A DNA stretch of 33,921 nt, taken from an uncultured Bacilli bacterium. Lineage in GTDB: Bacteria; Bacillota_I; Bacilli_A; RF39; UBA660. Below the pieces are notes generated by a model that was not told the DNA's origin, searched no databases, and saw only the letters and a program-made list of their open reading frames with translations. The stretch is from the NCBI GenBank assembly GCA_944363665.1, contig CALVUS010000003.1:1-33921 (forward strand), in the 5' to 3' direction. Numbering within the stretch: the stretch's first letter is position 1; each line of letters starts with the position of its first letter. Below, piece by piece: positions 1 through 33,921 of the stretch. The position numbers were made by a program, and so were the translations under genes.

Positions 1-12
1 AAAACTTGACAT

Positions 13-38
13 AAAAAAAGCCTTATTGTAAAAGGGCT
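13..38 (-). terminator. Intrinsic terminator at the left edge, minus strand
   Basis: On the minus strand AGCC (35-38) and GGCT (19-22) form a short GC-rich stem, followed by a run of seven T (complement of 13-19). It would end a leftward transcript arising in about 40-139. No coding frame was recognised there, so the RNA would be non-coding or the tail of something starting near 139. The stem is short. Confidence 0.45.
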
Positions 39-154
39 GAATCCACATTAGCAAAAGTAACAAGTGTCAAACTCCGGTTGAGAGATAAATTAAACTATAA
101 TAAACACAAAAGCAAATAATTATGATATAATAGTTATTAATGGAGGGTTTGAAT

Positions 155-814
155 ATGATTTATTTTAGAAAAAATGACGAAGTAATTGAAAAATATCAAG
201 TTGATTTTGATAAAGAAGAAATTGAAAAATTAAAAAAGGAAATTATAAATAATTGTAGTTTTATACAACACGAAGAGTATGAAAGTGATTATTCACCAAG
301 ATTTACTGATGAAATTATTAGAAATTTCACTTATACTCCTACTGGAAAAGAAAAAGAATATTTTGAAGAAACAAGAGATATTTATCGATATAGTTATGAT
401 GAATATAAACCACCATATTTAGTTAAATTAATAAATCAACTTTTAAATGGCAATTCAAAAGCCATAGATGAAATATTAAATTACGATATTTCTACTAAAT
501 CATCTATAGATGATAGAATTAATTTAGCAAATCAAGAATTTAGTAAAGTTGCCCCTGAAGATATTACGAAAAAGAAAGAAAAACTAAAAGAACTAGAAGA
601 TTTATTAAAAGCAAAAGAACTAAATAAAAATCAACAAAGTATTGATGCATATTATAATCAATTAATAGGGTTAATTAAATTTGATTTAGTTGATTCACTT
701 TCAATAAGTGAATTAGGTAGAATAGAATCTTTCCTAGAAATCAAATTATCTGGTGTAGAAATTAGTAATTCTAAAGGAAAGCCATTTGTGAAATCTTTGA
801 AAAAAGCTGATTAA
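155..814 (+). CDS. Hypothetical protein, 219 aa, charged and coiled-coil rich
   Basis: I do not recognise this protein. The ATG at 155 was chosen over the one at 140 because GGAGGG (142-147) sits 7 nt before 155, which makes the upstream ATG part of the ribosome binding site. A TATAAT at 126-131 is a likely -10. The protein is cytoplasmic in character, with no signal peptide or membrane segment. It is rich in Lys, Glu, Asn and aromatic residues. A Lys/Glu-rich helical stretch around residues 140-165 (KKKEKLKELEDLLKAKEL) could form a short coiled coil. Tyr-rich segments lie in the first half (residues 40-90). It stands alone, followed by a small-RNA-like region and its terminator. No cysteine cluster or nucleotide-binding motif is visible, and no function is proposed. 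Confidence 0.7.
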   Translation: MIYFRKNDEVIEKYQVDFDKEEIEKLKKEIINNCSFIQHEEYESDYSPRFTDEIIRNFTYTPTGKEKEYFEETRDIYRYSYDEYKPPYLVKLINQLLNGNSKAIDEILNYDISTKSSIDDRINLANQEFSKVAPEDITKKKEKLKELEDLLKAKELNKNQQSIDAYYNQLIGLIKFDLVDSLSISELGRIESFLEIKLSGVEISNSKGKPFVKSLKKAD

Positions 815-872
815 TATATTAAAGTAGCGAAAAAATATTGCGACTTTTTCTATTATTTGGTAAAATGTATTT

Positions 873-967
873 AGTGATTAGTTGTTTATCAACTATTCCT
901 AAGGTTTCGGATATACTAATTGTCCGTACCATTATGTTTATTACTAGGTTTAAAGCCTAGTTTTTTT
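873..967 (+). ncRNA. Candidate structured small RNA with its own promoter and terminator
   Basis: No reading frame fits here. A possible promoter has an extended -10 (TGG-TAAAAT, 858-866) and a weak TTGCGA at 838-843, 17 nt away. Three hairpins then follow without overlap: TAGTTG/CAACTA (879-884 with 890-895), GGTttCGGA/TCCGtACC (903-911 with 923-930), and ACTAGG/CCTAGT (943-948 with 956-961) followed by seven T. This resembles a free-standing RNA of about 95 nt. It is not recognised as tmRNA, SRP RNA, RNase P or a T-box. It could instead be the 3' untranslated region of the preceding gene. Confidence 0.4.
943..967 (+). terminator. Strong intrinsic terminator before the GNAT gene
   Basis: ACTAGG (943-948) pairs with CCTAGT (956-961) around a TTTAAAG loop, and seven T follow. 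It ends rightward transcription from the hypothetical gene or from the candidate small RNA, separating it from the acetyltransferase. Confidence 0.85.
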
Positions 968-1035
968 ATACTTAATTATTATAGAAATAAGTTTATATAT
1001 AATAAAATTTATTATATAATTAAGTTGGTGATAAT

Positions 1036-1473
1036 ATGCTACAAACTGAATTGATTACTAATTTAAATAATCCTTTTATTGATGAAATTGCAAATATTTT
1101 AAAAAGATGGATAAATATTGATAAAATAGAAGAAATTAAAAACGGTATTAAACATAAGACTTATCCTTATACCATTACTTTATCTTTAGATAATACTCTT
1201 ATTGGATTTTATCAAATTGTTTTACATGATAATGATAATACAGATTACTTGCCTTGGATTGCTAATGTATTTATAAAAGAAGAATATCGTAAACAAGGAT
1301 ATGGGAAAAAACTGATTAAGACAATACCAAAATATATGTCTAAACTAAATATTGATAATATATTTCTTCATACGAGACATAAAAATTTATATGAAAAATT
1401 TGGATGGCAATTAATGCAAATATTAGACTTAAATGATAATATCATTCACTATATGTATACATTAAAAAAATAG
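1036..1473 (+). CDS. GNAT family N-acetyltransferase
   Basis: Likely transfers an acetyl group from acetyl-CoA to an amine; the substrate is unknown. Its 145 residues match a single GNAT fold. The diagnostic acetyl-CoA loop is visible at about residues 88-97 (EYRKQGYGKK, the Q/RxxGxG/A motif). It follows the beta strand WIANVFIK and precedes the helix LIKTIPKYMSKL. The C-terminal half has the usual strand-helix pair (NIFLHTRHKNLYEKFGW), in which YEKFGW is the common GNAT 'YxkxGF' element. The ATG at 1036 follows a GGTGAT binding site (1026-1031), and a TATAAT lies at 1015-1020. The stop codon sits inside a bidirectional terminator shared with miaB, so it is monocistronic. Family assignment is firm; substrate is not. 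Confidence 0.88.
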   Translation: MLQTELITNLNNPFIDEIANILKRWINIDKIEEIKNGIKHKTYPYTITLSLDNTLIGFYQIVLHDNDNTDYLPWIANVFIKEEYRKQGYGKKLIKTIPKYMSKLNIDNIFLHTRHKNLYEKFGWQLMQILDLNDNIIHYMYTLKK

Positions 1474-1489
1474 GATAACTCCTATTTTT
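1464..1489. terminator. Bidirectional terminator between GNAT gene and miaB
   Basis: AAAAATAGGA (1466-1475) pairs perfectly with TCCTATTTTT (1480-1489) around TAAC, giving a U-tract on either strand. The stop codons of both convergent genes lie in the stem arms. Confidence 0.85.
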
Positions 1490-2897
1490 GATAAATTAAA
1501 GCTATACCATCTAAACTAAAACTTTTAACATCAGTAATTTTTACTTTAATTATTTTTCCTATCAAGTTTTGTGATCCTTCTATATTAACAAGTTTCATCG
1601 TGTCCGTATAACCACATACTTTATCGCAGCCTTTTTCACTTGGCCCAGTTACTAATACTTCGACTTCTTTGTTTAAATATTTTTTGTTACTATCTAAAGA
1701 ATATCTATTTACTAATTCATTTAAAGTATGTAATCTCTTTTCTTTTTCTACCATAGTTACTTTATCTTCCATTAATGCAGCAGCAGTTCCAACTCGTGGT
1801 GAAAAAATAAAGGTAAAAGCACCATCAAATTTACAATAATTTACAATATCTAAAGTTTTTTGAAAATCTTCCTCAGTTTCATTAGGAAAACCTACAATTA
1901 TATCCGTAGTAATACTTACATTAGGTATTTTTTCTTTTATAGTATCAAACAACTTTTTATATTCTTCTATAGTATATTTACGATTCATTCTTTTTAGAAT
2001 TTCATCACTACCCGATTGGATTGGTAAGTGAATATATGGCATTATATTATCATACTTAGCTATAATATCAATCATTTTATCTGTAAAATTCCAAGGATGG
2101 GATGTAACAAATCTAATTCGTGGTATACCAATTTTAGCCACTTCTTCTAAAAGAGTGGCAAAATCATATCCTAAATTTAAATCTTTACCATAAGCATTAA
2201 CATTTTGACCTAGTAAAGTAATTTCCATGTAACCTTGTTCTTTTAATTTTCTTACTTCTTTTAAAATTTCTTCCATCTTCCGACTTCTTTCTCGTCCTCT
2301 GGTAAATGGAACAATGCAATAAGTACAGAATTTATCACATCCGTAAATGATATTAATCCAAGCACTAATCTTAGAATCACGACTATATTTAACGTTTTCA
2401 AATACTTTATCACTATTAGAAAAAACTTCTATTTTTTGTTTTTTATCATAAGTGTCTGTTATTAATTTGGGTAACTGAGATAAGTTATGAGTACCAATAA
2501 TAACATCAATATATTGATGATTTTTAATAATTTCATCTATCTCACTAGGTTGTTGAGTTAAACATCCACACAAACATATTATTAAATCTTTTTTTATTTT
2601 TTTTAAATGCTTACATCTTCCTAAGTAGCCAAAAACTTTATCTTTAGCATTTTCTCTTATAGCACAAGTGTTTAAAACCACAATATCAGCATCTTCTAAA
2701 GTATCTGAATAGCTATATCCTAGTTGTTCCAAATAATATCTAATTTCTTCCGAATCATGAACGTTCATTTGACAACCATAAGTTCTAAGAAAATATTTTT
2801 TACCTTTAAAAACAGGTTTTATATCTAAATCCAAGTTGATATACTGAATAGCAACCTTTTTTCTATCTTTAGCTATACATAAATCCGGTTTATTCAT
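1482..2897 (-). CDS. miaB: tRNA-2-methylthio-N6-dimethylallyladenosine synthase MiaB
   Basis: Radical SAM methylthiotransferase that adds a methylthio group to i6A37 in tRNAs reading UNN codons, improving decoding. At 471 aa it has the full domain order. The N-terminal UPF0004 domain carries the three cluster-binding cysteines C42 (TYGCQMN), C78 (NTCAIRENA) and C112 (CGCLTQQ). The radical SAM core has CxxxCxxC at C187, C191 and C194 (GCDKFCTYCIVPFTRGRE). A TRAM RNA-binding domain occupies roughly residues 405-470. The RGRERSR context and the NTCAIRENA motif favour MiaB over the related MtaB or RimO. The ATG follows AAGGAGG. An extended -10 (TGA-TAAAAT, complement of 2918-2923) lies just upstream. 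It needs Fe-S clusters, fitting with sufS/sufU in the window. Confidence 0.95.
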   Translation of the reverse strand: MNKPDLCIAKDRKKVAIQYINLDLDIKPVFKGKKYFLRTYGCQMNVHDSEEIRYYLEQLGYSYSDTLEDADIVVLNTCAIRENAKDKVFGYLGRCKHLKKIKKDLIICLCGCLTQQPSEIDEIIKNHQYIDVIIGTHNLSQLPKLITDTYDKKQKIEVFSNSDKVFENVKYSRDSKISAWINIIYGCDKFCTYCIVPFTRGRERSRKMEEILKEVRKLKEQGYMEITLLGQNVNAYGKDLNLGYDFATLLEEVAKIGIPRIRFVTSHPWNFTDKMIDIIAKYDNIMPYIHLPIQSGSDEILKRMNRKYTIEEYKKLFDTIKEKIPNVSITTDIIVGFPNETEEDFQKTLDIVNYCKFDGAFTFIFSPRVGTAAALMEDKVTMVEKEKRLHTLNELVNRYSLDSNKKYLNKEVEVLVTGPSEKGCDKVCGYTDTMKLVNIEGSQNLIGKIIKVKITDVKSFSLDGIALIYQK

Positions 2898-2933
2898 ATA
2901 AGCCTCCTTGCTAACCTATTTTATCACAACTCT

Positions 2934-3084
2934 AAAAATAGTGAAAGCGGATTTTTAGATAAGTGTGAAATAAAGTTAAGTAGAAAGGTTATGTTCGATG
3001 GATTTATACAAAAGATAAAAAATGATTTATTTTTTATCAATAAAGCTATATTAATTGATTGTTAGTAACCAAAACCCGCTTTCA
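2934..3084 (-). ncRNA. Candidate 6S-like rod-shaped RNA
   Basis: The non-coding stretch between serS and miaB folds into a rod on the minus strand. Positions 3071-3084 pair with 2942-2955 (TGAAAGCGGGTTTT with AAAATCCGCTTTCA, 14 pairs including one G-U). A 10-bp hairpin (3014-3023 with 3029-3038) caps the middle. A U-tract follows the closing stem (complement of 2934-2938). The promoter is TTGCAA (complement of 3113-3118), 16 nt, then TAAAAT (complement of 3091-3096), placing transcription start at about 3084, the first base of the stem. Closing stem, internal unpaired region and apical stem are the architecture of 6S RNA, which binds RNA polymerase. The primary sequence was not matched to a known family. 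Confidence 0.45.
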
Positions 3085-3158
3085 ACAAACATTTTACTAT
3101 AATATTTTAATATTGCAAGCAATTCGACAAAAGAAGAAAAAACATCTAAAAATTCGAC

Positions 3159-3179
3159 AAAAAAAGGAGAAAATCTCCT
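3159..3179 (-). terminator. Terminator of the dipeptidase-serS operon
   Basis: On the minus strand AGGAG, loop ATTTT and CTCCT (complements of 3175-3179 and 3165-3169) form a stem followed by seven T, starting 5 nt after the serS stop. Confidence 0.85.
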
Positions 3180-3184
3180 CAATA

Positions 3185-4474
3185 TTATTTATTATTTGGC
3201 TTGAGTACAGTTTTTCCACCCATGTAAGGTTGTAAAACTTTCGGTATTTTTACACTGCCATCACTTTGGTAATTGTTTTCAAGTAATGCTATTATTGCCC
3301 TACTTGATGCCAGAACAGTATTGTTCAAAGTATGTAAATAATAAGTTCCGTTTTCTCCTTTAGTCCTAATACCTAAGCGCCTTGCTTGAGCATCTCCTAA
3401 ATTGGAACAAGATCCTACTTCAAAATATTTCTTTTGTCTTGGACTCCAAGCTTCTACATCACAAGATTTTACTTTCAAGTCAGCTAGATCACCACTACAA
3501 CATTCAAGGGTTCTAACTGGTATATCTAAATTTCTAAATAATTCTACCGTATATTTCCACATTTTTTCATACCATTCCATTGAATCACAAGGCTTACATA
3601 ACACAATCATTTCTTGCTTTTCAAATTGATGAACCCGATATATTCCTCGTTCTTCTATACCATGAGCTCCAACTTCTTTTCTAAAACAAGGTGAATAAGA
3701 AGTCATTGTAATTGGTAAATTATCTTCTTTGATAATTTGATCTTTGTATCTACCTATCATTGAATGCTCACTAGTTCCAATTAAATATAAATCTTCTCCT
3801 TCAATTTTATACATCATGGCATCCATTTCCGCAAAAGACATGACACCAGTCACAACATCACTACGTATCATAAATGGGGGAATACAATAAGTAAAACCTT
3901 TATCAATCATAAAGTCTCTAGCATAAGAAAGCATTGCACTATGAAGACGAGCCATATCACCAATTAAATAATAAAATCCATTGCCACTAGTCCTACCAGC
4001 AGATTCTTTATCCCAACCATTAAAACTTTCCATAATCTCGGCATGATAAGGGATTTCATAATCAGGTACAATAGGTTCACCAAATTTTTCATTTTCCACA
4101 TTTTCACTATCATCTTTACCAATAGGTACACTAGGATCAATTATATTTGGTATAACCATCATTCTAGAATTTATTTCATGTTCTAAGTTTTCTTCACTTA
4201 TTTCCAATTGATCTATTTGTTCATTTATAGAACTTACTTCTTTTTTTATTTTTTCAGCTTCATCTTTTTTACCTTCGCGCATTAACTTACCAATTTGATT
4301 ACTTAATTCATTTCTTTTTGCTCTTAAATTATCTCCTTCTAATTTATATTCCCGATAAGTTTTATCATATTCATAAACTTCATCAACTAAACCTAATTTT
4401 TCATCTTGAAATTTTTTTCTAATATTTTCCTTTACTAATTCTGAATTCTCTCTAATCAATTTAATATCAATCAT
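3185..4474 (-). CDS. serS: Seryl-tRNA synthetase
   Basis: Charges tRNA-Ser with serine using ATP (class II synthetase, cytoplasmic dimer). Its 429 aa is the normal length. Residues about 1-110 are the N-terminal tRNA-binding domain, with a long antiparallel coiled coil (roughly 30-100, rich in Lys/Glu). The catalytic core has the serine pocket TSEHSMIG, motif 2 (FRKEVGAHGIEERGIYRVHQF) and motif 3 (SSRAIIALLENN). The ATG at 4474 directly follows the stop of the upstream dipeptidase, and its AAGGAGG site lies within the end of that gene, so the two are translationally coupled. The operon is preceded by a T-box leader with a serine specifier, which means it is induced when uncharged tRNA-Ser accumulates. 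Confidence 0.97.
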   Translation of the reverse strand: MIDIKLIRENSELVKENIRKKFQDEKLGLVDEVYEYDKTYREYKLEGDNLRAKRNELSNQIGKLMREGKKDEAEKIKKEVSSINEQIDQLEISEENLEHEINSRMMVIPNIIDPSVPIGKDDSENVENEKFGEPIVPDYEIPYHAEIMESFNGWDKESAGRTSGNGFYYLIGDMARLHSAMLSYARDFMIDKGFTYCIPPFMIRSDVVTGVMSFAEMDAMMYKIEGEDLYLIGTSEHSMIGRYKDQIIKEDNLPITMTSYSPCFRKEVGAHGIEERGIYRVHQFEKQEMIVLCKPCDSMEWYEKMWKYTVELFRNLDIPVRTLECCSGDLADLKVKSCDVEAWSPRQKKYFEVGSCSNLGDAQARRLGIRTKGENGTYYLHTLNNTVLASSRAIIALLENNYQSDGSVKIPKVLQPYMGGKTVLKPNNK

Positions 4475-5404
4475 CTAAATTTCCTCCTTAAATATTTTGT
4501 TTTTTACATTTAATTCTAATATTTTTTTTACTTCCTCTTCATTATAAACATTTAGTAATAAAGTTTCTAGTTCTTTTTTTAAATTTATATAAGGAAATAT
4601 TATTTCCTCAGTATCTTTATTAAATAGTGCTTTATCATATTCCATATTATCGGTTGATACACCAATAGCATCAATACCTAGAATATTTACAACATACTTA
4701 ATATGTTCTAAATATTTATTTTTTAAAATTGTAATATCTTCTTTCTTGTCAGTTAAAAAATAAGAGTAACTAACAAGCCCCATAATTGCCCCCAATTCTT
4801 GTAAATTTTCTATTTGGCTTTTAGTAATATTTCGAGGATGATTAAACAAATCGTAAACACACGAATGACTAACTATCACCTTAGGATTTAACTCATTCTT
4901 TTTAGCACTTTTTAAAATTGCAATTGTATCCATAAATGTTTCTTTATTCATATGGGACAAATCAATAGTTAAGCCTAATTTAATAGCTTCATAAATAAAA
5001 TTTTGACCTTCTTTAGTTAATCCCCCATTTGCTTTAGATCCACTACCATATTTATTTTTATTATTCCAAACTAATAAGATACTTCCTAATCCTAAATCTT
5101 TTAATTTTTTTAACTCACTTACATCTTTTATGTAATCACAGCCTTCAATACTAAAAACAACATCTATATTTGGGAAAAATTTTTTAAATAATTCAGTAGA
5201 AATTTGAAACATTTTGACAACATCTATTGTAGTATTAGGCATTTCTGTTTGCATTTCTTCTTCACTCATAAAATAAAGATTAGCTATTAATCCCGTGACA
5301 TTATTATTGTTAAAATACTTTTGCAAATCATTTATATAACTAAAATCATTACGTAAATAACAATAATATAAAATAGATAATAAATCATAGTGCATATCAA
5401 TCAT
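4475..5404 (-). CDS. Membrane dipeptidase family (M19) metallopeptidase
   Basis: Probable zinc dipeptidase of the renal dipeptidase family, 309 aa, cytoplasmic (no signal peptide). The metal ligands of the family can be followed: HxD near the N-terminus (IDMHYDLL), Glu in SIEGCD, His in IDLSHMN, His in VSHSCV, and the late Asp in IGVSTDN. The family loop with NITKSQI is also present. The ATG at 5404 was chosen because AGGAGAG lies just upstream. An in-frame extension to 5464 would only translate the T-box antiterminator and terminator. It is the first gene of the T-box(Ser) operon with serS, suggesting that it releases serine or other residues from short peptides under serine starvation. That role is inference; the substrate is unknown. 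Confidence 0.85.
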   Translation of the reverse strand: MIDMHYDLLSILYYCYLRNDFSYINDLQKYFNNNNVTGLIANLYFMSEEEMQTEMPNTTIDVVKMFQISTELFKKFFPNIDVVFSIEGCDYIKDVSELKKLKDLGLGSILLVWNNKNKYGSGSKANGGLTKEGQNFIYEAIKLGLTIDLSHMNKETFMDTIAILKSAKKNELNPKVIVSHSCVYDLFNHPRNITKSQIENLQELGAIMGLVSYSYFLTDKKEDITILKNKYLEHIKYVVNILGIDAIGVSTDNMEYDKALFNKDTEEIIFPYINLKKELETLLLNVYNEEEVKKILELNVKNKIFKEEI

Positions 5405-5618
5405 AAATACTCTCCTAAAATAAAAAAGAATAATACCAAGGAGTGCAAATAAGCACGGTACCATCCTTTAACTACTCAATTATTATAACGGTATTTCTCC
5501 GAGATTTATTAAATCTAGCTCCAAAGGTAGATTCATTATATTTCTAATTTTAGTTTCCACCAACCACTAAATCTCTATTAATATCAATATAATTACTTAT
5601 CCTTTATCTTCGCCTATG
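5405..5618 (-). promoter_or_regulatory. T-box riboswitch, serine specifier, controlling dipeptidase-serS
   Basis: The leader carries the T-box hallmarks on the minus strand. The conserved AGGATGGTACCGTG (complement of 5454-5467) pairs with the end of uncharged tRNA. A competing terminator has GTGC/GCAC and TACC/GGTA arms plus a T-rich tail (complement of about 5422-5463). The upstream Stem I has GGATAAGTAA and GGTTGGTGG elements. The specifier context is GAA-TCT-ACC followed by TTTGGAGC, with TCT (serine) at 5529-5531. This agrees with serS being in the operon. Uncharged tRNA-Ser should stabilise the antiterminator and allow expression. Confidence 0.9.
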
Positions 5619-5623
5619 TATAT

Positions 5624-5651
5624 AATATAACATAAAAATAAAATAATGCAA
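5624..5651 (-). promoter_or_regulatory. Promoter of the T-box leader
   Basis: On the minus strand TTGCAT (complement of 5646-5651), a 16-nt spacer and TATATT (complement of 5624-5629) precede the leader, so transcription should start near 5617. Confidence 0.55.
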
Positions 5652-5662
5652 ATATCTTAACT

Positions 5663-6085
5663 TCAATTATTAGAAACATTAATATTATTTAATATTTTTT
5701 TTAATCCAGCATATGGTAACCAAGCACAAGTCTTTCTACTAGTATGTTTTGTATCTTCATATACTACTGCTTCATTTAATATATCTTTATTAAATGGTTG
5801 ATTATTTAACATTGCTTCCATATTATTTAAAAATTCTAGAGCTTCATTAATTGTTTTTCCTATTAAATTACAAGTCATTATAGAAGCTGATGATACACTT
5901 ATTGCACAAGCTTCTCCAGAAAATGCCATATCCATTATTACATCATTTTCAATCTTAATATATATATCTAAATTATCAATACAAGATGCATTACTTGTAT
6001 TTTCATTTAAATAATTTTTGTCAGATATTTTTTTCATGTTACGAGGATTGTTATAATGATCCATTATTATTGTACGTTTATCCAC
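5663..6085 (-). CDS. sufU: SufU-type iron-sulfur scaffold / sulfur acceptor protein
   Basis: Accepts sulfur from SufS for Fe-S cluster assembly in Firmicutes. Its 140 aa shows the IscU/SufU fold with the three conserved cysteines in order: NASCIDN (Cys34, with Asp two residues on), GEACAISVSSASIMT, and SRKTCAWLPY. The long GEACAIS segment is of SufU type. The usual CGD motif reads CID here, so a Gly is replaced by Ile while the Cys and Asp are kept. Translation appears to start at a GTG immediately after the sufS stop, which preserves the expected N-terminus (IIMDHYNNPRN resembles the family's LDHYKNPRN). The pair is an operon. SufB, SufC and SufD are not in the window. Confidence 0.9.
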   Translation of the reverse strand: MDKRTIIMDHYNNPRNMKKISDKNYLNENTSNASCIDNLDIYIKIENDVIMDMAFSGEACAISVSSASIMTCNLIGKTINEALEFLNNMEAMLNNQPFNKDILNEAVVYEDTKHTSRKTCAWLPYAGLKKILNNINVSNN

Positions 6086-7282
6086 TTAAATCATCTCTTC
6101 CATAATTTTATCTTTATTTTTTAATAATTCGATTAACTCATCTATTTCAGTTTCAGTATTATAAAAATATAAACTTATCCGTAAAGAATTAGTAACTCCA
6201 GTTGCATTTTTAAGTATTTTTGCACAATGATTGCCTGCTCTAACACATATATTATATTTGTTTAAAAAATAAGCAACATCTTGAGAAAAAATTCCATCAA
6301 TATTAAATGTTACTATACCACTATCAGCTTCTAAATTAATTATGTCTACATGGGGCAACTTCACTAATTTTTCAATTAAATATTCTCTTAAATGTATTTC
6401 TCTTTCCCTAATTTTTTCTATACCTATTTTTTTTAAATATCTTATAGCTTCACCTAAACCAATTACTCCAGCAATATTTGGAGTTCCTGCCTCTAGTCTG
6501 GTAGGTAATTCTTTTAAATATACTTCATTTGGTGAATCAAATGATTCATTCATTCCTCCACCTAAATTTATTGGTTCTAAACTTTCTAATAATTCTTTTT
6601 TACCATAAAGCACACCTGTTCCTGTCGGTCCTAGCATTTTATGAGCTGAAAAAGCTAAAAAATCGATGTCTAAATCCTGTACATCAACACTTAAATGTGG
6701 TACACTTTGAGCTCCATCGACAACCACAAAAATATTATTTTCATGTGCTAATTTGGTAATTTCTTTTATTGGTCGAACATCACCAACTACATTAGTAATG
6801 TGTGCTAATGCAATTATTTTCGTTCGAGGTGATATACTTTTTTTTACATTATCAATTGTTACATGTAAATTATCATCTAAAGGAATATAATTAATAATAC
6901 ATCCATAATCCTTTGCTAATCTAAACCAAGGTAAAACGTTTGATGCATGCTCACTAGTGGTAATGAGTATTTCATCTCCTGCTTCAACAATATTAGCAAA
7001 AAAACCAGTTGCAATCATATTTAATGCTTCAGTTGCCCCACTTGTAAAAATAATTTCTTCTTTATCCTTTGCATTAATAAAAGAAACTACTTCGTCACGA
7101 GCATTTTCATATTCCATGTCTACTTTGTAAGAAATATCATAATCTCCGCGATGAGCATTGGCACTATATTTTTCATAATATTCAGTCATTTTATCTATAA
7201 CTGCTTGAGGTTTTAAACTAGTTGCACCATTATCAAAATATATTATATCTTGTTTTAGCATTGGAAAATCTTCTCTATTCAT
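6086..7282 (-). CDS. sufS: Cysteine desulfurase SufS
   Basis: Pyridoxal-phosphate enzyme that removes sulfur from cysteine and passes it to SufU. The 398 aa is the expected size. Visible features are the N-terminal YFDNGATSLKP, the PLP-binding region HITNVVGDVRP with VDGAQSVPH, the Schiff-base lysine in FSAHKMLGPTGTGVLYG (about residues 225-240), and the catalytic cysteine in VRAGNHCAK (about residue 362), as in group II desulfurases. The ATG at 7282 follows AAGGTGG. An upstream extension of 20 residues has no binding site. It is the first gene of the sufS-sufU operon, with no gap between the two. Confidence 0.95.
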   Translation of the reverse strand: MNREDFPMLKQDIIYFDNGATSLKPQAVIDKMTEYYEKYSANAHRGDYDISYKVDMEYENARDEVVSFINAKDKEEIIFTSGATEALNMIATGFFANIVEAGDEILITTSEHASNVLPWFRLAKDYGCIINYIPLDDNLHVTIDNVKKSISPRTKIIALAHITNVVGDVRPIKEITKLAHENNIFVVVDGAQSVPHLSVDVQDLDIDFLAFSAHKMLGPTGTGVLYGKKELLESLEPINLGGGMNESFDSPNEVYLKELPTRLEAGTPNIAGVIGLGEAIRYLKKIGIEKIREREIHLREYLIEKLVKLPHVDIINLEADSGIVTFNIDGIFSQDVAYFLNKYNICVRAGNHCAKILKNATGVTNSLRISLYFYNTETEIDELIELLKNKDKIMEEMI

Positions 7283-7413
7283 TAATCCACCTTCTTTCTT
7301 TATTATTATTTTATTCTGATAATTCATAACGAAATATAGCAATGGCCTTGTCCAATTAAAACTTGTATTATTTTAACATAATTTTTTTATTTTGACAAAA
7401 TCAAAAAAATGAA

Positions 7414-7442
7414 TTGACTTAGAATAAATTTCTGCTTATAAT
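7414..7442 (+). promoter_or_regulatory. Consensus promoter facing an apparently empty region
   Basis: TTGACT (7414-7419), exactly 17 nt, then TATAAT (7437-7442). It points rightward into a non-coding stretch closed by a terminator, with no plus-strand gene following. It predicts a transcript starting at G7449. Confidence 0.7.
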
Positions 7443-7448
7443 AAAAGT

Positions 7449-7548
7449 GTAAAGCACATTCATTTTTTCATATTTTTACTAAAGAGTTTTTCTTTGTCTT
7501 GATGTTGCTTTACTAAAAAACACAAGCATTAATTATCTTGTGTTTTTT
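7449..7548 (+). ncRNA. Candidate small RNA of about 100 nt
   Basis: A near-consensus promoter ends 6 nt upstream. The predicted 5' end GTAAAGCA (7449-7456) is perfectly complementary to TGCTTTAC (7506-7513), closing a loop of about 50 nt that holds a small AAAGA/TCTTT hairpin. A terminator hairpin (7515-7526 with 7537-7548) with a T-run follows at once. No reading frame of note is present. The last part overlaps the 3' end of the AI-2E-type gene on the other strand, so it could also act as an antisense RNA. No known family was recognised. Confidence 0.5.
7515..7548. terminator. Bidirectional terminator at the end of the AI-2E-type gene
   Basis: AAAAAACACAAG (7515-7526) pairs perfectly with CTTGTGTTTTTT (7537-7548), giving U-tracts both ways. 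The minus-strand stop codon (7529-7531) lies in the loop. Confidence 0.85.
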
Positions 7549-8653
7549 CTTGCTTTTCATACAATCGATATTTTACATTTGTAGCTAAAGTACTATATAT
7601 TATAGAACATATTGGAACACTTAAAAGCATGCCCAAAACTCCATTAATACTAGCTCCAACAGTAACTGCTACTAAAACCCAAATACCAGGTAGACCTACA
7701 GATTTACCTACTACTTTTGGATAAATTAAATTGCCTTCTAATTGTTGTAAAACTAAAATAAAGATGATGAATATCAGTGCTTCTAATGGGTTTATCATAA
7801 ATATCAAAAATGCTCCAATGATTGTACCAATAAATGCTCCAAACACAGGAATTAAAGCAGTAAAACCAACTAAAACAGATATCGTAGATGCATAAGGTAG
7901 ACCTAATATAGCCATACCAATAAAACATAAGACTCCAATAATTATTGCTTCAATACATTGGCCTCCAACAAAATTAGAAAATATTTTGTTAGATAAAGAT
8001 GCTATATCTTGTATTTTTTTGTTAAATTTTTCTGGTAAATAAGCAGTCATTAATTTATGTATTTGACTAGAAAGTTTTTCTTTTTGAGCTAAAAAGTATA
8101 TAGCAAATACTACACCAATCGTAACATTTATAAAACCAGTTACTACATTTGTGGCGATACCTAATGTAGTTTCTAACACTTGATTGCTATTTTCTTTAAT
8201 ATAAGCACTGGCACTATCACCTAAAGCCTTTAGAGCTTCTTCAATCTCAGTTATAATATTAGCATCGATTCCTAATGTACCTAAAAAATCTTGAATATGT
8301 TCGTTATATGTAGGTATACTATCTGCAAAAATGGCAATCGTATTTTGTAAATTAGGAATAATCAAAAATAATAGAAAAGCTAAAAAGCCAATTACAATTG
8401 CCAAAGCTAAAACTAAACTTACTGTTCTTTTTGTAAGCAGTGTAGTATGCCAATTTTTAAACCATTTTTTCTCTATTACATTTACTAATACATTTAAAAC
8501 AAAAGCAATACCTAATCCTACAATAAATGGCATAAATAAATTTATTATATAGACAATTATGCTAAAAATTTCTTTAATATAAATGAAAGCAAATAAAATT
8601 ATAATTGTAAATACAATTAATTTTTTTATATCTTTAATATTAAGTGATTTCAT
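7529..8653 (-). CDS. AI-2E family transporter (integral membrane protein)
   Basis: Polytopic membrane protein of the PF01594 family (formerly UPF0118), 374 aa, close to the usual 350-390. Members have been linked to autoinducer-2 export, Na+/H+ exchange or peptidoglycan-related export, so the substrate cannot be assigned. Hydrophobic helices are visible at about 10-55 (two), 70-105, 160-190 and 225-350 (several). The family's conserved C-terminal region appears as the G-rich helix hairpins plus the signature VVGKSVGLPGIWVL. A soluble loop lies around 105-160. The ATG at 8653 follows GGAGATGA, and a TATAAT on the minus strand (complement of 8674-8679) may be its own -10. A terminator overlaps its stop codon. 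It lies 51 nt downstream of tex and may be partly co-transcribed. Confidence 0.9.
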   Translation of the reverse strand: MKSLNIKDIKKLIVFTIIILFAFIYIKEIFSIIVYIINLFMPFIVGLGIAFVLNVLVNVIEKKWFKNWHTTLLTKRTVSLVLALAIVIGFLAFLLFLIIPNLQNTIAIFADSIPTYNEHIQDFLGTLGIDANIITEIEEALKALGDSASAYIKENSNQVLETTLGIATNVVTGFINVTIGVVFAIYFLAQKEKLSSQIHKLMTAYLPEKFNKKIQDIASLSNKIFSNFVGGQCIEAIIIGVLCFIGMAILGLPYASTISVLVGFTALIPVFGAFIGTIIGAFLIFMINPLEALIFIIFILVLQQLEGNLIYPKVVGKSVGLPGIWVLVAVTVGASINGVLGMLLSVPICSIIYSTLATNVKYRLYEKQEKTQDN

Positions 8654-8704
8654 AATAAATCATCTCCATTTACATTATAACTTATTTCGATCAATTTAGA
8701 AATA

Positions 8705-10846
8705 CTATTCAGCCATTAATGATAAATTGACACGTCCCTTTTCCTTGTCGATTCCACAAATGTAAACTTTAATTATATCTCCAACTTTTAAAATTTCACT
8801 GGGATGTTTTATAAAATCTTTGCTCATTTTAGATATATGAACTAAAGCATCATCATGTAAACCAATGTCAACAAAAGCTCCAAAAGCAGTTACATTTCTG
8901 ACTGTTCCTTCTAAAGACATACCTAATTCTAAATCGTCAATTGTTAAAATATCACTTCTTAAAGTCATTTGCTTGATTTCATCCCGTGGATCAATTACCC
9001 CATCAACTAAGTTGTTTTTAATTAAATCCCATTTTTCTTCAGAGATATTATATTTATTCATAACTTCGTTGGAATTTAAAGCAGCAATCTTTTCCCTCAT
9101 ATAATCAGTTCCCACTTTGGAAACATCGATATTATTTTCTTGCAAAATTTTATTAACTAATTCGTAATCTTCTGGATGAATATTAGTTTTATCTAGTGAA
9201 TTATCACCATTAAATATCCTTAAAAATCCGGCAGATTGTTCAAAAGCTTTATCATTATCTTCCACTTTTCTTAATTCTTCGCGAGATTTAATAATTCCTT
9301 TTTTCTTTCGATAATCCAAAATTTTTTTGATAATACTTTTGCTAAGGCCAGATACATAATTTAGTATACTTTCACTAGCATTATTTAAATTGACACCAAC
9401 TTGATTAACTACTTTACTTACAACAAATCCGAGTTCCTCATCAAGTTCTTTTTGTTTTAAATCATGTTGATAAAGTCCTACACCAATACTTTTAGGATCA
9501 ATTTTCACCAGTTCTGATAAAGCATCTTGTAGTCTTCTACCAATACTTACGGCACTTCTTTGTTCAACTGAATAATCTGGGAATTCTTTTTTAGCCAAAG
9601 GTGATGCCGAATAAACACTAGCACCCGCTTCACTAACTATTACATATTTGACATTCAAATTATATTTTTTAATCAAGTTAGCAACAAATGCTTCACTTTC
9701 TCTTGACGCCGTTCCATTACCGATCGCAATAATCTTAACTCCATGTTTTTGCATTAAAGCAAGCATAATTTTTTCGGCCATATCAACTTCTTTTTTAGGT
9801 TCGTGTGGATATATTACTCCAATTTCTAATACTTCTCCAGTTGGTGATAATACGGCAAGTTTACATCCAGTTCTAAATGCTGGATCAAAGCCCATTACCA
9901 CACTTCCTTTAATCGGTGGAGTCAAAAGTAAATTTTCTAAATTGTTACCAAATTCATTGATGCCAAATTCACTTGCTTTATCATACAGTTCTGCTTTAAT
10001 ATCTCTTTCTAAGCTAGGCTCTAAAAGCCTCTTCCATGCATCTTCAATATAACTTTCCATATCAGGTACTAATGGACTTTTCTTATTACCAATTACTTCA
10101 TTATGTAAATATTCAAGTATCTTTTTACTATCGACACTTAAACTATATGTTACCACTTTTTCTTTTTCAGCTCTAGCAATAGCTAGTGTTTGATGTGGTT
10201 TCATATTAGTTATCTTTTGTTCAAAATCATAATATATTTCATAAACCTTGTTAGGATCTTCGGCATTTTTCTTAAGCTTTCCCTTTACTACCCCATTATA
10301 CCAATAATAATTTCTAAGATACTTTCGATATTTAGGTTTATCACTAATCCAATCTGCAATAATATATCCAGCATGCATCATTGCATCATCAATTGTTTTA
10401 ACTTGATCATTTAAATAGTCTTTAGCAACTTCATCACGTGTTTTATTAGGAAGTGACATAATAATTTTCGCTAAAGGTTCAAGACCCATTTTGATTGCTT
10501 CTGTACCTTTAGTTTTTCTTTTTTCCTTAAATGGTGTATAAATATCTTCAACTTCACTTAACTTTGTTGCTTCATCTATTGCTTTAATTAGTTCTGATGA
10601 AAGCATTCCTTTTTCATCAATCAATCTCTTTACATCATCTTTACGGTTTTGTAAATTGACTGCATAATTATATTCAGTTTCAATAAGCCTCAATTCTTCC
10701 TCATTTAAATTACCAGTTACTTCTTTTCTATATCTTGCAATAAAAGGTATTGTTGCTCCTTCACTTAACAAATTAATTACATTTTTTATTTGATATTCTT
10801 TTAAATTTATTTTTTTACTAACTTTACTAATTATTTCTTCATTCAT
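8705..10846 (-). CDS. tex: Tex family RNA-binding transcription accessory protein
   Basis: Nucleic-acid-binding protein related to the core of eukaryotic Spt6, implicated in transcription elongation and translation-linked processes. The 713 aa shows the whole Tex layout: helical N-terminal domain (NVINLLSEGATIPFIARYRKE), a YqgF/RNase H-like domain (about 320-450, beginning at VMGFDPAFRTGCKLAV), tandem helix-hairpin-helix region (about 480-560, with VGVNLNNASESILNYVSGLS), and a C-terminal S1 domain (about 640-710, with VRNVTAFGAFVDIGLHDDALVH). The ATG at 10846 follows GTGAGGT. A promoter on the same strand lies at 10866-10894. Nothing is missing. Confidence 0.95.
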   Translation of the reverse strand: MNEEIISKVSKKINLKEYQIKNVINLLSEGATIPFIARYRKEVTGNLNEEELRLIETEYNYAVNLQNRKDDVKRLIDEKGMLSSELIKAIDEATKLSEVEDIYTPFKEKRKTKGTEAIKMGLEPLAKIIMSLPNKTRDEVAKDYLNDQVKTIDDAMMHAGYIIADWISDKPKYRKYLRNYYWYNGVVKGKLKKNAEDPNKVYEIYYDFEQKITNMKPHQTLAIARAEKEKVVTYSLSVDSKKILEYLHNEVIGNKKSPLVPDMESYIEDAWKRLLEPSLERDIKAELYDKASEFGINEFGNNLENLLLTPPIKGSVVMGFDPAFRTGCKLAVLSPTGEVLEIGVIYPHEPKKEVDMAEKIMLALMQKHGVKIIAIGNGTASRESEAFVANLIKKYNLNVKYVIVSEAGASVYSASPLAKKEFPDYSVEQRSAVSIGRRLQDALSELVKIDPKSIGVGLYQHDLKQKELDEELGFVVSKVVNQVGVNLNNASESILNYVSGLSKSIIKKILDYRKKKGIIKSREELRKVEDNDKAFEQSAGFLRIFNGDNSLDKTNIHPEDYELVNKILQENNIDVSKVGTDYMREKIAALNSNEVMNKYNISEEKWDLIKNNLVDGVIDPRDEIKQMTLRSDILTIDDLELGMSLEGTVRNVTAFGAFVDIGLHDDALVHISKMSKDFIKHPSEILKVGDIIKVYICGIDKEKGRVNLSLMAE

Positions 10847-10865
10847 TTTATTTTACCTCACTACA

Positions 10866-10894
10866 ATTATAAGAGATTTTCCCTCTTAAAACAA
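10866..10894 (-). promoter_or_regulatory. Promoter of tex
   Basis: On the minus strand TTGTTT (complement of 10889-10894), 17 nt, then TATAAT (complement of 10866-10871). The spacer contains the inverted repeat AAGAG/CTCTT, which could be an operator or a short attenuator stem. Confidence 0.65.
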
Positions 10895-10910
10895 TGTTTA
10901 ATACTCAAAT

Positions 10911-11459
10911 TTATTTATTATGAATTGCCATAAAACAATCATTATTGTGACTATTGATAACCCCGATAGCTTGTAAATAAGAAAATATTATCGTTGTCCC
11001 TACAAATTTCATTCCCATTTTCTTTAAAGTTTTTGAAATATTATCAGATAATTCATTATGAGTAATATTGATATCTAAATTTATTACTTTATTATTAGTA
11101 AAACTCCATATAAAGTTTGAAAATGTTTCATATTCTTTTTGAATACCTAAAAATATCTTTGTATTATTAATAGTTGCTTCAATCTTCTTTCTATTACGAA
11201 TTATTCCTTTGTCTTGCATAAGTTCATTTATTTTATCTTCGTTATAGTTTACTATTTTATTCCAGTCAAAGTTGTCAAAAGCTTTCCTAAAATTTTTTCT
11301 CTTATTTAGTATAGTTTCCCAAGAAAGACCTGCTTGAAACATTTCAAGTATTAATAACTCATATAATTCATGATCATCATACTTAGGAATCCCCCATTCA
11401 AAATCATGATAATCAATATACAAAGGATTATTCATATTTACCCAAAAGCATCTTTTCAT
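10911..11459 (-). CDS. tag: DNA-3-methyladenine glycosylase I
   Basis: Base-excision repair enzyme that removes 3-methyladenine from alkylated DNA. The 182 aa is typical. The zinc-binding residues of the Tag family are all in place: C4 (KRCFWV), H18 (YHDFEWG), and H171/C175 near the C-terminus (SHNNDC). The catalytic-pocket segment LILEMFQAGLSWETIL follows the family pattern, as does the helix NRKKIEATINN. The ATG overlaps the stop of the preceding small gene as ATGA, with a GGAGATGA site, so they are translationally coupled. Confidence 0.95.
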   Translation of the reverse strand: MKRCFWVNMNNPLYIDYHDFEWGIPKYDDHELYELLILEMFQAGLSWETILNKRKNFRKAFDNFDWNKIVNYNEDKINELMQDKGIIRNRKKIEATINNTKIFLGIQKEYETFSNFIWSFTNNKVINLDINITHNELSDNISKTLKKMGMKFVGTTIIFSYLQAIGVINSHNNDCFMAIHNK

Positions 11460-11680
11460 TTGTTCATCTCCATATAATATTTTCGTTCAGCTAAATTGTT
11501 AGCTACATAATCTATTTCATCATATTCTTCATCAGTTAAATCGTCATCTACTCTATCAACTAAAAGTAGTACTTCATCAATTGAATTACATTTAGTAACA
11601 TCAATATTGTATTTTAAAAGTATATTTGCCTCATTTTCATTAATTAAAATATTTTTACCAAACTTTCTTAATTCATCCAT
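11456..11680 (-). CDS. Small hypothetical acidic protein coupled to tag
   Basis: A 74-aa protein I do not recognise. The start at 11680 was chosen because GTGAT lies directly before it, in the same spacing as the GGTGAT sites of neighbouring genes; an upstream GTG would be inside that site. The sequence is predicted mostly helical. An acidic patch sits in the middle (DRVDDDLTDEEYDEID) and a Lys/Met-rich end follows. It contains one cysteine and no membrane segment. It overlaps tag by 4 nt, so it is produced with the glycosylase, but that does not define its role. Confidence 0.7.
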   Translation of the reverse strand: MDELRKFGKNILINENEANILLKYNIDVTKCNSIDEVLLLVDRVDDDLTDEEYDEIDYVANNLAERKYYMEMNK

Positions 11681-11785
11681 AATAATCACAAAATTATTTT
11701 AGCAAAAAAGTATATTATTGACTACATTAAAAAGAACAAAATGGCAATTATTTATATGTTTTCCACTTGAATGATCACTGTTTAC

Positions 11786-11810
11786 AAAAAAAACCGATTC
11801 CTGAGAATCG
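11786..11810 (-). terminator. Terminator of tRNA-His
   Basis: On the minus strand CGATTC, loop TCAG and GAATCG (complements of 11805-11810 and 11795-11800) form a perfect stem followed by G and eight T. Confidence 0.9.
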
Positions 11811-11826
11811 ATTTAATTTACCATAA

Positions 11827-11903
11827 TGGGGCGAAATAAGGGAATCGAACCCTTGCATAATAGAGCCACAATCTACCGTGTTAACCACTTCACCAATTCC
11901 GCC
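11827..11903 (-). tRNA. tRNA-His (anticodon GTG)
   Basis: A 77-nt cloverleaf including the histidine-specific extra 5' G (G-1) opposite C73 and an encoded CCA. The anticodon loop is TTGTGGC within a 5-bp stem (GTAGA/TCTAT), and the T arm is AAGGG/CCCTT with TTCGAAT. The acceptor stem has one G-T pair. The promoter is TTGATT (complement of 11939-11944), 17 nt, TATTCT (complement of 11916-11921). The remainder of the 11681-11991 gap holds only its terminator and leader; I see nothing in 11681-11785. Confidence 0.97.
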
Positions 11904-11991
11904 ATAACTGTTAATAGAATATCAAAAAAAATACTAAAAATCAATACTTAATACTTTAATTTATGATATATTAATAATGGATGGTGATGTT

Positions 11992-12513
11992 ATGAATGAA
12001 GTTACAAAAGTTTTATGTGAAAGAAGAAGTATTAGAAAATTTAAAAACAAACAAATTCCCAAAGAAACTTTAGCAGAAATTTTAAAATGTGGCACATATG
12101 CTCCCAGTGGCAAAAGCAAGCAAAGTGCTATAATAGTGGTTATTCAAAATCGTGATACAATTGAAAAAATAGCTAAAATAAATGGCAGTTTTGTAAACAA
12201 ACCAGGTTTAAATCCCTTTTATGAAGCTCCAACACTTTTAGTAGTATTTGCTGATAAAAACATAGCAACGTATGTTCAAGATGGTTCTGCAGTTATTATG
12301 AATATGCTAAATGCCGCATATAGTTTAGGAGTTGATTCTTGTTGGATTCATCGAGCCAAAGAAACGTTTACTACTGAAGAAGGAAAAAAATTAATGCAAA
12401 AATGGGGATTAAATGATGATTATGAAGGTATTGGCAATATAGTCTTAGGTTATCGTGATTGTCCTTTGCCTCAGGCAGCTCCTCGTAAAGAAAACTATAT
12501 AATTTATGATTAA
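11992..12513 (+). CDS. Nitroreductase family protein
   Basis: FMN-dependent oxidoreductase of the nitroreductase superfamily, 173 aa, using NAD(P)H to reduce an unknown substrate. The N-terminal CERRSIRKFKNKQIP is the family signature for FMN phosphate binding. GTYAPSGKSKQSA provides further flavin contacts, and the C-terminal half contains GIGNIVLGYRDCPLP, the conserved VLGYP-like strand. The ATG at 11992 was chosen because GGTGATG (11983-11989) precedes it, while the ATG at 11977 has no site. It has its own terminator (12512-12537) and appears monocistronic, divergent from tRNA-His. Confidence 0.92.
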   Translation: MNEVTKVLCERRSIRKFKNKQIPKETLAEILKCGTYAPSGKSKQSAIIVVIQNRDTIEKIAKINGSFVNKPGLNPFYEAPTLLVVFADKNIATYVQDGSAVIMNMLNAAYSLGVDSCWIHRAKETFTTEEGKKLMQKWGLNDDYEGIGNIVLGYRDCPLPQAAPRKENYIIYD

Positions 12514-12537
12514 AAGAACAAATTAAGTTCTTTTTTT
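12512..12537 (+). terminator. Terminator of the nitroreductase gene
   Basis: AAAGAAC (12513-12519) and GTTCTTT (12527-12533) flank a 7-nt loop and run into seven T (12531-12537). Confidence 0.8.
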
Positions 12538-12576
12538 ATACTTTTTTATGATATAATTTTTAATATGAGGTAAAAA

Positions 12577-13428
12577 ATGAAAAAAGAACGTTTTGGTCTT
12601 GTAGTAAGTATAATAATTAATATAATAATAGCAATTATTAAAATAAGTGGAGGTTTACTTTTTAATAGTTATATATTAATCACTAATGGTTATTACACAT
12701 TATGTAATTTAACAGAAGACATTTTAGCTTTGGTTGGTAGCCTATTTAAGCATCGACGAGCAAATAGAAGACAGCCTTTTGGATTTGGTAGTACTGAATG
12801 TAAAATTCAGATAGGTTTGGGAATATTATTTATCGGAATAGCTATTTTTATATTATTAAAAGCTTTCACACTTAACTATTATCAAACAAACCCTACTGTA
12901 ATTTTTATAATTTTGACAGTTTTCTTATTTCAAGTTTTAAATACCAATTACAAATTTCAAGTTGGCAAAAGTTGCCGAAGTCAAATGTTGATAGAATCAA
13001 GTCATAGTAATTATTTTGAATCAATTATTCTATTATTTACATCAATATTGATAATTTTAAATATATGGATTTCATTTTTTGACTTTCTAGGCTGTATAAT
13101 AATGGCCACAATAATTTTTTACAAAGGAATGAAAATCATTTATGAAAATGTTATTTTTATAAAAGGGGAAAATGCTAACAATCAAAGATTAGTTAATAAA
13201 ATAAAAAAAATAATTGATGATTATAGTACCATTACCTATTCTGAAACTTTTCTTATAAATATTAATAAACAATATTATATTAACATCGAAATTGGAGTTA
13301 ATGATAATCTTTCTATGAGTGAGTTAATAAAAATAGAAAATAGTATAAAAGAAAAAATCTATCTGGCAAACTTAAATATAAAAACAATTAATTTTAATAT
13401 ATTATCAAATAATAAAGGAGATGCATAA
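12577..13428 (+). CDS. Cation-diffusion-facilitator-like membrane protein, metal site degenerate
   Basis: Polytopic membrane protein of 283 aa with the CDF layout: about six helices in residues 7-190 and a soluble C-terminal domain (about 200-275) resembling the CDF dimerisation domain (NQRLVNKIKKIIDDY). The PFGxG element between helices 2 and 3 is recognisable as RQPFGFG. The metal-binding residues are not kept: the helix-2 SDxxHSxxD region reads TNGYYTLCN, the conserved His after PFG is Phe, and in helix 5 the His is retained (SSHSNYF) while the Asp four positions later is Phe. It is therefore unlikely to carry Zn or Mn by the usual mechanism. The ATG at 12577 follows GAGGT, with an extended -10 (TGA-TATAAT, 12549-12557). 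It is probably co-transcribed with the ABC gene 2 nt downstream. Confidence 0.75.
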   Translation: MKKERFGLVVSIIINIIIAIIKISGGLLFNSYILITNGYYTLCNLTEDILALVGSLFKHRRANRRQPFGFGSTECKIQIGLGILFIGIAIFILLKAFTLNYYQTNPTVIFIILTVFLFQVLNTNYKFQVGKSCRSQMLIESSHSNYFESIILLFTSILIILNIWISFFDFLGCIIMATIIFYKGMKIIYENVIFIKGENANNQRLVNKIKKIIDDYSTITYSETFLININKQYYINIEIGVNDNLSMSELIKIENSIKEKIYLANLNIKTINFNILSNNKGDA

Positions 13429-13430
13429 AT

Positions 13431-15986
13431 TTGTTAAAATTAAATAATATAAAGAAAAATTATGAGACCGGGAATGAAACAGTTAAAGCTTTAAAAGGAA
13501 TAAATATCGAATTTCGCAAAAATGAGTTTGTATCTATTTTAGGACCATCTGGTTGTGGTAAAACTACCCTACTTAATATTATTGGTGGACTTGATCACTA
13601 CACTTCTGGAGACTTAATTATTGATGGAATTAGTACTAAAAAATATAAAGATCGGGATTGGGATACTTATCGTAATCACCGCATTGGTTTTGTTTTTCAA
13701 AACTACAATTTGATTACACATCAAACCGTTTTATCTAACGTAGAACTGGCTTTAACCCTGTCTGGTGTTGATAAGCAAACTAGAAGAAAAAAAGCCATTG
13801 AAGTTTTAGAAAAAGTTGGTCTAAAAGATCAAATGTACAAAAAGCCAAATCAAATGTCTGGGGGCCAAATGCAAAGAGTGGCCATTGCTAGAGCATTAGT
13901 AAATGATCCCGACATTTTACTGGCAGACGAACCAACTGGAGCACTCGATACTAAAACTAGTGTTCAAATTATGGAAATACTAAAAGAAATTTCTAAAGAT
14001 CGTTTAATAATTATGGTTACACACAACCCAGATTTAGCCCAAAAATATTCAACTAGAATTATCAATTTACTAGATGGCGAAATAACTAGTGATTCTAAAC
14101 CATATAATTCAAAAAAAGAAGAAAAGGAAAGAAAAAAGGAAGAAAACAAAAAATCAAAGAAAACATCGATGTCTTTTTTAACGGCAATGAACCTAAGTTT
14201 AAATAATTTAATGACCAAAAAAGGAAGAACAATTCTGACAGCATTTGCTGGGTCTATAGGTATTATAGGTATTGCCTTAATTCTTTCTTTATCTAATGGT
14301 GTTCAACAGTATATTACTAATGTTGAAGAAGAAACTTTAACTAGTTATCCTTTAACAATTCAAGAAGAATCAGTTCAAATATCGGATTTTTTAGAATCAA
14401 TGCAGCCAGATCCTGATAAAGAAATCCATGATGATGGAAAAATATATTCTAATGATGTTATGAGTGGAATGATGAGCACTATGGCTGCTAAAGTTAAAAG
14501 CAATAATTTAAAAGCATTTAAAGAATACATTGAAAGTGATAAAACCAATATCAAAGACTACACTACCGCTATTAGTTATTCTTACAACTTAAATTTACAA
14601 ATCTATAAAAATGATACTGAAAACATTACCCAAGTAAATCCTAATACAGTTTTAGATGAACTTGGTATGTCGATGAACGAAATGCAATCTTCATTTGTTT
14701 CTACCAATGTTTTTACTGAAATGTTTGATTCTGAGGAAATGAATGAACAGATGTATGATTTAGTGGCAGGTTCTTGGCCAGAAAATTATAATGAAGTTGT
14801 TCTAGTAGTAGATGAAAATAATGAAATTAGTGATTTTACTTTATATGCTCTGGGGCTAAAAGACTCAAACAAATTATCTGAGATGTATCAAAATATCGTA
14901 AATGGCACTCCATTTGAAGTAGAACAAACTTCATATGAAATCGACGATTTACTAAACCTTCGTTTCAAATTTATTTTAAACTCTGATTATTACGTTAAAG
15001 AAAATGGCATATGGGTTGATAAAAGAAGTGATGAAGAATACATGGAAGAACTTCTTGAAAATTCTGAAGAACTAGTAATAACAGGTATAATCAAACCAAA
15101 TGAAGAATCAGTTGTAGCATCTACTGCTGGGGGAATACTTTACTTAAAAGATTTAAAAGAATATGTAATAAATAGAATAAATGAATCCGATATTGCTATA
15201 GAACAAACTGAAAACCCAAATATTAATGTTTTCACAGGAAGAGAATTTAGCAATGAAGAATTTAGTATTGATTCATTAACACCAGAGCAACTTGCCTACT
15301 TACAAAGTTTAAGCCCTACAGAAATGGCTGCAGTAATTGAAAATTATGAGCAACAAGCCGGAGCAACTTATGATGATGTCTTAAATCAAATCGGTGTAAT
15401 CGATTTAGATAAACCATCATCTATTAATATTTATCCAAAGGACTTCGATTCTAAAGAAGAAATTGTAAATATTATCAACAATTATAATGAACAAGAGCAA
15501 GAAGCAGGTCGTGATGAAAATGTTATAAACTTTAGTGACCTTGTTGGAGTTATGATGAGTGGTATTTCTACCATTATCGATGTTATAAGTTATGTTTTAA
15601 TGGCTTTTGTCAGTATTTCTCTTATTGTTTCCTCAATAATGATTGGTATTATTACTTATATTTCTGTATTGGAAAGAACAAAAGAAATTGGTATACTTCG
15701 AGCAATCGGAGCTTCAAAAAAAGATATTTCCCGTGTATTTAATGCTGAAACATTTATTGAAGGACTGATAGCTGGAGTTATGGGAATTCTTATTACCCTG
15801 ATATTAACTATTCCAATCAATATAATAATTAAAAATCTAGCAGGCATTTCTAATGTTGCAATATTGCCAATTGGTGGAGCAATAATTCTAATAATAATAA
15901 GTATCATACTTACAACAATCGCTGGGCTTATTCCATCTCGTATGGCCAGCAAAAAAGATCCTGTTGAAGCTTTAAGAGTTGATTAG
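13431..15986 (+). CDS. MacB/FtsX-type ABC transporter, ATPase fused to permease
   Basis: A single 851-aa polypeptide with an N-terminal ABC ATPase and a C-terminal FtsX-like permease. ATPase (about 1-230): Walker A GPSGCGKTTLL, signature MSGGQMQRVAIARAL, Walker B ILLADEPTGALD and the His switch MVTHN. A Lys/Glu-rich linker (about 225-245) follows. One membrane helix lies at about 278-300, then a large extracellular domain to about 700, and three helices at the end with the FtsX signature ERTKEIGILRAIGAS. Such fusions export or sense peptides, or act as mechanotransmission modules, at the Gram-positive envelope. The cargo is unknown. Translation starts at TTG 13431 with AAGGAG 10 nt upstream. 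Confidence 0.9.
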   Translation: MLKLNNIKKNYETGNETVKALKGINIEFRKNEFVSILGPSGCGKTTLLNIIGGLDHYTSGDLIIDGISTKKYKDRDWDTYRNHRIGFVFQNYNLITHQTVLSNVELALTLSGVDKQTRRKKAIEVLEKVGLKDQMYKKPNQMSGGQMQRVAIARALVNDPDILLADEPTGALDTKTSVQIMEILKEISKDRLIIMVTHNPDLAQKYSTRIINLLDGEITSDSKPYNSKKEEKERKKEENKKSKKTSMSFLTAMNLSLNNLMTKKGRTILTAFAGSIGIIGIALILSLSNGVQQYITNVEEETLTSYPLTIQEESVQISDFLESMQPDPDKEIHDDGKIYSNDVMSGMMSTMAAKVKSNNLKAFKEYIESDKTNIKDYTTAISYSYNLNLQIYKNDTENITQVNPNTVLDELGMSMNEMQSSFVSTNVFTEMFDSEEMNEQMYDLVAGSWPENYNEVVLVVDENNEISDFTLYALGLKDSNKLSEMYQNIVNGTPFEVEQTSYEIDDLLNLRFKFILNSDYYVKENGIWVDKRSDEEYMEELLENSEELVITGIIKPNEESVVASTAGGILYLKDLKEYVINRINESDIAIEQTENPNINVFTGREFSNEEFSIDSLTPEQLAYLQSLSPTEMAAVIENYEQQAGATYDDVLNQIGVIDLDKPSSINIYPKDFDSKEEIVNIINNYNEQEQEAGRDENVINFSDLVGVMMSGISTIIDVISYVLMAFVSISLIVSSIMIGIITYISVLERTKEIGILRAIGASKKDISRVFNAETFIEGLIAGVMGILITLILTIPINIIIKNLAGISNVAILPIGGAIILIIISIILTTIAGLIPSRMASKKDPVEALRVD

Positions 15987-16029
15987 TACCATAAATATAA
16001 TTTTCTTTTAAAATGAAATTTTTGTGAAC

Positions 16030-16056
16030 TTAGCACTTAATGTTGACAAGTGCTAA
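16030..16056. promoter_or_regulatory. CIRCE operator (HrcA binding site)
   Basis: TTAGCACTT, 9 nt, AAGTGCTAA: the CIRCE inverted repeat with only the innermost base pair changed from the TTAGCACTC/GAGTGCTAA consensus. It overlaps the -35 box of the Hsp20 promoter, so HrcA binding should block transcription until heat or protein stress. Confidence 0.93.
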
Positions 16057-16071
16057 ATGTAGTGATATATT
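16043..16071 (+). promoter_or_regulatory. Promoter of the Hsp20 gene
   Basis: TTGACA (16043-16048), 17 nt, TATATT (16066-16071). The -35 lies inside the CIRCE repeat. The 5' leader is about 85 nt. Confidence 0.8.
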
Positions 16072-16164
16072 AATATTGTCAATAGGAAATATTGATAAAA
16101 AACATTTTCAAGTATAAACATGAATATTTGGAAAATAATAATTAAGAAAGGAAGATGATTATTT

Positions 16165-16539
16165 ATGTTACCAAGCAGAATGTTTTTTGATGATATGTTA
16201 AGTGATTTAACAATTGAAAATAAGATGAAATGTGATATTTATGAAAAGGATAATAAAGTTTTCATAGAAATGGACGTTCCAGGTTATGAAAAATCAGATA
16301 TTAAAGTAGAATGCAATAAAGGTAATATTGTAATTCGAGCTGAAAAAGAACAAAAAGAAGAAGAAAACAAAAAATATCTTCACCGCGAAAGAAAAATGTA
16401 TGGTAAAATTGAAAGAAGTTTTCATTTGGAAGATATTGATGAAGATTCAATTACTGCCTCATTTAAAGACGGTATTCTAACTATTACTGTTGACAAAATC
16501 GATGAAGATAAAAATAAAAAATTTATCGAAGTTAAATAA
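16165..16539 (+). CDS. hsp20: Small heat shock protein, Hsp20/alpha-crystallin family
   Basis: ATP-independent holdase chaperone that binds unfolding proteins as oligomers in the cytoplasm. The 124 aa consists of a short N-terminal arm and an alpha-crystallin domain (about 25-120). The domain shows the typical DNKVFIEMDVPGYEKSDIKV opening, the ERSFHL strand, and the conserved A-x-x-x-x-G-x-L motif at ASFKDGILTITV. The C-terminal tail is short (KKFIEVK). The start at 16165 follows AAAGGAAG. The gene is monocistronic, under a CIRCE-controlled promoter, and ends in a terminator shared with the convergent repair operon. Confidence 0.95.
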   Translation: MLPSRMFFDDMLSDLTIENKMKCDIYEKDNKVFIEMDVPGYEKSDIKVECNKGNIVIRAEKEQKEEENKKYLHRERKMYGKIERSFHLEDIDEDSITASFKDGILTITVDKIDEDKNKKFIEVK

Positions 16540-16548
16540 TTTAATTTT

Positions 16549-16579
16549 AAAAGCCAGTGCAAAAAATGCATTGGCTTTT
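16549..16579. terminator. Bidirectional terminator between Hsp20 and the NHEJ operon
   Basis: AAAAGCCAGTGC (16549-16560) pairs with GCATTGGCTTTT (16568-16579) with one wobble around AAAAAAT, with T-runs on both sides. Confidence 0.85.
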
Positions 16580-17947
16580 TCAGCGAAAATTTTTCCATGG
16601 GTCACAATTTTTTAATCTTCTTATGGCTTTATCAATAGTTATTTCATCAGGTTTAACTTTATCCAGTTCACTCCATTTAATGGGCATCGAAACAGTTGCC
16701 TTTTTTCTTAATCTCAAGGAATATGGAGCAACACTCGTAGCTCCTTTAATATTTCTAACCCAATCAATAAAAATTTTTCCCTTTCTTTTACTTTTTTTCA
16801 TATTACTAGTATACTTGTCTGGCCAAGTTGCTTCCATCAATTTGGCCAAATTACGAGCAATGCTTCGAGCATTTTTCCAAGTAGTTTTACTTCTTAGAGG
16901 AACAACTATATGATATCCTTTCCCTCCACTAGTTTTTAAAAAAGATTCTAAATTATAGCCATCAAGAATTTTCTTTAAATCTTTAACTCCTTCGCGCAGT
17001 TTACTTAAACTTAAATTCTCATCTGGATCGAGATCAAACACCAGCATATCAGCATGATTGACATCATCAACTTTGCTTCCCCAAATGTGAAACTCATAGC
17101 TATTCATCTGTACTTCTTGCATTACCCCATTTATATCTTTTATATAATAATAATCGGTTCTATTATCCCCACTACTTCTTAACTTTTTAACTCCAAGATA
17201 GCCTTCTAAATTTTCAAAATGTTTTTTATAAAAAGGTATACCACCAGCTCCATCTGGAAGTCTTATCGTGCTAATAAGTCTATTTTCTATAAAAGGAAGC
17301 ATTCTTTCAGTCACTTTTTCATAATAATTAAAAATATCTTTTTTAGTAACTTTAGGATTTTTAAATATCACCTTATCCGGATTAGTTAATTCTATTGTTG
17401 CCTTATTTTCTGAAATTTCAGCCATTGTTTTGCCGGTTTTAATGCTCGTATCAAATTCTAAAATATCATCGTATAAATGATATTCATCCTTATCTTTTAT
17501 TAGTAACCAATTATTTCCATTCATTAAGACTAACGTCCATAACCCTTTTAGTCTTTTTCCATTTAACTTAAATTTAATTAGACCATTGTTAAAATTTGGT
17601 TGGGTTCCTCCCACAACTTTCCAAGTTCCATAATCCCAGAGCATCACTGTACCTGCACCATATTCTCCTTTAGGTATTGTTCCTTCAAAATTTCTATAAC
17701 TAAGTGGATGATCCTCCACCATTACCGCAAGCCTTTTATCTTTGGGATTATAAGATGGTCCTTTGGGAACCGCCCAACTTTTTAAAACACCATTCCACTC
17801 CAATCTTAAATCATAATGATCCTTTCGTGCTAAGTGATGCTGTACTACAAATCTAAGTCTTTTATTGCTTTTCTCTTGCTTCCCTCTAGGTTCACTAGTT
17901 TTCGTAAAATTTCTTTTTTTATTATATTCAACTAATTTTTTTAACAT
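16580..17947 (-). CDS. ligD: LigD-type 3'-phosphoesterase plus polymerase/primase protein
   Basis: End-processing enzyme of bacterial non-homologous end joining. Residues about 30-150 form the phosphoesterase domain that trims 3' ends, with its signature HHLARKDHYDLRLEW and the following LKSWAVPKGPS and DHPLSYRNFEGTIP. Residues about 165-450 form the archaeo-eukaryotic primase-type polymerase (LigD Pol), with the metal-binding FDLDPD, the SGGKGYH motif and the late Asp in IFIDWVRN. It fills gaps, often with ribonucleotides. The domain order is PE-Pol, and the ligase domain is a separate gene upstream. At 455 aa it has both modules complete. The ATG at 17947 follows AGTGAT. It is the last gene of the operon, ending at a shared terminator. 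Confidence 0.93.
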   Translation of the reverse strand: MLKKLVEYNKKRNFTKTSEPRGKQEKSNKRLRFVVQHHLARKDHYDLRLEWNGVLKSWAVPKGPSYNPKDKRLAVMVEDHPLSYRNFEGTIPKGEYGAGTVMLWDYGTWKVVGGTQPNFNNGLIKFKLNGKRLKGLWTLVLMNGNNWLLIKDKDEYHLYDDILEFDTSIKTGKTMAEISENKATIELTNPDKVIFKNPKVTKKDIFNYYEKVTERMLPFIENRLISTIRLPDGAGGIPFYKKHFENLEGYLGVKKLRSSGDNRTDYYYIKDINGVMQEVQMNSYEFHIWGSKVDDVNHADMLVFDLDPDENLSLSKLREGVKDLKKILDGYNLESFLKTSGGKGYHIVVPLRSKTTWKNARSIARNLAKLMEATWPDKYTSNMKKSKRKGKIFIDWVRNIKGATSVAPYSLRLRKKATVSMPIKWSELDKVKPDEITIDKAIRRLKNCDPWKNFR

Positions 17948-18000
17948 TTAAATCACTAATTATATTGTTAAACAAAAAAAATTAATTATACAAAAAGCAA

Positions 18001-18888
18001 TTACTTTAATCTTTCTTTAACAACGTCATTTTTTTGTAAATTACCAATAAGCATAGAAGATTTTGGATTATGCATTAAATAGTTATTTTCAACTATATTT
18101 TCTTGATAATTAGCATAACAATATTTACATAAATGTTTGCAAGTATTATAAGCTCCAATATCTACCATTTTTACACATTCACATTTATTACCTTTACGAA
18201 CACTTTGTTTAGGATAATTTTTTCCAGTTAATTTTAAAGCTAATTCTTTAGATAAACAATCTCCTTTAACAAACCCATATTCAACTAAATTTTTATTCTC
18301 AAAACAAGTTTGAACTGTAATGTCATATTTTTTAGCTATCATACTAAAAGAAGTACCAATTTGATAATATATTTCTTCTGTAAATGGTAAAACTTTTAAA
18401 TATTGCATGTTATTTTCGACATTTTTATAGTTGTCAATAAATGATATAATAATTTTATGAACATATCCTTTTAATAACGAGCATAATTGCAAAAATGCTT
18501 TTTGATGATAAATTACTGAATATTTTTTACTAATAAAAATTGGATCGTATCTAACAACAATATTATCACTTCCAATAATAGACGATATTCTTTTTACACC
18601 TTCAATTATCTCTTTTTTACTTGGCACATTTGGTTCAATATCCTTCTTGTATGGTGTTAAAGTAACGTGAATTAGCATTGGGATTTTCAAAGTTTTCAAG
18701 TGAGGAATTATTGGTAAAGGATTTTTTGTGCAAAAGAAAAGTAAATCGACATTTTCAAATTTAATTCGACTGACTAAATTATGATTAAAAGGATTTCGAA
18801 CATCAACAAATCCTTCTTTGTATCTATTCATAAACCATTCCATATAAAATGCTACTATATCAGTTCTTCCACTTACAAACAAAATCAT
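18001..18888 (-). CDS. DUF1848 family protein with radical-SAM-like cysteine cluster
   Basis: A 295-aa protein of a family with no known function. The N-terminus (VSGRTDIVAFYMEWFMNR, then VRNPFNHNLVSRI and FFCTKNP) matches the DUF1848 pattern. The C-terminal part carries CxC followed by CxxxCxxC (KCECVKM ... NTCKHLCKYCYANY, about residues 236-263), the spacing used by radical SAM enzymes for a 4Fe-4S cluster but placed at the C-terminus, as in this family. The start at 18888 follows GTGAT directly; the extension to 18912 has no site. It lies inside the NHEJ operon between the ligase and PE-Pol genes, so a role in processing damaged DNA ends or bases is a reasonable inference but is not shown. 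Confidence 0.85.
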   Translation of the reverse strand: MILFVSGRTDIVAFYMEWFMNRYKEGFVDVRNPFNHNLVSRIKFENVDLLFFCTKNPLPIIPHLKTLKIPMLIHVTLTPYKKDIEPNVPSKKEIIEGVKRISSIIGSDNIVVRYDPIFISKKYSVIYHQKAFLQLCSLLKGYVHKIIISFIDNYKNVENNMQYLKVLPFTEEIYYQIGTSFSMIAKKYDITVQTCFENKNLVEYGFVKGDCLSKELALKLTGKNYPKQSVRKGNKCECVKMVDIGAYNTCKHLCKYCYANYQENIVENNYLMHNPKSSMLIGNLQKNDVVKERLK

Positions 18889-18932
18889 AATATCACATTT
18901 TAATTTAAACAAAAAAAAAGAAAAATTGCAAC

Positions 18933-19793
18933 TTAAAAAAATGAATGTCTTAACATATTTTGTTTAGTTTTTTCTAAATAATTAATTTTTACTTTTATAT
19001 CAGGATCAATAAATATTCCTTTTTCTTGATAATTGCAAAAAGGATTATGTCCCTTTTTTTGACTAATAATTTTTTTCATTAATTCGTTTTGCATGCCCAC
19101 TTTAATTTTACCAACATAATATAATTTATTTTGCTTTTTTTCTCCCAATAATAAACTAAAGCTAATACTATTTTTAACATAACCTCCAATATAGAAAAAA
19201 GCTGTTTGATAATTTTTCAATTTTATCCATACATTACTTCTTTTATTAGGATAATATAAACTGTTTTTTTCTTTAGCTACTATTCCTTCCCATTTTATTT
19301 TTTTGATTGCTTTAAAAAGTTTTTTACCATCCTTATATATTGGTGATTTAAAAAAATAATTTGTATCACGATATTTATCTAATAATTTTTTTCTTACTAT
19401 TAGCTTTTCATCAACTAAACTTTTATTTTGATAGATTATATCAAATGCTATATATACAACTGGATAGTTTAAACTAGTTGTATATATCCTATCTTTATCT
19501 TTTAAACGAAGTCTTTTTTGTAAACCATCAAACGATGGTTTTTTATTAGCAAATAAAACTATTTCGCCATCAAAAATGCAATCTTTATTACCTACAATTT
19601 CTCTCATATCATCTAATTCTGGAAACAAATGGGTTATGTCAATGTTATTACGAGTCCGAATATTTATTTGGCTTTTATTTACATAAATCATAGCTCTTAT
19701 ACCATCAAATTTTATTTCATATAAATATTTAGCATTAATTTGAAAAGGAATTTCTGCTAAAAGCATTGGCTTTATATTTTTAGCATTAAACAT
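18933..19793 (-). CDS. ligD: ATP-dependent DNA ligase, stand-alone LigD ligase domain
   Basis: Seals double-strand breaks in the NHEJ pathway using ATP. The 286 aa comprises the adenylation domain and the OB-fold. Nucleotidyltransferase motifs are visible in order: motif I with the adenylated lysine K28 (YEIKFDGIRA), motif III (CIFDGEIVLF), motif IV (WEGIVAKEK), motif V (VWIKLKN), and an OB domain from about 195 to the end (FYIGGYVKN, YYVGKIKVG). It lacks the DNA-binding domain of LigB/LigC-type enzymes, matching the LigD ligase module. The ATG at 19793 lies within the last codons of ku, an 8-nt overlap that indicates translational coupling. Confidence 0.93.
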   Translation of the reverse strand: MFNAKNIKPMLLAEIPFQINAKYLYEIKFDGIRAMIYVNKSQINIRTRNNIDITHLFPELDDMREIVGNKDCIFDGEIVLFANKKPSFDGLQKRLRLKDKDRIYTTSLNYPVVYIAFDIIYQNKSLVDEKLIVRKKLLDKYRDTNYFFKSPIYKDGKKLFKAIKKIKWEGIVAKEKNSLYYPNKRSNVWIKLKNYQTAFFYIGGYVKNSISFSLLLGEKKQNKLYYVGKIKVGMQNELMKKIISQKKGHNPFCNYQEKGIFIDPDIKVKINYLEKTKQNMLRHSFF

Positions 19794-20526
19794 TTTTCAA
19801 ACTCATTTCTAGAGCTTTCATCAAATCTTTAATATTATTTTTTTGTTTTACTTTAATATTTTTAGACTTAATTCCTTTTTGTTTTTTCTTAATAGCTTCT
19901 TTAATATTTTCTTGATATTCATCAATATATTTTTCTGGTTCAAATTTCATTTTTAAAGAATCAATTAGTTTCAATGCTAAATCTAATTCTTTTTTTGTAT
20001 ATTTTGCTATAGTAACTGAATCAGGAATAATAATTTCTTCATTAAAATAAAGGGTACTCATAATAATATTGTTCTGCATTATTCGAATTGCTACATAATA
20101 AAATTTGGTAGATATAATTGTTTTTGCTATAGCTATTTTTTTGCTTTTTTCTAAAGCTTCTTTGAATAAACTAAAAGCTTTACTTTTATTAGGTACTGTT
20201 AAAACATAACTTTTTTCATAAAAAACTGGATCAATTTCTGAAGCACCCACAAAACCAACTATTTCAATGTTATTTTCATTTTCAATTCGCAAATTTTTAA
20301 GTTCTTCGTTTGTCAGTGTAATATATTTATCTTCATCTATTTTATATCCTTTGATAATATCACTCTGTTTTACTTCTTTTTTACAATGAGGACAATATTT
20401 AACATATTTAATACGTGTCAAGCATTTTTTATGTAATTGATTAAAAGATACATCATTATCCTGTAATATTGGATTAATATTTATTGGTATATTTACTAAT
20501 CCAAATGATAAACTACTTTTCTTCAT
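19786..20526 (-). CDS. ku: Ku protein, double-strand-break end-binding
   Basis: Homodimeric ring that binds DNA ends and recruits LigD. The 246 aa shows the bacterial Ku core: SSLSFGLVNIPI at the start, the LHKKCLTRIKYVKYCPHCKKEV segment (a CxxC pair within the bridge region) and the DIIKGYKIDEDKYITLTNEEL block. A lysine-rich C-terminal extension (about 205-240, with KKKQKGIKSKNIKVKQKN) resembles the DNA-binding tails of longer bacterial Ku proteins. The start at 20526 has AAGGAA upstream; an extension of 20 residues reads back into the preceding gene and lacks the family N-terminus. It overlaps the oxidoreductase by 14 nt and the ligase by 8 nt, so expression is coupled. Confidence 0.93.
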   Translation of the reverse strand: MKKSSLSFGLVNIPININPILQDNDVSFNQLHKKCLTRIKYVKYCPHCKKEVKQSDIIKGYKIDEDKYITLTNEELKNLRIENENNIEIVGFVGASEIDPVFYEKSYVLTVPNKSKAFSLFKEALEKSKKIAIAKTIISTKFYYVAIRIMQNNIIMSTLYFNEEIIIPDSVTIAKYTKKELDLALKLIDSLKMKFEPEKYIDEYQENIKEAIKKKQKGIKSKNIKVKQKNNIKDLMKALEMSLKNV

Positions 20527-21967
20527 TAATATCAGTTCCTTTATAAGTAATGTCATAATTGCTAGGTCCTTCAAGACATTTACCATCTAAATCATATCGT
20601 GATCCGTGACATAAACAATCCCATGTTTTTTCTACTGCATTAAACACTAAACCGCATTTCATATGAGGACATTTATTTAAAACAATATGTTCTTTATTAT
20701 TTTCATCTTTATAAATTGCTACATCTTTATTATGAATTTTAGTATATATTATTTTACTATTATTTACATTGTCTTGATTACTTTTTAGTATTGCTTTTAA
20801 ACTACCACAAGCATCAACAGGAAATCTTGTAATTTTATTCAAATTAAGGTCTCTATGTGGGTTAAATAATTCTATATATTCATTTTCATTTTTTAAAATA
20901 AGATCTTTTAAAATTACTCCAGCAAGAGTTCCATTAGTCATGCCCCATGTATTATAACCACATGCTATAAGTAAGGTATCATCTTTTTGATTAACTTTTC
21001 CAATTAATGGAATATAATCACTTGTAATAATATCTTTATTACTCCAAATATAATTAAAATTATATTTGCTAAGCAGATCATCAAAATTGTATTGAATATT
21101 TTTAATATTATAACTAGGATAAGAATTAAATAAATAAATTAAATAATTATTATTTTGATTTCGATGATACCGATAGGATATTGTTGGTTTATCGATATTA
21201 ATAGCATTAACATTTTGAATTTCTTTTACTTTAATTGCACCGATATAGGAAGTTTCAACATGGCTTTTAAAAGGAAGAAATAAAGGATAAATAAAATATG
21301 GATAATGTGTTGCTATAATAAGATATTTTGATTTAATAACATGTTTATTAACATTACAAATATAAAAATCTTTTTCTTTAGTAAAGTTTTTCATTGGTGA
21401 ATTTTCATAAATATAATCTTGCAATATGTTTTTTAAACCTAATAAATATTTTAATGGATGAAACACATAAGTATTTTGTACTTTTAAAGCTAATTTAAAT
21501 TCTTTTTGTTCTTTTAACAATTCGACATTTACTCCAGCATTTTTTAAAAATTTATATTCATCAAACAAAATATCTTTTTTATTCAAGTCATTTGTAAATA
21601 ATATGGAAGCTGAAGGCAATAAATCACAAACAATATTTTCTTTAGTAATAATATTTTTTAAAATGTTTACAGCATTCATTTGACTTTTTAAATATTTATT
21701 TGCAATACTTAAATTACCAAATTTTCTAATATTTAAATACTCTTTTTCTTGTAAATAAGTGATTTTAGCAGTACTTTTAGAAGTAATGCCTTCACCACAC
21801 TTATTCTTCTCTATTAATATAGCATTTACTTTATTTTTGTGTAATTGATAAAGTGTAGATAATCCTGTTATACCACCCCCAACAATCAGGACATCGCATT
21901 CTAAATCCTTAGTTACTTTTTTTAATAATTTGTTTTTTTCATCTAACCATATACTTTTATTTTTCAT
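20513..21967 (-). CDS. FAD-dependent oxidoreductase with C-terminal Rieske domain
   Basis: Cytoplasmic flavoprotein of the DAO family, 484 aa. The N-terminal FAD-binding Rossmann motif is clear (VLIVGGGITGLSTLYQL), with the following EKNKCGEGITSKSTAK contacting the flavin. A second dinucleotide contact (DDTLLIACGYNTWGMTNGTLAG) lies near residue 340. The last 75 residues form a Rieske [2Fe-2S] domain with the ligands CPH and CLCHGSRYDLDG. The architecture suggests electron transfer between FAD and the cluster; no substrate is known. The start at 21967 was chosen because GTGATG precedes it. It is first in the NHEJ operon and overlaps ku by 14 nt, so it may feed electrons to an Fe-S protein such as the DUF1848 product (inference). 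Confidence 0.87.
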   Translation of the reverse strand: MKNKSIWLDEKNKLLKKVTKDLECDVLIVGGGITGLSTLYQLHKNKVNAILIEKNKCGEGITSKSTAKITYLQEKEYLNIRKFGNLSIANKYLKSQMNAVNILKNIITKENIVCDLLPSASILFTNDLNKKDILFDEYKFLKNAGVNVELLKEQKEFKLALKVQNTYVFHPLKYLLGLKNILQDYIYENSPMKNFTKEKDFYICNVNKHVIKSKYLIIATHYPYFIYPLFLPFKSHVETSYIGAIKVKEIQNVNAINIDKPTISYRYHRNQNNNYLIYLFNSYPSYNIKNIQYNFDDLLSKYNFNYIWSNKDIITSDYIPLIGKVNQKDDTLLIACGYNTWGMTNGTLAGVILKDLILKNENEYIELFNPHRDLNLNKITRFPVDACGSLKAILKSNQDNVNNSKIIYTKIHNKDVAIYKDENNKEHIVLNKCPHMKCGLVFNAVEKTWDCLCHGSRYDLDGKCLEGPSNYDITYKGTDINEEK

Positions 21968-22015
21968 AAACATCACTAATAGTATGACATTTTTTTTAAT
22001 TTTTAAACTTTTTTA

Positions 22016-22043
22016 TAGACAAATAAAATTATTATGTTACAAT
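22016..22043 (+). promoter_or_regulatory. Promoter of the lipoprotein gene
   Basis: TAGACA (22016-22021), 16 nt, extended -10 TGT-TACAAT (22035-22043). It lies in the 92-bp divergent gap opposite the NHEJ operon, whose own promoter I could not place convincingly. Confidence 0.6.
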
Positions 22044-22059
22044 CATATTAGGTGATAAC

Positions 22060-22575
22060 ATGAAAAATAAAATAAAAATTATTAGTTTGTTAGTAATTGT
22101 TTCTTTGCTTACAGGATGTAATGATAATAAAACTGAGATTCTAGAAGAAAAAGTAGATAATTTGGAAGAAAAAATTGATTCCTTGCTAGAACAAAATAAT
22201 ATAAATACACCAAACGATAGTTCAACTACTATAACTAATGATGGCGAAGGAGAAACAACTGTTAATACTAGCGAAATAGAAGATACAATTTCTGAATATA
22301 ATGATGAAGCAACAAATATTCAAAATAATATTGAAAATTTAACTATTCCTAACAATCGAAGTGAAACCATAGATTTATATTGGGAATGGAAAAGAACAAT
22401 TGAAGAATTAGAAACTAAATTAGATCGTTATGAAAATGAACTTGAAACCATGTATAGAAATAATGAACTCTCTTATACCGACTTTAGGACATTTGATAGA
22501 CAACTTGAGGATATTGAAAATATCTTAGATCGAGCTGAAGATGATTTAGAATATCAAACAAATTATGACGATTAA
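22060..22575 (+). CDS. Small surface lipoprotein with coiled coil, function unknown
   Basis: A 171-aa predicted lipoprotein. The N-terminus is a type II signal peptide: basic MKNKIK, hydrophobic core IISLLVIVSLL and lipobox LTGC with the lipidated Cys at residue 20. Residues about 27-45 form a heptad-like coiled coil (EILEEKVDNLEEKIDSLLEQ). A Thr/Ser/Asn-rich linker follows, then two charged helices (about 90-165) rich in Glu, Asp and Arg. There is no enzymatic motif. The ATG follows GGTGAT. The gene has its own promoter and terminator and stands between two repair operons, with no evident functional link. It probably sits on the outer face of the membrane. Confidence 0.85.
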   Translation: MKNKIKIISLLVIVSLLTGCNDNKTEILEEKVDNLEEKIDSLLEQNNINTPNDSSTTITNDGEGETTVNTSEIEDTISEYNDEATNIQNNIENLTIPNNRSETIDLYWEWKRTIEELETKLDRYENELETMYRNNELSYTDFRTFDRQLEDIENILDRAEDDLEYQTNYDD

Positions 22576-22600
22576 CAAGTATAAATTACTTGTTTTCTTT
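22574..22600 (+). terminator. Terminator of the lipoprotein gene
   Basis: ACAAGTA (22575-22581) pairs with TACTTGT (22587-22593) around TAAAT, followed by a T-rich tail. The stop codon lies at its base. Confidence 0.8.
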
Positions 22601-22634
22601 TGGTAAATTTTAGCAATCATTTGTTCGTAAAATG

Positions 22635-22643
22635 TGCTATAAT
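22635..22643 (+). promoter_or_regulatory. Extended -10 of the radical SAM operon
   Basis: TGC-TATAAT (22635-22643) with no good -35. Transcription would begin near 22650, just at the GGTGAT site, which rules out the ATG at 22648 as a start. Confidence 0.6.
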
Positions 22644-22659
22644 ATAAATGGTGATAAAT

Positions 22660-23871
22660 ATGTTTTTAGAAGAAAAACTAAAAATTTTAGCTGATAGTGC
22701 AAAATATGATGCATCTTGCTCTTCTAGTGGTAGCAACAGAAGAAATAATAATGGTTTAGGAAATGCTGCAGTAAATGGAATATGTCATTCTTTTGCAGCT
22801 GATGGCAGATGTATTTCCTTATTAAAAATATTAATGACAAATAATTGTATATTTGATTGTAAATATTGTATAAATCGCCGGAGCAATAATATCAAAAGAG
22901 CTATGTTTACCACAGAAGAAATTTGTGAAATTACTATCAATTTTTATAAAAGGAATTATATTGAAGGATTATTTTTAAGTTCTGGTATTATTAAAAGTCC
23001 TGATTATACTATGGAACTTATCATTAAAACAATATATTTACTTAGAAATAAATATCATTTTAATGGTTATATTCATGCAAAAGCCATACCTGGAGCTAAT
23101 GAGATACTGATAAAGAAATTAGGTAAATTGGTTGATCGATTAAGTACTAATATTGAGCTTCCAACAGAAGCTGGATTAAGATTACTTGCTCCCAATAAGA
23201 AAAGCCAGGATATAAATAAAATAATGCATACAATAAAAAATAATACAAATAAATCTTTTGCTCCAGCAGGTCAAAGTACTCAAATGATTATAGGGGCTAC
23301 AAAAGAAAGCGATAAAGATATTATGTCTAAAAGCTCAGATATGTATAAAAGATTTTATCTAAAAAGAGTTTTTTATTCAGCTTATGTCCCCGTAAATAAA
23401 GATAAAGATTTACCAATCATTACTACCCCACCATTAATAAGAGAAAATCGTCTTTATCAAGCAGATTGGTTACTTCGATTCTATAAATTTACTGTTAATG
23501 ACTTATTTGATAAAGAAAACAATTTTAATATTTTGTTAGATCCTAAAACTGATTGGGCTTTAAAACATTTAGAACAGTTTCCCAAAGAAATAAATAAAGC
23601 AACTTTTGATGAATTAATTAGAATACCAGGAATTGGCCTTACTTCGGCAAAAAAAATTATCACTTCTAGGAAATATTTTAATATTGAATTTCCAGATTTA
23701 AAGAAAATGGGAATTAGTTTAAAAAAATCCAAGTACTTTATAACTTGTAATAATAAATATTATACAAACTCAGAAATACCAAATAAAAGTATCATTTATC
23801 AAAATCTTATTACACAAGAAAATTCATTTAAAAAAGAATTTGTTCAATTGAGTTTATTTGAAAATGACTAA
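22660..23871 (+). CDS. Putative DNA modification/repair radical SAM protein
   Basis: Radical SAM enzyme of the family annotated as putative DNA modification/repair (TIGR03916), 403 aa; the reaction is unknown. The cluster motif is CxxxCxxC at about residues 65-72 (NCIFDCKYCINRR). Before it lies the family's N-terminal block (LADSAKYDASCSSSGSNRR, then GICHSFAADGRCISLLK), which carries further cysteines and precedes the radical SAM core. The core continues with LFLSSGI, the GYIHAKAIPGA strand and SFAPAGQSTQMIIGA. Near the C-terminus is a helix-hairpin-helix element (IRIPGIGLTSAKKIITSR, about 320-340), supporting DNA binding. The start at 22660 follows GGTGAT. It overlaps its DUF4130 partner by 8 nt, the conserved pairing for this family. 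Confidence 0.92.
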   Translation: MFLEEKLKILADSAKYDASCSSSGSNRRNNNGLGNAAVNGICHSFAADGRCISLLKILMTNNCIFDCKYCINRRSNNIKRAMFTTEEICEITINFYKRNYIEGLFLSSGIIKSPDYTMELIIKTIYLLRNKYHFNGYIHAKAIPGANEILIKKLGKLVDRLSTNIELPTEAGLRLLAPNKKSQDINKIMHTIKNNTNKSFAPAGQSTQMIIGATKESDKDIMSKSSDMYKRFYLKRVFYSAYVPVNKDKDLPIITTPPLIRENRLYQADWLLRFYKFTVNDLFDKENNFNILLDPKTDWALKHLEQFPKEINKATFDELIRIPGIGLTSAKKIITSRKYFNIEFPDLKKMGISLKKSKYFITCNNKYYTNSEIPNKSIIYQNLITQENSFKKEFVQLSLFEND

Positions 23872-24628
23872 TTATGTAATTATATATGATGGTACTTTTG
23901 TTAATTTATTATCAACTATAAAATACTTAATAGAAGAAAAAATTAGGCCGGCAAAAATAGTTGTCGAAGGAAAATATAATGTGAGTTTGTTTGAAGAGAT
24001 TTTAAAGCCCAACATTTTTAATGATCCAAATTATATTGCAAAATTGGAAAATTTAAGTTCCAAAAAAGTAATTAAAATTATAACTTTTGTTTTTTTAAGT
24101 AATGATAAAAATAAAGAGTTAATTTTATATTATTTTATTTTAAATACTTTAAAATATAAAAAAAATATAATTTATTATCGTAATTTATTATGTGTTAACC
24201 AAGCACTAAAAATAAGCAAGCATGTAGCAAATGAAAATCATAAATTTAAGGGGTTTACGAGATTTCAAATGGTAAATAATAAGTTTTTATTTGCCAAAAT
24301 AAAACCAGATAATTATATTTTAGAATTATTATCACAACATTTTAGCAAAAGATTGAAAAATGAATTGTGGATAATTAAGGACGAAAAACACAATATATTA
24401 AGCATATACGATAAAAAAAATTTTTACATAGTAAATGCTAAAGATCTACAATTATTAGAATTAAAAAATATTGAAAAAAATGAAAAATGGGAAAAATTAT
24501 GGAAAACATTTTTTAACAGTATTGCTATAAAAGAAAGAGAAAACAGAAGATGTCAGATGAGCTTTATGCCTAAAAAATATTGGAGTAATATTATCGAAAT
24601 GGAGGGAAATGATGAAAAAAATAATTAA
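23864..24628 (+). CDS. DUF4130 protein, partner of the radical SAM protein
   Basis: A 254-aa protein of the 'probable DNA metabolism protein' family (TIGR03915) that is normally encoded beside or fused with the radical SAM protein or a uracil-DNA glycosylase domain. The opening NYVIIYDGTFVNLLSTI matches the family's YDGSFEGLL start. The DUF4130 hallmark is at the C-terminus (about 205-245): WEKLWKTFFNSIAIKERENR, then QMSFMPKKYWSNIIE. The start at ATG 23864 overlaps the radical SAM gene; a TTG at 23858 is less likely. No glycosylase domain is attached here. Its last codons overlap the chaperonin-like gene by 17 nt. The pair is presumed to act on DNA bases; the chemistry is unproven. Confidence 0.88.
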   Translation: MTNYVIIYDGTFVNLLSTIKYLIEEKIRPAKIVVEGKYNVSLFEEILKPNIFNDPNYIAKLENLSSKKVIKIITFVFLSNDKNKELILYYFILNTLKYKKNIIYYRNLLCVNQALKISKHVANENHKFKGFTRFQMVNNKFLFAKIKPDNYILELLSQHFSKRLKNELWIIKDEKHNILSIYDKKNFYIVNAKDLQLLELKNIEKNEKWEKLWKTFFNSIAIKERENRRCQMSFMPKKYWSNIIEMEGNDEKNN

Positions 24629-26135
24629 AGGAAGATTATTGTTAGAATATATTGATAAAGCAATAACTCTATTAAGTGATGCTGTCAAAATAACTTTGGG
24701 TCCAAATGGTAATAATGTCATCATAAACGATTCAAAATTTAATCCATATATTACTAATGATGGTGTTACTATTGCTAGTGCAATTAATGATGATAATGAA
24801 ATAATGGACACTATTTTAACAATCATAAAAGAAGCAGCTTTAAAGACAAATAGTGATGTTGGTGATGGAACTACAACAACTATTGTTTTATTAGAAAGCA
24901 TATATAAAAATAGTATTTCTCTAATAAAAAATTCAAATGAAATGCTAAATTACAAAAAAGAATTACAAGAAAGTTTGAAGAAAATCATAAATAAATTGAA
25001 TAATTACTCTAAAATTCCTAGTAAAATAGATTTAGAAAAAATTGCTTGTATATCTGCTAATGACGAGAAAATTGGAAAATTAATTGCTAAATTCTATCTT
25101 GATTTAAATAAAAGCAATAACATTAAAATAGAAGAAAATCTAATAGATTCTCGAGATTATGTTGTGAAACTCCAAGGATACTTTTTTGAAAATTCTCTTG
25201 CTTCACCATATTTTTCTAACGAAAAGCATCAAACGATTAAGTCTCCAACACTAATTTTGTACAACAAAGAAATAAATTACATAGAAGATATAGAACAAAT
25301 ATTATTCGATTATTCTCAAATGCAAAAAAATTTAATAATAATTGCTGATTCTTTTGCAAATGAAGTAATAAATGAAGTATTAGCTATAAATTACGAGGCA
25401 AAAGGAAACATAATTTTAATAAATAACCCCGAATATGGATCACGAAAATTGGAGTTACTAGATGATTTAAAAATTATTTCAAATGCTAAAAACATTAATA
25501 ATTATTGGGCTGGAAATATTAAAGAATTTAAAGCAGATGAAAAAGAAATATATTTAATTTATGATAAAAACAATAAAATAAAAGATTATTTAAATATCTT
25601 ACAAAAGAAATTAAAAGAAGAAAATGATCAATATAATCAAATTTATTTAAAAGATCGAATTAGCAAACTAGAAAATATTTATGGAATTATTTATGTAGGT
25701 GGTCAAACCTCATTAGAAAGAAGAGAAAAAAAGATGCGATTTACAGATGCATTGTGTGCTCTTGAAGCTAGTAGTACAGGAATTTGTCCCGGTGGTGGTT
25801 TAGTTCTTTACCAAATAAGTGAAGAAATAAAAAAAGAAACTTTGGCAGATTTAGTTTTATCTAAATCATTAAAAGATCCTCTTATACAAATTTTAAAAAA
25901 TAGCAATGTAAATTATCGAAAAATAATCCAGAAAATAAAGATTAAAAATTATCAAAAAATATATAATGCTAAAAATAAAACATTTGAGTCAATTAGTAAT
26001 ACAAATGTTTTAGATAATAAATCAGTAATAATGTATGCACTTAGCAATGCTGTATCTATTGCTAGCTTACTATTAACAACGTCTCATTTAGTTATTAATG
26101 ATTCAAGTACCGAAACTAACTTAGATAATTTTTAA
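24612..26135 (+). CDS. Divergent GroEL/HSP60-like chaperonin paralogue
   Basis: A 507-aa group I chaperonin relative. ATP-site segments can be followed: [12 protein letters not shown] (GroEL TLGPKGRN), [23 protein letters not shown], the Asp in RFTDALCAL, the glycine turn ICPGGGLVL, and NVLDNKS near the end, so ATPase residues are mostly retained. Lys in the TLGPKG and TKDG motifs is replaced by Asn in both. The apical region (about 175-360) is recognisable ([41 protein letters not shown]) but diverged. It ends without a GGM tail. No groES is adjacent and no CIRCE is upstream. It is the third gene of the radical SAM operon, overlapping DUF4130 by 17 nt; ATG 24612 was preferred over 24609 for spacing from GGAGGG. 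Confidence 0.88.
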
Positions 26136-27052
26136 TCTGTATCATTCAAATCAATTCCTTCATCGATGATCATATCTGCAAATACTTCTTTAAATCTTTC
26201 AATTTCTTTTTTCTTAGCATCTTCATAAATATTTTTGGCATTACAAATAGCTTTATAAAAGTGCTTTAAAGTAACTATTTTTTGATTATCATATAAAGCA
26301 TACGTAAAAGCATTGGCAACTATTGTAAGACAAATATCTGGGTATCTACTGGCAACTTCATAAACTCTTTTATATTCATCGGTCATTTCAACTATAAATG
26401 CCATTATCTTTTCCACAATAAATGGTTGATAATTTAATTTTACACCTATTTGCTTTTCTAACTTAGGAATTGTTCCCATTAAAATTTTAACAACAGTAGG
26501 TTTATCAGCTTCCAAAACATCTATTTTTTGAAATCTTCTCAAAAATGCTCTATCTCTTAATATATATTGTTCATATTCTTCTGTTGTTGTGGCCCCAATC
26601 ATTTTGATTGTTCCACGATCAAGTCCTGCTTTTAACATATTAGCAAAATCCAAGCCTCCAGATTTATTAACTAATAAATGAGTTTCATCTATAAATATAA
26701 TAGTATTTAATCTTTCTGATAATTCTCTTACTAATAAATCTATTCTATTTTCTAATTGCCCTTCACTATTTGTTGAACCTATCAAACTGGTAATATTTAC
26801 TTTAATTAATGACCAACCTTTTAAAGCATCAGGAACCATTCCTTTTTGAATACGATAAGCAAGGCCTTCAACTATAGCAGTTTTACCTATTCCAGGTTTA
26901 CCAACTAGTAAAGCACTTTTTTCTGGAGTTAATAATGTTAAAATTATTTGTTTTATTTCTTCATCTCTAGCTATAGCTGGATCAGTAATATATTCTTTAG
27001 CAGTTAAATCAACTCCATATCTTTCTAACATACTTATTTTTTCTTCATTCAT
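26132..27052 (-). CDS. Solitary Clp-type AAA+ ATPase domain lacking the pore tyrosine
   Basis: A 306-aa protein matching only the first AAA+ module of ClpA/ClpB, without the N-domain, middle domain or second AAA+ module. Walker A is [16 protein letters not shown] (about 48-63), Walker [11 protein letters not shown], sensor 1 [10 protein letters not shown] and an arginine-finger segment [10 protein letters not shown]. The pore loop, normally AGxKYRGEFE, reads [11 protein letters not shown], so the substrate-gripping Tyr and the Arg are missing; threading of substrates is doubtful. A helical C-terminus (about 215-300) replaces the usual ClpB lid sequence in part. It is the third gene of a minus-strand operon with a glycosyltransferase and a CmpB-like protein, and its end overlaps the end of the chaperonin-like gene by 4 nt. 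The client is unknown. Confidence 0.85.
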
Positions 27053-27053
27053 T

Positions 27054-28136
27054 TTATTTTACCTCTTGTTCTAAAATATATTTTATCATATCTGCAGCTG
27101 AATACTTATTAATATACTTAATTTGATTATTTATAAGTTCTTGTTGTAATGTTTCATCATCTAGTAACATTTGAGCCTGCTTTGTTAAATCTTCGACATT
27201 ATTTACCTTTATACTCATTTTATTGTCAGCAAAAAATTTTGCATTATATTCTTCTACACCAGGAATTGGCATTATATGAATTAAAGGTTTTCGTAAAGAT
27301 ACTATTTCAGTAGTAGTAAGTCCTCCAGGTTTTGACATCACAATTGTACTAGCATTTATATATTCGTTCATATTGTTTATAAATCCTTTAACAATTAAAT
27401 TGGGATTATTTATTTTTAATAAGTCGTTTTTCATTTTTTCATTATTGCCACAAATTACGACAACATAAACATTCATTATTTGAGCTAAAATATTTATTAC
27501 TATATTTTTTAATTCACCAAATCCCATACTACCTGATGTTATTAAAATTACCTTTTTATCATTGGGAATATCTGCCTTTTTAGTATTATTCAAAAATCTG
27601 GATGATACTGGTATGCCAGTTGCCAATAGAATTTCTTCTTGAAATCCTTTAGCAATAAACTTGTTTTTTAATAAATTACTAGGTATAACGAATAAATCTG
27701 GATTAGTTTCTTCCCAAAAGGGAATACACTCATAATCAGTAGCGACATTTATAAATTTTATCGGATGATCTTTTTTTAAAGCCGTCAATGCTAAGCAAGG
27801 AAATAGATGAGTACCAATAGCTAAATCATAATTATTATCTATAAGATATTTATATAATTTATCTTTTACTAACCTATTAAGTCCATAAACGGGACTGGGA
27901 ATATTCATCTTACTATATAATTCTCCTAATTTATACACTCCCCCAAAAATATTTCCTTTACCTTTTGTGGAATCTAAATATAGTTTTTCAATCATATTAG
28001 ATGCATTTTTGCCAACTAGTTCCATATAGTCTTTAACATCACACGATATATTATTATCATTAAATTCTTCTTTAATATATTTTGCACAAGCATTGTGACC
28101 TCCACCTGTACTACAGGTTAAAACTATTACTTTCAT
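27054..28136 (-). CDS. MGDG-synthase/GT28-type glycosyltransferase
   Basis: Likely transfers a sugar from a nucleotide sugar to diacylglycerol or a similar lipid acceptor at the inner face of the membrane, making glycolipids used as lipoteichoic acid anchors or membrane lipids. The 360 aa has the MGDG synthase N-domain ([17 protein letters not shown], about 7-23, followed by the helix with MIEKLYL and the [11 protein letters not shown] strand) and the GT28 C-domain with [13 protein letters not shown] and the donor-binding [15 protein letters not shown] (about 278-292). It resembles UgtP and plant MGD enzymes; which sugar is used cannot be told. It begins 1 nt after the CmpB-like gene, with the binding site overlapping that gene's stop. 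Confidence 0.88.
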
Positions 28137-28137
28137 A

Positions 28138-28776
28138 TTATTTACCCCAATTATTATTAAACATATTTTTTAAATATTCTTTATTAAATGTTTTATCCAA
28201 TATTTCTTCATATGTATTTTGCGGAGGAATTCCTCTTTCATTAGCTTTGGCCCTTTCAACTGCACTATAAGTGAATATAAGATCAAATATTAAAAAAAAT
28301 GCTAAGCATAAAGCTATTTTTTTGCCAATTTTATATTCCAATTTATCAATAAACTTAATTACATGTGGATAAACAACTTTAATCCAAAATATAGCTAATA
28401 ATCCCCAAGCAAGAGAATATAGTAAACAAACTCTTCCATTTATATTAAATGGTTTGGCTGAATAATCCCAAGCTGTAAAACCTAAAACTAATTCCATACC
28501 TATACTCATGACATATTCCAATATGCTCCCACCTATAAAGCCAATAAAAAACAATTTAAAATTACTATCGTCTTTATATTTTACTAAAGATGCTGATAAA
28601 ACACAAGCAGCTAATCCATATGCCATATTAAAGGGACCTATAGCAACTGCCGAGTGATTAATTATAACTCCCTTTCTTATATATGTATAAATGCCTTCAA
28701 AAAACCAACCAAAAATACTTCCAAAAACGAAAATCCAAAATAAATAATATACTTTCTTTACATCTATTTTTTTCAT
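28138..28776 (-). CDS. CmpB-like putative ABC transporter permease (PF06541), integral membrane
   Basis: A 212-aa polytopic membrane protein of the family named 'putative ABC transporter permease' (ABC_trans_CmpB), common in Firmicutes without a defined function. The conserved start (YLFWIFVFGSIFGWFFEGIY) and GFIGGSILEYVMSI with the TAWDYSAKPFNINGRVCL block are the family hallmark, in which Glu in helix 1 and the W-D-Y stretch are invariant. About five membrane helices are visible, followed by a charged cytoplasmic tail (about 175-212). The start at 28776 was chosen because GTGATG precedes it. It heads an operon with the glycosyltransferase and the Clp-like ATPase. Confidence 0.85.
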   Translation of the reverse strand: MKKIDVKKVYYLFWIFVFGSIFGWFFEGIYTYIRKGVIINHSAVAIGPFNMAYGLAACVLSASLVKYKDDSNFKLFFIGFIGGSILEYVMSIGMELVLGFTAWDYSAKPFNINGRVCLLYSLAWGLLAIFWIKVVYPHVIKFIDKLEYKIGKKIALCLAFFLIFDLIFTYSAVERAKANERGIPPQNTYEEILDKTFNKEYLKNMFNNNWGK

Positions 28777-28858
28777 ATACATCACACAAATTTTTCACTT
28801 AAATAAATTATACCATGAATAGAGAAATAAGAAAACTAAAACAGTAACATTGGAAAAT

Positions 28859-28893
28859 AAAAAAACAAACCTAGGAAATACCTAAGTTTGTTT
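28859..28893 (-). terminator. Terminator of tRNA-Asn
   Basis: On the minus strand AAACAAACTTAGG, loop TATTT and CCTAGGTTTGTTT (complements of 28881-28893 and 28863-28875) form a 13-pair stem with one G-U wobble, followed by a T-run. Confidence 0.9.
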
Positions 28894-28903
28894 AAATACT
28901 TAA

Positions 28904-28979
28904 TGGCGCCCGATGTAGGACTCGAACCTACGACCTAACGGTTAACAGCCGTGCGCTCTACCGACTGAGCTAATCGGGC
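28904..28979 (-). tRNA. tRNA-Asn (anticodon GTT)
   Basis: A 76-nt cloverleaf with encoded CCA. The acceptor is GCCCGAT/ATCGGGC with discriminator G, the anticodon loop CTGTTAA, and the T arm GTAGG/CCTAC with TTCGAGT. The promoter is TTGACT (complement of 29014-29019), 17 nt, TATACT (complement of 28991-28996). It is a single gene with its own terminator. Confidence 0.97.
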
Positions 28980-28990
28980 ATTACTCATTA

Positions 28991-29019
28991 AGTATATATA
29001 AAAATATTTAAAAAGTCAA
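28991..29019 (-). promoter_or_regulatory. Promoter of tRNA-Asn
   Basis: TTGACT and TATACT on the minus strand separated by exactly 17 nt, ending 11 nt before the tRNA. Confidence 0.75.
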
Positions 29020-29059
29020 TTATTTTTCAAAATTTTTTGATTAATTTTGCTAATTTATT

Positions 29060-30694
29060 TTATACTTCTTGCACTACAGCTATAATCATCGGTTTGCATT
29101 CTGTTTCTTGATATAAATATTTACTTAATTCTTCTCTTATTTCAACTTTTATTTGATTAAAATCTATATGAGTCGGAGTAATATTTCTATTAATGATGTC
29201 TTCACATATACTTTTAATTTCTTTAATCATGTCTTGTGAATCTTTAACATAAATAAATCCTCTTGTGGTTACCTCTGGTCCTACTAATAGAACTTTATCA
29301 TATTTATCAACAGTTGCACTTATTAAAACAATACCATTTTCTGATAGCATTTCACGATCTTTAATTACCAAATCACCAACATCGTCATTACTATTTCCAT
29401 CAATAAGCACATCATTAACTTTTATTTTTGCAAAGTCATCTACTAAATTACCATTAACAAAAGTAACCACATCACCATTTTGCTTTAATAAAATATTACT
29501 ATCTGGTATTTTTAATGCGCTAGCTAAATTTGCATTATTAACCATATAACGATATTCTCCCTTGACAGGCATATAATATTTTGGATTTATCAATTTCATC
29601 ATTAGCATTAAGTCTTCTCTTGATGCATGATGCAAAATTTCTTTATCATTGTCATAAGTTTCTATATTACAACCAAACATAGCTAATTCATTTTGCAATT
29701 TAACTAATATTTTTTCTGTACTATCATATTTTGGCTCAGCAAAAACTATTGTATCAGTATTTTTCAATGTAACGAATTTATCATAACCATTTAATATTTT
29801 ATTCATGTTAGCATAAGGAGTTGCCTTATCATCCATTATGAGTAATATTGCATTATTATCGTTTATATTAGATAAATCACCTAAAATATCTGCGGAAAAA
29901 TCAATATATCCCTCTGATACACTAAAATTAATTACGTTTTGCAACCTTTTGCCCATGATAACAATTTTTCGATGAGCATTAGCTGCAGCTTCAAATATTT
30001 CTGAAATAGTATATAAATGGCTTGGAAGTACAGAAAATAATATTCTATTTTCATGGTGATTTATTACATCACGATAAAAATCTATTAATCTATGTTTTGG
30101 CGATGTATGACCATTTTTTTCCGCAAAAGATGATTCAGATAGCAAACACAAAACCCCTTGTTTTCCAACATATGCGATTTTCCCCAAGTCCATATTATAA
30201 GACCCTTGCATACTTGGATCAATAATAAAGTCTCCTGTATAACAAATAGCTCCATCTTTAGTATTTAAAACATACATTACTGCATCAGGACAACTATGGG
30301 AAACAGCAATAGGAAATACAGAAACATTTTCAAAATTTATCTTCTTATGTGGTTTAATTAATACAATATTTTGTTCATTGACACCATCTTCCATAAGCTC
30401 AAATTTTGTGAATTTTGTAGCATATACTTTCAGTTCAGGTATATCTTTTAATAAATCTGCAACTGCTCCCATATTTTCCTTATGCCCATGAGTAATAAAT
30501 AAACCTTTTATTCTTTTGCGGTTTTTTACTAAGTAACTAAAATCAGGCATTATGTAATCTATTCCTAAAAGATTACCACTGGCAAATTTAATTCCAGCAT
30601 CAAAAACGTAAATATCATTATCTACTTCAACAACATAAGAATTCTTTCCACTTTCAGAAAGTCCTCCCAAACCAAAAATCTTTATTTTACTCAA
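29060..30694 (-). CDS. rnj: RNase J family protein, J2-like, with altered metal ligands
   Basis: Beta-CASP metallo-beta-lactamase-fold ribonuclease of mRNA turnover and rRNA maturation, 544 aa, normal length. The domain order is kept: beta-lactamase core, beta-CASP insert (about 210-370) and C-terminal domain. The catalytic motif HxHxDH reads HGHKEN, so the Asp and the last His are Glu and Asn. The His in SHSCPD and the Asp in TGDFIID are kept; SGHAS reads LHHAS and PVHGEYR reads PVKGEYR. This resembles the reduced-activity RNase J2 that pairs with RNase J1 in Bacillus, so it may be a partner subunit. The start is probably TTG 30694, as GGTGAT precedes it. Confidence 0.88.
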   Translation of the reverse strand: MSKIKIFGLGGLSESGKNSYVVEVDNDIYVFDAGIKFASGNLLGIDYIMPDFSYLVKNRKRIKGLFITHGHKENMGAVADLLKDIPELKVYATKFTKFELMEDGVNEQNIVLIKPHKKINFENVSVFPIAVSHSCPDAVMYVLNTKDGAICYTGDFIIDPSMQGSYNMDLGKIAYVGKQGVLCLLSESSFAEKNGHTSPKHRLIDFYRDVINHHENRILFSVLPSHLYTISEIFEAAANAHRKIVIMGKRLQNVINFSVSEGYIDFSADILGDLSNINDNNAILLIMDDKATPYANMNKILNGYDKFVTLKNTDTIVFAEPKYDSTEKILVKLQNELAMFGCNIETYDNDKEILHHASREDLMLMMKLINPKYYMPVKGEYRYMVNNANLASALKIPDSNILLKQNGDVVTFVNGNLVDDFAKIKVNDVLIDGNSNDDVGDLVIKDREMLSENGIVLISATVDKYDKVLLVGPEVTTRGFIYVKDSQDMIKEIKSICEDIINRNITPTHIDFNQIKVEIREELSKYLYQETECKPMIIAVVQEV

Positions 30695-30735
30695 TATTAT
30701 CACCTTCTAAAAAAAATAAGTTCTTCGGTAATTAA

Positions 30736-30764
30736 ATTATACCAAAAAACTTTCATTAAATCAA
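30736..30764 (-). promoter_or_regulatory. Promoter of the RNase J gene
   Basis: On the minus strand TTGATT (complement of 30759-30764), 17 nt, extended TGG-TATAAT (complement of 30736-30741). The -35 overlaps the last codons of the upstream gene. Confidence 0.7.
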
Positions 30765-31537
30765 CTTCTTTCTTCACTAATTAGTTCACTAATTCTAACT
30801 ATATCTAAATCTTTATAAAGAATGCTATTAATTATTAATTGAATATTTTTTACATCTGTATTTTTTGCAACATAATAAATATCACCACTTTTAATACTAT
30901 TTTTTATATCTATAACTGTACTATCATTTAATATTTTATTTGTTTTAACTAAAAATTTGCTTTTCTTTTTACATAGTTTTTCATTTTTTTCATTTAAATA
31001 ACAAACGTTTGAGTTATTACTATACTTATTGATTAATGAATCTAAATTGTTATATTCATTTATTTCATTATTAATTTGTTCTAACTCGCTGTTCTTATCA
31101 AAAGTATCAATGTCTACCAACACACTTGCATCATAACCATATTCTAAAAAAAATTCAATTATTTCTTTATCATATTCTAATATGAATGAAACACTTTGTT
31201 TTTGTTCATTTCCTCTAGTTATTATTTTATCGACATTACTATTTAAAGACACATCTGGATAAGTTGTATCAAACATCAAATAATACGAATTAAATATCTC
31301 TATATCTTTCATATTATAATAACTATCTTTTACATTTACAGCTAATCCATTTAAACCAGGCACAATATATTCTCCATCAATTACAGCATTTACACTTTTT
31401 ATTTCATAAGATGCTTTTTCTTTTTCTATTTCTTGATATAGTTCATTATTTAAAAGCATATAATTGGCAATTTTTTCTGTATAAAAAAAACTAAATATTG
31501 CAATAGCAACAATTCCTAAATTTCTAAAAAGTTTCAA
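30761..31537 (-). CDS. Membrane-anchored protein, degenerate polysaccharide-deacetylase-like
   Basis: A 258-aa protein with an N-terminal membrane anchor (LGIVAIAIFSFFY, about 7-19) and an extracellular domain. The segment VIDGEYIVPGLNGLAVNVKDSY (about 52-73) and the ending YKDLDIVRISELI resemble the periphery of polysaccharide deacetylase-like proteins in related low-GC bacteria. The catalytic TFDDG and HxxxH motifs are absent, since the expected site reads SFILEYDKE. If it belongs to this family it is not an active deacetylase. It carries a CxxxxxxxxC pair (NVCYLNEKNEKLC) that might form a disulfide. Translation starts at TTG 31537 after GGTGAGG. Family assignment is tentative, from remembered sequence patterns. 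Confidence 0.6.
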   Translation of the reverse strand: MKLFRNLGIVAIAIFSFFYTEKIANYMLLNNELYQEIEKEKASYEIKSVNAVIDGEYIVPGLNGLAVNVKDSYYNMKDIEIFNSYYLMFDTTYPDVSLNSNVDKIITRGNEQKQSVSFILEYDKEIIEFFLEYGYDASVLVDIDTFDKNSELEQINNEINEYNNLDSLINKYSNNSNVCYLNEKNEKLCKKKSKFLVKTNKILNDSTVIDIKNSIKSGDIYYVAKNTDVKNIQLIINSILYKDLDIVRISELISEERS

Positions 31538-31583
31538 ATACCCTCACCCAATAAATATATATGAATAAATACTATTTTTTTTC

Positions 31584-31616
31584 AAAAAATAATTAACTTA
31601 TCACTAAGTTAATTAT
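31584..31616 (-). terminator. Terminator of the XRE regulator gene
   Basis: ATAATTAACTTA (31589-31600) and TAAGTTAATTAT (31605-31616) form a perfect 12-bp stem around TCAC, followed on the minus strand by a T-run. The stop codon (31613-31615) lies in the stem. Confidence 0.8.
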
Positions 31617-31969
31617 CCAATTCTTTTTTTTACTAATTCGGAGCCTCTTTTAGGATCTTCAAAAAGTATCTCATAAACTAATTTGTCTTTTCTAAGTTCA
31701 TCAATAAACATTACTTCTTCTTTAGTCATAGTTCTATATTCTTGCGCTTCATTAGACTCTACTTTTATTAGATTATCTGTTCCTAATAGGTAATCGGCAG
31801 TAACACCTAAAACATGCATAAACTCAATAATAGTTTCTAAAGTTGGATTACGAGTTTCTTTTTCATAACAACAAATCGCTGATTTGCCAACTCCTACTAA
31901 ATTTCCTAATTCACTTTGAGTTAAGCCTTTACGTTTACGAGCTTCAATAAGTCTATTGCCTTTTAGCAT
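31613..31969 (-). CDS. XRE-family helix-turn-helix transcriptional regulator
   Basis: A 118-aa DNA-binding protein. Residues about 5-62 form the Cro/CI-type HTH: RLIEARKRKGLTQSELGNLV, then VGKSAICCYEKETRNPTLETI, where the recognition helix is GKSAICCYEKE, and VLGVTADYLLG closes the fold. The C-terminal 55 residues are charged and helical and may dimerise or bind a ligand; no protease or sensor motif is seen. The ATG at 31969 follows GTGAGG. It lies on the same strand as ssb, 76 nt downstream of it, and next to a palindromic region upstream of ssb (32479-32633) that could be a target. That link is inference. Confidence 0.9.
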   Translation of the reverse strand: MLKGNRLIEARKRKGLTQSELGNLVGVGKSAICCYEKETRNPTLETIIEFMHVLGVTADYLLGTDNLIKVESNEAQEYRTMTKEEVMFIDELRKDKLVYEILFEDPKRGSELVKKRIG

Positions 31970-32045
31970 AACAAAACCTCACTTCATAAAAATAGTATAA
32001 CGAAGGAACTAAGAAGATGGAATGAATTTTACCTTTAGTAAATTT

Positions 32046-32423
32046 TTATTTTTTTGTTGAGGTTGACGACTGATCATTTTTGTATTTTATTACTTTTTCT
32101 TTATCATTATGCGATAAAAATGTTACTCTTTCAGCAATAACTTCCGTAATATATTTTATATTGTTATTTTCATCTTCATATGATCTATTTTGCAATCGCC
32201 CTTTGATTCCAATTATATCCCCAACTTGACAAAATTCACTAGTATTAGAAGCAATACCATTCCACAAAATACATCTAATAAAATCTGTTTCATAAATACC
32301 ATCAGAATTTTTAAATGCTCTTTGAACTGCTAAATTTATAGCTGTATATTTTTTGCCACTATCGGTATCGATAACTGTCGGATTATCTGTAAGACGACCA
32401 ACCAAAACCACTTGATTCAACAT
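32046..32423 (-). CDS. ssb: Single-stranded DNA-binding protein
   Basis: OB-fold protein that coats single-stranded DNA, 125 aa, shorter than the 160-180 of housekeeping SSB in related bacteria. The start MLNQVVLVGRLTDNP and the segments AINLAVQRAF, ETDFIRCILWN and GDIIGIKGRLQNRSY follow the SSB family. The C-terminus ends KNDQSSTSTKK and lacks the acidic DDDIPF tip that recruits replication and repair partners. It may therefore be an accessory SSB. ATG 32423 has AAAGGAGG upstream; an extension to 32471 has no site. It is not in the usual rpsF-ssb-rpsR operon. Confidence 0.92.
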   Translation of the reverse strand: MLNQVVLVGRLTDNPTVIDTDSGKKYTAINLAVQRAFKNSDGIYETDFIRCILWNGIASNTSEFCQVGDIIGIKGRLQNRSYEDENNNIKYITEVIAERVTFLSHNDKEKVIKYKNDQSSTSTKK

Positions 32424-32478
32424 TTTGCCTCCTTTCAACATAAATTTAACAATTTTAATAATATCTTGCAAATTTAAA

Positions 32479-32633
32479 ATTCTAAAAAATAACTTAGAAA
32501 AATAACAAAAAATAGCAAAAAAACAAACATATTTCCAATAAATGTAACCAAATTTTAAAAATACATATAAATTACATTAATTGAAAATTAATATTGTAAT
32601 TATTCTAAAAATTTGTTAAACTATTTTTAGAAT
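32479..32633. promoter_or_regulatory. Palindrome-rich divergent regulatory region between ssb and the hypothetical gene
   Basis: A perfect 11-bp inverted repeat ATTCTAAAAAT (32602-32612) / ATTTTTAGAAT (32623-32633) with a 10-nt spacer lies 16 nt before the plus-strand start. The same ATTCTAAAAA sequence recurs at 32479-32488 near ssb, with TTAGAA nearby (32494-32499). A second hairpin AATTACA/TGTAATT (32570-32576 with 32595-32601) lies between. A weak promoter TTGAAA (32581-32586) with 17 nt to TCTAAA overlaps the first arm. Suggests an operator shared by both directions; AT-rich composition lowers certainty. Confidence 0.45.
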
Positions 32634-32648
32634 AGTGAGAGTGTTAGT

Positions 32649-33383
32649 ATGGAAAAATTAATAAATATTAGTGAAGGTATAGAGAATTTTTTTGACAAGT
32701 ATAAGGAAAAGTACGTTAATTTAAGAGAATTTCAATATGATGCCAATGAAGATACCTTAACTTATAATGGCCAAACAATTAAAAATGCCAGTATTGCTAT
32801 ACAACATACATCCCCGAACATATATGAGTTAGTGCCTGATTCAATATTTATTTATCTAAAAAATGGATTTTACCATGATAGGACTAATGAAATAGCCAAA
32901 ATTAAATCGATGGTTGAATCTGAGATAATAATAACTGAAGATGAATACAATATTTTAAATTCTTTTGTAAAACAATATTTTGCTAGATTAAAAATATATA
33001 TGGACAATACTACATTATTTAATATGGAAAGAACATATGTTTTAAATACATTTTTAAAGGATTTTAGTATAGAAAATAAAATTATAGATAATATTAAAAA
33101 ACATAATTATCCTGAAAATACAGCAGTTCAAATTATAGAAAGTGAGTATCAAAAACATATGAACAATATAAATAATAACCAAGAAAATACATTAGAAAAA
33201 GCACCAACTTTAACTAGAAATAAACCGGGAAATTTCAATTATGAATTTAAAGAACAATCAGAAATAGATGCCATGTATGAACAAAAACAAAAATTAGGAG
33301 TTTCTGGTTTTACTAGTATAGTATTAATTATTATAAGTACTTTAACTGTTGGAATGTTTTTAGCAATTAACATAATAAATTAG
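32649..33383 (+). CDS. Hypothetical tail-anchored membrane protein
   Basis: A 244-aa protein I do not recognise. Most of it is soluble and helical (about 1-215), with an Asn/Gln-rich low-complexity segment (about 175-190, MNNINNNQENTLEK). A single hydrophobic helix lies at the extreme C-terminus (FTSIVLIIISTLTVGMFLAI, about 220-240), so the bulk is probably cytoplasmic and attached to the membrane by its tail. There is no signal peptide or enzyme motif. The ATG at 32649 follows GTGAGAGTG. An inverted repeat immediately upstream suggests regulated expression. It ends in a hairpin terminator. Confidence 0.78.
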   Translation: MEKLINISEGIENFFDKYKEKYVNLREFQYDANEDTLTYNGQTIKNASIAIQHTSPNIYELVPDSIFIYLKNGFYHDRTNEIAKIKSMVESEIIITEDEYNILNSFVKQYFARLKIYMDNTTLFNMERTYVLNTFLKDFSIENKIIDNIKKHNYPENTAVQIIESEYQKHMNNINNNQENTLEKAPTLTRNKPGNFNYEFKEQSEIDAMYEQKQKLGVSGFTSIVLIIISTLTVGMFLAINIIN

Positions 33384-33391
33384 ACAAAAAT

Positions 33392-33425
33392 AAAACTATT
33401 GAAATATCAAATTCCAATAGTTTTT
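33392..33425. terminator. Bidirectional terminator between the hypothetical gene and rubrerythrin
   Basis: AAAACTATTG (33392-33401) pairs with CAATAGTTTT (33415-33424) with T-runs on both strands. A second element, the 20-bp perfect palindrome at 33430-33449 (GACTTTTTAT and its complement), follows and leads into TTTTTT on the plus strand. Confidence 0.75.
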
Positions 33426-33473
33426 ATTTGACTTTTTATATAAAAAGTCGCATTTTTTAATTTAAATTTTCTT

Positions 33474-33921
33474 TTAATAATTTTCTTTCTTAAGTTCAAA
33501 GAATGATTGTGGATGAGCACATACTGGGCAAACTTTTGGAGCTTCTTTACCAATAACAACATGGCCACAATTACGACAAATCCAAATTGCTTCGCCTTCT
33601 TTACTGAACACTAATTTATCTTCAACATTTTTAAGAAGTTTACGATATCTTTCTTCATGTTCTTTTTCAATTGCAGCTACACCTTCAAATAAAAATGCTA
33701 TTCTTTCAAATCCTTCTTCACGTGCTACTTTTGCAAATTCGGCATACATGTCAGTCCATTCATAGTTTTCCCCTTCAGCTGCATCAAGTAAATTTTCAGC
33801 AGTTGTTGGAATGTCTCCACCATGTAATTCTTTAAACCACATTTTAGCATGTTCTTTTTCATTATTTGCAGTTTCTTCAAATATTGCTGCTATTTGTTCA
33901 TATCCTTCTTTTCTAGCTTTT
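33474..33921 (-). CDS. rbr: Rubrerythrin, C-terminal part (cut by the window edge)
   Basis: Non-haem iron peroxidase that reduces hydrogen peroxide in anaerobes. The reading frame runs unbroken from the right edge; the N-terminus lies outside, so about 148 residues are seen. The four-helix part shows the diiron ligands in [10 protein letters not shown] and in [10 protein letters not shown], with [17 protein letters not shown] between. The rubredoxin-like domain at the C-terminus has CRNCGHV and CPVCAHP, the two CxxC pairs binding one iron. The internal ATG at 33842 (MWFKEL) is not the start, because conserved helix sequence continues upstream of it. Suggests an anaerobic or microaerophilic lifestyle. 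Confidence 0.95.

Follow-up and report, generated by a model that had tools for sequence, protein, structure and literature searches.

Distribution of the LigD domains over separate proteins characterizes a recognised class of bacterial non-homologous end-joining (NHEJ) systems, termed "nonconventional NHEJ" (PMC7719229). Among the radical-SAM enzymes, ThiC is a member with a non-canonical architecture (PMC4389238). The stretch of DNA analysed here (the window; 33,921 nucleotides) carries on its minus strand genes for an FAD/Rieske oxidoreductase, Ku, a ligase, a DUF1848 protein and a PE-Pol protein, a gene content that had been read from the sequence in an earlier note and was borne out by Pfam and NCBIfam matches. 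The host assembly is a draft genome of 1.02 Mb in 102 contigs; close relatives are metagenome-assembled genomes of uncultured Bacilli from the gut, which probably belong to the RF39 group. The features considered are the following:

20513..21967, minus strand: FAD-dependent oxidoreductase with a C-terminal Rieske [2Fe-2S] domain (Pfam PF01266 (DAO) and PF00355 (Rieske))
19786..20526, minus strand: Ku (TIGR02772, 241.5 bits; groups with genus g3 in the Ku tree, not with the other Ku of genus g1)
18933..19793, minus strand: stand-alone ATP-dependent NHEJ-type ligase, the Lig half of a split LigD (PF01068; TIGR02779 193 bits, below the cut-off of 227.75)
18001..18888, minus strand: DUF1848 protein of 295 aa (PF08902, E 3e-88)
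18118..18141, minus strand: CX3CX2C motif of the DUF1848 protein (C249-KHL-C253-KY-C256) at its C-terminal end, invariant in 94/94 homologues
16580..17947, minus strand: PE-Pol half of the split LigD (3'-phosphoesterase and primase-polymerase; TIGR02777 214.9 bits, TIGR02778 286.1 bits)
22648..23871, plus strand: divergent neighbour, a TIGR03916 putative DNA modification/repair radical-SAM protein (rSAM_link_UDG; 608.9 bits)
23858..24628, plus strand: TIGR03915/DUF4130 putative DNA repair protein (203 bits)

As previously described, the FAD/Rieske gene overlaps the Ku gene by exactly 14 nt, and the Ku gene overlaps the ligase gene by exactly 8 nt. Translation of the DUF1848 protein likely starts at the ATG at 18888 and not at the upstream TTG at 18912, because its homologues are ~295 aa long and have the N-terminus MIL.VSGRTD. 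With this start, gaps of 44 nt and 53 nt separate the DUF1848 gene from the ligase and PE-Pol genes, respectively. Cysteines of the protein are numbered here from the Ile following the start Met. The GC content of the PE-Pol gene is 31.8% as compared to 22-25% in the other four genes. Promoter- and terminator-like matches at the locus were no more frequent than in shuffled sequences. It is plausible that the five genes are co-transcribed as an operon. Their arrangement exceeds chance, since it recurs in close relatives.

The three LigD domains are not fused in one polypeptide at this locus. The Lig protein (286 aa; TIGR02779 is its best NCBIfam model) and the PE-Pol protein (455 aa; TIGR02777 and TIGR02778 both score above cut-off) are separate. 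Ku, which likewise scores above the cut-off of its model TIGR02772, and all three LigD activities are present, the match to the ligase model lying below its cut-off. The split had been regarded as unusual, a view that has to be abandoned: separate Lig and PE-Pol proteins are the norm among the relatives examined. A ligase gene adjoins Ku in 30/30 Ku loci sampled from the order, and PE-Pol is encoded separately wherever it is seen. Within the genus (30 genomes), PE-Pol is found only together with Ku (24 of the 25 Ku-positive genomes and none of the five Ku-negative ones). Ku, ligase and PE-Pol of the window are an ordinary split-LigD NHEJ system. As in nonconventional NHEJ (PMC7719229), Ku is combined with ligase, polymerase and phosphoesterase activities from different genes. 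Nothing essential differs; the split runs here between Lig and PE-Pol, as is usual in the relatives examined. The explanation that we prefer, and hold to be probable, is that the locus is a lineage-specific DNA-repair gene cluster containing this ordinary NHEJ system, in which the DUF1848 protein is a free-standing accessory, a circularly permuted radical-SAM enzyme.

The earlier description of the DUF1848 protein as "radical-SAM-like" was strengthened both by fold matches and by profile rotation. The AF2 model of the protein is confident (pLDDT 95.4, pTM 0.92) and has the (partial) TIM-barrel fold of radical-SAM enzymes: all of the 24 top-ranking VIA-align rows, with Z from 8.0 to 10.0, belong to radical-SAM proteins, among them MqnE, spore photoproduct lyase (SPL), biotin synthase (BioB), NifB, HydG, RlmN and pyruvate formate-lyase activase. 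Foldseek gave a weaker signal, with SPL at E 5e-3 (probability 1.00) and the lowest E-values assigned to other TIM barrels. A search for solved relatives by sequence found none (best E 0.73, unrelated). In the structure alignments, residue 1 of the model falls downstream of the cluster loop of the target; SPL residues 135-341 pair with residues 1-195 of the model. The CxxxCxxC motif seen in the earlier reading is real, is invariant in diverse homologues and has an aromatic residue (Y255) before its third cysteine. The cluster loop comes first in the canonical linear order of radical-SAM proteins; in DUF1848 it comes last, and the canonical order is obtained only after circular rotation. Seven cysteines are invariant in the 94 homologues: the three of the motif together with C194, C210, C235 and C237, a conservation that suggests a second (auxiliary) Fe-S cluster.

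Independent evidence for the same arrangement came from the order of the sequence segments, compared using hhalign between a DUF1848 profile and a profile of ~30 COG1533-type (spore-photoproduct-lyase-like) proteins. Unrotated, the profiles gave two matches in swapped order: DUF1848 positions 242-266, which hold the cluster loop, aligned to 15-39, and positions 29-192 to 73-266. The rotated DUF1848 profile gave a single 218-column match whose score increased from 47 to 87 (E 8e-12). This gain holds for every start tested from 196 to 246; the maximum score in 30 column shuffles was 30.8. Rotation brought no gain with the small templates for SPL (two sequences), TIGR03916 and MiaB, which is attributed to their thin profiles; a DusB control in this comparison gave nothing. 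The sequence evidence for permutation therefore rests on the COG1533 profile. PF04055 was matched by 22 of 56 DUF1848 homologues at E<=10 (best 1.9e-4) and not by the window protein. Scans that assume the conventional motif order detect such proteins hardly or not at all. The window protein also had no match at E 1e-3 in an NCBIfam set that is without the SPL model TIGR00620. Taken together, model and profiles argue for DUF1848 being a circularly permuted relative that would work like a radical-SAM enzyme, and not a canonical member.

Two further readings concern the substrate of the DUF1848 protein. It is quite possible, if somewhat short of an even chance, that DUF1848 acts on a peptide, a cofactor or RNA, unrelated to DNA repair, and that its position in the cluster is due to chance. 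Fold matches to MqnE, HydG, NifB and BioB that are equally good, as well as the four extra invariant cysteines, are in line with such an activity, and so is the outcome of the search for a conserved partner, which found none in the order or the phylum: almost every genome has different genes next to DUF1848, and among the 147 neighbours of 40 phylum-wide loci the commonest family counts 7. The best rotated sequence match points the other way, as it is of the COG1533 type, although the other families were tried with small templates.

More tentatively, DUF1848 may be a general repair enzyme for base or backbone lesions, which it would reverse or remove, and may sometimes be recruited to repair islands (TAG/OGT, NHEJ, TIGR03916) under a shared stress regime. 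This is a more specific form of the preferred explanation, and the relation to the COG1533/SPL type speaks for it. Of the 36 genomes with both DUF1848 and the gene for TAG (3-methyladenine glycosylase I), five have the two genes no more than 5 kb apart, whereas ~0.3 would be expected with uniform placement (p 1.6e-5; the association was noticed first and tested post hoc). OGT-type genes lie within the same distance in G030, G147, G152 and G167. Taken jointly, TAG or OGT accompanies DUF1848 in six genomes from six genera (G030, G065, G074, G147, G152, G167), the two signals not being independent because both genes often adjoin each other. An AlkB gene is found two genes from DUF1848 on a Planktothrix plasmid. 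However, the 25 commonest neighbour families of the 40 phylum-wide loci include no repair family, and the TAG association may reflect islands of accessory genes, which could cluster anyway. TAG was not found within 5 kb of Ku in any of the 17 genomes holding both. The TAG/OGT tendency is, weakly, compatible with a DNA-repair role. The family ranges over Bacilli, Bacteroidota, cyanobacteria, archaea and phage records, one of the latter of 735 kb, and is carried by plasmids of Roseburia, Parabacteroides, Planktothrix and Methanosphaera.

The distribution of Ku and DUF1848 was analysed at several levels. Scores over the cut-offs were obtained for DUF1848 in 96 and for Ku in 46 of the 193 genomes sampled from the order; DUF1848 is present in 23 of the 46 Ku-positive and in 73 of the 147 Ku-negative genomes (p = 1), meaning that there is no association. 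In the phylum sample (392 genomes) it is present in 15 of 21 Ku-positive genomes versus 51 of the 371 others (p 1e-8), a co-occurrence that may reflect lineage and genome size because the test ignores relatedness. The two genes were never on one contig in the 13 genomes of the phylum sample that have both and lie outside the genus, contig breaks limiting the adjacency that is visible. All 17 DUF1848-containing genomes of genus g1 are Ku-positive (p 0.009, uncorrected for relatedness and genome size), and this is the only genus of the order sample with adjacent Ku and DUF1848 genes; a genome of another genus (G086) has a frameshifted DUF1848 gene ~4 kb from Ku. Among the best 80 GTDB loci of DUF1848, ku was found within 8 kb in one, itself from the same subclade of g1, and adjacency outside this subclade was seen neither in these 80 nor in the 40 phylum-wide loci. 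None of four DUF1848 loci on viral contigs has Ku. The claim that DUF1848 is "locked" in an NHEJ operon is accordingly restricted to one subclade of one genus, and the search for DUF1848 near ku or ligD and for a recurring gene order, proposed in the earlier note, revealed no enrichment in independent lineages. Absence of such enrichment was what that note had named as counting against it, hence an NHEJ-specific role of DUF1848 is not supported and was rejected on the distribution in the order, phylum, genus and GTDB loci.

The order ku-lig-DUF1848-PE/Pol is found in 10 of the 30 genomes of the genus, all from this one subclade and with syntenic flanks. Twelve genomes of the genus share the Ku-ligase site; ten of them have DUF1848 in the slot between ligase and PE-Pol, and eight have the FAD/Rieske gene. 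The site is bordered by genes for chaperonin-like, TIGR03915 and TIGR03916 proteins on one side, the TIGR03916 neighbour being syntenic across the subclade, and by PE-Pol, Hsp20 and ABC genes on the other. Note that for G572 and G573, and to some extent also for G170 and G574, gene order was pieced together across contig ends; G568 is incomplete at the site. Genome G569 has Ku, ligase and PE-Pol at the site without DUF1848, whose slot is filled by RhuM-type and ABC transport genes; in other genomes, PHP-domain or HNH genes lie between DUF1848 and PE-Pol. The Ku proteins of the cluster (12 genomes) form one clade (100/100) that is placed beside Ku of genus g3 and away from the other g1 Ku, a position that indicates horizontal transfer. 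The cluster members of DUF1848 also form one clade (100/99), nearest to those of the Ku-free genomes G111 and G046. Since Ku and DUF1848 each form one clade and the surroundings are syntenic, the arrangement looks as if it had been assembled once and then passed on vertically, which is the simplest reading. Persistence of the cluster is no evidence of joint function because the flanking genes are equally syntenic; an operon that appears conserved across related genomes can reflect a single historical event. The suggestion of a DUF1848 enzyme that serves NHEJ specifically, is expressed together with the Ku, ligase and PE-Pol genes and modifies or repairs ends or bases before joining agrees with the common strand, the short gaps, the co-occurrence in the phylum sample and a ligase-PE-Pol slot kept in 10 species despite divergence of the ligase to 57% identity, but it is very improbable given the synteny of the flanks, the unrelated genes in the slot of G569, the other g1 genomes with NHEJ and without DUF1848, the 73 genomes of the order with DUF1848 and without Ku, and the lack of adjacency in the GTDB and phylum-wide loci.

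According to the explanation that we prefer, a lineage-specific repair cluster with DUF1848 as a free-standing permuted radical-SAM enzyme, the DUF1848 gene would have entered between the ligase and PE-Pol genes once, in the ancestor of the subclade. Residues 1-195 of its product would provide the barrel strands that canonical enzymes have downstream of the cluster loop. From there, the chain would cross the segment with C194, C210, C235 and C237, the putative ligands of the second Fe-S cluster, and end with the loop that is canonically first (C249, C253, C256), closing the barrel. The C-terminal [4Fe-4S] cluster is predicted to bind SAM and to cleave it reductively, and the resulting 5'-deoxyadenosyl radical would attack a substrate bound inside the barrel. 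If one substrate has to be named, a DNA or nucleotide lesion is the best candidate, judging from the kinship of the protein and the weak TAG/OGT clustering. The broader proposal, that DUF1848 is a widespread family of permuted two-cluster radical-SAM enzymes that reverse a DNA lesion and were drawn repeatedly into repair islands, the NHEJ cluster among them, appears rather unlikely. The permuted radical-SAM barrel, if true, would extend the rules for recognition of a very large superfamily, and it makes a testable enzyme of a domain of unknown function. Literature searches by title, abstract or DUF name found neither a circularly permuted radical-SAM enzyme nor a paper on DUF1848.

DUF1848 shares with the COG1533/SPL proteins the CX3CX2C cluster loop and matching barrel strands (T-x-T-x-Y and E-P motifs). 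It differs from them by the position of this loop, which is C-terminal in DUF1848 and N-terminal in COG1533/SPL, and by its four further invariant cysteines, which SPL is not known to carry. The difference from ThiC (PMC4389238) would be of another kind: DUF1848 keeps the canonical CX3CX2C motif, and it is the barrel itself that appears to be permuted.

In the Ku tree, the proteins of the subclade (genomes of genus g1 sharing the syntenic Ku-ligase site) cluster with Ku of another genus, g3, and not with the remaining Ku of their own genus, which suggests that Ku-ligase moved by horizontal transfer inside the order. The slot between DUF1848 and PE-Pol is occupied in four relatives by PHP-domain genes, of two different types, and may be of interest because nucleases as well as phosphatases occur among PHP proteins:

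L062:9561-10463, PHP-domain gene
L272:8203-9138, PHP-domain gene
L273:2443-3309, PHP-domain gene
L277:1319-2245, PHP-domain gene

Two further features were annotated in the window:

22648-24628, TIGR03916 and TIGR03915/DUF4130 gene pair, divergent to the adjoining NHEJ genes
24609-26135, chaperonin-like protein

TIGR03916 denotes a putative UDG-linked radical SAM protein of DNA modification or repair, and its partner a putative repair protein. TIGR03916 is a second radical-SAM repair candidate within the island that holds DUF1848. The chaperonin-like protein, whose gene keeps its synteny within the subclade, scores 294 bits with the best-matching GroEL model, under the cut-offs of 352-582, and appears to be a diverged paralogue of GroEL.

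DUF1848 homologues are also present in very large phage records (LR756501/LR756503, 319181-319948; the 673 kb IMG/VR contig L368). In the Roseburia plasmid L361, DUF1848 comes immediately after two genes that encode a Sir2-type deacetylase and a protein-ADP-ribose hydrolase. Order-wide, genes for 3-methyladenine glycosylase I (TAG) and OGT-type genes are often neighbours and form a small alkylation-repair pair.
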